From NCBI RefSeq assembly GCF_028368975.1, contig NZ_JAQNDM010000002.1:9232425-9296424 (forward strand): DNA of 64,000 bases, written 5' to 3'. The DNA is from Stigmatella ashevillena (GTDB lineage: Bacteria > Myxococcota > Myxococcia > Myxococcales > Myxococcaceae). The notes beneath the pieces are model-generated. The model made no database searches. It was given only the letters and a program-made list of their open reading frames with translations, and was not told the DNA's origin. A program made the translations under genes and the position numbers. Shown here one piece after another: positions 1-64,000 of the stretch (position 1 is the stretch's first letter; every line of letters starts with the position of its first letter).

Positions 1-2
1 TG

Positions 3-947
3 GACCGAGACCTGTCCCTGGCAGGCCGGGTCATTCTTCACTCCGGGGGGCGTCCCCAGCCGCACCTGGTGGACTTCCGCCGTCCGTTGCTGCGCGTGCC
101 CAACCTGGCCATCCACCTCAACCGCACCGTCAACAGCGAGGGGCTCAAGCTCAACCCGCAGGACCACATGGTCCCGGTGCTCGGCCTGGAGCGCCAGGGC
201 CCCGCGGAGCTGCGCGCCCTGCTGGTGGCGGAGCTGGCCCGGGCGGACGTGCGCGCGGAGTCCGGAGACATTCTCGGCTATGACTTGTGTCTCTATGACA
301 CGCAGCCCTCGGCGCGTTCAGGGGTGAATGGCGAATTCCTCCACGCCCCGCGCCTGGACAATCTGGCCAGTTGCTACTCGGGGCTGTCCGGCCTGCTGGC
401 CATGGACAAGCCCTCCGAGGCCACCAGCGGCATCGTGTTGTATGACCATGAGGAAGTGGGCAGCCGCAGCGCCCAGGGGGCGGATGGCTCGTTCCTCCGG
501 GACTGCCTGGAGCGGCTCGTGCTGGGACACTCGGATGGCCGCGCGGATGCGATTCACCGCGCCCTCCGCCATTCCTATCTGGTGTCCGCGGACATGGCCC
601 ACGCGGTCCACCCCAACTACGCCTCGGTCCACGAGCCCAAGCACCAACCCCTGATGGGCGGGGGGCCCGTCATCAAATCCAACGTGAACCAGTCCTATGC
701 CACGGATGGTGAATCGTGGGCGTACTTCGCGGCGCTGTGCCGGGAGGCCGGGGTGAACGCGCAGCACTTCGTCACGCGCACGGACCTGGGGTGCGGCAGT
801 ACCATTGGACCCATCACCGCCTCCGTGCTGGGCATCCGCACGGTGGACGTGGGCAGCCCCATGCTCTCCATGCACTCCATCCGCGAGATGGCCGCGGCCT
901 CGGATGTGGCGGAGATGATCCGCGTGCTCACGCGCTTCTTTTCCTGA
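3..947 (+). CDS. apeB: M18 family aspartyl aminopeptidase, 5' truncated by window edge
   Basis: Zinc aminopeptidase of family M18, which removes N-terminal acidic residues from peptides in the cytoplasm. The frame is open from base 3, so the true start is outside the window and the N-terminal metal-binding part is missing. Visible M18 hallmarks are the YDHEEVGSRS block (active-site and metal Glu residues), the DMAHAVHPNY block, the GCGSTIGP loop and the final SPMLSMHSIREM block with the last metal His. The GTG at 69 lies inside the conserved domain and is not the start. The stop is TGA at 945-947. The family assignment is firm; peptide preference is inferred from the family. Confidence 0.9.
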   Translation, partial: DRDLSLAGRVILHSGGRPQPHLVDFRRPLLRVPNLAIHLNRTVNSEGLKLNPQDHMVPVLGLERQGPAELRALLVAELARADVRAESGDILGYDLCLYDTQPSARSGVNGEFLHAPRLDNLASCYSGLSGLLAMDKPSEATSGIVLYDHEEVGSRSAQGADGSFLRDCLERLVLGHSDGRADAIHRALRHSYLVSADMAHAVHPNYASVHEPKHQPLMGGGPVIKSNVNQSYATDGESWAYFAALCREAGVNAQHFVTRTDLGCGSTIGPITASVLGIRTVDVGSPMLSMHSIREMAAASDVAEMIRVLTRFFS

Positions 948-1082
948 GCGAGTCCCGACAATCGAGACAGACCTCGGAGGTCAGATCCCGGAGGGCGCCG
1001 AAATGCACGCCGCGGGTTGACGTGGCGATCTCGTCACGTCCACAATGTGTGCGGTTCCAGACAATCCATCCAGGAGTTCGGC

Positions 1083-1475
1083 GTGAGAGCAGGAGTACTG
1101 ACTGCAAGTCTGCTGGCGGTGTTGTGCCTTGCTGGCGGGTGTTCTTCCAGCAAGTGCGAGTCTGTTTGCAAAGACGCCAATGAGTGTGAAGTGAGTGAGC
1201 GGGCCGCAGACGTCGAGTGCACCCCTTACTGCGAAGACGTCGAGGCCTTTCAGCAGCGTGCGGTCGCGGCGGGACAAGCCGACTGCAACGCGCTTTTCGA
1301 GGCCCATCTGGATTGCTGGGAGCAGAACACCGCTCAGATCTGCAGCAAGGAGTTCACGGGGTGCACTGAGGCGGCGACGGCTTGGAGAACCTGCGTGGGG
1401 GCTTACTGCAAGACCGACGCGGCCAAGACCGACCCGAACTGCGCCGCGGGCAATACCCGGTTGCTGCCGTTCTAG
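1083..1475 (+). CDS. Cys-rich secreted lipoprotein of unknown function
   Basis: 130-residue protein. I chose the GTG at 1083 because it gives a compact N-terminus followed by a hydrophobic stretch and a lipobox (LAGGC), so it should be lipidated and outer-membrane or periplasm facing. The mature part carries about a dozen Cys, several as CxxxC/CxxxxC pairs, which suggests a small disulfide-stabilised domain. It lies 56 bp upstream of the TonB-dependent receptor on the same strand and may be co-transcribed with it, perhaps as a surface partner; that is inference. No family was recognised. An in-frame GTG-rich extension back to 1017 is possible but would bury the signal peptide. Confidence 0.7.
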   Translation: MRAGVLTASLLAVLCLAGGCSSSKCESVCKDANECEVSERAADVECTPYCEDVEAFQQRAVAAGQADCNALFEAHLDCWEQNTAQICSKEFTGCTEAATAWRTCVGAYCKTDAAKTDPNCAAGNTRLLPF

Positions 1476-1531
1476 ACCCACGCTCCTTCCCATCCACGTT
1501 TCCGCCTTCACTCCGTAGGGAAAAAGTTCAG

Positions 1532-4500
1532 ATGCCATCCAACCCCAGAAAGACAGTTCTGGCCCTGGCCGTGCTCGTGTCCGGCTCCGCAGGAATCGCC
1601 TCCGCTCAGGAGGCCGCCCCTCCCGCCCCTCCCGCTCCTCCGGCGGTGGCCGCCCCTCCGGCGGCTCCTCCTGCCCCCGCCGAAGTGCCCATCGAGCCGC
1701 CGCCTCCTCCCGATGCGTCGTCGTCCGCGCCTGGCCCGGCGCCCGTGGCCCTTCCGCCGCCGCCCACGCCCGCCGCACCGCCGGCCCGTCCCGCGAGGCC
1801 TCAGGCCCAGAAGCCCGCCGCGGAGCCTCCTCCCGAGGAGTACGTGGAGGAGATCGTCGTCACCGGCTCGCGCATTCCGCGCAAGGAGCTGACCACGGCG
1901 GCCCCCGTCACGGTGCTCGACAAGGCGCAGATCGAAGCCACGGGCCGCACCTCCATCGCGGAGATCCTCCAGAACCTCCCGGAGCAGTCGAACGCCATCA
2001 ACACGCAGTACAACAACGGTGGTGACGGCTCCTCGCGCGTCAACCTCCGCGGCATCGGCGCCTCCCGCACCCTGGTGCTCCTCAACGGGCGCCGTCACGT
2101 GGCGGGTGGTACCGGCGCGAACTCCTCGGTGGACTTGAACGCCATCCCCACGGTGGCCATCCAGCGCATCGAGGTCCTCAAAGACGGCGGCTCGGCGGTC
2201 TATGGCTCGGACGCCATCGGCGGCGTGGTGAACATCATCACCCGTCAGGACTACTCCGGCACCGAACTGCGGGCCTTCACCGGTGTGTCGGGCAAGGGCG
2301 ATGGTCTGCTCTATGACTTGAGCCTCACCACCGGCCAGAGCACCGAGCGTGGCAACATCCTCTTCTCCGCAGGTTACTACACGCAGAAGGATGTGTTCGC
2401 CGGGGACCGCAGCTACAGCAAGTACGACTCGGCGTACAACTTCAACTCGCGGCGCATCACCACCTCGGGCAGCACGACGACGCCCGAGGGCGCCATCATC
2501 GAGGACTCCCGTGACACGGGCGCTGGCAACGCGGCCTGGGAGAGCCTGATCGGAAGCGGGTCGGGCGCGTACTACCGGGGCGCGGATGGGTGGCGTGACT
2601 TCGACACCACGGGCGTCACGGACGCGGGCGGAGACCTGTTCAACTACCAGCCCGACAACTACCTGGTGACGCCGGCGCAGCGTGCCCACGTGTACGCCAA
2701 CGGCGGCCTGCGGCTGGGCGCGCAGACCCGCGCCTTTTTCGAGGCTACCTACGTCAACCGCCAGTCGAATCAGCAGCTCGCTGCCGAGCCGCTCAACACG
2801 GTGGGCGAGGGCGTCGTCGTCTCCGCGGACAACGTCTACAACCCGTTCAACCGCAACTTCAATGACGTGCGTCGGCGTCTGAACGAGTTCGGCACCCGCG
2901 ACTACGAGCAGGACATCAACACGTTCCGCGTCGTCACCGGCCTGCAGGGCAAGTTGCCCGAGGGGCTGGGCCTCTTCGAGGGCTGGGGCTGGGAGGCGTC
3001 CTTCAACCACGGCCGCACCACGGGCGTGGAACTCAAGCAGGGCAACCTGCGGCTGAGCCGACTGCAGTCCGCGGTGGGCCCGAGTTTCATTGATCCTGCG
3101 TCGGGCGCCGCGGTGTGCGGCACCCCGGACGCGCCCATCGACGGGTGCGTGCCGCTCAACCTGTTTGGCGGTCCTGGCACCATCACCCGGGAGATGCGCG
3201 ACTACCTGAGCTACCGGGGCACCCGGCGCGGCAACACCCAGCAGACGGTGGTGTCGGCGAACCTCGGGGGAGAGCTGTTCCGGCTGTTCCCCTCGGCGCG
3301 CGCCACGGGGCTCGCGCTGGGCTACGAGCACCGCCGCGAGTCCGGCTCCAACATTCCGGATCCGCTGACGAACTCGGGCGACACCACGGGCAACAAGATC
3401 GCCGCCACCGAGGGCAGCTACTACGTGAACGAGGGGTACCTGGAGCTCTCGATTCCCATCCTCGGCGGGACGAATTCCGAGACGGGGGACATCTACGACA
3501 TCTGGGAGGTCACCGGCGCGGCGCGGGCCTTCAACTTCAACACGTTCGGCTCGGGCGCGACCTACAAGGTGGGTACCCGCGTGAGCCCGATTCCGGACAT
3601 CACGCTGCGCTCCACGTACTCCACGGCCTTCCGCGCGCCGGCGGTGAACGAGCTCTACCTGGGCAGCACCGACAGCTTCGATGACGTGACGGATCCCTGC
3701 TCGGGGCGTACGCCGGGCTCGGACATCGACGCGCGCTGCACGGCGGCGGGCGTGCCGGCGGACTTCGAGGATGCCCGTGCCCAGCAGCGGGCCATCGTGG
3801 GCGGCAACAAGGACCTGCAGCCCGAGAAGGCGAAGATCTTCACGGTGGGCGCGGTCTTCCAGCCCCGCTGGGTGAAGGACGTCTCGGCGACGGTGGACTA
3901 CTACCTGGTTGACGTGGACGAGGCGATCCAGTCGGTGGGCACCAGCGTCATCCTGAACAACTGCTACACGAACGGCACGTACTGCGACCGCATTGTCCGT
4001 CTGCCGGGCGGCCTCATCGACAACATCTCGAACCCCCTGTCCAACGTGGGTGGCAACACCACCTCGGGCATCGACATCTCCCTGCGCTACCAGCCGCAGA
4101 CGCCGTATGGCCGCTTCGGGTTCGGCATCGATGCGACTTGGCTGGCGAAGTTCGAGCAGGAGTTCTCGGATGGCCAGGTCATCGATGGGAAGAACAACTA
4201 CGATCTGGAGCTCGTGCTGCCGGATTGGAAGGCCAACGTTGGGGTGAACTGGGCCATGGATCCGATCTCCGCGGGCGTCAACGTCCGCTGGCTCAACGGC
4301 TACAAGGAGTGCCAGGCCAACTCGTGCAGCGTGGACGAGGATGCGCCCACGCCCCTGTCCCGCAACGTGTCCTCCTATTACACGGTGGATCTCAACGCCG
4401 CGTACACGTGGATGACGGGCGTGGGCAACACCACGGCGCAGGTGGGCGTGAACAACGTCCTCAACCGCGCGCCGGTTCGCCTGTACGCCGGCTTCCTCGC

Positions 4501-4573
4501 GGACTCCGACGCGTCGACGTACGACTACATGGGCCGGTACTTCTACGCCCGCCTGTCGCACGAGTTCTACTGA
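1532..4573 (+). CDS. TonB-dependent outer-membrane receptor with Pro/Ala-rich N-terminal linker
   Basis: Outer-membrane gated porin of 1013 residues that uses TonB-ExbBD energy for high-affinity uptake. The start is the ATG at 1532, which gives a clear signal peptide (about residues 1-25, ending SAQ). Residues ~27-105 are almost entirely Pro/Ala. The plug domain then begins with EEIVVTGSRIPR (from residue ~106), followed by the VNLRGIG, VLLNGRR and YGSDAIGGVVNIITR plug motifs and a long beta-barrel ending in an aromatic residue (SHEFY). Substrate cannot be read from sequence. The Pro-rich segment may span the periplasm or act as a TonB-binding spacer; it is longer than usual. A strong terminator follows at 4600-4638. 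Confidence 0.92.
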   Translation: MPSNPRKTVLALAVLVSGSAGIASAQEAAPPAPPAPPAVAAPPAAPPAPAEVPIEPPPPPDASSSAPGPAPVALPPPPTPAAPPARPARPQAQKPAAEPPPEEYVEEIVVTGSRIPRKELTTAAPVTVLDKAQIEATGRTSIAEILQNLPEQSNAINTQYNNGGDGSSRVNLRGIGASRTLVLLNGRRHVAGGTGANSSVDLNAIPTVAIQRIEVLKDGGSAVYGSDAIGGVVNIITRQDYSGTELRAFTGVSGKGDGLLYDLSLTTGQSTERGNILFSAGYYTQKDVFAGDRSYSKYDSAYNFNSRRITTSGSTTTPEGAIIEDSRDTGAGNAAWESLIGSGSGAYYRGADGWRDFDTTGVTDAGGDLFNYQPDNYLVTPAQRAHVYANGGLRLGAQTRAFFEATYVNRQSNQQLAAEPLNTVGEGVVVSADNVYNPFNRNFNDVRRRLNEFGTRDYEQDINTFRVVTGLQGKLPEGLGLFEGWGWEASFNHGRTTGVELKQGNLRLSRLQSAVGPSFIDPASGAAVCGTPDAPIDGCVPLNLFGGPGTITREMRDYLSYRGTRRGNTQQTVVSANLGGELFRLFPSARATGLALGYEHRRESGSNIPDPLTNSGDTTGNKIAATEGSYYVNEGYLELSIPILGGTNSETGDIYDIWEVTGAARAFNFNTFGSGATYKVGTRVSPIPDITLRSTYSTAFRAPAVNELYLGSTDSFDDVTDPCSGRTPGSDIDARCTAAGVPADFEDARAQQRAIVGGNKDLQPEKAKIFTVGAVFQPRWVKDVSATVDYYLVDVDEAIQSVGTSVILNNCYTNGTYCDRIVRLPGGLIDNISNPLSNVGGNTTSGIDISLRYQPQTPYGRFGFGIDATWLAKFEQEFSDGQVIDGKNNYDLELVLPDWKANVGVNWAMDPISAGVNVRWLNGYKECQANSCSVDEDAPTPLSRNVSSYYTVDLNAAYTWMTGVGNTTAQVGVNNVLNRAPVRLYAGFLADSDASTYDYMGRYFYARLSHEFY

Positions 4574-4599
4574 GCCTGAAACAGCTCGAAGGACCTTCG

Positions 4600-4638
4600 G
4601 GGGCCGTCACGCATGCCGTGGCGGCCCCTGTTGTTTTA
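4600..4638 (+). terminator. Rho-independent terminator after the TonB receptor
   Basis: A 12-bp inverted repeat (GGGGCCGTCACG / CGTGGCGGCCCC, with one G-T wobble) around a 5-nt loop, directly followed by TGTTGTTTTA. It lies 26 bp after the receptor stop codon and 100 bp before uvrA, so it should separate the two transcripts. Confidence 0.85.
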
Positions 4639-4740
4639 GGGGGGGAGCGGCCGGCCTGGCAGGGCCTTGAGCCCTGCCGGATCCAACCTGTTGGATATGC
4701 TTGGCGAGAGCCAATCCAGCCGTTAAATGAAGCGGCCCCC

Positions 4741-7700
4741 ATGCATAAAACGCACCTCGTCGGCGCCCGCACCCACAATCTCCAGTCGCTCTCGGTGGAC
4801 TTCTCCGAGGGAGAGCTCGTCTGCATCACCGGTGTCTCCGGCGCGGGCAAGTCCAGCCTGGCTCTGGACACCTTGTACGCCGAGGGCCAGCGGCGCTTCG
4901 TCGAGAGCTTCAGCCCGTATGCCCGCCAGTTCCTCGAGCGGCTGGAGCGGCCTCCCATGGAACTGCTGGAGCCCGTGGCCGCGGGGGTGGCGGTGGACCG
5001 GCGGGCGCCCGTGAAGAGCTCCCGCTCCACGGTGGCCACCCTGGCCGACGTGGAGGCGTACCTCTCGGCCCTCTTCACCCGCGAGGCCATGCCGGTGTGT
5101 CCGGACTGCGGCCTGGAGGCGGTGCGGACGGATGCGCGGAGTGCGGCCTCGGCGCTCATCGCGGCGAACCCGGATGCCCAGGTGCTGCTCACCTGGCCCC
5201 TGCGCATCGCAGGCACCGCCGAGTTCCTGGAGGTGCGCGCCCGGTTGCTCAAGGACGGTTATCACCGGCTCGTCGTGCAGGGCGAGGTGCGGGAGCTGGA
5301 GACGCTGCGGCCCAGCGAGGCCACGGACTCGGCGGGCATTGCCCAGGTGGTGGTGGACCGCGTGAAGCTGTCGGGCGCGCAGCTCTCGCGTGTCACCCAG
5401 GCACTGGAGGATGCGTGGGCCCGGAGCGAGGGCGAGGCCGTGGCGTTCCTTCCCGGAGGCAATCCCCAGCGCCTTCGCCGGGGGCTCGTGTGTCCGAAGT
5501 GCGCGCGGGAGTTCGAGCCCGCCCGCCCCGGGCTCTTCAGCTACCAGTCCCCCACGGGCGCCTGTGCCACCTGCCGGGGCTTCGGGCGCACCATTGGCAT
5601 CGACTGGGACAAGGTCATCCCCAATCCCTCGCTCAGCCTCTCGCAGGGAGCCATCCGTCCCTGGACGGGGAAGACCTCGGAGTGGGAGCGCGGCATGCTC
5701 CTGCGCTACGCGCAAAGCAAGGGCATTGCCCTGGACACGCCGTGGGCCTCGCTGACGCCCGCGCAGCGCGAGAGTGTCCTGCAAGGGGAGGGGAACTACG
5801 ACGGCGGCCGGGTCTATCCCGGCGTGCGCGCGTGGTTCCGGTGGATGGAGAGCCGCACGTACAAGATGCACGTGCGCGTGTTGCTCTCGCGCTACCGGGC
5901 CTATTCGCTCTGTGAGACGTGTCACGGGGCGCGGCTGAACGCGCAGGCCCGGGCCTACCGCGTGGGGGGACTGGATCTGGCGGCGTGGCACCGGTTGGAG
6001 CTGTCGGATGCCTGCGAGCGCCTGGAGGCCTTGCGCACCACCACCGGGCAGGGCGAACTGGCGAGGCGGGAGCTCTCCAGCCGGTTGCGCTATCTGCTGC
6101 GCGTGGGCCTCGGCTACCTCACCTTGGACCGGCCCGCGCGCACGCTCTCCGGCGGTGAGGCGCAGCGCGTCTCCCTCACGGCGGCGCTGGGCACCTCGCT
6201 CACCGGTGCCCTCTTCGTGCTGGATGAGCCCACCGTGGGCCTGCACCCCAGCGACGTGGTGCCGCTCACCGAGGCGATGGCGGAGCTGGCCGATCGCGGG
6301 AATGTCACCCTTGTCATCGAGCAGGACGCCCATGTCATCCGCTCCGCCCACCGGGTGCTGGAGCTGGGGCCGGGGGCGGGGCGGCACGGCGGGCAGTTGT
6401 GCTTCGACGGGACGCCGGAGGCGCTCGCCCAGCGCAAGGATTTGCCCACGGGCCAGTTGTTGGCGGGCACGCACGAGGTGCCTCGGACACCTCGAGCGCG
6501 CACGGGCGCGCTGCACATCCGGCAGGCTCGGAGCCACAACCTTCAGGGGCTCTCCGTGAGTGTGCCGCTCGGGGTGCTGTGCACCATCACCGGCCCCAGC
6601 GGCTCCGGCAAGAGCACGCTGATGGACGAGGTGCTGTACCGCCACCTGGCGCGCCGGCTGGGGGAGAAGGACGTGGAGGCGCCCGGTGAGGTGGAGGCGT
6701 TGGAAGGGGCCGAGGCGGTGCAGTCCATCACCTTCGTGGACCAGTCTCCCCTGGGACGCACCTCGCGCGGCAATGCCGCCACGTACACCAAGGCGTGGGA
6801 CCGGTTGCGCGAGCGCTTCGCCGCCGAGCCGGACGCGGAGGTGCGTGGCCTCACCGCCGCCCATTTCTCCTTCAACGTGGACAAGGGACGCTGCGAGGCG
6901 TGCTCGGGCGAGGGGTACGAGACGGTCGAGATGCAGTTCCTGGCGGATGTGGCCTTGCGCTGTCCTGTCTGCCGGGGCCGCCGTTTCAAGGAGGAGGTGT
7001 TGTCCGTTCAGCACCAGGGCTTCAGTGTGGCGCAGGTGTTGGAGCTGACGGTGGACGAGGTGCTGAAGCACTTCGGAGCGGACGCCGTGCTGCGGCGCAC
7101 GCTGGGGCCCGTGGCGCAGCTCGGCCTCGGGTACCTGTCGCTGGGCCAGCCCCTCTCCACGTTGTCCGGCGGGGAAGCCCAACGGCTGAAGCTCGCCCGC
7201 GCCTTGGCGGGTGACACCCAGGGCGCGCTGTTCCTCATCGACGAGCCCAGCGCGGGGCTCCACGAGATCGATGTCCGCCATGTGCTCACGGCCTTGCATG
7301 CGCTGGTGGAGCGGGGGGCCAGCGTCATCGTCGTGGACCACGATCTGTCCGTCATGCGGGGCTCGGACTGGATCATCGATCTGGGGCCGGGAGGAGGCCG
7401 GCATGGGGGCCGGCTGGTGGCCGAGGGCACGCCTCAGGAGGTGGCCCGGGCAGAAGGCCGCACCGCGGAGGCGCTGAGGGGAAAGGGGACCGTGTCCCGC
7501 TGCCCGGTGAAGACCCGGGGCTCGGGCGCGGCGGCCCCCGCCATCGAGGTGGAGCATGCGCGTGAGCACAACCTTCAGGACGTCTCCTGCCGCATTCCCC
7601 TCGGGAAGATGACGGTGGTCACCGGGCCCAGCGGCTCGGGCAAGAGTTCGCTGGCGTTCGATGTGGTGTTCGCCGAGGGGCAGCGCCGCTTCCTGGAGAC

Positions 7701-10041
7701 GCTCACGCCCTACGCGCGGCAGTTCTTGCCCACCATGCCCCGGCCGGACGTGGAGCGCATCAGCAGCATTCCCCCCACGGTAGCGCTGGAGCAGCGCACC
7801 TCGCGCGCGGGCGCGACCAGCACCGTGGCCACCGTCACCGAAGTGGCCCACTACCTGCGCCTGCTCTTCGCCAAGTTGGGCCAGCCCCATTGCCCCAACG
7901 ATGACGCGCCCATCGCTTCCACCACCGCGGACGCGCTCTTCGCGCAGCTTGCCGCGATGAAGGGGGATGGCACGGTGCTCGCCCCGGCGGTCCGGGCGCG
8001 CAAGGGCATCTATCTGGACCTCTTCAATGCCGCTGCCCGCGCGGGCATCGCCACCGCCATCGTCGATGGTGAGGTGGCCGCCACGGACAGCCCGCCCCGG
8101 TTGGCGAAGACGCGTGAGCACGACATCGACCTGGTGCTCTACGAGGGCAAGCTGGCGAAGCTGCCTCGGGCCGTGTTCGACCGGGCGCTGGGGTGGGGGC
8201 AGGGAGCCCTGAAGGTTCGTGGAGGCAAGGGCGAGACGCTGCTGTCCACCGAGCGCACGTGTCCCCGGTGTGGCACGGCGGTACCGGAGCTGGATCCTCG
8301 CTGGTTCTCCTTCAACACGAAGCAGGGTCGCTGCGAGGCGTGTGAAGGCACGGGCGTGGCGGGGGGCGCCGAGGCCATCGCGGAGGGGCATACCGCCCCG
8401 TGCCGCACCTGCCAGGGTTCTCGGTTGGCGCCGGTGCCCCGCGGGGTCCGGTTGGAGGGGGCTCGCTACCATGAGGTGGTGAGTGTCTCCGTCACCGCCG
8501 CGCTGGCCCGGGTGCAAGGCTGGAAGTTCCGCGGAGACCGGGCGCTCATCGGTGAGCCCTCCCGGCAGGAGCTTGTCCGCAGGTTGGAGTTCCTGGAGCG
8601 GGTGGGGTTGGGCTATCTCTCCCTGGATCGCGCCGCCGCGACGCTGTCGGGAGGCGAGATGCAGCGGCTGCGGCTGTCCGCGCAACTGGGCGCGGGGCTG
8701 ACGGGCGCGCTGTATGTACTGGATGAGCCCACCATCGGCCTGCATCCGCGCGACACCCACCGGTTGCTGGCGAACCTGCGGGCGCTGGTGGACACCGGCT
8801 CCACCGTGCTTGTCGTGGAGCATGACACGGACACCATCCGGGCCGCGGACCACCTCCTCGACTTGGGTCCCACGGGGGGACGGGGTGGTGGGCGCATTCT
8901 CGCCGAAGGCCCTCCGGAAGACGTGCTCCAGCGAGAGGATTCTCCGACCGCCAAGGCCCTTCAGGCCTCCCAGGTGCGTCCGCCGTCGTCTCGCGGAGTC
9001 CCCGAGCAGTGGCTGGAGCTCAAGGGAGCCCGCGCTCACAACTTGAAGCGCGTGGATTTGCGGCTGCCGGTGGGACGGCTCAATGTGGTGTCGGGCGTGT
9101 CGGGCTCGGGCAAGAGCACCCTCATCCGCCAGGTGCTCTACCCGGCGATGCGCGAGGTGCTCGGGTTGGTGGGCGCGAAGCCAGGGCCGTTCGATTCGCT
9201 TCGGGGCGTGGAGGCGTTCTCCCGGGTGATGGCCGTGGACCAGTCTCCGATTGGACGCACGCCCCGCTCGGTACCGGCGACGTTCCTGGGCATCTGGGAT
9301 GAGCTGCGCCGGACCTTCGCGGCCACCCCGGAAGCGAAGGTGCGAGGCTTCGGTCCTGCGCGCTTCTCCTTTAATACGGCCGCAGGGGGGCGGTGCACGG
9401 CCTGCGAGGGGCAGGGGGCCATCTCGCACGAGATGTCATTCCTCCCGGATGTGGTGACGCCGTGCGAGGTGTGTGGCGGGGCCCGCTTCGATGCGGCCAC
9501 GCTGGAAGTCCGCTACCACGGCCTCACCATCGGGGAGGTGCTGCGCCTGTCCGCGGATGAGGCGAAGGAGGTGTTCCGGGCGTTGCCGAAGGTGGCCGCG
9601 CCGTTGGAGTGTCTCTCGGACCTTGGGGTGGGGTACCTGCAGCTCGGACAGGGCTCCAACACGCTCTCGGGAGGGGAGGCACAGCGGTTGAAGCTGGCGG
9701 CCGAGCTGACCGCGACTTCGCGTCATGAGCCCACCCTGTATGTGCTGGACGAGCCGACCACGGGGTTGCATCTGGGGGATGTGGAGCGGCTCATCACGTT
9801 CTTGGGGCGGCTGGTGGACCGAGGGGACACGCTCGTTGTCATCGAGCATCACCCCTCGGTGATTGCAGCAGCGGACCACGTGGTGGAACTGGGGCCCGAC
9901 GGAGGCGAGGCGGGCGGGCGCATCGTGGCGGAGGGCACTCCTCGCGAGGTGGCGAGAGCGAAGACCGCGACGGGACGGGTGCTCAAGACACTGTTTTCGG
10001 GAGCGGAGGAGCGGGCACCCAGGGCGGCTCGGACCCGTTGA
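4741..10041 (+). CDS. uvrA: Double-length UvrA (tandem duplicated, four ATPase sites)
   Basis: Excinuclease ABC damage-recognition ATPase, here 1766 residues where canonical UvrA is about 940. The protein is two full UvrA units in tandem. Walker A motifs are at residues ~31 (GVSGAGKSS), ~618 (GPSGSGKST), ~962 (GPSGSGKSS) and ~1452 (GVSGSGKST). ABC signatures LSGGE begin at ~469, ~808, ~1302 and ~1642. Zn-type CxxC pairs are seen at ~120, ~251/~275 and ~718/~741, and again in the second unit. The GQRRF...PYARQFL block after the first Walker A recurs after the third, which confirms the duplication. The start is the ATG at 4741 (Met-His-Lys-Thr). Long UvrAs of this layout are known, for example in Chlamydia. 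Whether this replaces or supplements a normal UvrA cannot be seen here. It converges on the amidase with a 2-bp gap. Confidence 0.93.
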
Positions 10042-10043
10042 GT

Positions 10044-11858
10044 TCAGAACCCGCTGGGACGCTCCTCTGCTACTCCCGAGGCGCGTTCCAGCGCAATCCC
10101 TACCCGGCCGAGGGTGCCTTCCTCGAAGAGTCTGCCAATGAGTGTCACGCCGTGCGGCATGCGCCTCTTGGGCGAGAAGGGAACAACGGGCTTCTTGGGG
10201 TCGGGTGCCCAGTCACTCCGTGCCCGGTCGATCTCGATGAAGCCCGTGCGCAACGTGAGTGAGGGATGGCCCGTGTGGTTGGTGATGGTGAGGATGTCCT
10301 CGCGCAGTGAGGGGACCAGGAGCACGTCCACCTCCGCCATCACCCGTGCCATCTCTCCAGCCACCTTTCGCCGCAGCCGGTCCGCTTGCACCATGTCCAC
10401 AGCCGACAGGAAGCGGGCTTGCCGGAAGAGGTTGGGCCAGGCGTCCGGTACCTGCATGGACATCGTGTCCACGCCATGGCTGAGCGTGAGTTCCTCGAAC
10501 GCCGCCGCCGCCTCGGCGAAGAGGATGACGTGGAGGGAGGAGTAAGGCCAATCGGGTAGCTGAACCGCCACTGGCGTCAGCCCCAGCCGCTTCAGCGTCT
10601 CGAGCGCGGTCCGGTCTACCTCCGTTGCCGGGCTCTGCTCCATCCAGGCGGGCACGTAGCCCACGCGCAGCCCCTTCACGCCCGCGGTGGCGTCGAAGTC
10701 GAGCTTGCTCGGGACACTCCCCACGTCGCCCGCGTCAGGCCCGGAGAGCGCCGACAGGACCAGCAGCGAGTCCTCCACGCTCCGGGTCATGGGCCCCAGC
10801 TTGTCGAGCGACCAGCACAGCGTCATGGCTCCCGTGCGTGGTACGCGCCCGAAGGTAGGCCGCAGCCCGGTGATTCCACAGCGCATGGAGGGGGAGATGA
10901 TGCTGCCCCCCGTCTCGCTGCCCAGGGAGAACCCCACACAGCCCGCGGCGGTGGCTGCCCCCGGCCCCGCGCTGCTGCCCGAAGCGCCTTCGTCCAGGAA
11001 CCAGGGGTTCTTCGTCTGTCCTCCGAACCAGATGTCGTTCAGGGCCAGCGCCCCAAGGCTCAGCTTGGCGACGAGCACCGCGCCCGCCTGGTGCAGCCTC
11101 GCGACGGTGGTTGCGTCTTCAGAAGGAATGCGGTTCCGGAACGGCTCGGCACCGTAGGTCGTGGCGATGCCCGCGGTGTCGACGAGATCCTTGGCACCCC
11201 AGGGGATGCCATGCAGGGGGCCTCGGTAGCGGCCCGCGGCGATCTCCGCATCCGCGCGGCGCGCCTGTTGGAGTGCCAGCTCCGGGGTCAGCGTGATGAC
11301 GCACTTGAGCTGGGGATCCAAGCGCCGCAGCCGCTCCAGGTAGAGCGAGGTGAGTCGCTCCGAGCTCAACGCGCGAGACTCAACCCAGCGAGAGAGGGCG
11401 GTCACCGGAGCGAATGCGATGTCCTCGTCCTTGGAGGGAAGCGGACCGGCCGTGTTCTTGCTCCGCACGAAGCGGTTGCGCGAGGGGCCTGTCTTGAGGC
11501 CGGGGAGCGCCGGATTCCACTGGGAGGCGGGGGCCACCGTGGGCTCCAGTGCCACTCGGCGAGGGCCCGTGCGCCGCTCCAAGAGCGGGGCCATCATGGC
11601 GCTCCAGTTCTCCTCGGCCTGGGCGCGCTCCTGGGGGGTGTACTGCACCTGGACGAGCTTCTCTGCCTCGGCGAAGGTGGCCGCGCGCACCTCGGGTCCT
11701 GCGGAAGGCGAGGTGCCGAAGGTGGGCGGCGATCCGGGCGGTGAGGCGGCAGGGGCTCCGGCATCGGCGGGGGCGGCCTCCGCGGTTCGGCTCGCGGAGA
11801 CGGCTCCGGCAAGCCCCAGCGCGGTGTGGGTCAGAAACTGTCTGCGCGAGCGGGACAT
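10044..11858 (-). CDS. Tat-exported amidase-signature hydrolase
   Basis: 604-residue amidase signature (AS) family enzyme that hydrolyses amide bonds through a Ser-cisSer-Lys triad. The N-terminus MSRSRRQFLTHTALGLAG is a twin-arginine signal, so the enzyme is exported folded. The GIPWGAKDLVDTAG block supplies the catalytic Lys, ASGSSAGPGAATAAG the cis-Ser region, and GSETGGSIISPSMRCG the nucleophilic Ser region. GLRPTFGRVP and LDKLGPMTRSVED are also typical. The ATG at 11858 has GGAGG about 8 nt upstream. Between the signal and the AS core lies a ~110-residue Ala/Pro-rich region absent from GatA. Substrate unknown; not a GatA, because of the export signal and absence of gatBC. Confidence 0.9.
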   Translation of the reverse strand: MSRSRRQFLTHTALGLAGAVSASRTAEAAPADAGAPAASPPGSPPTFGTSPSAGPEVRAATFAEAEKLVQVQYTPQERAQAEENWSAMMAPLLERRTGPRRVALEPTVAPASQWNPALPGLKTGPSRNRFVRSKNTAGPLPSKDEDIAFAPVTALSRWVESRALSSERLTSLYLERLRRLDPQLKCVITLTPELALQQARRADAEIAAGRYRGPLHGIPWGAKDLVDTAGIATTYGAEPFRNRIPSEDATTVARLHQAGAVLVAKLSLGALALNDIWFGGQTKNPWFLDEGASGSSAGPGAATAAGCVGFSLGSETGGSIISPSMRCGITGLRPTFGRVPRTGAMTLCWSLDKLGPMTRSVEDSLLVLSALSGPDAGDVGSVPSKLDFDATAGVKGLRVGYVPAWMEQSPATEVDRTALETLKRLGLTPVAVQLPDWPYSSLHVILFAEAAAAFEELTLSHGVDTMSMQVPDAWPNLFRQARFLSAVDMVQADRLRRKVAGEMARVMAEVDVLLVPSLREDILTITNHTGHPSLTLRTGFIEIDRARSDWAPDPKKPVVPFSPKRRMPHGVTLIGRLFEEGTLGRVGIALERASGVAEERPSGF

Positions 11859-11939
11859 GGACTTCCCTCCAGGAAAGGGGCCGCGAGTCTGCCACTTTCG
11901 GGGCAGGGCGTACCCGGAGGGAATGTCCCTGCCCCCCCC

Positions 11940-12452
11940 TCAGCCCGGGTTGCCGGTGTCCAGCGAATCCGGAGCCTTGTCATCCTTCTGCCGCCGCTCA
12001 TGGAACCTGTGCTTGAATTTCATGGCTTTCCGGTCGAAGCGGGCCAGGAAGAGCGCCAACTGGGCCTTCTTCTGGGCAGGAAGGTCCTGCGAGAGCGATT
12101 GGTACAGCTCGCGGTCCAGCACGGCCAGTTGGGCCCGCGCCTCGAAGGCGCGCTGGGCCGCCTGATCCACTTGGGACTGCGCCGAGCTGTCGCCCTTCGA
12201 TGCACGTTGCAGGAGCTTCGCGGACTCGCGCACCTGTTCGTACAAGGGGCGGCGGCGCTCATCGAATTGGCGGAGGATGCCGTCCATCTTCAACGCTTGG
12301 GCGGAGTCCAGCTCCAGCTCCGAGGAGAGTTCCACCAGCCGCGCCACGCGCAGCTGCCGCTCCACTTCTTCACGTCTCTCGGGAGGGGCCGCAAATGTTC
12401 CCAGCGGGAGCAGGGCCACCGCCAGCAAGGCCACTCGAATTCGTTTCATCAT
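11940..12452 (-). CDS. Spy/CpxP-like periplasmic helical protein of the ECF sigma operon
   Basis: 170-residue exported protein: signal peptide (LLAVALLPLGTFAAP) followed by Arg/Glu/Gln-rich amphipathic helices (LRVARLVELSSELELDSAQ, then the DERRRPLYEQV region). This size and helix layout fits the Spy/CpxP/ZraP periplasmic sensor-chaperone group, often encoded with an envelope-stress sigma factor and its anti-sigma factor. It is the third gene of the sigma (13620) - anti-sigma (12985) - Spy-like (12452) series, 14 bp after the anti-sigma gene. Two adjacent ATGs (12452, 12449) are possible starts. Role in modulating the anti-sigma factor is inference. Confidence 0.65.
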   Translation of the reverse strand: MMKRIRVALLAVALLPLGTFAAPPERREEVERQLRVARLVELSSELELDSAQALKMDGILRQFDERRRPLYEQVRESAKLLQRASKGDSSAQSQVDQAAQRAFEARAQLAVLDRELYQSLSQDLPAQKKAQLALFLARFDRKAMKFKHRFHERRQKDDKAPDSLDTGNPG

Positions 12453-12466
12453 GGCGTCTCTCCAGA

Positions 12467-12985
12467 TCAGGGTAGAAAGAGCAACTCGTCCGAGGCCAGG
12501 TCCGCGTCGCCATCCATCCAGGCCGCCTCATCATCGCTCAAGGTCATGTCCAGCTCATCTTGCAAGGGGTCCGCGGAGGCCCATTGCTCGAAGAGGGTCT
12601 CGGTCTCCGAGGTCTGCGCGGTCTCCGCCGACAAGGGCCCGGAGCGGAAGGAGGTCCATCCCGGCAGCGTCATCGTGAGCACCAGCATCACCGCGGCCGC
12701 CGAGGCCATCATCGCCCCCACGTTGCGCAGCCGCACCGCGCGGTGGACCTGCTCCCGCCGCCAGCGGCTGACCACCTGCCGGGGCAGGAGCTGCTGCCGG
12801 GCCTCTTCCAGGGCGGAGACCGGCGGCAAGGCCACCTGGGAGAGCACTCCCGCGGTGCGCCGTGCTTCGGCCTGGCACGCCGCGCACGTGTCCAGGTGGG
12901 CTTGTACCTGGGCCTGCTCGGCGGGCTCCAATGCGCCCGAGGCGTGCAACGTCAGCAGCACTTCGTAGTCCTGGCAGGCTTTCAT
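12467..12985 (-). CDS. Membrane anti-sigma factor with zinc-binding ZAS domain
   Basis: 172 residues. The N-terminal cytoplasmic domain has the ZAS signature H30-x3-C34-x2-C37 (HLDTCAAC), with an early Cys at position 4 that may complete the site. A single membrane segment lies at about 88-107, followed by an acidic periplasmic tail. Such proteins bind and hold an ECF sigma factor at the membrane until a signal releases it. The ATG overlaps the sigma gene stop by 4 bp (ATGA), so the two are translationally coupled in the order expected for a sigma/anti-sigma pair. Confidence 0.88.
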   Translation of the reverse strand: MKACQDYEVLLTLHASGALEPAEQAQVQAHLDTCAACQAEARRTAGVLSQVALPPVSALEEARQQLLPRQVVSRWRREQVHRAVRLRNVGAMMASAAAVMLVLTMTLPGWTSFRSGPLSAETAQTSETETLFEQWASADPLQDELDMTLSDDEAAWMDGDADLASDELLFLP

Positions 12986-13620
12986 TCGCGATTCTCCCCG
13001 GGCGCGCCTGCCACCTCGGCCTTCAGGCGTTTGACGGCGTTGTGGAACTGCACCTTGGCATTGTTCTCGGAGATGCCGAGCGTCTCGGCGATGTCCTTGA
13101 AGGGCAGGCTGGCATCCACCCTCAGGGTGAGGACCTCCCGCTGTCGGCGGGGCAGGGCCAGCACCGCGGTCTGGAGCTGGCGTGCCTGCTCGGCCCGTTC
13201 CAGGGCCTCCTGCGCGGATTCATGCGGATCCACGGCCGCTTCCTCGACTTCCGTCAGCACGGCGGGCCGCCACCGGTTGCCCTGGCGGACGTGGTTCTTG
13301 GCGAGGTTGAGGGCGATGCGCACCAGCCAGGAGCGGAAAGGCGTGGGGCTGCCCCAGCTCCAAAGGCGGAATACCCGCCCCGAGGACTCCAGCGCCCGAA
13401 GGAAGGCTTGCTGCACCAGATCCGCCGCGTCCTCGGGCCGGGGGGCGAAGCGCCGCACGAGCGAGAAGACGAGCCCGCGGTGGCGCTCCACCAAGGTGGT
13501 GAAGGCCGCCTCGTCGCCGTCCAGGAAGGCCTGGCACAGCACTTCGTCTGACGGGGCCTGGGCCGACGCCAAGGTCAGCCGGGCCCGTCCGGCGTTTTCT
13601 TCTGTGTCCGAGACCGTCAC
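12982..13620 (-). CDS. ECF-family RNA polymerase sigma factor
   Basis: 212 residues. Region 2 is seen as DGDEAAFTTLVERHRGLVF and DLVQQAFLRALES, and region 4 as the helix-turn-helix LPFKDIAETLGISENNAKVQ. There is no region 1.1 or 3, as in ECF sigmas. The likely start is the GTG at 13620. It heads the sigma / anti-sigma / Spy-like operon and is probably autoregulated. A short AACC-containing stretch lies upstream, but the spacing to a -10 was not convincing, so no promoter is called. Confidence 0.92.
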   Translation of the reverse strand: MTVSDTEENAGRARLTLASAQAPSDEVLCQAFLDGDEAAFTTLVERHRGLVFSLVRRFAPRPEDAADLVQQAFLRALESSGRVFRLWSWGSPTPFRSWLVRIALNLAKNHVRQGNRWRPAVLTEVEEAAVDPHESAQEALERAEQARQLQTAVLALPRRQREVLTLRVDASLPFKDIAETLGISENNAKVQFHNAVKRLKAEVAGAPGENRE

Positions 13621-13792
13621 GACAGGTTGAACCCCCCAGCCGGCGAAAGGTTAAAGCCCTCTTCGCGGATCTCCGCTACCCTGGCAGGCAAGTTGCACGG
13701 GCCAAGGGGATGTGGGTACATGGAGTTGCCGGGCATTCTCGGCCCCTGACAGAATGGGCTGTCGCTTCTTGTCCGTCTGAGGATTGCGAGAC

Positions 13793-14377
13793 ATGCCGAC
13801 GGCAGACCCCACTCACAGCGCCCGGATCAAAGGGACGGTCCTCATCTCCCGGCTCAACATGGTGCGCCAGCACGGGGGACCGGCGCGGTTGGAGGATGTC
13901 CTGCGGCGGTTGCCGCCCGCGGATCAAGCGGTCCTGCGGAAGATGATCCTCCCCATCAACTGGTACCCGCTGGAGCTCAACCTGCGGCTGGATGAGGCCA
14001 TCGCCGATGTGCTGTCGCCCGATGACCGCACGCGGGCCTTCGTGGACATGGGCCGCGCCTCCGCCGATGAGAACCTCCGGGGCGCCCAGCACGTCTTCGT
14101 CCGCCAGGGGGAGCCGCACTTCCTGCTGAGCCAGGCGCCGCAGATCTACCGCTTCTATTACGCCGTGGGCTCGCGCACCTATGAGAAGTCGGGCCCCAAG
14201 TCGGCCATCCTGCGCACCTTCGGCGCGGAGCGCGTCAACGACGCGGACTGCCTCACCATTGTCGGCTGGCACCAGCGGGCCATCGAGCTGTCCGGAGGCC
14301 GAGCCGTCCGGGTACTCCACCCGAAGTGCGTGGCCTGGGGGGCTCCTCACTGCGAGTACCATTGTCAGTGGGAGTAG
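13793..14377 (+). CDS. V4R-like ligand-binding protein, myxobacterial type
   Basis: 194-residue soluble protein. The C-terminal part (about 110-194) ends with a Cys-containing block (CVAWGAPHCEYHCQW) that resembles the C-terminus of V4R / heme-NO-binding-like domains, where Cys residues bind a metal or a small hydrophobic ligand. The N-terminal half is helical and resembles proteins restricted to myxobacteria; I cannot name it securely. The ATG at 13793 is preferred over the in-frame TTG at 13784 because GAGG lies about 10 nt upstream. It lies 65 bp upstream of the YcaO gene on the same strand, so a shared transcript is possible. Function unknown. Confidence 0.6.
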   Translation: MPTADPTHSARIKGTVLISRLNMVRQHGGPARLEDVLRRLPPADQAVLRKMILPINWYPLELNLRLDEAIADVLSPDDRTRAFVDMGRASADENLRGAQHVFVRQGEPHFLLSQAPQIYRFYYAVGSRTYEKSGPKSAILRTFGAERVNDADCLTIVGWHQRAIELSGGRAVRVLHPKCVAWGAPHCEYHCQWE

Positions 14378-14442
14378 CGGCATGAGGGGTTTGCGCGGCT
14401 AAGGCCTTGGCGGCGGCGAATTTCGGGTTAAGGTTGGATGCC

Positions 14443-15609
14443 GTGCTGCCTACCAAGCAAGTCGTCGTCTCCCCGGTGTTTCAGGCACGCTTGGCCCAGG
14501 CCATGGGCGTCACCCGGGTGGCTCGTATCACAGGGTTGGATCGCACCGGCGTGGAGGTGGCGTGTGCCGTGCGGCCGGGCGGACATGTGCTCCAGGTGTG
14601 CAATGGCAAGGGGCTGACAGCCGAGGAAGCCTCGCTGGGGGCCCTCTTCGAGACTGCGGAGTTGTGGGCCGCCGAGCATGTGCCCCCGGGCCAATTGGTC
14701 TGGGGCGCCCGGGGGGAGCTGGATGGCCGGATGGGCGCCGTCTGGGGCGCCACGGCGCTGGGCTCGGCGGGAACCTTGGTGGCCTCCCGGCTGTGGTCGG
14801 ACTCCGTGCGGTGCGCGTGGCGGCAGGCCCAGGAGCTGCACTCGGGGCGGACGGTCTGGGTGCCCGCCCAAGGGGTGTATTGCCCTCCGGCGGGCTCGGC
14901 GGAATTGGGCCCTGTGAGCGTGACGTGGACGAGCAACGGCTCCGGGGCCCATCCGGAGGAGCGCAAGGCCCAGCTCCACGCGCTGCTGGAGGCCACCGAG
15001 CGGGATCAGCTCGCGCGCGCGCTGCCGGGCGGGTGGACAGAGGAGAGCGTGCGGCGGCGGATGCTGAGGACCCCGGGGCTCGAGCAGAAGGCGCCGCGCA
15101 CGGCGGCCCTGGCCCAGGCGCTGCGGGAGCGGGGGTTTGGCGTGTACCTCTTTGATGCCACCCCCTACTTGCGGACGCCTGGGACAGTGGGGCTGCCCGT
15201 GGCCGCGGCGGTGCTGGTGGATCTGGAGGAGGGGCCGGTGCCGCTCACCGCGGGGTACGCGTGCTCGCTCGGGAGGGACTCCGCCCTGCTGCGCGCGCTG
15301 CTGGAAGCCGCCCAGTCCCGCCTCACGGACATTCACGGCGCGCGGGAGGATGTCTCCGCCGCGGACCGCACGGCCGCGCGTGCCTTCGCGGCTGCGTGCG
15401 CCTCGGTGCGTGCCAAGCGCCAGGCCGGGGACATGCCGGACTTCTCCCGGGACGCGGGCTCTCCCACGCGCGGGTTGCGGCGCGTGTTGGAGCAGTTGCG
15501 GCGCGCGGGCTTCACCCAGGTGGCCGCCGTCTCGCTCGATGCGCCCGTGCCAGGGTTGCACATCCAGCGGGTGGTGGTCCCGGGCATGCGCATCTCGGAG
15601 CTTCTATGA
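14443..15609 (+). CDS. YcaO-domain protein, paired with TfuA
   Basis: 388 residues. YcaO proteins use ATP to activate peptide-backbone amides, making azolines, amidines or thioamides. The hallmarks are all present: NGKG then ALFETAELWAAE (first ATP/Mg Glu cluster), TSNGSGAHPEERKAQ then ALLEATERDQLAR (second cluster), and a C-terminal VVVPGM block. The stop overlaps the tfuA-like ATG (ATGA), so the two are translationally coupled. I chose the GTG at 14443 because AAGG lies 9 nt upstream; TTG at 14407 is the in-frame alternative. No precursor peptide is evident next to the pair. A YcaO-TfuA pair is the known composition of thioamide-forming machinery, but the substrate here is unknown. Confidence 0.88.
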   Translation: MLPTKQVVVSPVFQARLAQAMGVTRVARITGLDRTGVEVACAVRPGGHVLQVCNGKGLTAEEASLGALFETAELWAAEHVPPGQLVWGARGELDGRMGAVWGATALGSAGTLVASRLWSDSVRCAWRQAQELHSGRTVWVPAQGVYCPPAGSAELGPVSVTWTSNGSGAHPEERKAQLHALLEATERDQLARALPGGWTEESVRRRMLRTPGLEQKAPRTAALAQALRERGFGVYLFDATPYLRTPGTVGLPVAAAVLVDLEEGPVPLTAGYACSLGRDSALLRALLEAAQSRLTDIHGAREDVSAADRTAARAFAAACASVRAKRQAGDMPDFSRDAGSPTRGLRRVLEQLRRAGFTQVAAVSLDAPVPGLHIQRVVVPGMRISELL

Positions 15610-16823
15610 AACGCCGTCCAGAGGATCTCGTCGTCTTCCTGGGGCCCTCCTTGCCCGCGAGCGAGGCACGCCGGTTGGTGCCCTGTCACGTCCTGCCCCC
15701 CGCCCGCCAGGGGGACGTGTGGCGGGCGCTCTCGCTGCGCCCCCGGGTGATCGCCCTGGTGGATGGCGTGTTCGAAGCCCAGCCTTCCGTGTGGCACCAC
15801 GAGTTGCTGGCCGCGCTGGAGGCGGGGGTGGCCGTCTTCGGCGGCGCGAGCATGGGGGCGCTCCGGGCGGCGGAGTTGGCCTCTCACGGAATGGTCGGGG
15901 TGGGGCGCATCTTCGAGTGGTACCGGGACGGGGTGGTGGAGGATGACGCCGAGGTGGCGCTGCTGCACGCCAGCGAGGAGCACGGCTACCGGCCGCTGAC
16001 CGTGCCCCTCGTCAACGTGCGGCACGTGGCCGCGAAGGCCCGCGAGGCGAAAGTGCTCAGCATGTCGCAGGCACGGGCGCTCGTGAGGGCCGCCGCGGGC
16101 ATCTTCTACCAGGAGCGGACCTGGAAGCGGGTGCTCGCCTCCGTGCGGCCCGCCTGGCCCGCGGCCACGCGGGGCGACTGGGAAGGGTGGTGGTCCCGGG
16201 GCGTGGAAGACCTCAAGCAGCTGGACGCCCTGGCCTGCCTCCGGGCCGCGGCGGCCTTCAGCGGCGTGCCGGTGCGGTCCGTGGGGCCACGGCACCCGGT
16301 GCGGCTCTCGCCTTCGTCCCTGGTGCGGCGCCGGAGGCTGGTGGACGGGGTGTCGCTCGTGAAGGGGCAGGCGGTTCCCTCCACCCAGGTGTTGGCGGCG
16401 CTTCAACGGGTGCCCGACAGCACGGAGCTGGCGGAGGCGGGGCTGCGCCGGGCGCTGCTGGCCGGGTGGGCCCGCTCGTTGGGGCTGAGCCCCCACGAGG
16501 ACGAGGTGCGGGCCGCGGAGGCGGAGTGGTGGCGCCGTCATCAGGTGAAGCCCGCGGATCAGGAAGCGTTCCTGGCGGAGTGTGGCCTGGAGGCCCAGGG
16601 GCTGCGGCGGCTGTGCGAGGAGCGGGCGCTGGAGCGGCTGGTGCTCACGTATTCAAGCCGCCTGTTGCCGGATGGGCCCTCGTGGCAAGAGGCGTTGGCC
16701 TCCGAGGCCCAACTTCAAGGACGCTGGGCCCAGGCCGCCCGTGAGGTGGGACGGACGGGCCGCCGCTCCGGTGAAGGCCGGGGTGCTGCTGCGGCTCAAA
16801 AGAGGTGGCCGAAGTCGAGGTAG
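15606..16823 (+). CDS. TfuA-like partner of YcaO
   Basis: 405 residues. The N-terminal ~220 residues form a TfuA core: the VIALVDGVFEAQPSVWHHEL block, then GASMGALRAAELASHGMVG and VEDDAEVALLHA. TfuA proteins act with YcaO, probably delivering sulfur or enhancing catalysis, in trifolitoxin and thioamide pathways. The C-terminal ~190 residues are Arg/Ala-rich, helical and not in the minimal TfuA domain; they may recognise a substrate. The gene overlaps the YcaO gene by 4 bp and the convergent Omp85-like gene by 28 bp. Confidence 0.87.
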   Translation: MKRRPEDLVVFLGPSLPASEARRLVPCHVLPPARQGDVWRALSLRPRVIALVDGVFEAQPSVWHHELLAALEAGVAVFGGASMGALRAAELASHGMVGVGRIFEWYRDGVVEDDAEVALLHASEEHGYRPLTVPLVNVRHVAAKAREAKVLSMSQARALVRAAAGIFYQERTWKRVLASVRPAWPAATRGDWEGWWSRGVEDLKQLDALACLRAAAAFSGVPVRSVGPRHPVRLSPSSLVRRRRLVDGVSLVKGQAVPSTQVLAALQRVPDSTELAEAGLRRALLAGWARSLGLSPHEDEVRAAEAEWWRRHQVKPADQEAFLAECGLEAQGLRRLCEERALERLVLTYSSRLLPDGPSWQEALASEAQLQGRWAQAAREVGRTGRRSGEGRGAAAAQKRWPKSR

Positions 16824-18154
16824 AAGCCGCTGGTGGATTCGCTCAGGCCCAGGCCGTAGTCGACGCGGACGATGAACTCGCGGTTCCAGGCGATGCGCAG
16901 GCCCCCGCCCGCGGAGGCCTTCAGGCCACCTCCCTCCTGGAAGTGCAAGTCATTCCACACGCGCCCGGAGTCCACGAAGCCCACGAGGGTGAAGCCGAAC
17001 TGCTGGCCCAGGAGTTCCTGGGTGAGGGCTGTCCAGCGCAGCTCTGCGTTGAGCAGCAGCTTCGCCGGGCCTTGGAAGCGGCGCAGCAGCAGGCCTCGCG
17101 CGGAGTAGACGCCGCCGAGGCCATCCTTGCCCTCCAGTCCGCCGAAGAAGGGGAGCAGGGTGAAGGGAACCTCTCCCCCCATGACATCGAAGAGCACCCG
17201 CCCACCGGCCACCAGCCTCCGGGAGCCTGGAATCACCGGCAGGTAGAACCGGGCATGGAGCGTGGCGCCCCAGTAGTCGAACTCGCTGCCCAGGGGGCTG
17301 GCGCCTCCGCGCAGCGACAGCTCGTGGAACATGCCCGAGGTGGGGGAGGCTTCGATGTCCCGGGTGTCGTACTGAATGCCGGCGAGCACCTCGGAGGTGC
17401 GTGCCGGGATGCGTTCGGGAACCCCCTCCTCGAAGCCTTCGAGCACCCCTGCCTTGGCATCCTCGATGAGCTTCGAGTCCGCACTCTGGCCGAGATCCTC
17501 CGAGGTGTAGCGCGGCACGACGCGGTCCGGACGGAACCGGTAACCCAGGAAGAGGTTCCACGAGCGCGCCACGGACCGGCGCAGGTTGAGGCGCAGGCGC
17601 GGCAGGCTCTTGAGATCATAGGTGTAGTAGCGCAGGCCTCGGAAGTCCGGGTTGTCCGGGCAGATGTCCGGGTTGCCCTCCAGCGCGTCCCGATCCTCGC
17701 AGGAGGCGTACTCGGCCACGCGCTCGGAGGTGTTCCCCAGGCCGTAGTACGGGGCGAACCGGGTCCGGTTGTAGGCGGCCTCCAAGCCCACCCGCCACGG
17801 GCTTCCCAGGAAGCGGGGCGCATCGAAGATCAACATGTGGGAGGCGATCTGCCGCGTCGTCTGGAAGAACTGCGCGAGCAGGGAGTAGCGGAAGGGCTCG
17901 TAGGTGCCGTCCGCCCGGTCCACCAGCATCACCAGCGCCCCGTACCCGAAGCCCTCGTCGGTGTTGAAGTTGATGATGGGCAGGCCCTGCAAGTCCCAAC
18001 CGGTGCGGCGCGAAGGAGGGGGCTCCAGGGGCACGTCCGGGGGCGGCTCGTCCGCGTGGACGGCGGTGGACCCGAGCACCAAGCAGGTGGTCAGCGCGAA
18101 GAGGGGGAGGCGCCAGGGGCCGCGTGGCGGGACTCGAAGAGGGTTCCAGCGCAT
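16796..18154 (-). CDS. Omp85/BamA-type outer-membrane beta-barrel protein without POTRA domains
   Basis: 452 residues. A signal peptide (to about residue 34, VHADE) and short Pro-rich linker are followed directly by a 16-strand-type surface-antigen (D15/Omp85) barrel: it opens with GLPIINFNTDEGFGYGA and ends with YLDFGHLF, an aromatic C-terminus recognised by the BAM machinery. No POTRA repeats are present, unlike BamA (about 800 residues). Such stand-alone barrels may be lipid or protein translocation channels. The gene converges on tfuA with a 28-bp overlap. Confidence 0.82.
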   Translation of the reverse strand: MRWNPLRVPPRGPWRLPLFALTTCLVLGSTAVHADEPPPDVPLEPPPSRRTGWDLQGLPIINFNTDEGFGYGALVMLVDRADGTYEPFRYSLLAQFFQTTRQIASHMLIFDAPRFLGSPWRVGLEAAYNRTRFAPYYGLGNTSERVAEYASCEDRDALEGNPDICPDNPDFRGLRYYTYDLKSLPRLRLNLRRSVARSWNLFLGYRFRPDRVVPRYTSEDLGQSADSKLIEDAKAGVLEGFEEGVPERIPARTSEVLAGIQYDTRDIEASPTSGMFHELSLRGGASPLGSEFDYWGATLHARFYLPVIPGSRRLVAGGRVLFDVMGGEVPFTLLPFFGGLEGKDGLGGVYSARGLLLRRFQGPAKLLLNAELRWTALTQELLGQQFGFTLVGFVDSGRVWNDLHFQEGGGLKASAGGGLRIAWNREFIVRVDYGLGLSESTSGFYLDFGHLF

Positions 18155-18329
18155 GGATGCTCGGTTGCTCGGGGAGGGACACGCTACGACGGGGCTCCGG
18201 GAGGGCGCCAGAGGGGGCTTCCCAGGGATGCGCCGTTTCCGTCCCGAGGGAGGTGGGGCTTCGCGCGGCTCGTGCCTAACCTGTCAGGTGGAGTGAGACC
18301 TTCACAACCCATGAGGGCAGGAGGCAGTC

Positions 18330-19034
18330 ATGGACAGCGAGCCCCCCCAGCGGGAGAAAGCGTTGCTCGTGCACGAGCGACTCTGTGCCGCGTACGGGTG
18401 TCCCATCGCGTTCTTCCATGAGCTGGACCCGCTGAGCGAGTTGGTCTCCGCGCTGCTGTCACACCGCACGCGCAACGCGGACTCGGGGCGGGCCTTCCGG
18501 CAGCTCCGGGCGCGGTTCGTCACCTGGGAGGCCGTCCGGGATGCGCCCTGTGCCGAGGTGCAGGAGGCCATCGCCCCCGTCACTTGGCCCGAGCAGAAGG
18601 CCCCTCGTCTTCAGCACATCCTGCGGGAAATCACCGCCCGGAGGGGAGGGGACATGGCGCTGGATTTCCTGGAGGCGCTGCCCGTGCCCCAGGCCCGCGC
18701 GTGGCTGGAGTCCCTGCCGGGGGTGGGCCCCAAGACGAGCGCGGCCGTGCTCCTGTTCAGCCGGTTGCGCCGGCCCGCCCTGCCCGTGGACAGCCACCAC
18801 TACCGTGTGGCGGTCCGTCTGGGGCTGCTCTCCGCGCGCATTCCCGTGGGGCCCTCGCACGCCCTGCTGGCCGCGCTCCTGCCCCAGGACTGGGGAGCAC
18901 AGCAGGTCTATGACCACCACGAGGTGTTGATGCTGCACGGCCAGCGGTGTTGCTTCCATCAGTCGCCCGCGTGTGGGCGGTGTCCTGTCCTGGATCTGTG
19001 CCCCCATGGACAGGAGCGGCTCCGGAGGCGATGA
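18330..19034 (+). CDS. nth: Endonuclease III-like DNA glycosylase/AP lyase
   Basis: 234 residues, HhH-GPD superfamily. The helix-hairpin-helix LPGVGPKTSAAV contains the catalytic Lys, PVDSHHYRVAVRLGL contains the catalytic Asp, and the C-terminal C-x6-C-x2-C-x5-C (CFHQSPACGRCPVLDLC) binds a 4Fe-4S cluster. Endonuclease III removes oxidised pyrimidines in base excision repair. The loop around ALLSHRTRNADSG differs from the usual LLSAQTTD, so this is a divergent branch and a second paralogue may exist elsewhere. The ATG at 18330 follows an AGGAGG-like stretch. Confidence 0.88.
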   Translation: MDSEPPQREKALLVHERLCAAYGCPIAFFHELDPLSELVSALLSHRTRNADSGRAFRQLRARFVTWEAVRDAPCAEVQEAIAPVTWPEQKAPRLQHILREITARRGGDMALDFLEALPVPQARAWLESLPGVGPKTSAAVLLFSRLRRPALPVDSHHYRVAVRLGLLSARIPVGPSHALLAALLPQDWGAQQVYDHHEVLMLHGQRCCFHQSPACGRCPVLDLCPHGQERLRRR

Positions 19035-19118
19035 GCGCAGAACAGAGCGCAGCCCCCCGGGACGTGCTTGGCTTGCGCCCGCGCCTTTCCGTGGTTAACC
19101 GCTGGAGGCGAACCAATC

Positions 19119-19358
19119 ATGAGCCGGATCTCTCAGGACGATGTGGGGCGGTGTGACTTCCTCGATGTGCTCGAGGAGGCCGTCACGCGTGGCAGGCCCG
19201 TGGCCGTGCAGCTCCGGGCCGGGGAGACGTTCATCGACCAGCTCCTGGACGTGCTGACGGAGAATGGGGACGAGTTCGCCGTCTTCCGGCAGCATGACCG
19301 GGTGTCGATTGGGGAGATCTCCGCCGTTTCCCGCGCGGAGCCCATCCGCGTACCTTGA
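19119..19358 (+). CDS. Small Rof-like (Sm-fold) protein, candidate Rho-binding antiterminator
   Basis: 79 residues. The ATG at 19119 has CTGGAGG 10 nt upstream. The pattern CDFLDVLEEAVTRGRPVAV, then LRAGETF, then FRQHDRVSIGEISAV resembles Rof (YaeO), whose family has a CDxYDxLE entry followed by a short Sm-like beta barrel ending in LDxI. Rof binds the Rho hexamer and blocks termination. The resemblance is by eye and the protein is short, so another Sm-like or small regulatory role is possible. It lies 33 bp upstream of the methyltransferase gene on the same strand. Confidence 0.5.
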   Translation: MSRISQDDVGRCDFLDVLEEAVTRGRPVAVQLRAGETFIDQLLDVLTENGDEFAVFRQHDRVSIGEISAVSRAEPIRVP

Positions 19359-19391
19359 GCCCGGCACGGCCGGGTGTAGGGTGCGCGGCGG

Positions 19392-20171
19392 ATGAGCATT
19401 GAACTTTCCTCCGAGGCCCCTCGCTGCCACCGGGCGGATGCGCGAGAGCCGGGCGGCTACCAAGCCGCGCTGGGTGATTCCCGCGCCCACCTGCTGCTGA
19501 CGGACCCGCCGTACTGTCTGCTCACCCGGAGGCGCAAGGGTGGGGACGAGCGGGACCCCCGCGCTCACAAGAAGATCGATCGCAACCCCATCGTCCGCTT
19601 CGAGACCGTGAAAGACTACCGCGTCTTCACCGAAGCCTGGATGACCCGGGCCGTCTCGTGGCTGACCCCGGAGGCGCGGCTGGTCATCTGGACGAACCTC
19701 CTGGGCAAGGAGCCCATCACCACCGTGGCGAGGCAGCTCGGCTACCCGCACCTGCTGGGCGAGTACGTGTGGGGCAAGCGCACCACGGACAAGAACGCCA
19801 ACGAGCAACTCCTGCGCGTCTACGAGGTGGCGCTCGTCTTCTCCCGCACGCCGCTGCCCCCTCTGGGCCCGGCAGAGGCGCCGGCCGTCTGGGCGGTGGT
19901 GGGAGGCTACGACGATGATGCCGAGGCCCAGCAGTGGGGCAACCACCCCCACCACAAGCCTTTCTCGGTGCTCGAGCCGCTGGTGAGGACCTACAGCCGT
20001 CCCGGGGAGACGATCCTGGACCCGTTCGCGGGGAGTGGCTCCACCCCCTCGGCGGCGCTTCGGCTGGAGCGCCGGGCCGCGTGCATGGAGATCGAACCCG
20101 AGTGGGCCGAGCGCGTCACGCACCGCCTGCGCGAGGGTGCGGGGCGCTCCCGGGAGTCCCCCGGTCCGTGA
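19392..20171 (+). CDS. Orphan beta-class DNA methyltransferase (N6-adenine/N4-cytosine)
   Basis: 259 residues. Catalytic motif IV DPPY is at residues 38-41 and the AdoMet-binding motif I DPFAGSGS at ~210-217; the order DPPY before FxGxG defines the beta class. Between them lie the substrate-pocket blocks and a short target-recognition region, starting RTTDKNANEQLL. No restriction endonuclease gene is adjacent, so this is a solitary methyltransferase, perhaps regulatory or phage derived. Its 3' end overlaps the convergent thiE by 56 bp. Recognition sequence not predictable here. Confidence 0.88.
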   Translation: MSIELSSEAPRCHRADAREPGGYQAALGDSRAHLLLTDPPYCLLTRRRKGGDERDPRAHKKIDRNPIVRFETVKDYRVFTEAWMTRAVSWLTPEARLVIWTNLLGKEPITTVARQLGYPHLLGEYVWGKRTTDKNANEQLLRVYEVALVFSRTPLPPLGPAEAPAVWAVVGGYDDDAEAQQWGNHPHHKPFSVLEPLVRTYSRPGETILDPFAGSGSTPSAALRLERRAACMEIEPEWAERVTHRLREGAGRSRESPGP

Positions 20172-20781
20172 GGGCTTGGCGGACCTCTCGCAGCAACTCC
20201 CGGGCGGCGGAAGCGGGCTCGGGAGCGTCGAGGATGGCCGAGATGACCGAGACGCCACAGGCGCCCGCGCGGATGACGGGTGCCGCGAGGCCCGGCCCGA
20301 TGCCACCAATTCCCACCACGGGGCCCGAGAAGGCACGGCAGATCTGCTCGACTGCCGCCGTGCCGACCGGTGCTCCCGCATCGGGCTTGCTGGCGGTGGC
20401 GTAGAGGGGCCCGACCCCCACGTAGTCCGCGCCGTCGGCCATCGCGAGTTCCTGGAGGGTTGCGCAACTGGCGCCGATGAGGGCCCGGGGCCCCCACAGG
20501 CGGCGCGCCTCGGCGGGAGGAAGATCGCTCTGGCCCAGGTGCACGCCATCCGCCCCGGCGGCCATGGCCAGATCGAGCCGGTCATTGACGAAGAAGAGCG
20601 CCCCCGCTTTGTGGCACTGCTCGCGGATTCGCCTCGCCTGGACCAGTTGCTCGGCCATGGGCAGGGTCTTCTCCCGGAACTGGATGGCGCCGACCCCCGC
20701 GGCGAGCACGGCCTCCACGACGGTCTCCGGGGTGCTTCCGCTGATGAGGAGGTAGACGGAAAGCCGTTCCCTCAAGTCCAT
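20116..20781 (-). CDS. thiE: Thiamine-phosphate synthase
   Basis: 221-residue TIM-barrel enzyme joining HMP-pyrophosphate and thiazole phosphate into thiamine monophosphate. Visible motifs are GAIQFREKTLP, FFVNDRLDLAMAAGADGVHLGQSD split over two strands, DYVGVGPLYATASKP, and the phosphate-binding GIGGIG. I prefer the ATG at 20781 because GGAGGG lies 8-9 nt upstream. An in-frame ATG at 20802 overlaps the thiM stop (ATGA) and is also possible, adding 7 residues. Co-transcribed with thiM. The C-terminal ~15 residues, rich in Pro/Gly, overlap the convergent methyltransferase gene. Confidence 0.92.
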   Translation of the reverse strand: MDLRERLSVYLLISGSTPETVVEAVLAAGVGAIQFREKTLPMAEQLVQARRIREQCHKAGALFFVNDRLDLAMAAGADGVHLGQSDLPPAEARRLWGPRALIGASCATLQELAMADGADYVGVGPLYATASKPDAGAPVGTAAVEQICRAFSGPVVGIGGIGPGLAAPVIRAGACGVSVISAILDAPEPASAARELLREVRQALTDRGTPGSAPHPRAGGA

Positions 20782-20798
20782 GATCCCGCCCTCCTGAC

Positions 20799-21602
20799 TC
20801 ATCCGCCCACGCGCAACCGGTCTCGAATGTGAGAGAGGTTCACCTGATGGAGCGCATCCAGAAAGTGCATGGGCAGGGTGCCAGGGCCCTGCGCCTGCTG
20901 GGCCCCCATCTCGCCCGCGATCCCCATGATCGCCATGGCGTGGGCGGCGGCGTGGAGGGAGGACGGGTTGCAGGCGGCGAAGGCGCCGGTGAGCGCCGAG
21001 GCCGCGCACCCCATGGCCGTCACCCGCGTCATCAGCGGCGTGCCGTTGCTCACGCGCAGCTCCTGGTCTCCCTGGAGGATCAAGTCGGTGGCCCCGCTGA
21101 CGGAGACGACGCACCCATACCGCTTGGACAGGGCCCGGGCGGTCTCGTAGGCCTGGGCGGAGGTGGCCAGGCTGTCAACGCCCCGCGTCTTCTGCTCATC
21201 GGAGCCCAGGGCGATGATCTCCGAGGCATTCCCACGGATGATGCGGGGAGGGAAGGCGGCGATGAGTTCACGCGCCGTCTGGGTTCGCAGCCGGGAGGCC
21301 CCCGCGCCGACGGGATCGAGGACGATGGGGACCTTGCGCCGGGACGCTTCTTCCATCGCCTCGCGCATGCTGTGGATCCAGACCGGGCTGAGCGTCCCCA
21401 GGTTGATGACCAGCGCTTGGGAGATCGCGACAATCTCCCGGACCTCCTCGGCGGTGTGGGCCATGACGGGGGAGGCGCCGATGGCCAGCAGCGCATTGGC
21501 CGTGAACTCCATGGCCACGTAGTTGGTGATGTTGTGGACCAGGGGGCCCTGTTGGCGGATGGCTTGGACATCCTTCCAGATGGCGTCGGCGGTCAGGCTC
21601 AT
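20799..21602 (-). CDS. thiM: Hydroxyethylthiazole kinase
   Basis: 267 residues, ribokinase-like fold. It phosphorylates salvaged hydroxyethylthiazole for ThiE. The N-terminal signature NITNYVAMEFTANALLAIG and ASPVMAH, the LDPVGAGASR block, and GTPLMTRVTAMGCAASALTG (ATP/anion-hole region with the Cys/Gly turn) are diagnostic. The ATG at 21602 has GGAGG 9 nt upstream. Only 38 bp separate it from the oxygenase gene upstream, leaving no room for a TPP riboswitch; thiM-thiE form a thiazole-salvage unit without the biosynthetic thi genes nearby. Confidence 0.93.
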   Translation of the reverse strand: MSLTADAIWKDVQAIRQQGPLVHNITNYVAMEFTANALLAIGASPVMAHTAEEVREIVAISQALVINLGTLSPVWIHSMREAMEEASRRKVPIVLDPVGAGASRLRTQTARELIAAFPPRIIRGNASEIIALGSDEQKTRGVDSLATSAQAYETARALSKRYGCVVSVSGATDLILQGDQELRVSNGTPLMTRVTAMGCAASALTGAFAACNPSSLHAAAHAMAIMGIAGEMGAQQAQGPGTLPMHFLDALHQVNLSHIRDRLRVGG

Positions 21603-21640
21603 GTGGGTCGTCCTCCAGTCTCCGGGAGATGTAACGTAAG

Positions 21641-22279
21641 TCACCGGCCCAGCGCGCGGTAGAAGCCCGTCTCCGCCCAGGTGGGCACGCCCGTGGGCCG
21701 GTGGCTCCACCAGTTCAGGGGAATGGTGCGCCGCTGCCGGGTGCGTCCAGGCAGTCGGCCCTCGGGGATTTGATTGTTCGCGTCGAGCACCCCGTGGGTG
21801 AGCTTCCCGTCAAACAGGACAAAGCGGTTGGGACGTGGCGCCACCAGCGTCAAATCGTCCAGCTTCCGGGGGGCGAGCGAGGGGTTGTCCGGCTCGGGGG
21901 GCTGGCGGGTGACGGCCAGCGCGCCTCCCCGCGTCCGGTTGAGGAAGAACACCGAGGACATCCGTGGGTGCACCAGGCGTCCGGTGCTCAGGGCGAGCCG
22001 CTCGTCGCGATCCTTGTGGAAGTCCACCCGTACATCCGTGGTGAGCATGCGGGACAGCCACCACTCCACGCCCGCGATGCGCCGTCGGCCCACCACGCGC
22101 GGGTGAAGGGCGAGGATGACCTCCTCGATGACATTGGTGGGTTCTCCGAAGTTGTACCAGAAGGTGGTCTGGTAGGTGGTGCGCAGGCGCTCGGAGCCCA
22201 AGGCGCCCACGCGCCGCACCAGTCGGCGGAAGAGGGGCTCTGGCAGGGCACCATCGGTGAGCTGAACGAGGGAGTTCAC
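21641..22279 (-). CDS. 2OG-Fe(II) oxygenase-like protein
   Basis: About 212 residues from the GTG at 22279. A putative iron-binding HxD...H set is visible: VDFHKDRDE (H and D) and LFDGKLTHGVLD (distal H), with Arg/Lys (RRTIPLNWW) placed for 2-oxoglutarate. This fits the double-stranded beta-helix dioxygenase fold, often used to hydroxylate amino acids or small molecules. A longer in-frame ORF reaches 22405 but would overlap the divergent symporter gene, so the GTG is preferred; the start is uncertain. It precedes thiM by 38 bp and may share its transcript. Substrate unknown. Confidence 0.65.
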   Translation of the reverse strand: MNSLVQLTDGALPEPLFRRLVRRVGALGSERLRTTYQTTFWYNFGEPTNVIEEVILALHPRVVGRRRIAGVEWWLSRMLTTDVRVDFHKDRDERLALSTGRLVHPRMSSVFFLNRTRGGALAVTRQPPEPDNPSLAPRKLDDLTLVAPRPNRFVLFDGKLTHGVLDANNQIPEGRLPGRTRQRRTIPLNWWSHRPTGVPTWAETGFYRALGR

Positions 22280-22395
22280 GGTGGGGCGCGAGCTTCCGCT
22301 GAACGGGAAGGTAGGCGCTACCCCCTTTCGCCGGTAGGCTGACGCGCTCGTGGTCCCCTGGGCCACCCTTTTCAGTGAGGCGTGAGAAACCCCGG

Positions 22396-23673
22396 ATGAA
22401 ACCACATCAGAAGATGCTCGTGGGCATTGCGGTCGGCACCGTGACGGGCCTTCTGGCCAATCAGCTGGCGGGGGGAAGCGAAGGGCTCCAATGGGTGGTG
22501 ACCAACCTCACCATGCCCGTGGGGCGCATCTTCATCCGTCTGCTGCTGATGCTGGTGGTGCCGCTGCTGTTCGCCGCGCTGGTGATGGGGGTGAGCGAGC
22601 TGGACATGAAGCAGATCGGCCGACTGGGGGCCCGGACCATCGGCTACACGGTGGTGTTCTCCGCCATCGCGGTGGCCTTGGGCCTCGTCCTGGTCAACCT
22701 CATCCGCCCGGGGGAGGGGTTCAATCAGGAGGCCCTTCATGCTGCGCAGAAGAACCCCTTGGCCCTGAAGGCCGCGCCTCCGCCCTCCAGCACCTCGCCG
22801 GTGGGGTTCCTCGTGGCGATGGTGCCGGACAACCCCCTGCGCGCCGCCGCCGACGGGGACATGATCGGCCTCATCGTCTTCTCGCTCCTCTTCGGCGCGG
22901 GGCTCGCGGTGACGCAGACCCCCGCGACGCTGCGGCTGCGCGAGGCGATCCAGGGGCTCTACGACGTGATGATGCGGCTCATTGACGGGGTGCTGCGGCT
23001 GGCCCCCATTGGCGTGGCCGCGCTGCTCTTCTCGGTGACGGCGGACCTGGGGGCGGGCATCCTCAAGAACATCGCCGCGTATGTGTTCGTGGTGGTGCTG
23101 GGGTTGGGGCTGCACCTGTTCGTTGTGTACTCGCTGGCGGTGCGCTTTCTGGGCGGGCGCAACCCCCTCACGTTCTTCCGCGACGTGCGTCTGGCCATGG
23201 TGACGGCCTTCTCCACCGCCTCGTCCAATGCCACGCTGCCCACGGCGTTGAAGGTGGCCGAGGAGAACCTCAAGCTTCCCAACCACGTGTCGCGCTTTGT
23301 CCTCACGGCCGGCTCGGCGATGAATCAGAACGGTACCGCGCTCTTCGAGGGCATCACCGTGCTCTTCATTGCCCAGGTGTACGGGGTGCCTCTGAGCATT
23401 GGAGACCAGATGGTCGTCATGTTCATCTGCGTGCTGGCAGGCATTGGCACCGCGGGCGTCCCAGCAGGCTCGCTGCCGGTCATCATGATGATCCTCGGCC
23501 TGTTCAAGATTCCGGTCGAGGGGATTGGCCTCATCCTCGGCGTGGACCGCTTCCTGGACATGTGCCGGACGACCCTCAATGTCACCGGAGACCTGGCCGC
23601 GGCCGTGTACGTCGCCCGGGGCGAGTCCCCGTCCAGCGCCCCGCCGGAAGCCCCGTCGGAGCAGCCCGGGTGA
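22396..23673 (+). CDS. Dicarboxylate/amino acid:cation symporter (DAACS family)
   Basis: 425-residue inner-membrane symporter, likely moving C4-dicarboxylates or glutamate with Na+ or H+. The family core is clear: the serine-rich TAFSTASSNATLPTAL reentrant loop, GSAMNQNGTALFEG (NMDGT-like cation site with Q for D), IGTAGVPAGSLP second hairpin, and DRFLDMCRTTLNVTGDLAAA in the last helix with substrate-binding Asp/Arg/Asn. The ATG at 22396 begins a typical first helix. The C-terminus is a short Ser/Pro/Glu tail. Confidence 0.92.
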   Translation: MKPHQKMLVGIAVGTVTGLLANQLAGGSEGLQWVVTNLTMPVGRIFIRLLLMLVVPLLFAALVMGVSELDMKQIGRLGARTIGYTVVFSAIAVALGLVLVNLIRPGEGFNQEALHAAQKNPLALKAAPPPSSTSPVGFLVAMVPDNPLRAAADGDMIGLIVFSLLFGAGLAVTQTPATLRLREAIQGLYDVMMRLIDGVLRLAPIGVAALLFSVTADLGAGILKNIAAYVFVVVLGLGLHLFVVYSLAVRFLGGRNPLTFFRDVRLAMVTAFSTASSNATLPTALKVAEENLKLPNHVSRFVLTAGSAMNQNGTALFEGITVLFIAQVYGVPLSIGDQMVVMFICVLAGIGTAGVPAGSLPVIMMILGLFKIPVEGIGLILGVDRFLDMCRTTLNVTGDLAAAVYVARGESPSSAPPEAPSEQPG

Positions 23674-23787
23674 CACGTCGAGTGTCCGCTGTTTGCCCCT
23701 TCTCCGGTTGAGGCTCGTGCCAGGGGAAGGCGGCTGATAAGAGCGCTGCCTCAGACGCCCACTCGCAGGGAAAGACCGGGGAGCACC

Positions 23788-24273
23788 ATGAAAGTTGGCA
23801 AGGATCGAATCGTTGCCTTGGAATACAAGCTGCACCTCGGAGACGGGGAGGTCATCGACGAGAGCGAGCCCGGCCAGCCCCTCTCCTATCTGCACGGCGG
23901 TGGACAGATCGTCCCAGGCCTGGAGGGTGCCCTGGAGGGCATGGGGGTAGGAGACGCCAAGAAGGTCGTGGTGAATCCCGCCCAGGGGTACGGCGAGCAT
24001 GAGAGCGCAGGGCTCCAGGAAGTGCCCCGCTCCATGTTTCCTCCGGATTCCGAGCTTCGCCCGGGCATGCGGCTGGCGGCCCAGACGGATGGGGGAGAGG
24101 TCATCCCCATTGGCATTCGCGAGGTGAAGGGGGACACGGTGCTCGTGGACCTCAACCACCCGCTGGCCGGCAAGACGCTGCACTTCGACGTCACCGTGCG
24201 TGACATCCGGGAGGCCACCGAGGAGGAGCTCTCCCACGGGCACGCGCACGGCCCGGACGGGCACGAGCACTGA
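23788..24273 (+). CDS. slyD: SlyD-like FKBP-type peptidyl-prolyl isomerase
   Basis: 161 residues. The FKBP core is split by an IF (insert-in-flap) domain, as in SlyD: VALEYKLHLGDGEVIDES, then PLSYLHGGGQIVPGLEGAL, the flap insert VPRSMFPPDSELRPG, and VDLNHPLAGKTLHFDVTV. A His-rich tail (HGHAHGPDGHEH) should bind Ni2+, as in SlyD used for hydrogenase maturation. Cytoplasmic; no signal peptide. It catalyses proline isomerisation and acts as a folding chaperone. Confidence 0.93.
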   Translation: MKVGKDRIVALEYKLHLGDGEVIDESEPGQPLSYLHGGGQIVPGLEGALEGMGVGDAKKVVVNPAQGYGEHESAGLQEVPRSMFPPDSELRPGMRLAAQTDGGEVIPIGIREVKGDTVLVDLNHPLAGKTLHFDVTVRDIREATEEELSHGHAHGPDGHEH

Positions 24274-24293
24274 TCGTCCGGGGGCGGTGAGCG

Positions 24294-24312
24294 CCCCTCG
24301 TCCCACGAGGGG
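24294..24312 (+). terminator. Hairpin after slyD, possible terminator
   Basis: A perfect 7-bp stem CCCCTCG / CGAGGGG with a 5-nt loop, followed by TGTTGC rather than a T run. It starts 20 bp after the slyD stop codon and ends 24 bp before the OPT transporter ATG. It may attenuate rather than stop transcription. Confidence 0.4.
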
Positions 24313-24336
24313 TGTTGCACTATCGTGGCGGCCCCC

Positions 24337-26250
24337 ATGAGCCATCCCGCCTCGACTCCGCCCCTTCCGCAGGAGCCCTCCCTTTCCGTCCCGCCCGGTT
24401 TACCCGGGGCGGGGCAGGATCCCGAGCGGTACTGGCTGGAGCATGTCTACAAGGGCGGCTCGCGCCAGCTCACCGTGCGCGCCGTCATCGCGGGCATGCT
24501 CATTGGCATGGTGATGTGCCTGTCCAACCTGTACGTCATCCTCAAGACGGGTTGGAGCATGGGCGTCACCATCACCGCCTGCATCCTGGCCTTCGCCGTC
24601 TTCAGCGGGCTCAAGGGCATCGGCCTGTTCAAGAAGGACTTCTCCCCGTTGGAGAACAACGCCATGGGCTCGGTGGCGTCCGCGGCCGGGTACATGACGG
24701 GCGGAGGGAACATGGCCGCCGTGCCCGCGCTGCTGATGCTCACCGGTACGCTGCCCAGCGCCGGGTGGCTGGTGGCGTGGTTCGCCGTCATCTCCGCGCT
24801 GGGCGTCTTCGCCGCCATTCCCATCAAACGCCAGCTCGTCAACATCGAGGCCCTGCCGTTTCCCACTGGGACGGCCACCGCGGAGACGATCAACGCGCTC
24901 CATGGGCACGGCGAGGTGGCGCGGCACAAGGCGTGGCTCTTGGGCGGGGCAGGGCTGCTGGGGGCCTTCGTGGCGATGCTGCGCGAGCTGCGGAGCACAT
25001 GGCTGAGCACCCACGCGCCCACGTGGCTCCAGCCGCCCTTCATTCCCTCCAAGGTGAGCGTGCCCTTTCTGTCCATCCGGGGGCGGCCCGCCGGGGACTG
25101 GGGCCTGTCCCTCGATTTGAGCCTGCTGCTGATTGGGGCGGGGGCGCTGATGAACTGGAAGACGGGCTGGTCCCTGCTGCTGGGGGCCGTGCTCACCTAT
25201 GGCTTCCTCGCACCTGCCATGGTGGATCAGGGCTACATCGCCGAGGTGACCTTCAAGTCCATCAACACGTGGACGCTCTGGACGGGCGCGGCGGTGCTGG
25301 TGTCCTCGGGGGTGCTGTCCTTCGCATTCCAGTGGCGCAGCGTGGCGCGCTCGTTCAAGGCCCTGACGGGGCTGTTCGGCAAGAAGGACGAGGGCGAGGC
25401 CGCGGATCCCTTGGCTGGCATTGAATGTCCGCCTGCGTGGTTTCCCCTGGGCTTCGCCCTGCTGGGGCCCATCGCCGTGGGGCTGATGGCGTACCTGTTC
25501 CAGATTCCCGTGTGGGCCGGTGTGCTGGCGCTCCCGCTGGCGGTGGTGATGGGAGTCATCGCCGCGCGCGTCACCGGCGAGACGGACACCACGCCCACCA
25601 AGGCCTTGGGGCCGGTGACGCAGCTCATCTATGGAGGGCTGGCCCCGGGCAACGTCGCGGCCAATGTGATGAGCGCCAACGCCACGGGAGGCGTGGGTTT
25701 GCACGCGGCAGACCTGCTGGTGGACCTCAAGTCTGGGTGGCTGCTGGGAGCCAACCCCCGGCAGCAGTTCATCGGCCAGTTGTTTGGCGTGGTGGCCGGG
25801 GCCGCCATCGTGGTGCCGGTGTTCAACCTGCTGGTACCCGATGCGTCGGTGCTGGGCTCAGAGGACTTTCCCGCCCCCGGCGTGCTCGTCTGGGCGGGCG
25901 TGTCGAAGATGTTGTCGGTGGGCGTCCAGGCGCTGCACCCGAGCGCCCGGGTGGGAGCGCTGTGCGGTGCCTTGCTGGGCGTGACGCTGGTGCTGCTGGA
26001 CCGGTGGGCCCCCAAGGCGGCCAAGCCTTACATTCCTTCTCCCTCGGGCTTTGGGCTGGCCATCGTCCTGCCGGGCTCCAGCTCCATCAGCTTCTTCATC
26101 GGCGCGGCCATCGCCGAGGTGCTGCGTCGGCGCAAGCCGAAGCTGGCCGAGACCGCGGTGATGCCCGTGGGCTCGGGCTTCATCGCGGGTGAGAGCTTGA
26201 TGGGCATCGCCCTCGTAATGCTCAAGGCCTTCAAGTACATGCCCAAATAG
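24337..26250 (+). CDS. OPT family oligopeptide transporter
   Basis: 637-residue polytopic membrane protein of the OPT superfamily. About 14-16 hydrophobic segments are seen. Characteristic blocks are GWSMGVTITACILAFAVFSG, the NNAMGSVASAAGYMTGGGN region, LPFPTGTATAETI, GLAPGNVAANVMSANAT, and PGSSSISFFIGAAIAE near the C-terminus. Prokaryotic OPT proteins import oligopeptides or metal chelates; the substrate cannot be told. The ATG at 24337 is preferred over the GTG at 24325. The gene ends 2 bp before the convergent kinase gene, the left border of the accessory island. Confidence 0.9.
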   Translation: MSHPASTPPLPQEPSLSVPPGLPGAGQDPERYWLEHVYKGGSRQLTVRAVIAGMLIGMVMCLSNLYVILKTGWSMGVTITACILAFAVFSGLKGIGLFKKDFSPLENNAMGSVASAAGYMTGGGNMAAVPALLMLTGTLPSAGWLVAWFAVISALGVFAAIPIKRQLVNIEALPFPTGTATAETINALHGHGEVARHKAWLLGGAGLLGAFVAMLRELRSTWLSTHAPTWLQPPFIPSKVSVPFLSIRGRPAGDWGLSLDLSLLLIGAGALMNWKTGWSLLLGAVLTYGFLAPAMVDQGYIAEVTFKSINTWTLWTGAAVLVSSGVLSFAFQWRSVARSFKALTGLFGKKDEGEAADPLAGIECPPAWFPLGFALLGPIAVGLMAYLFQIPVWAGVLALPLAVVMGVIAARVTGETDTTPTKALGPVTQLIYGGLAPGNVAANVMSANATGGVGLHAADLLVDLKSGWLLGANPRQQFIGQLFGVVAGAAIVVPVFNLLVPDASVLGSEDFPAPGVLVWAGVSKMLSVGVQALHPSARVGALCGALLGVTLVLLDRWAPKAAKPYIPSPSGFGLAIVLPGSSSISFFIGAAIAEVLRRRKPKLAETAVMPVGSGFIAGESLMGIALVMLKAFKYMPK

Positions 26251-26252
26251 AG

Positions 26253-27593
26253 TCAAGGAGGGGCGGACGTCGCGGGCCGGGGAGGCTCCAGAATCGGCCA
26301 GTAACAGGCTCCCTTCCAGGAGTAGGAGCGGGCGCCACACGGCGGGGACACATCGCTCAGGCGGCCCCAGCACCCTCCGTGGATCTCGACTTCGGGCTTC
26401 TGACAGGGAGGACGGCTCTGCCCCGAGAAGGGTTTCCGGGGCACCTCAAGCGCAATTCCTCCTGGCTTCAGGGCGGGCACCCCTCCGTCCTCGATGGGCG
26501 GGAGCGCCTCATCCGCGAGCCCCGCTGTCGCACCCTCTTGCGCGTCCTGGACTGCCGCGGATGACTGCCTTTCGATCATCCACCATCCCCCCGTGAGCAG
26601 CAGGGTTCCCAGAGCCGCTGCAAGCCCGCCTGTCTTCTTCCTGTTCTGGATTGGAGTGCCAGCGCGAGCCCTTCTTGATGTCTGCACTTGAGAAGGACGT
26701 GGGGTGATGGGCGCATCCGCTCGGCGGCCTGCCTTCCTCGCGGCCCGCTCCAGCGCGCGGGCCACTTCGCTTGCACTCCCTCGCGCCGAGGGATCGAGGG
26801 ACACCATCTGCCGGATGAGCGCCTCCAGCTCCGGGCATGAATTCACCCACTCTTCGGGCGCCATGAGCTCGGTTTGGATGAGCCGGATTCCCTCCGCGCC
26901 TTCTTCGAACCTCGAAGCGCTCGGCGGATATCTGCCGGTGATTAGCCGGTAGGCCGTCATTCCCAGCGCATACACATCGTCTGCCGCCTGGGCCGCGTAG
27001 TGAGCCGTGGAGTCATGCCGCCACTCCCAATGGAAACGCAGCGACTCCGGACTTCGGTACTGGGATGTGCCGGGAGAGGGCATGTGGTGCGTCAGCTTGG
27101 GTGCTCCGCGGTAATACCCGGAGCCGAAGTCCATCAGCACCAGGCTGGCGTCTGAGCGCACCAGCATGTTGCCGCCCTTCACATCCCGGTGCACTCCCTC
27201 CACGGAGTGGGTGGCCTCCAAGGCCCTTGCTGCCTGTGCCAACAGCCGCAGCACCTGGCGGGAGGTGGGCGGATGGGCGGCGGCCCACTCGTACAGCGTC
27301 ACGCCTTCTACCCAGTCCATCACGAGGTAAGGGAAGGCTTTCCCACCGGGAGGCTCCCACCAGCCCTGGTCCCGGAGTTTGGGGACATGCGGATGGCGCA
27401 GCCGGGAGAGCAACTCCCTTTCTCGCTCGAAGCGCGGATCCCAGGAGTGGACTGCCAGCTTCAGGGCGAAGGGGCCTGTCAGTCCCGCCTGTTCCACCTG
27501 GTAGACGACGCCATAGGAGCCCCAGCCGCGCAGGCGCAGCACGCGCCAGGGGCCGACTTCGAAATCAACAGGGAGGGAGACCGGATTCACCAC
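26253..27593 (-). CDS. Membrane Ser/Thr protein kinase (copy A) with Cys-rich extracytoplasmic tail
   Basis: Eukaryote-like kinase of about 446 residues. The catalytic domain shows the Gly loop GWGSYGVVYQVE, ALKLAVHSWD (ATP Lys), HRDVKGGNML (catalytic loop), DFGSGYYRG (Mg Asp) and PGTSQYRSPESL (activation segment end). One membrane helix follows (LAAALGTLLLTGGWWMI), then a tail with four Cys, beginning IHGGCWGRLSDVSPPCG. The start is uncertain: tandem GTGs at 27593/27590, or a TTG at 27746 with poor RBS. About 650 bp of the catalytic region are nearly identical to kinase copy C (32492-33832), while the tail is diverged. It is divergent from the lipoprotein at 27814. Confidence 0.88.
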   Translation of the reverse strand: MVNPVSLPVDFEVGPWRVLRLRGWGSYGVVYQVEQAGLTGPFALKLAVHSWDPRFERERELLSRLRHPHVPKLRDQGWWEPPGGKAFPYLVMDWVEGVTLYEWAAAHPPTSRQVLRLLAQAARALEATHSVEGVHRDVKGGNMLVRSDASLVLMDFGSGYYRGAPKLTHHMPSPGTSQYRSPESLRFHWEWRHDSTAHYAAQAADDVYALGMTAYRLITGRYPPSASRFEEGAEGIRLIQTELMAPEEWVNSCPELEALIRQMVSLDPSARGSASEVARALERAARKAGRRADAPITPRPSQVQTSRRARAGTPIQNRKKTGGLAAALGTLLLTGGWWMIERQSSAAVQDAQEGATAGLADEALPPIEDGGVPALKPGGIALEVPRKPFSGQSRPPCQKPEVEIHGGCWGRLSDVSPPCGARSYSWKGACYWPILEPPRPATSAPP

Positions 27594-27598
27594 CTTGG
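26945..27598. repeat. Near-identical 654-bp kinase-domain repeat, left copy
   Basis: This block matches 33184-33837 at a constant offset of 6239 bp. By line-by-line comparison I see only isolated differences (for example T/C at 26981). Sequence on either side is clearly less similar. The sharp edges suggest gene conversion or a recent exchange rather than simple duplication of the whole gene. Confidence 0.85.
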
Positions 27599-27813
27599 AG
27601 CGTAGCGCCCTGCCAGATGGTTTGAGGGGATTTTCCTCAGCAAGGATTGGAAGTCGCCATCGTTTTGGGGGCTCGATCTTGAAGGGGTGAACCCTCCCAT
27701 GCGCGAGGTCCTTCCAACATTGGGGCTGGCTGGAAAATCGCAGCAACTGTGCATTGGGTATGAGGGCCGAGAGTGTCCGATGTAGGCTTGCAGCCCTGAT
27801 TCAAGGAGGAGTC

Positions 27814-28260
27814 ATGCGCTGGAGCATGCTGCTTGTCCTGCTACTGGCCCCAGTGCTCCACGGGTGCCGTCATAGCGACTCCGCTGTTCGCCCAGAGGCC
27901 TCGCAGGAAGAAGGTGTCCGGCCCAAAGGAGGCTCGGCGAGCGCTCGCATCTGGGTGTTGATCTCGAAGGGGCAGTTCGTAGAAGCAGAGGCGCTGATCG
28001 CCGAGGGCACGCGCTCCGGGCTGATCGCCACAGCCACGGCGCAGAAGATGCTTGAGAAGATTGCCGTGCTGAATACGAAGCTTGGCGAGATCCCCGCGAG
28101 ACTCCAGCGTGCTCCTGACTTTCCCTCCCAGCTCAAGGACTTCACGTGCTTCCAGATTGAAAGCATGTTGAAAGCAGGGGACTACAGCCTTGCACCCCAA
28201 GCGCAATTGCGCATGGCCGTGAAGCTCATCGAGCAACAATCTCGTCTGATGGAAAAGTGA
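27814..28260 (+). CDS. Small lipoprotein of the accessory island
   Basis: 148 residues. The ATG at 27814 follows AAGGAGGA with 4-nt spacing. The N-terminus MRWSMLLVLLLAPVLHGC is a lipoprotein signal with Cys at 18. The mature part is helical, with an FVEAEALIAEGTRSGLI segment reminiscent of a single TPR-like hairpin. No family recognised. The gene is 7 bp upstream of the helical-repeat gene 28268 and divergent from kinase A. A fragment of the same gene, joined to the neighbour gene, reappears near 30777, so the pair duplicated as a unit. It could be a toxin-like lipoprotein or a structural partner; unproven. Confidence 0.7.
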   Translation: MRWSMLLVLLLAPVLHGCRHSDSAVRPEASQEEGVRPKGGSASARIWVLISKGQFVEAEALIAEGTRSGLIATATAQKMLEKIAVLNTKLGEIPARLQRAPDFPSQLKDFTCFQIESMLKAGDYSLAPQAQLRMAVKLIEQQSRLMEK

Positions 28261-28267
28261 GTACGCC

Positions 28268-28816
28268 ATGGCTCATCTCAGTCCCGCAGAGTTGATGGAG
28301 AGACTCCATGCGGCCCGTGAGGCAGGGAAGGAGGATCGGGGTAATCCTGTTCAGCTCCAGCTCCATCGAGAACTGGCTGAGAGCTGCCCCGCTTTCGCAC
28401 CCAATCTTCTTCACCTGTCCCGGACGCTGCTCGTTAGCCGTGAGCCTGTCCCGGAAGATGGCCATGCCTTCGCCGAGGCCCAGCGCTTGCTAGAGCAGGC
28501 TGTCCAGCTCTCGGAGCGGAGTGCTCCCTCGCTCGTGGAGTTGGCGTATCTGCATGACTCCATTTACAACGACTTCAAGACGGCTCGCCCGCTTTATGAA
28601 GAGGGTGCCGCACGAGCGTTGGCGGCCTTGGAGGATGCCTGGGCGGGACTTCTCACCTCATTCATCCTTGAACGGCAGCTCCCAGAGGCGCTGGAACTCG
28701 CGCAGCGGGCTTGGCGGGTGTTCCCCGAGTCGGCGCGCATCATGCACCGTGTCCATGAGGCGCGGGAGCTTGCCATCGCTGCGGGGATGCTCCCTCCTGA
28801 TCCGACAGATCCGTGA
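28268..28816 (+). CDS. Helical-repeat (TPR-like) protein of the accessory island
   Basis: 182 residues, cytoplasmic, no signal peptide. The sequence is a run of amphipathic helices with Ala/Leu/Glu spacing typical of TPR or similar repeats (segments such as AEAQRLLEQAVQLSE and PEALELAQRAWRVFPE). It follows the lipoprotein gene by 7 bp and ends 15 bp before the truncated immunity-like start at 28832. Pieces of this gene recur at about 30803-31038 and 38049-38140. Because it sits between a lipoprotein and an immunity-like gene, an immunity or adaptor role is possible; this is inference. Confidence 0.7.
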   Translation: MAHLSPAELMERLHAAREAGKEDRGNPVQLQLHRELAESCPAFAPNLLHLSRTLLVSREPVPEDGHAFAEAQRLLEQAVQLSERSAPSLVELAYLHDSIYNDFKTARPLYEEGAARALAALEDAWAGLLTSFILERQLPEALELAQRAWRVFPESARIMHRVHEARELAIAAGMLPPDPTDP

Positions 28817-28831
28817 CAGAGTGGGGTCGCC

Positions 28832-28874
28832 ATGAGCCAGGAGAAATCACCCTTGCTGGGGGCCGTGCTCACTA
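28832..28874 (+). pseudogene. 5' stub of an immunity-like gene fused to kinase tail
   Basis: ATGAGCCAGGAGAAATCACC matches the start of the immunity-like genes, most closely the one at 38145 (first residues MSQEKSP versus MCKEKSP). After about 14 codons the reading runs into sequence identical in type to the 3' end of the kinase genes. The rest of the gene has been lost at a recombination junction near 28872. Confidence 0.7.
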
Positions 28875-28877
28875 GAG

Positions 28878-29560
28878 TCAGCGAGGGGCGGACGTCGCGG
28901 GCCGGGGAGGCTTCAGGATCGGTCGATAACAGCTGCCCTTCCAGGCGTAGGAGCGGGCGCCACATGGCGGGGCCACATCACTCAGGCGGCTCCAGCACCC
29001 TCCGTGGATCTCGACTTCGGGCTTCTGACAGGGAGGACGGCTCTGTCCCGAGAAGGGCTTCCGGGGCATCTCAAGCGCAATCCCTTCTGGCTTTGGTGCG
29101 GGCACCCCTCCGTCTTCGATAGGCGGGAACGCCTCGTCCGCGAGCCCCGCTGTCGCACCCTCTTGCGCGTCCTGGACTGCCGCGGATGACTGCCTTTCGA
29201 TCATCCACCATACCCCCGTGAGCAGCAGGGTTCCCAGAGCCGCGGCGAGCCCGCCTGTCTTCCATCTGTTCGTGCCAGCGCGAGCCCTTCTTGATGTCTG
29301 CATTTGAGCAGGACGGGGGGCGATGGGCGCATCCGCTCGACGGCCTGCCTTCCTCGCAGCTCGCTCCAGCGCCCGGGCCACTTCGCCCGCACTCCCTCGC
29401 GCCGAGGGATCGAGGGACACCATTTGTTGGATGAGAGTCTCCAACTCCGGGCATGAATTCACCCACTCCCCGGGCGCCATGAGTTCGGTTTGGATGAGCC
29501 GGGTTCCCTCCGCGCCGTCTTCGAACTTCGAAGCGCTCGGCGGATATCTGCCGGTGATTG
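28878..29560 (-). pseudogene. Kinase copy B: catalytic domain deleted, C-terminal half retained
   Basis: Encodes the region from just after the kinase domain (RYPPSASKFEDGAEG) through the membrane helix and Cys-rich tail, homologous to copies A and C. At 29556-29560 the sequence GGTGATT, which in copy A continues AGCCGG, jumps straight to GGAAATCGCCATCG, which in copy A lies upstream of the gene after AAGGATT. The shared GATT at both ends points to a deletion of about 0.7 kb through microhomology, removing the whole catalytic domain. No kinase activity is possible. Confidence 0.85.
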
Positions 29561-29626
29561 GAAATCGCCATCGGCGACTTGGCACGTCGTCGCGACGCTT
29601 TGCGCCGGGTGATAGCATCCGCAGGA

Positions 29627-29956
29627 ATGCTTCGTCCGTACGTGTTGGGATGGTTCCTGGTGCTGTGCGTGCTGGTCCCGCGGTGGGCTCATGGATCAGT
29701 GCCAGTCATCACTGCGTCGCAGGTGCAAGGCATCACGGATTCAACCCGAGCGAAGGTACTGGCGCATCTGGCGCGCGAAGAGCTGGCGGACGAGCGGGAC
29801 TTGCGGGTGACAGAGCTGGGACTCCATGTCGTGGTCCGGATGAAGGACCGCATCTATGATGCGTTCACGGGTGCTGGTGGGCTCTCCTGGCAGGAGTACA
29901 TGAGTCGCCTGGGCGCAATGCCCCCCATCATGGATGATGTCGTGAGCGCACCATGA
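29627..29956 (+). CDS. Papain-fold-like secreted protein, copy 1, in-frame internal deletion
   Basis: 109 residues. It has the same signal peptide as the intact copy at 31162 (MLRPYVLGWFLVLCVLVPRWAHG) and the same C-terminal block LHVVVRMKDRIYDAFTG...EYMSRLG carrying the presumed catalytic His and Asp. Residues equivalent to about 57-135 of the intact copy, including the presumed nucleophile Cys89, are missing, with the frame kept. It should therefore be secreted but catalytically dead. Its TGA overlaps the ATG of the immunity-like gene 29953 (ATGA). It might be tolerated as a relic or act as a decoy. Confidence 0.7.
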   Translation: MLRPYVLGWFLVLCVLVPRWAHGSVPVITASQVQGITDSTRAKVLAHLAREELADERDLRVTELGLHVVVRMKDRIYDAFTGAGGLSWQEYMSRLGAMPPIMDDVVSAP

Positions 29957-30693
29957 GCCTCCCGTCGCCTCCAGCGAAAGCAACGAAAGTGCCTCCTCCG
30001 CTGCTGGACCTCGTGCTCCAGGCCCCCTCTGGCACAACGAGGCGCGAGTTGGCTCTCGAGCTCTTCGAGGGGCAGCCTAGCGTCTCTCGCACGGTGGGCG
30101 TCACCGTCGGGTACCTGGATTGTTCGGGTAACCTGGGGGTAGGAGACAGGGAGCACAGCGCCTTCGCCGGTTGGCTGCAAGAGGCGGGGAAGACGCTCCC
30201 CGGCCAGGGCTGGTGGAGCGCGTTCCTCCAGAAGTTCGACTCGGATGAGCGGCAGGTCTTGCGCGCCTACGTTGCTGTCGCCGCCGAGTTCCGCGCTCTT
30301 TCCCCGGCTGCGCTTGCTTCGCTGGCCTGGCGTTACGGCGGCTCACCTCCAGATCCGGCAGTTCCACGAACCCTCGCTGAGACTTCCCGTGCGATCCTGG
30401 ATGTTCTGCTGGAGATGCGCCGTGTGGGCCGCATCCTCATGTACATTGGAGATGCGCGTGTGGAGCGCATGGCCGGGTACATCGACGGCTACCGGCTGTG
30501 TCTCTCCCTGGCCGGCCTGAAGGATGAGGAGTACCTGCGCTTTGAGCGCTGGCTCCAGAGCACGGGCCGCGTCCCCTCGGGGCGCACCTGGGAGGAGGCC
30601 TTCCTCCAGGCCACCCACGGTGAGCATGAGGCTGCCATCCACCGGCTCCTGGACTGCGCCGTCGAGTTCCGCGCCCTGCCCGCAGCTCCCTGA
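29953..30693 (+). CDS. Candidate immunity protein 1 (two-repeat family, divergent N-half)
   Basis: 246 residues, no signal peptide. The C-terminal half (GRILMYIGD, then YIDGYRLCLSLAGLKDEEY, then EEAFLQATHGEHEAAIHRLLDCAVEFRAL split over helices) is nearly identical to the four paralogues. The N-terminal half follows the same pattern (GYLDCSGNLG...FAGWLQ...GWWSAFLQKF...AEFRALSP) but is strongly diverged. That half-conserved, half-variable design suits a polymorphic immunity protein. It is translationally coupled to the deleted toxin copy 1. No named family recognised; a perfect-stem hairpin follows. Confidence 0.72.
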   Translation: MSLPSPPAKATKVPPPLLDLVLQAPSGTTRRELALELFEGQPSVSRTVGVTVGYLDCSGNLGVGDREHSAFAGWLQEAGKTLPGQGWWSAFLQKFDSDERQVLRAYVAVAAEFRALSPAALASLAWRYGGSPPDPAVPRTLAETSRAILDVLLEMRRVGRILMYIGDARVERMAGYIDGYRLCLSLAGLKDEEYLRFERWLQSTGRVPSGRTWEEAFLQATHGEHEAAIHRLLDCAVEFRALPAAP

Positions 30694-30699
30694 TCCAGG

Positions 30700-30722
30700 C
30701 GGTTCCACGTTCTGCGGAACCG
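30700..30722 (+). terminator. Hairpin downstream of immunity-like gene 1
   Basis: CGGTTCC / GGAACCG, a perfect 7-bp stem with a 9-nt loop, located 6 bp after the stop codon, without a T run. An almost identical hairpin with the same spacing follows immunity-like gene 3 (35028-35050), so the 3' ends of these two copies were exchanged or duplicated together. Confidence 0.45.
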
Positions 30723-30776
30723 GAGCCGCTTACCGCCTCTTGCGGTGCCGATCCTTTCTGAGATTTGGGTCCTCCC

Positions 30777-31127
30777 GGCCTGCTCCTGACTTTCCCTCCC
30801 AGCTCAATGATGGAAAGACTCCATGTGGCCCGTGAGGCAGGGAAGGAGGACCGGGGTGATCCTGTTCAGCTCCAGCTCCATCGAGAACTGGCTGAGAGCT
30901 GCCCTGCTTTCGCACCCAATCTTCTTCACCTGTCCCGGACGCTGCTGGTCAGCGGTGAGCCTGTTCCGGAAGACTGCCACGCCTTCGCCGAGGCCCAGCG
31001 CTTGCTAGAGCAGGCTGTCCAGCTCTCGGACTACCGGCGTTGGCGTGCTCCTCCAGATCCGGAGCGACATGCAGACTCGCCAGCCTCCGCATTATCTGTA
31101 CCTGGGTATCTTGGGCGGCCGCCGTAG
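30777..31127 (+). pseudogene. Composite of lipoprotein, helical-repeat and immunity gene fragments
   Basis: This gap between genes is made of relics. 30777-30802 matches 28109-28134 inside the lipoprotein gene. 30803-31038 matches the 5' half of the helical-repeat gene from its Met-Glu-Arg-Leu-His region (28292 onward). 31040-31117 matches the N-terminal region of immunity-like genes (the VLLQIRSDM and YLYLG segments). The joins are abrupt and the frames do not make one long protein. The order lipoprotein - helical repeat - immunity is the same as at 27814-28874. Confidence 0.75.
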
Positions 31128-31161
31128 GGAGTCTGTGCGCAGGGTGCTATGATCCGAAGAG

Positions 31162-31719
31162 ATGCTTCGTTTACACATCCTCGGGTGGTTCCTGGTGCTG
31201 TGCGTGGTGATCCCACAGTGGGCCCATGGATCGGTGCCAGCCATCACTGCGGCGCAGGTGCAAGGCATCACAGACTCAGCGCGGGCGAAGGTGCTGGCGC
31301 ATCTGGGGCGCGGAGAGCTGGTGGAAGCGCTCCAGGCCTACGAGGTGGCCACGGGGCTCAAGGCGCCGCTGTGGCTCACCGGTTTCAAGGCTGCGTTCGA
31401 CGCGAGCAAGCAGGTTCCAGGCGCGTGCCAGGGTGTGGCGCGGAGCATCCATACTGTGTTCACCCGGTTGGGGGGCAAACCAGAGTATGTCAAACTCACG
31501 GCCCAGGTCGCGGACAAGCAGGCCTACGTCGAGATCGTTTTTCGCTTGGCGAATGGCAAAGACGCACATGTTTCGCAAGCAGGGCTCCACGGCCTGGTCC
31601 GCATGAATGATCGTGCCTACGATGCCTATACCGGTGCCTCGGGGCTTCCTTGGGCCGAATATATGAGTCGGCTCGGCGCGCGAGCGCCCATCATTGAGAA
31701 GGTCGTGGAGTTGCCATGA
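31162..31719 (+). CDS. Secreted papain-fold-like protein, intact copy (candidate polymorphic toxin)
   Basis: 185 residues. A signal peptide (MLRLHILGWFLVLCVVIPQWAHG) without a lipobox Cys is followed by a short helical region and a papain-like toxin core. The presumed catalytic residues are Cys89 in GACQGVARSIHTVFTRLGG, His143 in LHGLVRMND, and Asp154 in YDAYTG. The order Cys-helix ... His-x2-Val ... Tyr-Asp-x2-Thr-Gly ... EY is the pattern of papain-fold toxin domains (Tox-PL type) of bacterial polymorphic toxins, which act as proteases, deamidases or transamidases. The TGA overlaps the ATG of immunity-like gene 2, giving a coupled toxin-immunity pair. The family call is by pattern only. Confidence 0.68.
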   Translation: MLRLHILGWFLVLCVVIPQWAHGSVPAITAAQVQGITDSARAKVLAHLGRGELVEALQAYEVATGLKAPLWLTGFKAAFDASKQVPGACQGVARSIHTVFTRLGGKPEYVKLTAQVADKQAYVEIVFRLANGKDAHVSQAGLHGLVRMNDRAYDAYTGASGLPWAEYMSRLGARAPIIEKVVELP

Positions 31720-32456
31720 GCCAGGAACCGCACTCTCCAGTTGCAAAGGCACCGCCGACACTGGTTGAAGTACTCCTCCAGGTTCGGAACGACCTGCGGA
31801 CGCACCCGTCACCGCCCTATCTCTATCTGGGTATCCCAAATGCGGGCCGGGTCAGGTGCTTTACGCAGGGTTACAGTTGGTGTGCACGCCATCTCGGCAT
31901 GGATGAAGGTCAGGACCAGCTGTTCGACCTGTGGTTGGACAAGGTGAAGAAGGCATGGCCCGCTGAAGGATGGGCGGAGGCCTACGTGAGGGAGTGCGAT
32001 GGGGACCACACACGAGCGGTCCGCAAGTACCTCGATTACGTGGCCGAGTTCCGCAGCGTGTCACCCGAGCAACTCGCGGCCATGCCCATGAGTACCGGGG
32101 AGAGAAGTTGCCTGGGCAGCTCGCCGACACTGCGGCCCAACCAATCTCCTGTGCCCACCCTGGACGAGTTGCTGGAAATCCGCCGCGTGGGCCGCATCCT
32201 CATGTACATCGGCGAGGCGAGAGTGGAGCGCATGGCCGGGTACATCGACGGCTATCGGCTGTGTCTTTCTTTGGCGGGCCTGAAGGACGAGGAGTACCTG
32301 CGATTCGAGCGCTGGCTTCAGGACTCGGGCCGCGTCCCTCCGGGACATTCCTGGGAGGACGCCTTCCTCCAGGCGGCCCATGGCGAGCATGAGGCTGCCA
32401 TCCACCGATTCCTGGACTGCGCCGCCGAGTTCCGTGCCCAGCCAGCAGCTTTTTGA
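31716..32456 (+). CDS. Candidate immunity protein 2 (coupled to the intact toxin)
   Basis: 246 residues, cytoplasmic by lack of signal. The protein is an internal tandem repeat. The N-half (LYLGIPNAGRV, GYSWCARHLGMDEGQDQLF, WPAEGWAEAYVRE, RAVRKYLDYVAEFRSVSP) and the C-half (LMYIGEARVERM, GYRLCLSLAGLKDEEYLRF, PPGHSWEDAFLQA, AAIHRFLDCAAEFRAQP) align segment by segment, about 85 residues each. It is co-translated with the papain-fold-like protein upstream (ATGA overlap), the usual gene order for toxin then immunity. Function inferred from context only. Confidence 0.72.
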   Translation: MSQEPHSPVAKAPPTLVEVLLQVRNDLRTHPSPPYLYLGIPNAGRVRCFTQGYSWCARHLGMDEGQDQLFDLWLDKVKKAWPAEGWAEAYVRECDGDHTRAVRKYLDYVAEFRSVSPEQLAAMPMSTGERSCLGSSPTLRPNQSPVPTLDELLEIRRVGRILMYIGEARVERMAGYIDGYRLCLSLAGLKDEEYLRFERWLQDSGRVPPGHSWEDAFLQAAHGEHEAAIHRFLDCAAEFRAQPAAF

Positions 32457-32491
32457 CACAGGTGCTTCACGCCCCGCAGAACCGGATAGAG

Positions 32492-33832
32492 TCAACGAGG
32501 GGCGGACGTCGCGGGCCGGGGAGGCTCCAGGATCGGTCGGTAACAGCCGTCCTTCCAGGCGTAGGAGCGGGCGCCACATGGCGGGGATACATCACTCAGG
32601 CGGCTCCAGCACCCTCCGTGGATCTCGACTTCGGGCTTTTGACAGGGAGGACGGCTCTGTCCCGAGAAGGGCTTCCGGGGCACCTCGAGCGCAATCCCTT
32701 CTGGCTTTGGTGCGGGCACCCCTCCGTCCTCGAAGGGAGGAAGTGCCTCATCTGCGAGCCCCGCTGTCGCACCCTCTTGCGCGTCCTGGACTGCTGCGGA
32801 TGACTGCCTTTCGATCATCCACCATCCCCCCGTGACCAGCAGGGCTCCCAGGGCTGCGGCGAGCCCGCCTGTCTTCCATCTGTTCCGACTTGGAGCGCCA
32901 GCGCGAGTTCCTCTTGAGTTCTGCTTTTGAGCAGGACGGGGGACGATGGGCGCATCTGCTCGGCGGCCCGCCTTCCTCGCGGCCCGCTCCAGCGCCCGGG
33001 CCACTTCTCCCGCACTCCCTCTCTCCGAGGGATTGAGGGACACCATCTGTTGGATGAGTGCCTCCAACTCCGGGCATGAACTCACCCACTCTCCGGGCGC
33101 CATGAACTCGGTCTGGATGAGCCGGATTCCCTCGGCGCCTTCTTCGAACCTCGAAGCGCTCGGCGGATATCGGCCGGTGACCAGCCGGTAGGCCGTCATT
33201 CCCAGCGCATACACATCGTCCGCCGCCTGGGCCGCGTAGTGAGCCGTGGAGTCATGCCGCCACTCCCAATGGAAACGCAGCGACTCCGGACTTCGGTACT
33301 GGGATGTGCCGGGAGAGGGCATGTGGTGCGTCAGCTTGGGTGCTCCGCGGTAATACCCGGAGCCGAAGTCCATCAGCACCAGGCTGGCGTCTGAGCGCAC
33401 CAGCATGTTGCCGCCCTTCACATCCCGGTGCACTCCCTCCACGGAGTGGGTGGCCTCCAAGGCCCTTGCTGCCTGTGCCAACAGCCGCAGCACCTGGCGG
33501 GAGGTGGGCGGATGGGCGGCGGCCCACTCGTACAGCGTCACGCCTTCTACCCAGTCCATCACGAGGTAAGGGAAGGCTTTCCCACCGGGAGGCTCCCACC
33601 AGCCCTGGTCCCGGAGTTTGGGGACATGCGGATGGCGCAGCCGGGAGAGCAACTCCCTTTCTCGCTCGAAGCGCGGATCCCAGGAGTGGACTGCCAGCTT
33701 CAGGGCGAAGGGGCCTGTCAGTCCCGCCTGTTCCACCTGGTAGACGACGCCATAGGAGCCCCAGCCGCGCAGGCGCAGCACGCGCCAGGGGCCGACTTCG
33801 AAATCAACAGGGAGGGAGACCGGATTCACCAC
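32492..33832 (-). CDS. Membrane Ser/Thr protein kinase (copy C) with Cys-rich extracytoplasmic tail
   Basis: About 446 residues from the GTG at 33832; an in-frame ATG at 33943 is an alternative that adds 37 residues (MLGRASLFKAGPP...). The architecture is that of copy A: kinase motifs GWGSYGVVYQVE, HRDVKGGNML, DFGSGYYRG, one membrane helix (LAAALGALLVTGGWWMI) and a four-Cys tail (IHGGCWSRLSDVSPPCG). The catalytic domain is virtually identical to copy A at DNA level, while the juxtamembrane and tail regions differ at many codons. It is convergent with immunity-like gene 2 and divergent from toxin pseudogene 3, a relation repeated by the other kinases of the island. Confidence 0.88.
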   Translation of the reverse strand: MVNPVSLPVDFEVGPWRVLRLRGWGSYGVVYQVEQAGLTGPFALKLAVHSWDPRFERERELLSRLRHPHVPKLRDQGWWEPPGGKAFPYLVMDWVEGVTLYEWAAAHPPTSRQVLRLLAQAARALEATHSVEGVHRDVKGGNMLVRSDASLVLMDFGSGYYRGAPKLTHHMPSPGTSQYRSPESLRFHWEWRHDSTAHYAAQAADDVYALGMTAYRLVTGRYPPSASRFEEGAEGIRLIQTEFMAPGEWVSSCPELEALIQQMVSLNPSERGSAGEVARALERAARKAGRRADAPIVPRPAQKQNSRGTRAGAPSRNRWKTGGLAAALGALLVTGGWWMIERQSSAAVQDAQEGATAGLADEALPPFEDGGVPAPKPEGIALEVPRKPFSGQSRPPCQKPEVEIHGGCWSRLSDVSPPCGARSYAWKDGCYRPILEPPRPATSAPR

Positions 33833-33837
33833 CTTGG
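33184..33837. repeat. Near-identical 654-bp kinase-domain repeat, right copy
   Basis: Partner of 26945-27598, in the same orientation 6239 bp away. Near-identity stops at the Leu/Ile-Thr-Gly-Arg-Tyr codons on one side and at the codons just upstream of the tandem GTG on the other. Confidence 0.85.
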
Positions 33838-34015
33838 ACAGTAGCGCCAGGGCAGACGGTGGGAGGGAGCTTTCCTCAGCAAGGATTGGAAGTCGCCGTC
33901 GTTTCGGGGGCCCGGCCTTGAAGAGTGAGGCTCGCCCGAGCATGAAGTTTCCCGGTGTTGACGCGATTTGGCACGTCGTAGGCACTCCGTGCGCTGAGTG
34001 CTAGCGTCCGCAGGT

Positions 34016-34284
34016 ATGCTCCGTCCGCATATCTTGGGGTGGTTCTTGGTGCTGTGTGTGGCGGGCCTGCAGTGGGCTCACGGATCGGTGCCAAGCATCA
34101 CTGCGTCGCAGGTGCAAGGCATCACGGACTCGGCTTGAGTGAAGGTGTTGGCACATCTGGCGCGTGGAGAACTGGCGGAAGCGATCCAGGCCTACGAGGT
34201 TGCCACAGGACTCAAGGCACTGCTGAGGCTCACCGGATTCAAGGCCACGTTCGATTTGTCGAGAAGGTCGTGGAGTCGCCATGA
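34016..34284 (+). pseudogene. Papain-fold-like toxin copy 3: nonsense codon plus deletion
   Basis: The first 39 codons match the intact toxin (MLRPHILGWFLVLCVAGLQWAHG signal, then ITASQVQGITDSA). A TGA then replaces the Arg codon (CGG in the intact copy). The frame continues for about 40 codons (LAHLARGELAEAIQAYEVA), then everything from the presumed nucleophile to the His/Asp block is deleted, out of frame, rejoining at the last 8 codons (EKVVESP). Two independent lesions mean it is long dead, yet the coupled immunity-like gene after it is intact. Confidence 0.85.
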
Positions 34285-35021
34285 GCCAGGAGCAATCATC
34301 GTCAGCGGCAAGGACTCCACCGACCCTTGTCGAAGTGCTCCTCCAGATTCGAAGTGACATGCGGACGCGCCAGTCACCACCCTATCTCTACATTGGCATC
34401 CCGAACACGGGTCGGCTCAGGTGTTTCACGGGGGGCTATTGGAGGTGTACGGATCACCTAGGTATTGACGCGGGTCAGGACCAGCTCTTCTTCTTGTGGC
34501 TGCGTGACGTGAAGAAGGCGTGGCCCGGTGAAGGTTGGGCGGAGGCCTACCTGCGGGAGTTCGCTGGCGACCACATACGCGCTGTTCGCAAGTACCTTGA
34601 CTACGTAGCCGAGTTCCGCAGTCTGTCACCCGAGGAACTCGCGGCCATGCCCATGAGCAGCGAGGAGAGAAGCCGCCTGGGCAGACCCTCGGCACTGCGG
34701 TCTACCCAACCTCTCGTGCCCATCCTGGACGAGTTGCTGGAAATCCGCCGCGTGGGTCGCATCCTCATGTACATCGGTGAGGCGCTCGTGGAGCACATGG
34801 CCGGGTACATTGACGGCTACCGGCTGTGTCTCTCCCTGGCGGGCCTGAAGGACGAGGAGTACCTGCGCTTCGAGCGCTGGCTCCAGGGCACGGGCCGCGT
34901 CCTCCCGGGGCGCACCTGGGAGGAGGCCTTCCTCCAGGCCACCCACGGTGATCATGAGGCTGCCATCCACCGGCTCCTGGACTGCGCCGCCGAGTTCCGC
35001 GCCCTGCCCGCAGCTCCCTGA
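34281..35021 (+). CDS. Candidate immunity protein 3
   Basis: 246 residues, same two-repeat layout as the other copies, closest in its N-half to copies 4 and 5 (RCFTGGYWRCTDHLG, WPGEGWAEAYLREFAGD). The ATG still overlaps the toxin-pseudogene TGA. Because its toxin is destroyed, this is an orphan immunity-like gene. The C-half and the hairpin that follows match copy 1, whereas the N-half matches others, so the gene looks like a recombinant. Confidence 0.72.
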   Translation: MSQEQSSSAARTPPTLVEVLLQIRSDMRTRQSPPYLYIGIPNTGRLRCFTGGYWRCTDHLGIDAGQDQLFFLWLRDVKKAWPGEGWAEAYLREFAGDHIRAVRKYLDYVAEFRSLSPEELAAMPMSSEERSRLGRPSALRSTQPLVPILDELLEIRRVGRILMYIGEALVEHMAGYIDGYRLCLSLAGLKDEEYLRFERWLQGTGRVLPGRTWEEAFLQATHGDHEAAIHRLLDCAAEFRALPAAP

Positions 35022-35027
35022 TCCAGG

Positions 35028-35050
35028 CGGTTCCACGCTCTGCGGAACCG
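35028..35050 (+). terminator. Hairpin downstream of immunity-like gene 3
   Basis: Same CGGTTCC / GGAACCG stem and 9-nt loop as at 30700-30722, 6 bp after the stop codon, without a T run. It lies just before the convergent stop of the 35065 gene and could act in either direction. Confidence 0.45.
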
Positions 35051-35064
35051 GAGCCGCTTCCCTG

Positions 35065-35829
35065 TCACTGCTCGACGATGAACGTGGTGGAGTCCACGCC
35101 TGTGTTGCCGGTGTCGGGGTCGTACGCGGTCACCGTGACTTCGTAGGTGCCCTGCTGCTGTACGGAAAGCTCTGCCTCGAAAGTGCTGGTCTTCCCGGCG
35201 AACTTCAGGGGGAGCTGGGTGAGCGGCTTCCCGTTGTGCTTCACGGTGGCTTGCAGGTCGTACCGGCTGGAGTCCCAGAGCCCCTTGGGCTCGGTGGGGC
35301 AACCACACATGAGCGTGAGGTGGGCGCGGAGAGGAACGGTGAGCTTCTTGTCTCGCGGGAGCTTGAAGAACTCGTGAGCCGCTGGGGTCACCACATCCAT
35401 CACGAAGCCGGGCAACTCCAGGATGAGGCCATCGCCCTCGAGGTGCTTGCCGGGCAGCAGCCAGAGTTGGGTGGTGCTGGTGGCGAGCGCCTGCCGCTGC
35501 GCCAGGGGCCCAGACACCTCGACCGTCACCAGCCGCGGTTCGGCGAGGTCCAGGGTGGCCGTGAACTTCGCGGAGGACTCATCCGCGAGCGGCGCTCCTC
35601 GCACGTGTGGCTGCTTCATCAGCGTCTGGGTGTTGCCTGTCGAGCCGGCGGTGACGCCGCTGGCCAGCACCTGACCGGACTGCGCGTCGCGAACCTCCAC
35701 CCGCACACCGCCCATCGATGTCCCGACGAACTTGCCGTCCCGGGCGCGAGCCCGCACGACCAGGCGCGTCTCCGACGCCAGGGCCACCGTGGAGGACAAC
35801 AGCAGGGTCCAGAGAATGAGGTTTCGCAT
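35065..35829 (-). CDS. Secreted beta-sandwich protein of unknown function
   Basis: 254 residues with a signal peptide (MRNLILWTLLLSSTVALAS). The mature protein is mostly beta: a carboxypeptidase-regulatory-like or Ig-like start (GGVRVEVRDAQSG), a middle part with a CGC pair (LMCGCPTEP), and a C-terminal Ig-like end (GTYEVTVTAYDPDTGNTG). The ATG at 35829 is chosen because the ORF upstream of it (to 35949) has no signal-like sequence. Perhaps a periplasmic or surface binding protein; no family assigned. Base composition is that of the chromosome rather than of the flanking decayed copies. Confidence 0.7.
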   Translation of the reverse strand: MRNLILWTLLLSSTVALASETRLVVRARARDGKFVGTSMGGVRVEVRDAQSGQVLASGVTAGSTGNTQTLMKQPHVRGAPLADESSAKFTATLDLAEPRLVTVEVSGPLAQRQALATSTTQLWLLPGKHLEGDGLILELPGFVMDVVTPAAHEFFKLPRDKKLTVPLRAHLTLMCGCPTEPKGLWDSSRYDLQATVKHNGKPLTQLPLKFAGKTSTFEAELSVQQQGTYEVTVTAYDPDTGNTGVDSTTFIVEQ

Positions 35830-35920
35830 GCCGCGCTCCGTGTGGGAAGGTCTTGAGCGGAGCCGCATAGCACGGCCTGCGCACGTGAGGCAGACGCCCC
35901 GGCGGTCAGCGATGCCAACC

Positions 35921-36793
35921 TCAAGCCGCTCGGCCCCACTGCCTGGCAATCACCTCGCGCATGCTCGTCGGCGCGCGCCCGAGCAGCTTCTGCAAGGTCG
36001 GATCGACAGCCGCGAATTCACCCTCGCGGCTCGCGCGGTAGAGGCCGAGTGAAATCGCGACCGCGTGCGGAGGCATGCCGGCCGCATCGAGTCTTGCGCG
36101 CATCCCGTCTTCCGACACAATGCTTCGACGGAGCGGACGTCCGAGGAGGTCCGATGCGATGCCGCAGAGCGCTTCGAAGTCGAGCGCCTGCGCCGCCGTG
36201 AGCGGTGGTGTCGGACCCTCGTATGGGCCCTCGTTCGCCAGAATCACGGCCGCCGCCTCCGCGAGGTCCGCGTGCGAGGTCCAGGAGATTTTGCCGTCCG
36301 CGGGTGCCTCGAAGAGGCCTGTCTCCAGGCCCTTCGCCAGCAAGGCCAGTGCGCTCGTTGCGTAGAAGCCGTTGCGAAGCGCGGTCCACTGCAGGCCGGA
36401 CTCCCTCAGCATCTGCTCCGTCGCCGCATGGTCGAGCATGGGGGGAAACGCCGATGAATGGCTCGCGGCCATGTGGCTCGTGTAGACGATGCGCCTGACG
36501 CCAGCGGACCGCGCGGCGTCGATGGCAGAGCGATGCTGGGCCAGGGTGTCGCCCCCATAGGCACGCGCATTCGAGGAGACGAGCAGGACCTGGGACGCTC
36601 CCTCGAAGGCATGCACGAGGCCCGCTGGAGCCGCGAAGTCGCCCGGGCGCACCCGGACGCCTCGCGTCGCCAGATCCTCGGCCTTTCGCACGTCACGGAC
36701 GCTGACGGCGACCCGACTCGCGGGCACCTGGGCGACCAGCTTCTCCACGATGAGGCGGCCGAGCTGCCCTGTTGCTCCGGTCACGACGATCAT
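35921..36793 (-). CDS. NmrA/QorB-like NAD(P)-binding oxidoreductase
   Basis: 290 residues, atypical short-chain dehydrogenase of the NmrA / quinone oxidoreductase 2 group. The Rossmann motif GATGQLGRLI is at residues 6-15. RIVYTSHMAAS lies in the active-site region, and LQWTALRNGFYA is typical of YtfG/QorB proteins. It probably uses NADPH to reduce quinones or senses the NADP redox state. It is divergent from a TetR gene, with a shared palindromic operator 22 bp upstream of its start, so it is the likely target of that repressor. Confidence 0.87.
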   Translation of the reverse strand: MIVVTGATGQLGRLIVEKLVAQVPASRVAVSVRDVRKAEDLATRGVRVRPGDFAAPAGLVHAFEGASQVLLVSSNARAYGGDTLAQHRSAIDAARSAGVRRIVYTSHMAASHSSAFPPMLDHAATEQMLRESGLQWTALRNGFYATSALALLAKGLETGLFEAPADGKISWTSHADLAEAAAVILANEGPYEGPTPPLTAAQALDFEALCGIASDLLGRPLRRSIVSEDGMRARLDAAGMPPHAVAISLGLYRASREGEFAAVDPTLQKLLGRAPTSMREVIARQWGRAA

Positions 36794-36814
36794 CCAGCGC
36801 TCCTGGCAATATCG

Positions 36815-36838
36815 GTGGAAACAATATTATGTTTCCAC
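36815..36838. promoter_or_regulatory. Palindromic operator between QorB-like and TetR genes
   Basis: The inverted repeat GTGGAAAC-N8-GTTTCCAC has perfect 8-bp arms, with an A+T-rich centre AATATTAT. It sits in the 121-bp divergent intergenic region, 22 bp from the qorB-like start and 77 bp from the tetR start. Arm length, symmetry and place fit a TetR-dimer operator controlling both genes. Confidence 0.75.
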
Positions 36839-36914
36839 TGGTAACATAGGGTTCGTTATCGTTGATGTCAATGTGCCGTTAGCGGTGATTCGGGCCGCGT
36901 GCTATCTCCGTTCC

Positions 36915-37637
36915 ATGACGGACCGCGAGAAGTTCGCCGCCGAGGACGAGGCGGGTTCGGAGGTGCGCGCACGCATCATCGAGGCCGCCGCCGCGCTCAT
37001 CTCCACAGGAGGGCCGGATGCTGTGACCACGCGTGCCGTCGCCTCCGCCGCGGGTGTGCAGGCTCCGACGCTGTACCGGCTCTTCGGAGACAAGCGCGGC
37101 CTCGTCGCGGCCGTCATCGAGCACGTGATGAGGCGCTACGTGTCGGAAAAGTCCACGCGGCGGCCGCACCCGGACCCTCTCCAGGACTTCCGCGACGGGT
37201 GGGATAGGCATGTCGCGTTCGGCCTCGACCATCCAGGGCTGTTCTCCCTGATGAGCAGCGACCCGTACCTGTCGTCGCACTCGCCTGTCCTGGGCGAAGG
37301 GGCGGCTGTCCTGCGGCGTCGCATCCGGAACATCGCGCTCGCTGGGAGGCTGCGGGTCAGTGAAGAGCGGGCGTTCGGCCTTGTGTCGGCGATGGGCACG
37401 GGGGCTGTGCTCACGTTGCTGTCCCAGCCCGAGGGGAAGCGCGACGTCGGGCTCGCGGATGCCGCGCGCGAGGCGGTCGTGGCCGCGATCTCGACCGAGG
37501 GGGAGCCACCGGCGAGCACGGATGTCCGCGCGGTGGCCATGGCATTGCGTGCGTCCATGGAAGGGCTGCGTGTGCTCTCACCCGGCGAAAGCCTGCTGTT
37601 GCACGAACTGCTCAAGCGCATCGCGGACACCGAGTGA
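36915..37637 (+). CDS. TetR family transcriptional regulator
   Basis: 240 residues. The N-terminal DNA-binding domain is clear: RARIIEAAAALISTGGPDAV, TTRAVASAAGVQAPTLYRLFGDK and LVAAVIEHV (TetR helices 1-4). The C-terminal domain (GWDRHVAFGLDHPGLFSLM and onward) resembles the TetR_C ligand-binding group. The ATG at 36915 is chosen because earlier in-frame starts would run through the operator. It likely represses the divergent QorB-like gene and itself, releasing on binding an electrophile or quinone; the ligand is inferred. Confidence 0.9.
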   Translation: MTDREKFAAEDEAGSEVRARIIEAAAALISTGGPDAVTTRAVASAAGVQAPTLYRLFGDKRGLVAAVIEHVMRRYVSEKSTRRPHPDPLQDFRDGWDRHVAFGLDHPGLFSLMSSDPYLSSHSPVLGEGAAVLRRRIRNIALAGRLRVSEERAFGLVSAMGTGAVLTLLSQPEGKRDVGLADAAREAVVAAISTEGEPPASTDVRAVAMALRASMEGLRVLSPGESLLLHELLKRIADTE

Positions 37638-37693
37638 CCGGACGGGGGTCTTCAAGGAGCCGCAGGCTCGACGATGTCGAAACAATGCCAGCG

Positions 37694-37936
37694 CTAGTAG
37701 CAGAGCCACTTGTTGTAGGGCGGGCGCTGACACTCGCATTCGCCCAGGTTGCCGTCCGCCCAGGTACACGAGGTGAACGCCCCTGGACGACAGAAGGTCC
37801 CGACGAGAGCCTCACAGCTGCCGGCGAGCTGAGACGACGATTGCTCGGTGCTCTCGGGAGACACCTCTTCGCCCATCGTGGTGCCACCACATGCCGTCAG
37901 AACGAACGCCAGTGCAATCGCTGGAATTGCTCGCAT
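37694..37936 (-). CDS. Small Cys-rich lipoprotein
   Basis: 80 residues. MRAIPAIALAFVLTACGG is a lipoprotein signal with lipobox LTAC. The mature part has a Ser/Glu-rich linker and a compact Cys-rich end of 6 Cys (SCEALVGTFCR, TSCTWADGNLGECECQ, final WLCY). I chose the ATG at 37936 because GGAG lies 8-9 nt upstream; ATG 37942 lies too close to it. Function unknown; the size and Cys pattern recall small exposed myxobacterial lipoproteins. Confidence 0.72.
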   Translation of the reverse strand: MRAIPAIALAFVLTACGGTTMGEEVSPESTEQSSSQLAGSCEALVGTFCRPGAFTSCTWADGNLGECECQRPPYNKWLCY

Positions 37937-38048
37937 ATCCATCTCCGATAGACTCGCGTGGAATGCGCGAAGTACATGTCTAGCTTAGGTGGAGGAAGGC
38001 GGGTTGGGAAGGGGAACCCCGCGCAACTGCCCGAAATCACTCCGTCTC

Positions 38049-38140
38049 AAACGGCTCGGAGTGCTCCCGCGCTCGTGGAGTTGGCGTATCTTCATGACTC
38101 CATTCACAACGATTCCGCCAGATCCGTGACAGAGTGGGGT
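38049..38140 (+). pseudogene. Fragment of the helical-repeat gene upstream of immunity-like gene 4
   Basis: Codons for the APALVELAYLHDSIHND-like segment match 28523-28570 of the helical-repeat gene. The sequence then jumps to the last codons and the intergenic GATCCGTGACAGAGTGGGG seen at 28800-28825. A ~230-bp internal deletion thus leaves only a scar between the lipoprotein 37694 and immunity-like gene 4. Confidence 0.75.
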
Positions 38141-38144
38141 TGCC

Positions 38145-38882
38145 ATGTGCAAGGAGAAATCACCCTCAGTGGCAAAGACTCTACCGACCCTCGTCGAAGT
38201 GCTCCTCCAGATTCGGAGCGACATGCGGACGCGCCCGTCACCGCCCTATTTGTACCTGGGTATCCCGAACGCGGGGCGGCTCAGGTGTTTCACGGGCGGG
38301 TACTGGCGGTGCATTTATCATCTCGGCATGGATGAAGGTCAGGACCAACTGTTCGACCTGTGGTTGGATAAGGTGAAGAAGGCATGGCCCGCTGAAGGTT
38401 GGGCGGAGGCCTACCTGCGGGAGTGCGATGGGGACCACACACGAGCGGTCCGCAAGTACCTCGATTACGTGGCCGAGTTCCGCAGCGTGTCACCCGAGCA
38501 ACTCGCGGCCATGCCCATGAGTACCGGGGAGAGAAATTGCCTGGGCAGATCGCCGACACTGCGGCCCACCCAACCTCCTGTATCCACCGTGGACGAGTTG
38601 CTGGAAATCCGCCGCGTGGGCCGCATCCTCATGTACATCGGCGAGGCAACAGTGGAGCGCATGGCCGGGTACATCGATGGCTATCGGCTGTGTCTCTCTT
38701 TGGCGGGCCTGAAGGACGAGGAGTACCTGCGATTCGAGCGCTGGCTTCAGGACTCGGGCCGCGTCCCTCCGGGACATTCCTGGGAGGATGCCTTCCTTCA
38801 GGCCGACCATGGCGATCATGAGGCTGCCATCTATCGGCTCCTGGATTGCGCCGCCGAGTTCCGCTCTCTTCCCTCACTTTGA
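38145..38882 (+). CDS. Candidate immunity protein 4 (orphan)
   Basis: 245 residues, same two-repeat family (YLYLGIPNAGRLRCFTGGYW, WPAEGWAEAYLREC, KYLDYVAEFRSVSP; then LMYIGEATVERM and LCLSLAGLKDEEYLRF). The start is ATGTGCAAGGAG where other copies have ATGAGCCAGGAG. No toxin relic is adjacent; a helical-repeat gene scar precedes it, as at 28832. Closest to copies 2 and 5. Confidence 0.72.
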   Translation: MCKEKSPSVAKTLPTLVEVLLQIRSDMRTRPSPPYLYLGIPNAGRLRCFTGGYWRCIYHLGMDEGQDQLFDLWLDKVKKAWPAEGWAEAYLRECDGDHTRAVRKYLDYVAEFRSVSPEQLAAMPMSTGERNCLGRSPTLRPTQPPVSTVDELLEIRRVGRILMYIGEATVERMAGYIDGYRLCLSLAGLKDEEYLRFERWLQDSGRVPPGHSWEDAFLQADHGDHEAAIYRLLDCAAEFRSLPSL

Positions 38883-39018
38883 GGCGGGTACTCCTGTGTC
38901 CAGGGCCTTCTGCCCTCAGAGCTACTCGGCACCTCGCGCGACGTGAGCCCCCGAACTGGTCGCAGAAGCAGCTTGGTGTCGTCGAGGGATGCGCGCTTCC
39001 TGAGTTATCGTGGTTCAT

Positions 39019-39537
39019 ATGAGGAACTCGTGCTGCGCTCTCTTGCTTGTTCTGGCCGCCCTCGTGGGAGTAGCGTCAGGTTGCGCATCGAGGGGGCGGC
39101 CTGCAGCGGTCCCTCTTGCAGACTTGCCAATGGAACCTCCCTCCTACTTGGCTCAATCAGTGGTAACCCACTGTCGGCCTGGGGACTCCTCGATGGTCTG
39201 CTGCATCAAGAAGTTTCCTCTCAACCCAGTGGAGAGTTGTGGTGCCACTGCGGTGGAGGCCGCTGAAGTCCTCAATGGCGTCAAGGTTCTCAACGAAGCT
39301 GCGCAGCCTATCGAAGAAGAGTCTCCGGCAAAGGCGGGGGATGGAACGAAGGAGGAGGACGACTTCTCCAACAACGCTCACCTTCCAGAATGGAAGCAGC
39401 GTTGTATCCGAGCTTACAATACCTGTATCAATGATGCCTGGATAGGCAACTGCCATGCCTGCATACGGCGCTGCGAGGGGCAGCATGCTTGGCCTACCAC
39501 GATGTGCGGACCGAGTAAGAGTCCCCCCAAGAGGTGA
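39019..39537 (+). CDS. SitA-like polymorphic toxin lipoprotein (candidate)
   Basis: 172 residues. The ATG at 39019 begins a lipoprotein signal (CALLLVLAALVGVASGC). A middle block with CCIKKFPLNPVESCGATAVE and LNGVKVLNEA is a shared N-terminal module of myxobacterial SitA-type lipoprotein toxins as I recall it. The C-terminal domain (WKQRCIRAYNTC, GNCHACIRRCEGQHAWP) has about 6 Cys and is a plausible toxin domain. SitA toxins pass between myxobacterial cells by TraA/TraB outer-membrane exchange and are paired with an immunity gene; here a DUSAM gene starts 4 bp downstream. Assignment to the SitA5 or another family needs a profile search. Confidence 0.6.
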   Translation: MRNSCCALLLVLAALVGVASGCASRGRPAAVPLADLPMEPPSYLAQSVVTHCRPGDSSMVCCIKKFPLNPVESCGATAVEAAEVLNGVKVLNEAAQPIEEESPAKAGDGTKEEDDFSNNAHLPEWKQRCIRAYNTCINDAWIGNCHACIRRCEGQHAWPTTMCGPSKSPPKR

Positions 39538-39541
39538 GCAG

Positions 39542-39934
39542 ATGGAGTACGTGAACGCGGAATTGGATGCGCTCTGGGAGCAGCTATGGGGGCTCGAAAA
39601 CCGGGTCAATCAGGGCGAGCCCCTGGAACTCACCGAGAGAGTGAGAGACCTTCTACGGCGGGCTGCCCCCACAGTCGCTATCAGCAATACAGAGGTGGAA
39701 GCGGCCCTCGCTGACGTGGAGAGTGCTACTGTTTTGCTTCGGAAGGTTCGGGCGCGCATTCACAACGGGTCGAACCGAATTGTGGATGCCCTTTACCGAA
39801 TGAGCCGCCTCAGAAAAAAGGGGGATATTGAAGGGGCGCGTCAGCAGATGAGAGACGTTCTTGCTGTGGAGGACGTTCCGCATTATCGGGAGATTGCCGA
39901 GGGGCAATTGGCCGGACTGGACGAACTTCCATAG
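39542..39934 (+). CDS. DUSAM-domain protein, candidate immunity partner
   Basis: 130 residues, cytoplasmic, helical. Blocks APTVAISNTEVEAALADVE, then LLRKVRARIHNGSNRI and then RQQMRDVLAVEDVPHYRE match what I know of the DUSAM family (domain of unknown function in Stigmatella aurantiaca and Myxococcus; DUF2379 as I recall). It starts 4 bp after the SitA-like lipoprotein gene, so the two are co-translated. The order toxin then partner suggests immunity; no experimental link is known to me. Confidence 0.7.
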   Translation: MEYVNAELDALWEQLWGLENRVNQGEPLELTERVRDLLRRAAPTVAISNTEVEAALADVESATVLLRKVRARIHNGSNRIVDALYRMSRLRKKGDIEGARQQMRDVLAVEDVPHYREIAEGQLAGLDELP

Positions 39935-39941
39935 CTCAATA

Positions 39942-40001
39942 TACATGAGCCGACTCGGTGTGCGAGCGCCCATCATTGAGAAGGTTGTGGAGTCGCCATG
40001 A
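39942..40001 (+). pseudogene. Papain-fold-like toxin copy 5: 19-codon C-terminal relic
   Basis: YMSRLGVRAPIIEKVVESP followed by TGA is the exact C-terminal end of the papain-fold-like toxin. It joins directly to the DUSAM gene end, so the whole toxin body was deleted. The TGA still overlaps the ATG of the fifth immunity-like gene. Confidence 0.85.
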
Positions 40002-40174
40002 GCCAGGAACCGCACTCTCCAGCAGCCAAGGTTCCGCCGACACTGGTTGAAGTGCTGCTCCAGGTCCGGAACGACATGTGTACACGCCAGTCACCGCCCT
40101 ATCTGTACCTGGGTCACCCGAACACCGGTTATGTCAGGTGTTTCACGGAAGGTTACAGTTGGTGTGCACGTCAC

Positions 40175-40194
40175 CTAGGAGCTTGTCGAGGAAC
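40175..40194. repeat. Left target duplication (CTAG) and terminal inverted repeat of the IS
   Basis: CTAG (40175-40178) is followed by the IS left end GAGCTTGTCGAGGAAC. The right end, read inward, is GAGCTTGTCGGAGAAC: 14 of 16 bases match. The flanking CTAG recurs at 41880-41883. Confidence 0.85.
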
Positions 40195-41879
40195 GAGCTG
40201 ACACGAGGACAGCGCGTAGGAAGTCCCCCCATGAAGCCAATGGAGGGAACTTTCCGGAGAGCAAAGTCTTCTCGCCTGGCGAGGCTGTACCCCGCAAGGG
40301 TGAGCCCCCTACGAGGCGAGAGCCGCCCGGGAGGGTAGCTCCCAGGTCTGCTTCCACAGTTTCTTCAGGTTGTGCACTGCACACGCCAGGCTGAATTCCC
40401 CGCGCACCTTCCTCAGCCCCCGGAGCGAGAAGCCCTTGAGCACGGTGTTCTTCACCTGGCCAATGACAGGCTCAGCTGTCACCTTTCGCCGCGCGTACGC
40501 CCGCCTGCCTCGCTTCGTCTGCAGCTTCCGGCCCATACGCTCCTTGAAGCTCAGTGCCTTGGGCGGCCTTCCTCGTGGGGCTGGCACTGGCTCCTGGCCA
40601 TGCTTGGAGCGCCCCGGCGCTACAAAGGGCTCCACGCCTCGCTGCTGCACCTGCTCAATGTCCTCACGGCAGAAGTACCCCGAGTCGGCGCTCAGCTCTT
40701 TGGGCAACAACCCCGTGTTGGCCTCTACCTGCGCCACCATTGGCTCCAACTGCCTCGCATCGCTCGGACTCTGCCCCACTTCTTGCGCCACAATCAGTTG
40801 CGTCTCCGCGTCCACCGCCACCTGCGCGTTGTAGGACTGCTGGAAGCTCCCGTCCCTCTTCATGATACGTGAGTCCGGGTCGGTGAAGTTGCGCTGCGCC
40901 TTCGACTCCGGCTTGGCTTCCTCTGGCTTTTGGCCCTTCTGCTCAGCCTTGTGTCTCGCCTCCTGCTCCAAGTCCTGCTGGGCTCGGCGAATTTTCTTCA
41001 CCCGCTTCTTCTTCTCGGCTGCCAGCGCCCTCTTCTTATCGGCCTCCAGTCGCCTCTTGGCCTCTTTGAGCCTCTCGGCTCGGGTGGCTGGGTCCTTCAT
41101 CTCCTCGGGCAGCTCATCCCCTCTTCTTCCTTTGCCGTAGCGCTCGTCTTCCTGGGCGTCGAGTGCAGCCGCCTCTTCCAACAACTTCTTCACCTGCTCT
41201 TCCAGCTTCCTCGTCGCCTCCTCCATCCTCCCGTAGCTCATCGCCTTGTGCTTGCTGGCATTCGCCTTCACCTTCGTCCCATCCACTGCAAGGTGTCCCA
41301 GCTTTTTCATCCCGGCTTCGCTCGCCACCCTCAGCGTGTCCACGAACAGCTCCCCGAAGGCTTCCAGGTGCCTCACTCGAAAGTGACACAGCGTGTCGTG
41401 GTCCGGCCTCTCTCCTCCGGCAAGGTAGCGGAAGCCCAGGTCTATCTCGCACCGCCTCTCTATCTCCCGGCTGCTATTGACACCCCTCGCATACGCGTAC
41501 ATCAACAACAGCGTCATCATCACGGGGTGGTAGGGCGGCTGTCCGCACTCCTTCGTGTACCCCTTCAGCACGGGGCTGAAGTCCAGCACCCCCGCCAAAT
41601 CCGCGAAGAAGCACGCCAGGTTTCCCTCTCCCAGCGCCTCTCTCGTGTACTGCGGTAGCAACTGCCCCTGCTCTGGCTGCCACGGCCGGAATGGCCTGGG
41701 AGACACGAACCGGCCCTTCGCCTCCTTCGACTGCTCTGGCCTCTCCGGCTTCGCGCTGGCTCCCACTTCCAGCAGCTCGTTCTGCTCGGGCGTCCTCGTT
41801 GGGCCTTGGCTCATTCCCTCCTTCAACCACACTACGTCCTACGCCGGAAGCACTACCCCATGGGTTCTCCGACAAGCTC
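40179..41879 (-). mobile_element. IS1182-like insertion sequence, 1701 bp, complete
   Basis: Bounded by imperfect 16-bp inverted repeats and a 4-bp palindromic CTAG duplication. It holds one transposase gene on the minus strand (40309-41814). Both ends and the transposase frame appear intact, so it may be active. It interrupts immunity-like gene 5. Confidence 0.88.
40309..41814 (-). CDS. IS1182 family transposase
   Basis: About 501 residues from the ATG at 41814 (MSQGPTRTPEQNELL); a GTG at 41832 is in frame. The DDE-type transposase is recognised by YHPVMMTLLLMYAYARGVNS in the N-terminal domain, the RYLAGGERPDHDTLCHFR region, DGTKVKANASKHKAMSYG, a Lys/Glu-rich coiled insert, DSRIMKRDGSFQQSYNAQ, LSADSGYFCREDIE and GRRAYARRKVTAEPVIGQVK near the end (final Glu region). 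The frame is intact and full length for the family. Confidence 0.92.
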   Translation of the reverse strand: MSQGPTRTPEQNELLEVGASAKPERPEQSKEAKGRFVSPRPFRPWQPEQGQLLPQYTREALGEGNLACFFADLAGVLDFSPVLKGYTKECGQPPYHPVMMTLLLMYAYARGVNSSREIERRCEIDLGFRYLAGGERPDHDTLCHFRVRHLEAFGELFVDTLRVASEAGMKKLGHLAVDGTKVKANASKHKAMSYGRMEEATRKLEEQVKKLLEEAAALDAQEDERYGKGRRGDELPEEMKDPATRAERLKEAKRRLEADKKRALAAEKKKRVKKIRRAQQDLEQEARHKAEQKGQKPEEAKPESKAQRNFTDPDSRIMKRDGSFQQSYNAQVAVDAETQLIVAQEVGQSPSDARQLEPMVAQVEANTGLLPKELSADSGYFCREDIEQVQQRGVEPFVAPGRSKHGQEPVPAPRGRPPKALSFKERMGRKLQTKRGRRAYARRKVTAEPVIGQVKNTVLKGFSLRGLRKVRGEFSLACAVHNLKKLWKQTWELPSRAALAS

Positions 41880-41883
41880 CTAG
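41864..41883. repeat. Right terminal inverted repeat of the IS and target duplication (CTAG)
   Basis: 41864-41879 is the reverse complement of GAGCTTGTCGGAGAAC, pairing with the left end. CTAG at 41880-41883 repeats 40175-40178. Confidence 0.85.
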
Positions 41884-42458
41884 GCATGGATGAAGGCCAT
41901 GACCAACTGTTCTTCTTGTGGCTGTGTGACATGAAGAAGGCGTGGCCCGCTGAAGGTTGGGCGGAGGCCTACCTGCGGGAGTTTGATGGGGACCACACAC
42001 GTGCGGTTCGCAAGTACCTCGATTACGTGGCCGAGTTCCGCAGCCTGTCCCCCGAGGAACTCGCGGCCATGCCCATGAACAGCGAGGAGAGAAGCCGCCT
42101 GGGCAGATTGCCGACGCTGAGGCCCAACCCACCGTCCGTGCTTACCCTGGACGAGTTGCTGGAAATCCGCCGTGTGGGGCGCATCCTCATGTACATCGGT
42201 GAGGCAACAGTGGAGCGCATGGCCGGGTACATCGACGGCTATCGGTTGTGTCTCTCCCTTGCGGGCCTGAAGGATGAGGAGTACCTGCGCTTCGAGCGTT
42301 GGCTCCAGGATACGGGCCGCGTCCCCCCGGGACATCCCTGGGAGGACGCTTTCCTCCAGGCATCCCACGGCGATCACGAAGCTGCTATCCACCGGCTCCT
42401 GGATTGCGCCGCCGAGTTTCGCTCTCTTCCCGCACCTTCATGACCCAGCGGTTGGGTC

Positions 42459-43070
42459 TTAAGCCGTGGGGTACGTCTGCCGGATGCTGGGCCGCTCCGA
42501 GAGGGCTTTCTGGAACTCCACCAGCTTCGGGTGCTGGGACACGGGGTAGCGGTTGCGGAACACCATGAAGTCGAGCGTGGTGAGCAATGTCAGCTCCGCC
42601 ATGCCCAGCCGTGGCTTCTCGAAGAACGAGGCCCCGTGGAGTTGGGACTCCGCCCAGGTGAGCACCGAGCCGACGCGCTGGCTTTGCTTGATCAGGTAGG
42701 CGGAGGACTGAAGGTTCATGCCCTCCCGATCGAAGTAGAGCAGGTGGATGGCGGCCTCCAGCGCCCCGTCGAGGGCCTGAATCACATTGCGCTCGTGCCA
42801 CGACTCCTCCGGCGAGGGGAGCTGGAAGGGGCCCGTCCCGTGCAAGGAGAAGAGGTAGTCGACGATGGTGCGCGAGTCCCAGAGCACCCGCTCGGGGCCG
42901 TTCCCGGTGAAGTGGGCGGTGGGGAACTTCCACAGGGGCGAGAGGCGGCGCAGCTCGGCTTCGCCCTCCGGCGTCGCGGTGGAGACAAACTCGAAGGGCT
43001 GGCCCAACTCGAGGGCGACGATGCGCACCCGGCGGACGAAGGGGGAGGTGATGGTTCCGTAGAGTTTCAT
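42459..43070 (-). CDS. Glutathione S-transferase family protein
   Basis: 203 residues. The thioredoxin-like N-domain MKLYGTITSPFVRRVRIVAL contains the usual TSPF(V/A)RKVR motif with a catalytic Ser/Thr. VLWDSRTIVDYL supplies the glutathione gamma-glutamyl contact (DS). The C-terminal all-helix domain includes GMAELTLLTTLDFM (N-capping box region). Probably detoxifies electrophiles in the cytoplasm. It marks the right border of the accessory island and is followed by the Lnt-like gene on the same strand. Confidence 0.9.
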   Translation of the reverse strand: MKLYGTITSPFVRRVRIVALELGQPFEFVSTATPEGEAELRRLSPLWKFPTAHFTGNGPERVLWDSRTIVDYLFSLHGTGPFQLPSPEESWHERNVIQALDGALEAAIHLLYFDREGMNLQSSAYLIKQSQRVGSVLTWAESQLHGASFFEKPRLGMAELTLLTTLDFMVFRNRYPVSQHPKLVEFQKALSERPSIRQTYPTA

Positions 43071-43086
43071 TGCGCCACTCTATCGC

Positions 43087-44433
43087 TCAAGGCAGCAGGC
43101 GGCGCCACTGGCTGTAAGGTGTCGCGGAGGGTCGGGCCAGGATCCTCGCGCGGTGGAGCGTGGCGGAGCCCTGGGTCTCTCCGGCCTCTTGCCATGTCCC
43201 GGTGGTGGGGTCGAACGAGCCGCTGTACCCCCCCGTGACGGAGCGCACCAGGGGCAGCCCGTACTCCTGGGCCCGGGCCACGGCCATCGCCAGTGTCATC
43301 CGGTGGAGCAGGGCGCTGCGGAACCACCCTTCATTGCCTGCATTGAGCAGCACCTGGGGATGTTCGCCAGGGGAGATCAGCCCGGTGAAGGCCACCTCGT
43401 AGCAGAGCAAGGGGCTCACGGTCACACCGTCTACTTCCAGCGGGGGCTGCGGCTCCTCCCAGGTCCTCACGTCCGTTTTCAGGGTGTCGAGGCCAAGTCT
43501 CTGGAACAGCCACCGCAGGAGTTCGCCCGGGATGTACTCGGAGAAGGGGACGAGCTTCTGTTTGTAATAGAGGGGCTGTCCGCCTCGGAGTTCGACCAGC
43601 GCGTTGTACCGGCCCGTCGGCGCCGCCAGCAACGCGCCCGTGAAGATGGGTCCGCCCTGCGGCCCCAGCACCTCCCGGAGGGGCGCTAGCATCGTGCCGC
43701 CATCTCGGATGACGGACTCGGGCCAGACGGTCCAGTCCGTTCCGGTCCGAGGGGTCGCCGCCACGTACTGGGACAACAACGTGAGGTCATCCCGCGCGCT
43801 GTCACTCACCTCTGGCGGCGTGAGGGCCACCGTGGTGATGGGGATGAGGCGCTCCTCTCCCGGGGAGGAAAAGCGGGTCGGGATGAAGAGGCCCAGGCTG
43901 AGCGCCCCCGCCGCCGCCAGCGCGAGCGGACGCGCTCGGGCGTGTTGATTCCACAATCCCACCCCTGATGCGAGGAACAGCAGGAGCAGCCCTGCTCCCT
44001 GGGCACCGAGCACGCCCAGCCAAGAGCCCAGTGGACCGAAGGCCAGCCAGTAGCCCTGGTGCAGCCAGGGGAAGCCGAGCCACGCATCGTGGATGAGCGC
44101 CTGGACTCCCAGAACTCCGGGGGCGTGCAGCAGCCACAGCCAGGGGGCTACCGCGCTCCTGGACAGTCCACTGGCCACGCTTCCCCACAGCCCGTAGGGC
44201 AGGGCGATCAGCAGGAGAAAGCCACCCACCACGGCGGCCCCGGCGACACGCTCTTCCCACCGCACCACGGACAGAACGTCCGTGAGCCAGTACAGGCTGC
44301 TGACCGCCAGCGTGAGGCCGAACACGCCCCCTCGCTGGAGGCCATCCCGTGGCCGTGGGCTCTGGGCCAGCGCGTGGAAGTAGCACGCGAACCCCGCTAC
44401 CAGCCCGAGCACGTTGACGGGGAAGACGAGCAC
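43087..44433 (-). CDS. lnt: Apolipoprotein N-acyltransferase-like protein
   Basis: 448 residues from the GTG at 44433. Six or more membrane segments are followed by a carbon-nitrogen hydrolase domain carrying the Glu-Lys-Cys triad: WPESVI (Glu), YYKQKLVPFSEYIP (Lys), and LLCYEVAF (Cys). This fits Lnt, which adds the third acyl chain to lipoproteins in the inner membrane. The open frame extends upstream of the GTG, with a hydrophobic stretch (GGLLVGASAHG), back to a TGA near 44527 but without ATG/GTG/TTG, so the first helix may be shorter than usual or start at a rare codon. Many myxobacteria have several Lnt-like paralogues; this may be an accessory one. Confidence 0.82.
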   Translation of the reverse strand: MLVFPVNVLGLVAGFACYFHALAQSPRPRDGLQRGGVFGLTLAVSSLYWLTDVLSVVRWEERVAGAAVVGGFLLLIALPYGLWGSVASGLSRSAVAPWLWLLHAPGVLGVQALIHDAWLGFPWLHQGYWLAFGPLGSWLGVLGAQGAGLLLLFLASGVGLWNQHARARPLALAAAGALSLGLFIPTRFSSPGEERLIPITTVALTPPEVSDSARDDLTLLSQYVAATPRTGTDWTVWPESVIRDGGTMLAPLREVLGPQGGPIFTGALLAAPTGRYNALVELRGGQPLYYKQKLVPFSEYIPGELLRWLFQRLGLDTLKTDVRTWEEPQPPLEVDGVTVSPLLCYEVAFTGLISPGEHPQVLLNAGNEGWFRSALLHRMTLAMAVARAQEYGLPLVRSVTGGYSGSFDPTTGTWQEAGETQGSATLHRARILARPSATPYSQWRRLLP

Positions 44434-44506
44434 CCCATGCGCCGAGGCCCCTACCAGCAGGCCTCCGAAGCCTGCCTCCGCGTCGGGTGTCCACGCCCCC
44501 TTGCGG

Positions 44507-45679
44507 CTAGCACCCAGGCTTCACCTGGATCCAGCGCCCGTAATGGTCCGAATGGGTATAGGTGGGCCAGATTCGCTGCGCGCCATTCAGCGTCTTCCAC
44601 GCGGGGGCCCACCCGCTGTACGAGATGCGCGATGCCGCGCAGGTTCCGAGCGTCGCAGGCTTGCCCAGCAACACCGTGTCGAAGTCTCCCTTGGGTCCCG
44701 TCGCCATGCCGTTGGGCCCTGCGTCCACGGCGGTCCCGGTCCAGTTCGACTGGAACCCTGGGAGCTCGTAGGCGCCCAGGGTCGCGCCCGTCTGCCGGTA
44801 GTCATGGGGCTCGAAGAGGAAGCCGTCCGCCGCGGCCTGGATCAGGAGCTGACGGCCCTTGGAGTTTGCCACCGCGCTGGTGAAGTCCGCGTTGAAGTCG
44901 CCTCCGAAGAGCACGAACGCAGGCGGGTAGCTCGCCCGGTTCGCCGTCACCGCCGCGCGGATGTAGGCCAGCGATTGCCTCATGTTGGAGATGCGCGAGG
45001 CGTCTGAAGCCGCGTCCCCATCCAGGTGGCTGTTGCTCCCGTAGGTGAAGTGCGTGGTGAACACGTAGTAGTACCGCCCGGCCTTGGCGAAGATCGCCCC
45101 CCACACGCCCTTCTCCTTGTGGACGTCCACGCCGTTCACGTCCGTGAAGGCTTGAAAGCCCAGCTCCTTCACCAGCACCGTCCCACTCTTGTGGAAGAGC
45201 ACGAGCCCGCTGCAGTCGTTCTCGATGGCGCCTTCCAACGAGTCATCGCAGTAGTAACCGGTGGGCGTCAGCATGCTGTAGCCGCGCGCGGCCAGGTCTG
45301 CCTTGGGACCGTCCTGGATGATGTCGTCGTAGTCCCACGCTTCCTGGAAGAGCAGGACGTCGGCGCATTTCGTCACCTTGCCGAGGCTCTGCTCCATCTC
45401 GTCTCCGAAGTCCGTTACGAACGGGACGTTGTGGAAGATGTTGTAGGAGGCCACCGAGAACGCGCCGGTGTCATCACACGCCTCGTTGAGCTGCCAGGAG
45501 CGGGTGAGCGAGGGGTTGAAGTAGTCGCTCTCGCTCACGGCATCGAACCAGCTCTTGGGGCTGCTGGCGTAGGCGGCATCGAAGGCGGGGGTGGACTCCG
45601 CCCCGGCCGCGCCGGTCAGGAGCAGCACGGCGGTGAAGAGGGGGAGGCGGTACGGTTCGCTCAGACGGCGGAACATCAT
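44507..45679 (-). CDS. Secreted endonuclease/exonuclease/phosphatase family protein, sphingomyelinase-like
   Basis: 390 residues. A signal peptide (to GAAGAES) is followed by a Mg-dependent DNase I-like fold: VASYNIFHNVPF (Asn), LLFQEAWD (Glu), TTHFTYGSNSHLDG, GGDFNADF (Asp/Asn) and THSDHYGRW (catalytic Asp-His). Secreted members with this size and a final SDHYG block are bacterial sphingomyelinases C / lipid phosphodiesterases; nuclease activity is the alternative. The first ATG of an ATGATG pair (45679) follows GGAG by 8 nt. Possibly used in predation; inference. Confidence 0.8.
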   Translation of the reverse strand: MMFRRLSEPYRLPLFTAVLLLTGAAGAESTPAFDAAYASSPKSWFDAVSESDYFNPSLTRSWQLNEACDDTGAFSVASYNIFHNVPFVTDFGDEMEQSLGKVTKCADVLLFQEAWDYDDIIQDGPKADLAARGYSMLTPTGYYCDDSLEGAIENDCSGLVLFHKSGTVLVKELGFQAFTDVNGVDVHKEKGVWGAIFAKAGRYYYVFTTHFTYGSNSHLDGDAASDASRISNMRQSLAYIRAAVTANRASYPPAFVLFGGDFNADFTSAVANSKGRQLLIQAAADGFLFEPHDYRQTGATLGAYELPGFQSNWTGTAVDAGPNGMATGPKGDFDTVLLGKPATLGTCAASRISYSGWAPAWKTLNGAQRIWPTYTHSDHYGRWIQVKPGC

Positions 45680-45711
45680 GGGGGGACTCCTGTCGGGGGA
45701 AGGCAGACGGG

Positions 45712-46782
45712 CTATCGCAACTGGTACTGCTCGATGAGCCGTTGATCGATCTCGGGCATGCGCTGGCGGAGCTGTTCCGGGGTCATCCCCGCGCGGGTCA
45801 GCTCCGCGAGAATTCGTTCTCGCTCCGTGTTGAAGGCGCGCAAGCGCTCACCTCGCTCCTCTTGCTCGTGGCGGTGCTCTTGGTCTCGCTGGGCGACCTC
45901 GCTGCCCGCGTAGCGCTCCAGGACGGCGTGGCGCGAGGCCTCGTCCAGCGGCCCGGCGGACTCGCGCAGGCGGAGTTCCTGACGGGCCAGCTCCACCGGC
46001 TCCATCACGTCCGCGAGCCGCACCCCGTGCGTGTGCTCGATGCGCTGGAGCACGCCCTGCCAGGCGGCCACCTTGTCGTCCCCGGAGGTTCCTGGGGCGC
46101 CCAGGAGCGCGGAGACCTCGGCCGGGAGCCGGAGCATCTCGTCGGAGAGGCCGAAGAGCCGCGCGTCGAGTTCCGGCCCGAGGAGGCGGCGGCGCTCCTC
46201 TCGGAAGCGCTCGACGGCGGAGAAGTACCCCTTGTCCTGGGCGGAAGAAGGTTCGTCCACAACGAGCCGCGCATAGGTGGCGTCCACCTGCTCGAGGGAC
46301 TTCCAGAAGGCGGCCTCGGTGAGGTTCTCGGGCAAGGAGAGCCGTTGCTGGAGCGAGCGGAACAAAAGGGCGCTGCACAGCCCGGCGCCGTCCTCCCCCT
46401 CGAGCCCCAATGCGTCCCTCTGGGCCAGGAGCGCCTCGGCATGCCGAGCCACCAGTCCACAGCGCCGGGCGAGGAGGCTTCGCAGGACCCGGTTCGGAGC
46501 CAGTGAGAAGTCGCTCTGAGAGGTGGCGCGGCGTGAGATCTGCGCCAGGGACTGCCGGGCCTGTGCCACGAGCAGCTGCGCCTGGATGTGCTCGGCCGAG
46601 GGCAGAGGCGTGCTGGGGGATGCACTCCGCCCTGGACGCAGCGCGGGGAACGGAGGGGAGGGCCGGGGGCTCGGAAGGGGCGTTTCGCTCGGGGAGGAGG
46701 GGCGGAAGCTCCCGGCCATGCCGCCCCACAGGGCCACGCACACCAAAAGTCCCAAGGCCGCCAGGAAGCTGAACCGCTTCAT
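45712..46782 (-). CDS. Anchored periplasmic helical protein, weakly lipase-chaperone-like
   Basis: 356 residues. The ATG at 46782 starts MKRFSFLAALGLLVCVALWG, an uncleaved anchor or signal, followed by a Pro/Ser-rich linker (about 30-65) and then nearly pure alpha-helix rich in Arg/Glu/Leu. N-terminal anchor, Pro-rich linker and helical bundle, with YFSAVERFREERRRLLGPE, recall lipase-specific foldases (LifO), but the RxxFDYxxS motif is not evident. It is 32 bp upstream of the secreted phosphatase gene on the same strand, so it could assist folding of that enzyme; hypothetical. Confidence 0.55.
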   Translation of the reverse strand: MKRFSFLAALGLLVCVALWGGMAGSFRPSSPSETPLPSPRPSPPFPALRPGRSASPSTPLPSAEHIQAQLLVAQARQSLAQISRRATSQSDFSLAPNRVLRSLLARRCGLVARHAEALLAQRDALGLEGEDGAGLCSALLFRSLQQRLSLPENLTEAAFWKSLEQVDATYARLVVDEPSSAQDKGYFSAVERFREERRRLLGPELDARLFGLSDEMLRLPAEVSALLGAPGTSGDDKVAAWQGVLQRIEHTHGVRLADVMEPVELARQELRLRESAGPLDEASRHAVLERYAGSEVAQRDQEHRHEQEERGERLRAFNTERERILAELTRAGMTPEQLRQRMPEIDQRLIEQYQLR

Positions 46783-46892
46783 CCTCGAAACCCTATCAGG
46801 CCGCCTCAATCCAAGACGAGCCTCGGGGCATGAGAAGGGACGGAACGCCGCAGTGAGTCAATGGTATTGCCCCAGGGATCGACAGACGTCCC

Positions 46893-47792
46893 CTATGGAC
46901 GTTTCGAAGAGGCTCCGTTGCGGAACGCGATGCCGGCCGCCGGATAGAAGGTCGCGCCCCCGAGGTCACGCTTCGCGCCGAAGACCCAGGGCTCGCAGAA
47001 GGTGTAGCCGCCCGTCAATTCCGCGTACAGGTGCACGTACTTGTAGCCCAGGGAGAGGCCGAAGGTGGAGCCAGCGAAGTGGCTGTTCACCTGGGCTGGC
47101 AGCGAGGCGTCGAAACCTGTCACCGGCTTGCCCTGCTCGGCGTAGTTGATGAGCTGTTCGTCCAGCTTCGTGCGGCCGTAGATGTACTTGGGCGCCGCGT
47201 ACACCTTGAAGATGTCTCCCACGTCCCAGCTGATGTAGAGCGGCACCTCCACGTCGTACCTTGAGAAGTCGTTGATCTCGACGACCTTCAGCACGTCCAG
47301 CGCGGGGTTCTTGAAGAAGTGGCGCGCGGCCCCGATGCCAATGGCCATGTCGAAGGAGCTGCCTCGATCTTCGGAGACGGGGTCCGGGTTTCCGGTGTGG
47401 AGGAAGCGGTACTTGGCATCCAGCCGCAGCGAGATGCCGCTGTAGCGCAGGCCCATGTCGAAGTTCTCCGCGAGGCCCGCGCGGATCATCAGCTCATTGA
47501 CGACTCCCGGGGAGCCCACCGCGAGGGCGACGCCCGAGGTGAGCAGCCGCTGTTGATCTGCCTCGGTGAGGTGAACGGACTCGCCGTTCTCGATGTCCCG
47601 TTTGAGCTGTTTGCCCTGGTCGATGCCGATGTCCACCACGTCGAGCAATTGCCCTACCGGCACATAGGCACCGGCTCCGAGGGAGACCTGGACCTGTCCT
47701 GGCGCCAGGGTCCGGGCCGTCTGCAGGGTGGAGAGGTTGGAGGCGCAGCCGGACCCGAGGACCAGCACGACCAGCAGGGGAAGGTGTCTCAT
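46893..47792 (-). CDS. Outer-membrane beta-barrel lipoprotein
   Basis: 299 residues. The lipobox is LVLGSGC (Cys 16). The mature protein alternates polar and hydrophobic residues in strand-length segments (QVQVSLGAGAYVPVG, DMGLRYSGISLRLDAKYRF, KVYAAPKYIYGRTK, STFGLSLGYKYVHLYAEL), typical of small outer-membrane barrels. The last residues are not aromatic. Function unknown. Confidence 0.68.
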   Translation of the reverse strand: MRHLPLLVVLVLGSGCASNLSTLQTARTLAPGQVQVSLGAGAYVPVGQLLDVVDIGIDQGKQLKRDIENGESVHLTEADQQRLLTSGVALAVGSPGVVNELMIRAGLAENFDMGLRYSGISLRLDAKYRFLHTGNPDPVSEDRGSSFDMAIGIGAARHFFKNPALDVLKVVEINDFSRYDVEVPLYISWDVGDIFKVYAAPKYIYGRTKLDEQLINYAEQGKPVTGFDASLPAQVNSHFAGSTFGLSLGYKYVHLYAELTGGYTFCEPWVFGAKRDLGGATFYPAAGIAFRNGASSKRP

Positions 47793-47822
47793 GGGGCCGG
47801 GAGATTACGCGGCCCGGTGCCA

Positions 47823-48803
47823 TCACCCCAAGGGACGCCGGGGCGGCGGCGAGTCGAAGTCGAGGAGGGGGCCCAGCGGGACGATTCCGGACGGGTTGAG
47901 CTGGGGGTGGCTCTCGTAATAGTGCCGCTTGATGTGCCCGAAGTGGACCGTCTCCCGGATCCCCGGCATTTGGTAGAGCTCGCGCGTGTAGGCCCAGAGG
48001 TTGGGGTAGTCGATCAGTCGGCGCAGGTTGCACTTGAAGTGGCCCACGTAGACGCTGTCGAACCGGACGAGCGTCGTGAACAGGCGCCAGTCCGCCTCGG
48101 TGAGCTGCTCCCCGCAGAGGTAGCTCCCCTGGCGGAGCCGGGCTTCCAGCCAGTCGAGGGTCTCGAAGAGGGGCCGGACCGCGTCTTCATACGCCTGTTG
48201 CGTGGACGCGAAACCGGCCTTGTACACCCCATTGTTGACCGTGTTGTAGATGCGCGTGTTGACGGCATCGATCTCGCCGCGCAGCCGCTCCGGGTAGTAG
48301 TCCCCAGGCCGGGCACCCACCGCGTTGAAGGCGCTGTTGAACATGCGCAGGATGTCGGCCGACTCGTTGTTGACGATCCGGTTCAGCTTCTTGTCCCAGA
48401 GCATCGGGACCGACACCCGGCCGGTGTAGTGAGGATCCGAGCGCACGTAGAGTTCATAGAGGTAGCGCGCCCCCTGAAGGGGATCCGCCACGACGCCTTC
48501 TCCTGGCTCGAAGCTCCAGCCATGCGCCGCCATCTTCCAGTGCGTCACGGAGAAGCTCACGGCCTCTTCGAGCCCCTTGAGGCTGCGGAGGATCATCGTG
48601 CGGTGGGCCCAGGGACAGGCCCAGGAGATGTAGAGGTGATAGCGGCCCGGCTCGGCCCGGAAGCCGCCCTCTCCGTCGGGCCCGGGGACGCCATCGGCGG
48701 TGATCCAATTCCGGAGCCGGCTCGCTTCCCGCTCGAACCGACCGCCCGTCTTCGCCGTGTCGTACCCCTGATCCTTCCACTGCCCATCAACCAGAAGTCC
48801 CAC
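47823..48803 (-). CDS. yqjG: Glutathionyl-hydroquinone reductase (xi-class GST)
   Basis: 326 residues. The GTG at 48803 has GGGAGG 7 nt upstream, which decides the start; an open frame runs on antisense to the next gene and is not used. The thioredoxin-like domain holds the catalytic SWACPWAHRT motif, VSVPMLWDKKLNRIVNNES contacts glutathione, and YLCGEQLTEADWRLFTTLVRFD lies in the C-terminal helical domain. The family reduces glutathionyl-hydroquinones to hydroquinones, linked to quinone detoxification. Confidence 0.93.
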   Translation of the reverse strand: MGLLVDGQWKDQGYDTAKTGGRFEREASRLRNWITADGVPGPDGEGGFRAEPGRYHLYISWACPWAHRTMILRSLKGLEEAVSFSVTHWKMAAHGWSFEPGEGVVADPLQGARYLYELYVRSDPHYTGRVSVPMLWDKKLNRIVNNESADILRMFNSAFNAVGARPGDYYPERLRGEIDAVNTRIYNTVNNGVYKAGFASTQQAYEDAVRPLFETLDWLEARLRQGSYLCGEQLTEADWRLFTTLVRFDSVYVGHFKCNLRRLIDYPNLWAYTRELYQMPGIRETVHFGHIKRHYYESHPQLNPSGIVPLGPLLDFDSPPPRRPLG

Positions 48804-48926
48804 TGGATGGCCTCCCGCATGCAGAACGTGGTGCCCGCGGAGGATACGACTTCGTGGATCCCCGTGCCTACAATGCGTGGCAAGGTCTCCCGCCCGAAAG
48901 AGGACACATCGTCCTTGAGGATGTTC

Positions 48927-50240
48927 ATGAACGTGGCCTGCTCCCCCCGGTGGATGTTCCCTCTGGCTGTCCCGTCCGCGTTGCTCCTGGGACTGGTGGG
49001 GCTGGCTTGTGGTGGAGGGGGCAGTGAAGAGAAAGACACCCAGGCCCCCGTGAACGTCCGGGTGACGGGAGGCGTGGCGGCGGGGGAGCGCGTCACGGGG
49101 CGGCGGACGTTGCAGGCCACCGCCGAGGACGATTCGGGGAAGGTGGCCAAGGTGGAGTTCTATGTCTCTGGCGCGCTCGTGTGCGCGGATGGGACGGACC
49201 GCAACTCCGGGGAGACGTTCTCGTGCGCTTGGGAGTCCGCCTCCACGGCCCAGGGGAGCCATTCCCTCTCCGCCCGGGCCTATGACGCCGCGGGGAACTC
49301 CGCTGACGCCGAGCCCATCGCGTTCAGCATTCCGGCGCCCAATCGGGCTCCCACCGTCACGGGGGTCACGGCCTCACCGCCCTCGCTCGATGAAGGTTCG
49401 GTCACCACCCTCTCGGTGGCCGCCAGCGATCCGGACGGAGAGCCGCTGACCTATGCCTGGACGCAGAGCCCGCTCGTGCCCGCGGGCACCTTCAGCGAGG
49501 CCGGGGGCATCCGGACGTGGACCGCGCCCCTGCTCTCGAGCGACACGGTCTTCACCTTGAGGGTGTCGGTCTCGGACGGCCGGGGGGGCACCGCCCAGGC
49601 CTCGGTGCCGATGAAGGTGGTGAACGTTCCCGCGCTCAACCGTCCCCCCTTCGTGGATGAGGCGGTCAGTGCCCCCACCGCCCCGGTGGTGGCGGGCGAG
49701 GCGGTGCTGCTCTCCATCGGCGCGAGCGATCAGGACAAGGATCCCCTGCGCTATGCGTGGAAGACGGTTCCCGAAGGGCAGGGGACCTTCTCGGACCCGG
49801 AGTCCTCCTTCGTGCAGTGGCGCTCTCCCGACATCACGAGCAACACGGGCTACACCTTCCAGGTCACCGTGTCCGATGGAACGGTCTCCGTGACGCGCAC
49901 CGTGGAGGTGCAGGTTCGCATCCCCTCCTATGCACAGGACATCCAGCCCCTCTGGGTCCCGACGTGCACCACCTGCCACAGCGACGAGGCCTCCGGTGGG
50001 CTGAACCTGCAAGAGGGCAAGTCTTACGCCTCGCTCGTGAACACGCTGGGCAGGGGCAGTTGCAGTTCCCTCAAGCGCGTCGATCCCGGCAATCCCGACG
50101 ACTCCCTGCTGGTGCAGAAGATCAGCGGTGACAACTGTGGCGGCAGGATGCCGCAGCTCGATACCGAGTACTTCGACAAGAACCCCGGAGAGCTCACGCG
50201 GATCCGCTCCTGGATTCTCCTGGGCGCACCCAACAACTGA
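48927..50240 (+). CDS. Lipoprotein with Ig-like repeats and a C-terminal CxxCH heme-type module
   Basis: 437 residues. The ATG at 48927 has GAGG 6 nt upstream and gives a lipoprotein signal (LGLVGLACGGGG). An Ig-like domain (VTGRRTLQATAEDDSGKVAK, YDAAGNSAD) is followed by two cadherin/PKD-like repeats (SLDEGSVTTLSVAASDPDG and VVAGEAVLLSIGASDQDKD). The C-terminal ~100 residues carry CTTCHS at ~354-359 within PLWVPTCTTCHSDEASGGL, as in planctomycete-type cytochrome c domains, plus LKRVDPGNPDDSLLVQKI. Likely surface-exposed, with one covalently bound heme. Divergent from the xi-GST gene. Confidence 0.82.
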   Translation: MNVACSPRWMFPLAVPSALLLGLVGLACGGGGSEEKDTQAPVNVRVTGGVAAGERVTGRRTLQATAEDDSGKVAKVEFYVSGALVCADGTDRNSGETFSCAWESASTAQGSHSLSARAYDAAGNSADAEPIAFSIPAPNRAPTVTGVTASPPSLDEGSVTTLSVAASDPDGEPLTYAWTQSPLVPAGTFSEAGGIRTWTAPLLSSDTVFTLRVSVSDGRGGTAQASVPMKVVNVPALNRPPFVDEAVSAPTAPVVAGEAVLLSIGASDQDKDPLRYAWKTVPEGQGTFSDPESSFVQWRSPDITSNTGYTFQVTVSDGTVSVTRTVEVQVRIPSYAQDIQPLWVPTCTTCHSDEASGGLNLQEGKSYASLVNTLGRGSCSSLKRVDPGNPDDSLLVQKISGDNCGGRMPQLDTEYFDKNPGELTRIRSWILLGAPNN

Positions 50241-50256
50241 CGCGTCCGTCTGTCCG

Positions 50257-52284
<2,028 letters not shown>

Positions 52285-52375
52285 CGGACTCCTCGGATCC
52301 ACGATCTGCTTCCGCGGGCCTGATTTTCACCGCCTCGCGAAAGAAAGTCACTTTTGGTTCCGGCCCCCGAGGGGT

Positions 52376-53341
52376 TCAGGGCTTCAGCCGCACCCTACCG
52401 GGCAGGTGACGGAGGAGATTGAGGAGCCGGAGAGAGGAGGGCACGCTTCCTTGGACCTCCCAGGGGTCAATCTGGTCTCCGCCGTTGGTGAACTGGGGCG
52501 AGAGCACGAAAACCCGGACCCGCGCCTGGGCCATCAAGCCGTGAAAGCGCGCATGGCGCACCAGGCCATGGCTGAGCCGGAGCTGGGGGGCGGGCTGGAA
52601 GAAGTCCAGGTCCAGGGAGACCCAGTCGGCCGCCATCGCCTGGGGCTGCTCGACGAGGTGGCTCCAGAGGAGCTGCCCGGGCTCCAGGAACCAGGGGACG
52701 CGCACGGAGGCGCCCACATCCCGGCCGCTCATGCCCTTCGTGCGAGCGGCTGCCGCGGTGGTGAAGAAGACGTCCTGCTCGGTGAGCACGGGCGCGCCGC
52801 TCTCAGGTCGCTTCAGCCCTTCGAGGAGTCGCCACCAGGTGGCGGCCTGTTGGGGCGTGCGCGCCTCCAGGTAGCTGTCCTTGCACCAGTCCGAGTGGCG
52901 ATCGGCGTGGAACAGGGCCGTGGGCAGCTCCTGGGTGGTGCGGTGGTGGTAGAGCACCACGTCGAGCATGTGGTGATCGCGCAGCACGTAGTCGGTCTGG
53001 CCTGCCGGGCCGCGCATCACCTGGACGGTGCCCCGGAGCACCGTGTCGAGGTCCTTCAGGGAGAGCCGCTCGCGCCAGGCGCATTCCTGGAAGGTGAGCT
53101 GCCGGCCTTCGTAGGGCTTCTCACCTGCATCGCCCACCACGTCTTCCGGGCCGGTCCAGCGGTGGATGCGCTGCTCGAACCGGGCGGCGGCCTCAGCGCC
53201 CAGGACTTCCCGGGCGATGTCTCGGATGTCGCTCGAGGTTCCCAGCGGAGGAATCGTGGGAGGCGCGGAGGCGCGGAGCGCGAAGGCATAGGCCGCGTCG
53301 GTGGGCTTCTTCCAATCGGTGTATCGGATGAGCTCGGGCAG
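52376..53341 (-). CDS. UPF0489/arginase-fold-like protein with probable CTG start
   Basis: About 321 residues. TALFHADRHSDWCKD (HxDxHxD-like) and WVSLDLDFFQP (DxDxF) are spaced like arginase-fold metal sites in the UPF0489 / peptide arginase group; FVLSPQFTNGGDQID lies near the end. No ATG, GTG or TTG exists in frame between the upstream gene's coding region and this conserved part. The best fit is CTG at 53341, 2 bp after the stop of the preceding gene, with AAGGGG 8 nt upstream. A frameshift fusion or a sequence error is the alternative. Substrate unknown. Confidence 0.62.
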   Translation of the reverse strand: MPELIRYTDWKKPTDAAYAFALRASAPPTIPPLGTSSDIRDIAREVLGAEAAARFEQRIHRWTGPEDVVGDAGEKPYEGRQLTFQECAWRERLSLKDLDTVLRGTVQVMRGPAGQTDYVLRDHHMLDVVLYHHRTTQELPTALFHADRHSDWCKDSYLEARTPQQAATWWRLLEGLKRPESGAPVLTEQDVFFTTAAAARTKGMSGRDVGASVRVPWFLEPGQLLWSHLVEQPQAMAADWVSLDLDFFQPAPQLRLSHGLVRHARFHGLMAQARVRVFVLSPQFTNGGDQIDPWEVQGSVPSSLRLLNLLRHLPGRVRLKP

Positions 53342-53343
53342 GC

Positions 53344-53784
53344 CTATTTCCCCTTGGTCAGTTCCGTGGCCAGGAACTTCCCGGCCTCCTCCAGCCCGGC
53401 GCCGAGCATCTTCCGGCCCTGCTCGGTCTCCATGACGCGCCGGGCCGCATCGCCCGCGGTGCCGATCTCCAGGTCCAGCATCATCATGAAGGCGCTCCAG
53501 GCGGGGTTGGTCTCCACCGCCTTGCCGTAGCGCAGGGGCCGCTCCTGGAGCGTGTTGGCCACCTTCTCCAGGAGCTTCTCCTCGTCCGGCCGCTTCGCCT
53601 TGGCTTGAATCGCCGTCCAGGTGGCCGCCAGCAGGTCCTCCCACACGTGCCCGGCGATGGCGCGCGACAGCCGCTGGCCGGCCTCCTGCTCATCGATCTG
53701 ATGGGCCTGGGCGTAGGTGGGCACAAGCCGGTTCACCACCACGGGGCGGGTAGCGAGGTGGCCCAACCGGGGTGGGTATCTCAT
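53344..53784 (-). CDS. Conserved-looking hypothetical protein, operon partner of the UPF0489-like gene
   Basis: 146 residues, no signal peptide. Predominantly helical (GQRLSRAIAGHVWEDLL, RRVMETEQGRKMLGAG, EEAGKFLATELTKGK). Starts MRYPPRLGHLATRPVVVNRL. It ends 2 bp before the next gene, suggesting tight coupling. No family recognised. Confidence 0.7.
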   Translation of the reverse strand: MRYPPRLGHLATRPVVVNRLVPTYAQAHQIDEQEAGQRLSRAIAGHVWEDLLAATWTAIQAKAKRPDEEKLLEKVANTLQERPLRYGKAVETNPAWSAFMMMLDLEIGTAGDAARRVMETEQGRKMLGAGLEEAGKFLATELTKGK

Positions 53785-53808
53785 GGTGTGTCCTCCGGGA
53801 AGGCCCGG

Positions 53809-55431
53809 TCAGCTCCGGAGGCCCGGGGCTTCCTGGCCAGTGCTCGAAACGTATTCGTTGTAGCCGCCACCGTACTGGCGCACGCCCTCGGGCGTCAGCT
53901 CCAGCACGCGGTTGGACAGGGCGGCCAGGAAGTGCCGGTCATGGCTGACGAACAGCATGGTGCCCTCGTACCGGGCCAGCGCGGTGATGAGCATCTGCTT
54001 GGTGGCCATGTCCAGGTGGTTGGTGGGCTCGTCCAGCACCAGGAAGTTGGGCGGGTCATAGAGCATCTGCGCCAGCACCAGCCGCGCCTTCTCGCCTCCG
54101 GAGAGCACCCGGCACTTCTTCTCGATTTCATCTCCCGAGAAGCCGAAGCACCCGGCCAGCGCCCGGATGGAGCCCTGGGTGGCGCGCGGGAAGCGGTTCA
54201 CCAGCGAGTCGTACACGGTGATTTCCGGCTCGAGCAGCTCCATGGCGTGCTGGGCGAAGTAGCCCATCTTCACGCTGGAGCCCACCGTCACCTCGCCATC
54301 GTCCGGACGGGACTCGCCGGAGATGAGCTTGAGCAGGGTGGACTTGCCCGCGCCGTTGACGCCCATCACGCACCAGCGCTCGCCGCGGCGGATGAGGAAG
54401 TCCAGCCCCTCGTAGATGCGGCGCTTGCCGTAGCCCTTCACCACGCTCTCCAGCTTCGCCACGTCATCGCCGGAGCGGGGGGCGGGCTGGAACTCGAAGA
54501 CCAGCGTCTGGCGGCGCTTGGGCGGCTCCACCTTTTCGATCTTCTCCAGCTTCTTCACGCGGCTCTGCACCTGGGCCGCGTGGGAGGCGCGTGCCTTGAA
54601 GCGCTCGATGAACTTGAGCTCCTTGGCGAGCATGGCCTGCTGGCGCTCGTACTGCGCCTGGTGGTGGCGCTCGGAGATGGCGCGCTGCTGCTCGTAGAAG
54701 TCGTAGTCGCCCGAGTAGGTGGTGAGCGTGCCCCCGTCGATTTCGATGATCTTCGACACGACGCGGTTCATGAACGCGCGGTCGTGGCTCGTCATCAGCA
54801 GGGCGCCCTCGTAGCCCTTGAGGAACGTCTCCAGCCAGATGATGGACTCGATGTCCAAGTGGTTGCTCGGCTCGTCCAGCAGCATGACGTCCGGGCGCAT
54901 CAGGAGGATCCGCGCCAGCGCGACGCGCATCTTCCACCCGCCGCTGAGCGACCCCACGTCCCCGTCCATCATGTCCTGGGTAAAGCCGAGGCCCGCCAGG
55001 ATCTCCCGGGCGCGGCCCTCGAGCGCGTAGCCACCCAGCTCCTCGTAGCGGCCCTGGACGATGCCGAAGCGCTCGATGAGCTTGTCCAGCTCGTCCATGC
55101 GCTCGGGGTCGGCCATGGCGGCCTCCAACTCTTTGAGCTCGGCGGCCACCTGGGAGACGGGGCCCGCGCCATCCATGGTGGCGGACACAGCGCTCATGCC
55201 GGCCATCTCGCCCACGTCCTGGTCGAAGTAGCCGATGGTCACCCCTTTATCGACGGAGACCTGGCCCTCGTCTGGGTGCTCGGTCTGGACGACCATCCGG
55301 AAGAGGGTGGATTTGCCAGCGCCATTGGGGCCGACGAGCCCCACCTTCTCGCCCCGGTTGAGCTGGGCGGAGGCCTCCACGAAGAGGATTTGCTGGCCAT
55401 GCTGCTTGCCGATGTTGTCGAGCCGAATCAT
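53809..55431 (-). CDS. ABC-F family ATPase (ribosome-associated)
   Basis: 540 residues, two ABC domains and no membrane segments. Walker A: GPNGAGKST and GVNGAGKST. Signatures: LSGGWKMRVALAR and LSGGEKARLVLAQ. Walker B: VMLLDEPSNHLD and FLVLDEPTNHLD. The linker between domains (ISERHHQAQYERQQAMLAKE) is the charged P-site tRNA interaction motif region of ABC-F proteins. The YbiT/YheS-like layout suggests a translation factor acting at the ribosomal E site; antibiotic resistance cannot be excluded. ATG at 55431. Confidence 0.92.
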   Translation of the reverse strand: MIRLDNIGKQHGQQILFVEASAQLNRGEKVGLVGPNGAGKSTLFRMVVQTEHPDEGQVSVDKGVTIGYFDQDVGEMAGMSAVSATMDGAGPVSQVAAELKELEAAMADPERMDELDKLIERFGIVQGRYEELGGYALEGRAREILAGLGFTQDMMDGDVGSLSGGWKMRVALARILLMRPDVMLLDEPSNHLDIESIIWLETFLKGYEGALLMTSHDRAFMNRVVSKIIEIDGGTLTTYSGDYDFYEQQRAISERHHQAQYERQQAMLAKELKFIERFKARASHAAQVQSRVKKLEKIEKVEPPKRRQTLVFEFQPAPRSGDDVAKLESVVKGYGKRRIYEGLDFLIRRGERWCVMGVNGAGKSTLLKLISGESRPDDGEVTVGSSVKMGYFAQHAMELLEPEITVYDSLVNRFPRATQGSIRALAGCFGFSGDEIEKKCRVLSGGEKARLVLAQMLYDPPNFLVLDEPTNHLDMATKQMLITALARYEGTMLFVSHDRHFLAALSNRVLELTPEGVRQYGGGYNEYVSSTGQEAPGLRS

Positions 55432-55532
55432 GGGTGTTTACGGGTGAGAGAAGTGTTGCCTACCTAGCACAGGCCACGGGGGCCGGGGAGGCGGGCCTAT
55501 AACGCAGGGCGGGGCGGGAGACTTCCCCCCCT

Positions 55533-56432
55533 TCACCCTGGCCAGAAGCGCTGAATCAGGGGGTCGGTCCGCTCGGCCTCGGCGAAGCGGGCCATGAGCG
55601 GCGCTTCCATGGCGTCCGGAATCCGCAGCAGGGCGAGAATTCGCCGCACCTCGAACTTGCGGGTCAGGGCCAGCAGCGCCTCGCGCTCGGGCACCGTCAG
55701 CCCGGGGTGCCAGCAGTCGACGATCAGCACCACGCGGCGTTCCTCCCCTGTGTTCCACGTCTCGTGCTCGAAGGAGTCGTGGAAGACCAGGACGCGGCCC
55801 GGCTCCCACCCTCGGGACTCGGTGCCCACCCGAATGCCACACCCGGGGGGAATCTTCAGCCCGAGGTGGAGCCGCATCCGGAACCCATCCCAGCTGCAAT
55901 GGGGCGTCAGCCGGGTGCCGGGCGTGTGGGCGGAGAAGAGCACGTCGCTCAGGGGGAACGCGGCGCACTGGCTCGCCAGGGACTCCACCGCTTGGGCCGT
56001 CTCGTCCATCGCCAGCTCGGGCCGGAAGAGGCGGTCCACGCGCTCGCCCGCCAGATAGATGGGCAGCACCGACCACTGGCCCCCTTGGACGATGTCCGTG
56101 CTGTAGCTCACCAGCTCCGCGTGTTCGAGCCGGGCCAGGTCTCTGAGTACCGCAGGGAAGTGCTGCTCCAGCGCCGCCGCCTCGGGGATGTCCGAGGCCT
56201 CGCGCCAGGGGCGCTCCTCCAGGCCGGGGAAGGGGGGAAAGAGCACGGGCGCCTGGCCCGGCCGTGGGGGAAGGGGAGGGCGTCGGCCCTCCCAGATTTC
56301 GAGGTACGCCTTGAGCCGGTCGAGTTCGCTGCCCGCGCGCATGACCGTGTCGATGTAGCCCCCCTGGCGCGCCAACTGGAGGATGGCATGGCGCACCTGA
56401 ATGAGGACCTGCTGGGTGGCGGCGTCTGGCAT
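55533..56432 (-). CDS. Aspartyl/asparaginyl beta-hydroxylase-like oxygenase
   Basis: 299 residues. The C-terminal half has the family's Fe(II)/2OG site: LTPHCSWDGFRMRLHLGL, with the first metal His, and RVLVFHDSFEHETWNT then RRVVLIVDCWHP, with the second His and 2OG Arg. The N-terminal half is helical. Cytoplasmic. Such enzymes hydroxylate Asp/Asn in proteins or small peptides. It sits between two ABC-F genes, all on the minus strand. Confidence 0.85.
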   Translation of the reverse strand: MPDAATQQVLIQVRHAILQLARQGGYIDTVMRAGSELDRLKAYLEIWEGRRPPLPPRPGQAPVLFPPFPGLEERPWREASDIPEAAALEQHFPAVLRDLARLEHAELVSYSTDIVQGGQWSVLPIYLAGERVDRLFRPELAMDETAQAVESLASQCAAFPLSDVLFSAHTPGTRLTPHCSWDGFRMRLHLGLKIPPGCGIRVGTESRGWEPGRVLVFHDSFEHETWNTGEERRVVLIVDCWHPGLTVPEREALLALTRKFEVRRILALLRIPDAMEAPLMARFAEAERTDPLIQRFWPG

Positions 56433-56450
56433 GACGGCTCCCGGGCGTGC

Positions 56451-58376
56451 TTACCCGCTGACGGCGCTCTGGAGTTCCTGCCAGCGGGCGTAGAGCCGGT
56501 CCACTTCAGACGAGGCCGCGTCCAACTCGCGCTGGAGCTCCGGCACCTTCGTCGGGCTGCTGTAGATGGCCGGATCGGCCAGCTTTGCCTCCAGCTCGCC
56601 CTTGCGCGTCTCGGCCGCCTCGATCGCCGCCTCCATCCCCTCCAGCTCCCGCTGCTCCTTGTATGAGAGCTTCCCGGGTTTGCGCGAGGGTTTGGCCGTC
56701 TCGGCGGCAGGCGCCACTGGTGCGGGGGCTTCCTTCTTCGGCGCGGAGGCCGCGGCGCGTGCGGCCTCGGCCTGCTCCTTGAGGCGCCGGTACATCGCGT
56801 AGTTGCCTTCGTAGCGGATGACTTTTCCCTCTCCCTCGAACGCGAGAATGGAGGTGGCCACCTTGTCCAGGAAGTACCGGTCGTGCGTCACCAGCAGCAC
56901 GCTGCCGGTGAAGCCCAACAGCAGCCCTTCCAGGATGTTCAGCGTGACGATGTCCAGGTCGTTGGTGGGCTCGTCCAGCACCAGCACGTTGGCGCCTTCC
57001 AGGAACAGCCGTGCCAGGAGCAGCCGGTTGCGCTCGCCACCCGACAGCGCCCGGACCTTTTGGCGCTGCATGGGCACCGGGAAGAGGAGGTCCTCCAGGT
57101 AGTCGCGCAGGGCGATCTTCTGGCCGCCGATCTCCACCCAGTCCTCGCCCGAGGAGGCCGCCTCGTACACGGTCTGCTCCGGGTCCAACGCGGCCCGGGT
57201 CTGGTCGTAGTAGGCGACCTTGGTGTTCTTTCCGATGACGAGCTTGCCGTCATCCGGCGGCAGCTCGCCCAGGAGCACGCGCAGGAAGGTCGTCTTGCCC
57301 ACGCCGTTGGGCCCCACCAGCCCCACGCGCTCGCCGCGCTGGAGCCGCAGGTCCACCTTGTCCAGCACCCGCCGCTCGCCGAAGGACTTCTTCACGCCCT
57401 CGGCCTCGATGACGGTGTGCCCCAACCGGGGCGCGGCCACCACCTGGAGGCCCGCGGCCTTGGGGCGCTCGAAGCCCTTCTCCGCCATCAGCTTGCGCGC
57501 CCGGTCGATGCGCGCCTTGCTCTTGGTGCGCCGGGCCTCGGGGCCCCTGCGCAGCCACGCCACTTCCTGGGCGATCCACCGCTCGCGCTTGTGCTCGGCC
57601 AGGGAGGCCTGCTCCTGGGCCGCCACCTTCTGCTCGATGTAGGCCTCGTAGTTGCCCGGATACGAGACGACGCCCTCGCCGGGCTGAATCTCGACGATCC
57701 GATCCACCAGCCCATCCAGGAAGTACCGGTCGTGTGTGACGAGCAGCAGCGAGCCGGGCAGCTTGTCCAGCTCTCCCTCCAGCCAGTCCACGGTGTCCGC
57801 GTCCAGGTGGTTGGTGGGCTCGTCCAGCATCAGCAGCTCCGGCTGCGTCAGCAGGGCCCGGGCAATGGCCACCCGCTTGCGCAGGCCGCCGGACAACTGG
57901 GCCACGGGCTTGTCCCAATCCTTCACGCCCAGCCGGTCCAACAACGTCCGGGCGTGGTGCTCGGTGTCCCAGCCCCCGAGGTGCTCGATTCGGTCCGACA
58001 GCGTGGCCATCTGCTCCAGGAGCTTGGCCTGGCCTTCCGGAGGCGTGGCCTCCATCCGGCGGCCCAGCTCCGTGTGCGCCGAGAGTGCCTCTCGCAGCGG
58101 CCCCTGGGCCACGGACAGCTCCGAGGCCACCGTGGCGCCCTCGGGAAACTCCGGCTCCTGGGGCAGGTAGGTGACGCGGGCGCCTCGACGGAGCTGGATC
58201 TCCCCCGTGTCCGCGCGCGCCACCCCCGCCATGATCTTCATCAGCGAGGACTTGCCAGAGCCATTCACCCCCACCAGGCCCACCCGTTCGCCCTCTTCAA
58301 TGGTGAGGGTGAGGCCTTGGAAGATGGTACGGCTGCCGAAGCTGAGCTGGACGTTGGCGGCGCGGAGCAGGGTCAC
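56451..58376 (-). CDS. uup: Uup-type ABC-F ATPase
   Basis: 641 residues, soluble, two ABC domains: GVNGSGKSSL and GPNGVGKTTF (Walker A), LSGGLRKRVAIAR and LSGGERNRLLLAR (signatures), LLMLDEPTNHLD and VLVLDEPTNDLD (Walker B). The Lys/Ala/Pro-rich linker and the C-terminal coiled coil (LSYKEQRELEGMEAAIEA to the end) are the DNA-binding tail of Uup, tied to transposon excision and ribosome function. A distinct paralogue of the 53809 gene. Confidence 0.93.
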   Translation of the reverse strand: MTLLRAANVQLSFGSRTIFQGLTLTIEEGERVGLVGVNGSGKSSLMKIMAGVARADTGEIQLRRGARVTYLPQEPEFPEGATVASELSVAQGPLREALSAHTELGRRMEATPPEGQAKLLEQMATLSDRIEHLGGWDTEHHARTLLDRLGVKDWDKPVAQLSGGLRKRVAIARALLTQPELLMLDEPTNHLDADTVDWLEGELDKLPGSLLLVTHDRYFLDGLVDRIVEIQPGEGVVSYPGNYEAYIEQKVAAQEQASLAEHKRERWIAQEVAWLRRGPEARRTKSKARIDRARKLMAEKGFERPKAAGLQVVAAPRLGHTVIEAEGVKKSFGERRVLDKVDLRLQRGERVGLVGPNGVGKTTFLRVLLGELPPDDGKLVIGKNTKVAYYDQTRAALDPEQTVYEAASSGEDWVEIGGQKIALRDYLEDLLFPVPMQRQKVRALSGGERNRLLLARLFLEGANVLVLDEPTNDLDIVTLNILEGLLLGFTGSVLLVTHDRYFLDKVATSILAFEGEGKVIRYEGNYAMYRRLKEQAEAARAAASAPKKEAPAPVAPAAETAKPSRKPGKLSYKEQRELEGMEAAIEAAETRKGELEAKLADPAIYSSPTKVPELQRELDAASSEVDRLYARWQELQSAVSG

Positions 58377-58391
58377 GGGGCTCTCTTTACC

Positions 58392-59891
58392 TCAGAGCCA
58401 CTTCGGAGCGGTGCGAACCGGTGGCGGTGTCGGCCGGGCCGCCGCCGGAGCGGAGGCGGGCGGCGCGGCAGGGCGTCCGCCCGAGCCCCGGTGGCCCTCG
58501 GACGACCGGCCCCCGGGACCCCGGGAGGAACCCTCGGACGAGCGTCCGCCGTTTCCCCGGTGGCCCTCGGACTGGCGGGCGCTGGCGCCCTGGCCTCCCG
58601 GGCGGCCCCCGCGGCGGCGGCGGTGGCGTCCCTCTCCCTGCGAATCGCCCGAGCCGTGGCCCTGGGAGCGCTGGCCGCCGGAGTGCCGCCGTCCCTCGTT
58701 CGAGGGCCGGGGACGCGCTTCTCCCGGCTCGGAAGGCGTGGGGGCCGACTGGCCGGAGCGGAACGGGTGGTCGGCCATCACCGGCACGTTGCGCCGGATG
58801 GTGCGCTCGATGTCCCTCAGGTAGGCGCGCTCCTCCCCATCGCAGAAGGACAGGGCGGTGCCCACCGCGCCCGCGCGGCCGGTGCGGCCGATGCGGTGCA
58901 CGTAGGACTCGGGGATGTTGGGCAAGTCGAAGTTGATGACGTGGGTGATGCCCTCGATGTCGATGCCCCGCGCGGCGATGTCCGTGGCCACCAGGACCCG
59001 GCAGCTCCCATCCTTGAAGGCCCCCAGGGCCCGCTCGCGGGCGTTCTGGCTCTTGTTGCCGTGGATGGCCTCGGCGCTGATGCGCGAGGATTCCAGGTGC
59101 TTGGCCACCCGGTTGGCACCGTGCTTGGTACGGGTGAAGACCAGGGCGCGCCGGATGGACGTGTCGCCCAAGAGGTGCACCAAGAGGTGCCGCTTCTGCT
59201 CGCGCTCCACGAAGAACATCTTCTGCTCCACCGTCTCCGCGGTGGTGGACTCCGGCGTGACTTCCACGCGCACGGGGCTCTTCAGGATGCCCTGCGCCAG
59301 GGACTGGATCTCCGGCGGCATCGTCGCCGAGAAGAAGAGCGTCTGCCGCTTTTGGGGCAGCGCCGCGATGATGCGCTTCACGTCGTGGATGAAGCCCATG
59401 TCCAGCATGCGGTCCGCCTCATCGAGCACGAACACTTCCAGCGCCTTGTAGGAGACGAGCCCTTGGCTCATCAAGTCTAGCAGCCGGCCCGGGGTGGCGA
59501 TGAGCACGTCCACGCCCCGGCGCAGCGTCTGCTCCTGGGCATGCTGGCCCACGCCGCCGAAGATGACCGCCCAGGACAGGCCGGTGAAGCGGCCATACGC
59601 CTGGAAGCTGTCGGCGATCTGGCTGGCCAGCTCGCGCGTGGGGGTGAGGATGAGCACGCGGATGGGGCGGCCGTGCGCCGCGGGAGGAGGACGGCCAGAC
59701 GACAGCCGGTGGAGGATGGGCAGCGCGAACGCCGCGGTCTTGCCCGTGCCCGTCTGGGCGCAGCCCAACACATCCTGTCCGGCGAGCGCGGGGGGGATGG
59801 CCCGCTGCTGGATGGGGGTGGGCGTGGTGTAGCCCTCGGCCTTTACGGCGCGAAGCAGCGGCTCGGAGAGCTTCAGTTCATCGAAAGTCAT
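58392..59891 (-). CDS. rhlE: DEAD-box RNA helicase, RhlE-like
   Basis: 499 residues. Motifs in order: Q motif ([17 protein letters not shown]), [12 protein letters not shown], Ia PTRELA, Ib TPGRLLD, II DEAD in [64 protein letters not shown]. The last ~125 residues are a low-complexity Gly/Ser/Arg/His/Pro tail, an RNA-binding region. Likely ribosome assembly or mRNA decay. The gene ends 15 bp before uup on the same strand. Confidence 0.94.
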
Positions 59892-59942
59892 GGTTCTCGT
59901 CAGGTCCGGGTGGAGGAAGGGCCGCGCACAGGCGGGACCCGG

Positions 59943-59980
59943 AAAAAGGAAGAGGGCGCCTCCACCCGTGAGGCGCCCTC
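59943..59980 (-). terminator. Rho-independent terminator of fusA
   Basis: On the minus strand GAGGGCGCCTC / GAGGCGCCCTC forms a perfect 11-bp stem with a 7-nt loop, followed by TTCCTTTTTCC. It lies 36 bp after the fusA stop and upstream of the rhlE start, separating the two. Confidence 0.9.
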
Positions 59981-60015
59981 CCTTTACTGCACTTCGTTTC
60001 TCGCGGACGCCCGGG

Positions 60016-62130
<2,115 letters not shown>

Positions 62131-62274
62131 GATCTGGTCCTTCTTCTTTTGAAATGCCTGAGGGAACAGGGCAGGCGGGGCCTCTACTTCCCACAAGTTC
62201 AAGTTTCCAGCCAAATCCGCATGTCGGTGGGGCTCTGACTGCTCCCACCTCCGCCTACCAGCCTGGCTTGCATC

Positions 62275-62282
62275 ATTATATA
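62275..62282 (-). promoter_or_regulatory. TATAAT-like -10 element upstream of fusA
   Basis: On the minus strand the sequence reads CTATATAATGATG, an A+T-rich island in otherwise GC-rich DNA, with a perfect TATAAT about 145 bp upstream of the fusA start. No good TTGACA is seen 17 nt further up. The leader of ~140 nt and the neighbouring SnoaL gene on the other strand make this the best promoter candidate. Confidence 0.4.
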
Positions 62283-62343
62283 GGAGAGGCGCTGGAGCCC
62301 TGCGAAGGGGCCTGCGGGACGCCTTTCCGAGGGTTCCTAACAC

Positions 62344-62706
62344 ATGAGTGCCTCCGAAAACTTCTCCCTCGCGCGTCAGTGGCTGAGCGCCTTCAACGCC
62401 CACGACGTGGACGCCCTGGTGGCCCTGTACGCCGAGGACGCGACACATACCTCTCCGAAAATCCGGGTTTTGCACCCGGAGACGGGGGGCAAGCTGGTGG
62501 GCAAGACAGCCCTGTCCCGGTGGTGGAAAGAGGCCAACGCTCGGTTGCCGGGGCTGCGCTACGAGGAGACGGCGCTCACGGCCAGCGAGGAGCGCGTCTT
62601 CATGGAGTACCTGCGCCATGCGCCCGGGGAGCCGCCCCTGCCGGTGGCCGAGGTGCTGGACGTTCGGGACGGGAAGATCGTCGCCTCGCGCGTCTACCAC
62701 GGTTGA
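62344..62706 (+). CDS. SnoaL/NTF2-like small protein
   Basis: 120 residues from the ATG at 62344. The pattern [29 protein letters not shown] opens NTF2-like folds of the SnoaL group, with [17 protein letters not shown] in the middle and [19 protein letters not shown] as the closing strands. These cone-shaped proteins bind or isomerise small hydrophobic substrates. Divergent from fusA and convergent with the ATP-grasp gene. Function unknown. Confidence 0.82.
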
Positions 62707-62740
62707 GTGGAGGCTCAGGGCGCCCGGGCAGGGCGCCGTC

Positions 62741-63844
62741 TTACTCCGGGGTGTAGCACCAGTCCTCCACGCCCAGGGTGTGCCCATGGCGGGCCCTCCA
62801 GGCCTGGTGCTCCTCCGAGGCGCGGTATCGCTGGAGGGAAATCTCGGGAGAGGGCTCGAGTGAGTAGTGGGGGCGGCCCTGCGCAAGCAGGGCGCACATC
62901 GCCTTCAACAGGGGCAAGGTGTCCACCAGCTCTTCGAGGAAGAGGAACTGGCCGCCTTGATTGACCTCCAGGAAGTGGATGCCTCCCTCGGGGTCCACCA
63001 CGAGGTCCACGCAGCCGAAGACCAGGCCCAGCCTGTTCATCATGTCTCGCAGTTGGTGCTGGAATGTCTCGGAGAGCGAGCAGGCGTCGGCCGCCAGCTC
63101 CGAGTGGTAGATGTGGGCCCGCCAGTCGACGAAGGCCTTGCCCTGGGTGGAGCGGAGGCGCACGGGAAACATCCGGTCGCCCACGAGGGTGACCCGGAGG
63201 TCACAGACCTTCTCCACATAGCGTTGGTAGATGCCAGGGCACATGGACACGGACGCGTCGTCGAAGGAGGACGCCGTGTCCAGCAGGGTGGCGTTCACGT
63301 TGTAGAACTGGTGGGTCTGACGGTCCCGCCACGTGTGCGGCATGAAGGTCTTGTAGATGACCCGGCCGTGCCGGGCGATGAACGCCCGGATGGCGCGCGC
63401 GTCGTTGGACATCAGGGTGTCGGGAACCTGGAGCCCCGCGCTGCGAGCCGCCCGGAGTTGGAGCAGCTTGTTCTCGGCCGCCAGGGCGGCACCGGGAGGG
63501 TTGACCCACAAGGCGCCGGTCAGCTCACCGGCCAGGGCAAAGAGGTTGCTCTGAAACAGCGACCACTCGCCCCGGACAAAGGGCAGGTCGCTCTCCAGAA
63601 CCTCCGCGGAGGGGGGAGGGGCTCTGGGCCGCCGGTACCAGACGGCCCCCACGTCCGGCGTCTGGGCCGAGCCCAGCTCCAGCCGGTCCTCCAGGGCGCT
63701 GTCATGGATCGAAAGGGTCCCCAGGGAGCCGCTGAAGAGGGAAGGGCTCCAGAGTGGCTCGATGCCGGACTGCTTCAGTCCCCAGCACACCGCGGCCGCG
63801 TTGAGATCCTCATGGGGCGATAGGATGACGGGAGCGCGGGGCAT
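62741..63844 (-). CDS. ATP-grasp peptide ligase, graspetide-maturase-like
   Basis: 367 residues. The N-terminal pre-ATP-grasp part ([50 protein letters not shown]) and the ATP-grasp core ([49 protein letters not shown], ending NQGGQFLF) match MvdC/MvdD-type RiPP ligases and related RimK-like enzymes. Those close macrolactones or macrolactams between acidic side chains and Ser/Thr/Lys of a precursor. The gene begins 17 bp downstream of the precursor-like gene at 63862. Confidence 0.85.
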
Positions 63845-63861
63845 GGACAGCTCGCAGGGGC

Positions 63862-63999
63862 TTAGTTCTGCAAGTCTCGATCACCCCAGCCGCCGGCATT
63901 GCTGATGCCCGAACTCCAGCCACCAGAAACCTTGGCGAGATCCTCGGGGGACAGTTCCTGAGCCGTGAGACGGGCAAGGGGACGGATTTCCCGCACGTT
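63862..63999 (-). CDS. Putative RiPP (graspetide-like) precursor peptide, 5' truncated by window edge
   Basis: The last 45 codons of a gene that continues beyond 64000. The visible leader reads IRPLARLTAQELSPEDLAKV then SGG, a helical recognition-type leader with a double-Gly end (residues 25-27 of the visible part). The following 18-residue C-terminal core, WSSGISNAGGWGDRDLQN, is rich in Gly/Ser/Asn with two Asp, then TAA. Its stop lies 17 bp before the ATP-grasp start on the same strand, so it is the likely substrate: Asp side chains could be joined to Ser hydroxyls. Its 5' end and any further biosynthetic genes are not in the window. Confidence 0.72.
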   Translation of the reverse strand, partial: NVREIRPLARLTAQELSPEDLAKVSGGWSSGISNAGGWGDRDLQN

Positions 64000-64000
64000 C

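Follow-up and report, generated by a model that had tools for sequence, protein, structure and literature searches.

Graspetides are a well-known class in which dozens of groups have been predicted (PMC13097080, PMC8939145), and their leaders carry a motif of the Phhx(1,2)h type (PMC8939145). The locus described here lies at the end of a stretch of 64,000 nucleotides, all of which is referred to as the window (G000:C2:9232425-9296424 of a 10.95-Mb genome). It consists of a short precursor gene and the gene of an ATP-grasp ligase. With the microviridins (MdnA/MdnB/MdnC), this system has in common the ligase fold, the predicted mechanism and the leader-directed modification of a core. However, microviridins combine a TxKxPSD core with a PFFARFL leader and two enzymes, MvdC and MvdD, whereas the window has PLAR, a single enzyme, no TxKxPSD and no acetyltransferase. 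Core, leader and enzyme number thus rule out membership of that family, and the complete core confirmed the view of a preliminary description of this DNA, according to which the absence of TxKxPSD sets the peptide apart from microviridins. Corallotide (group 15, Corallococcus; PMC13097080) is likewise a myxobacterial graspetide with a TIGR04187-type synthetase, but it has a long repeated precursor, Lys isopeptide bonds and genes for a 2OG oxygenase and a beta-lactamase, none of which occurs in the window cluster.

When 84,980 species genomes were scanned, the wider family of the window synthetase was found mostly in Lysobacterales. The Lysobacter loci with the THAT-containing core THATGPNGDDPGDP are, judging by name and species, presumably those of thatisin (Ramesh et al. 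2021). In these thatisin-type (group 16) loci of Lysobacter antibioticus and its relatives, the synthetases are 48-49% identical to that of the window over 355 aa, which scores 330-333 bits to two of them (L052 and L053), and they lie with it in one clade of 31 members with a support of 100/100. Compared with the published clustering threshold (alignment score 70), the 330 bits to the Lysobacter enzymes suggest that the window enzyme probably belongs with thatisin in the published group 16, for which a high co-occurrence of NHLM-type transporters was reported (PMC13097080). The acceptors are near the C terminus in both systems. However, the donor pair of thatisin-type cores consists of the Thr residues of T-H-A-T, whereas the window has the Ser residues of S-G-I-S in a core, WSSGISNAGGWGDRDLQN, that does not resemble THATGPNGDDPGDP. 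In addition, an ABC transporter with a C39 peptidase and an HlyD-like protein are encoded beside the precursor in six of the seven Lysobacterales loci, and no such pair adjoins the window cluster or that of its closest relative.

The clusters of Rhodanobacteraceae (Dyella, Luteibacter, Oleiagrimonas) and a myxobacterial offshoot (G007 and G034) belong to the same synthetase clade at 38-45% identity. They have an RPFAR or RAFAR leader motif and [ST]xx[ST] donors as in the window, but differ in their cores, such as FLTVYTDPDRPEPE, and have no GG site.

With a probability of roughly 80%, the window is taken to hold a minimal two-gene graspetide cluster, in which the leader would dock through RPLAR, Ser3 and Ser6 would form macrolactones with Asp13 and Asp15, and a C39 peptidase would cut after Ser-Gly-Gly in trans. 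The proposal of the preliminary description, a graspetide precursor, finds support in the enzyme family and its fold, in the leader motif and the GG site, and in the conservation of related two-gene clusters.

The precursor gene and its synthetase

Positions 63862-63999 on the minus strand of the window translate to NVREIRPLARLTAQELSPEDLAKVSGGWSSGISNAGGWGDRDLQN followed by a stop codon. This is the 3' part (63862..64000) of a gene that starts with an ATG 44 bases past the window edge (L003:3469), located by reading beyond position 64000 as had been advised. The complete ORF (G000:C2:9296286-9296468; L003:3287-3469) has 60 codons, which encode the leader MKRINHDSQPVELAKNVREIRPLARLTAQELSPEDLAKVSGG and the core WSSGISNAGGWGDRDLQN, and is preceded by a GAGGAAG ribosome-binding site at SD distance from the ATG. 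Between its stop codon and the ATG of the ATP-grasp ORF are 17 nt, in agreement with a gene placed directly upstream of the ligase. A long unrelated protein at the window edge, named beforehand as the outcome that would speak against a precursor, is ruled out by this stand-alone gene for 60 aa. The leader was also rightly said to end in Ser-Gly-Gly before a short core, but the stretch then read as the leader proved to be its second half only, the first half being outside the window.

The recognition motif RPLAR (residues 21-25, 63970..63984, minus strand) is the counterpart of PFFAR in microviridins and of the Phhx(1,2)h motif, here RPLARL, and all 30 clade precursors carry R[P/A/T][L/F/I][A/G][R/H]. 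It is followed by the predicted double-glycine cleavage site Ser-Gly-Gly (residues 40-42, 63919..63927, minus strand), for which SGG or AGG stands in the same place in the precursor of the closest relative (G040) and in seven Lysobacterales precursors. Lysobacter leaders read RPLARxxARELSxxEIxxISGG, and that of the window is nearly the same (RPLARLTAQELSPEDLAKVSGG). An HMM built from the seven Lysobacterales leaders, with the window and G040 excluded, was run against the 1,336 ORFs of the window and its flank; it matched the precursor ORF at E 7.1e-10, and the next, unrelated ORF at E 1.7. This indicates that the call of a precursor is not due to chance. A comparison of the precursor with NCBIfam and Pfam gave no significant match, only Bacteriocin_IIc (E 0.12), which is due to the GG leader. 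No further precursor of the same type was found in the genome. At the locus there was no match to a sigma-70 promoter, which has little meaning in a myxobacterium, and none in a scan for promoters and terminators. Divergent from the precursor gene, and on the other strand, is a small ORF for a secreted, Cys-rich, lipoprotein-like product without a family match (L003:3912-4268).

The ligase encoded beside the precursor (367 aa, 62741..63844, minus strand) is of the graspetide synthetase type. It matches the NCBIfam models TIGR04187 (subfamily GRASP_SAV_5884; E 5.8e-55, 186.7 bits against a curated cut-off of 350 bits), TIGR04185 (MvdC; E 2.6e-40) and that of MvdD (E 6.2e-35), all below the curated cut-offs. 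It is thus related to graspetide synthetases but cannot formally be assigned to any of these subfamilies. Its closest solved relatives are MdnC (PDB 5ig9, E 6.9e-26), MdnB, AMdnB, CdnC and PruB. In a fold comparison with an AlphaFold model (pLDDT 89.9, based on 28 relatives), the top 32 matches are all graspetide synthetases and rank ahead of RimK, and PsnB is also among the best matches by sequence or fold that outrank RimK. The catalytic residues K126, K165, R217, D240, R242, D280, E293 and N295 are invariant in these 28 sequences and W241 is nearly so, D240 to R242 being the DWR motif; most of these residues align with the same ones in MdnC and MdnB. Between the synthetase gene and fusA, a small SnoaL/NTF2-like ORF (62344-62706, plus strand) was assigned by eye.

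Relatives and fate of the locus

The closest enzyme of the myxobacterial family comes from the same genus (G040) and is 69% identical to that of the window; the precursor ahead of it has the leader MKTPDQELQKTQSAEDEAIARPLARLTAREISTEELARIAGG and the core WFISTYSNNGGPDVDWLK. The other two myxobacterial synthetases, of G034 and G007, are 45% identical, and those of Dyella, Luteibacter, Oleiagrimonas, Frateuria and Rhodanobacter about 39-44%. In a maximum-likelihood tree, the 31-member clade comprises Lysobacter, Rhodanobacteraceae and four myxobacteria. The window and G040 form a branch of their own (100/100) beside the Rhodanobacteraceae-type clade, and the thatisin-like enzymes of Lysobacter form the other main branch. 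The root of this tree serves for drawing only and carries no direction of transfer. Since G034 and G007 are placed elsewhere in the clade than the window and G040, myxobacteria seem to have acquired the family on two occasions. Among the matches listed, no plasmid-borne close relative exceeded about 34% identity. An RPxAR-type precursor was found in a small ORF upstream of 30 of the 31 synthetases, with widely varying cores (THATGPNGDDPGDP, FLTVYTDPDRPEPE, SVTSGSVSNDTPDPTD and others).

The cluster was found in only two of the seven genomes of the genus that were searched, was decayed in a third (G037), and could not be found in the majority of the family's other genomes, a distribution within the genus which suggests that it may be dispensable. 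The syntenic site in G037 (L042:9300-9870, G037:C1) has suffered several deletions. All that is left of the precursor there is its first 19 residues, the leader motif and the core being gone, and the enzyme survives only as several fragments. The flanking fusA region is 96% identical in G037, and conservation there extends from fusA into the region behind it. Because pieces remain at the syntenic site, the cluster most likely predates the split of these species and was then lost in one of them.

Core, predicted rings and maturation

The core WSSGISNAGGWGDRDLQN has 18 residues (63865..63918, minus strand), with Ser3 and Ser6 as predicted donors and Asp13 and Asp15 as predicted acceptors; Ser2 is a further candidate donor. 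The donor stretch Ser3-Gly-Ile-Ser6 corresponds to Ser4-Thr-Tyr-Ser7 in G040, and Asp13-x-Asp15 follows in both, so that Ser-x-x-Ser and Asp-x-Asp are kept in WFISTYSNNGGPDVDWLK amid a different surrounding sequence. Donor spacing was examined in 17 representative cores, picked by hand to cover the distinct ones. Ser/Thr-x-x-Ser/Thr (i,i+3) occurs in 16 of them against 7.1 expected by shuffling (P about 2e-6, a guide only, since the cores share ancestry and the P values are optimistic), and none of the other donor spacings of 1-7 is enriched. In 15 of the 17 (2.2 expected), an acceptor pair comes after the donor pair. Asp-x-Asp as an acceptor rule for the whole clade is unsupported (10 of 17 against 8.2 expected); an acceptor spacing of three residues, which is not that of the window, shows mild enrichment (13 cores, 8.0 expected, P 0.004). 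Two Rhodanobacteraceae precursors (L057:3669-3857 and L073:3671-3844) with the core ERIGTTTG...DEKP.D.MPW break the donor rule and may have a ring pattern differing from the rest of the clade.

With only two acceptors and no Lys, the window core can form two rings at most, both of them esters, and its best reading is two macrolactones with a loss of at most 36 Da. As the Ser-x-x-Ser spacing is common to the clade containing thatisin, the ring topology may be the known one of that clade. An undescribed topology in the branch of the window and G040, with two Ser-Asp macrolactones around a glycine-rich, Trp-containing loop and maturation in trans by a transporter-peptidase, is put forward only tentatively; it would fit the remark of the preliminary description that the ring pattern could be new. 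The core sequence itself is distinctive and appears unpublished, as no description of it was found in the papers returned by a literature search.

In the proposed pathway, the RPLAR helix of the leader would dock on the synthetase, which would use ATP to phosphorylate Asp13 and Asp15 at their side-chain carboxylates. Attack by Ser3 and Ser6 would then give two macrolactones and a bicyclic product with a mass change of -36.02 Da. The calculated [M+H]+ of the core is 1919.863 without modification, 1901.852 with one ring and 1883.842 with two. In the last step, cleavage after Ser-Gly-Gly and export of the 18-residue peptide would fall to a double-glycine (C39) peptidase-transporter from another part of the genome. 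By analogy, the secreted peptide most likely inhibits proteases or serves in predation or competition.

A graspetide with a single ring, or with Ser2 as donor in place of Ser3 or Ser6, is a possibility of some weight, though an unlikely one; its topology would differ from that of the thatisin-type pair. The core offers three Ser residues (2, 3 and 6), its donor-acceptor spacing is unlike that of the thatisin-type and Rhodanobacteraceae cores, and a group 2 graspetide with two residue pairs available formed one ring only (PMC9576775). However, G040 keeps Ser-x-x-Ser and Asp-x-Asp in a different sequence. It is very improbable that the enzyme, like RimK-type ligases, has some other molecule or protein as its substrate in place of the product of the short ORF: the fold is common to those ligases and the family scores are below the curated cut-offs, but graspetide synthetases outrank RimK in both sequence and fold, and a precursor with the same leader motif adjoins the enzyme in 30 loci.

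The absence of the cluster from most related genomes, the broken copy in G037, from which the leader motif, the core and parts of the enzyme are missing, and the lack of a dedicated transporter could also mean that the window cluster is decaying, with its genes intact but expression or export, and hence a working product, lost. This is rather improbable, as both genes are whole, all catalytic residues are kept and the ribosome-binding site and spacing are sound.

For the two-gene graspetide cluster, which is the preferred reading, the question of export leads to the surroundings. Extra precursors, a transporter, a protease and an acetyltransferase had been named as genes to look for, and none is adjacent to the cluster. 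No C39 ABC transporter was present within the stretches read around the window cluster (window, L003 and L048) or that of G040 (L039), nor could a gene for a protease or an acetyltransferase be recognised beside either of them in these stretches, where genes were called by eye and family libraries were applied to part. The GG site tracks the C39 transporter in the relatives: both are present in Lysobacter, and in Rhodanobacteraceae the site is absent and no C39 transporter was found within the flanks examined. The window (SGG) and G040 (AGG) keep the site without an adjacent transporter. ATP-grasp loci typically contain no C39 peptidase gene (Makarova et al., PMC8939145). C39 proteins are encoded elsewhere in the genome of the window, and three of them, in open frames of 730-750 aa (ABC transporters at G000:C2:992384, 995276 and 9631147), align to the Lysobacter transporter and could act on the precursor in trans. 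There is no support for a tailoring role of a methyltransferase (L003:4302-5000) in the operon, because an ORF on the opposite strand intervenes and no methyltransferase was seen beside the G040, G034 and G007 clusters.

The locus adds a compact one-enzyme myxobacterial system to a clade with enzymes and leaders that remain recognisable and cores that have changed almost wholly. This makes it useful for asking what the synthetase reads, such as the leader and the donor spacing, and what it ignores.

Two other graspetide-like systems were observed. The same genome has a separate two-enzyme cluster of the microviridin type (L005:911-3337; G000:C2:about 4152944-4155370), the precursor of which has the leader PFFARLLEAQELDQAAGG and two successive cores, TTKKFPSDSDE and TLKYPSDSDE. 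A third family in myxobacteria (L014:983-2625 and L032:1149-2601) has precursors with LAEELExVRGG and a core such as LPGLVQATGGRTKDEHGHPDLTGGSAGQTDGD; its synthetases (also in L012, L013 and L015) are 37-41% identical to that of the window.
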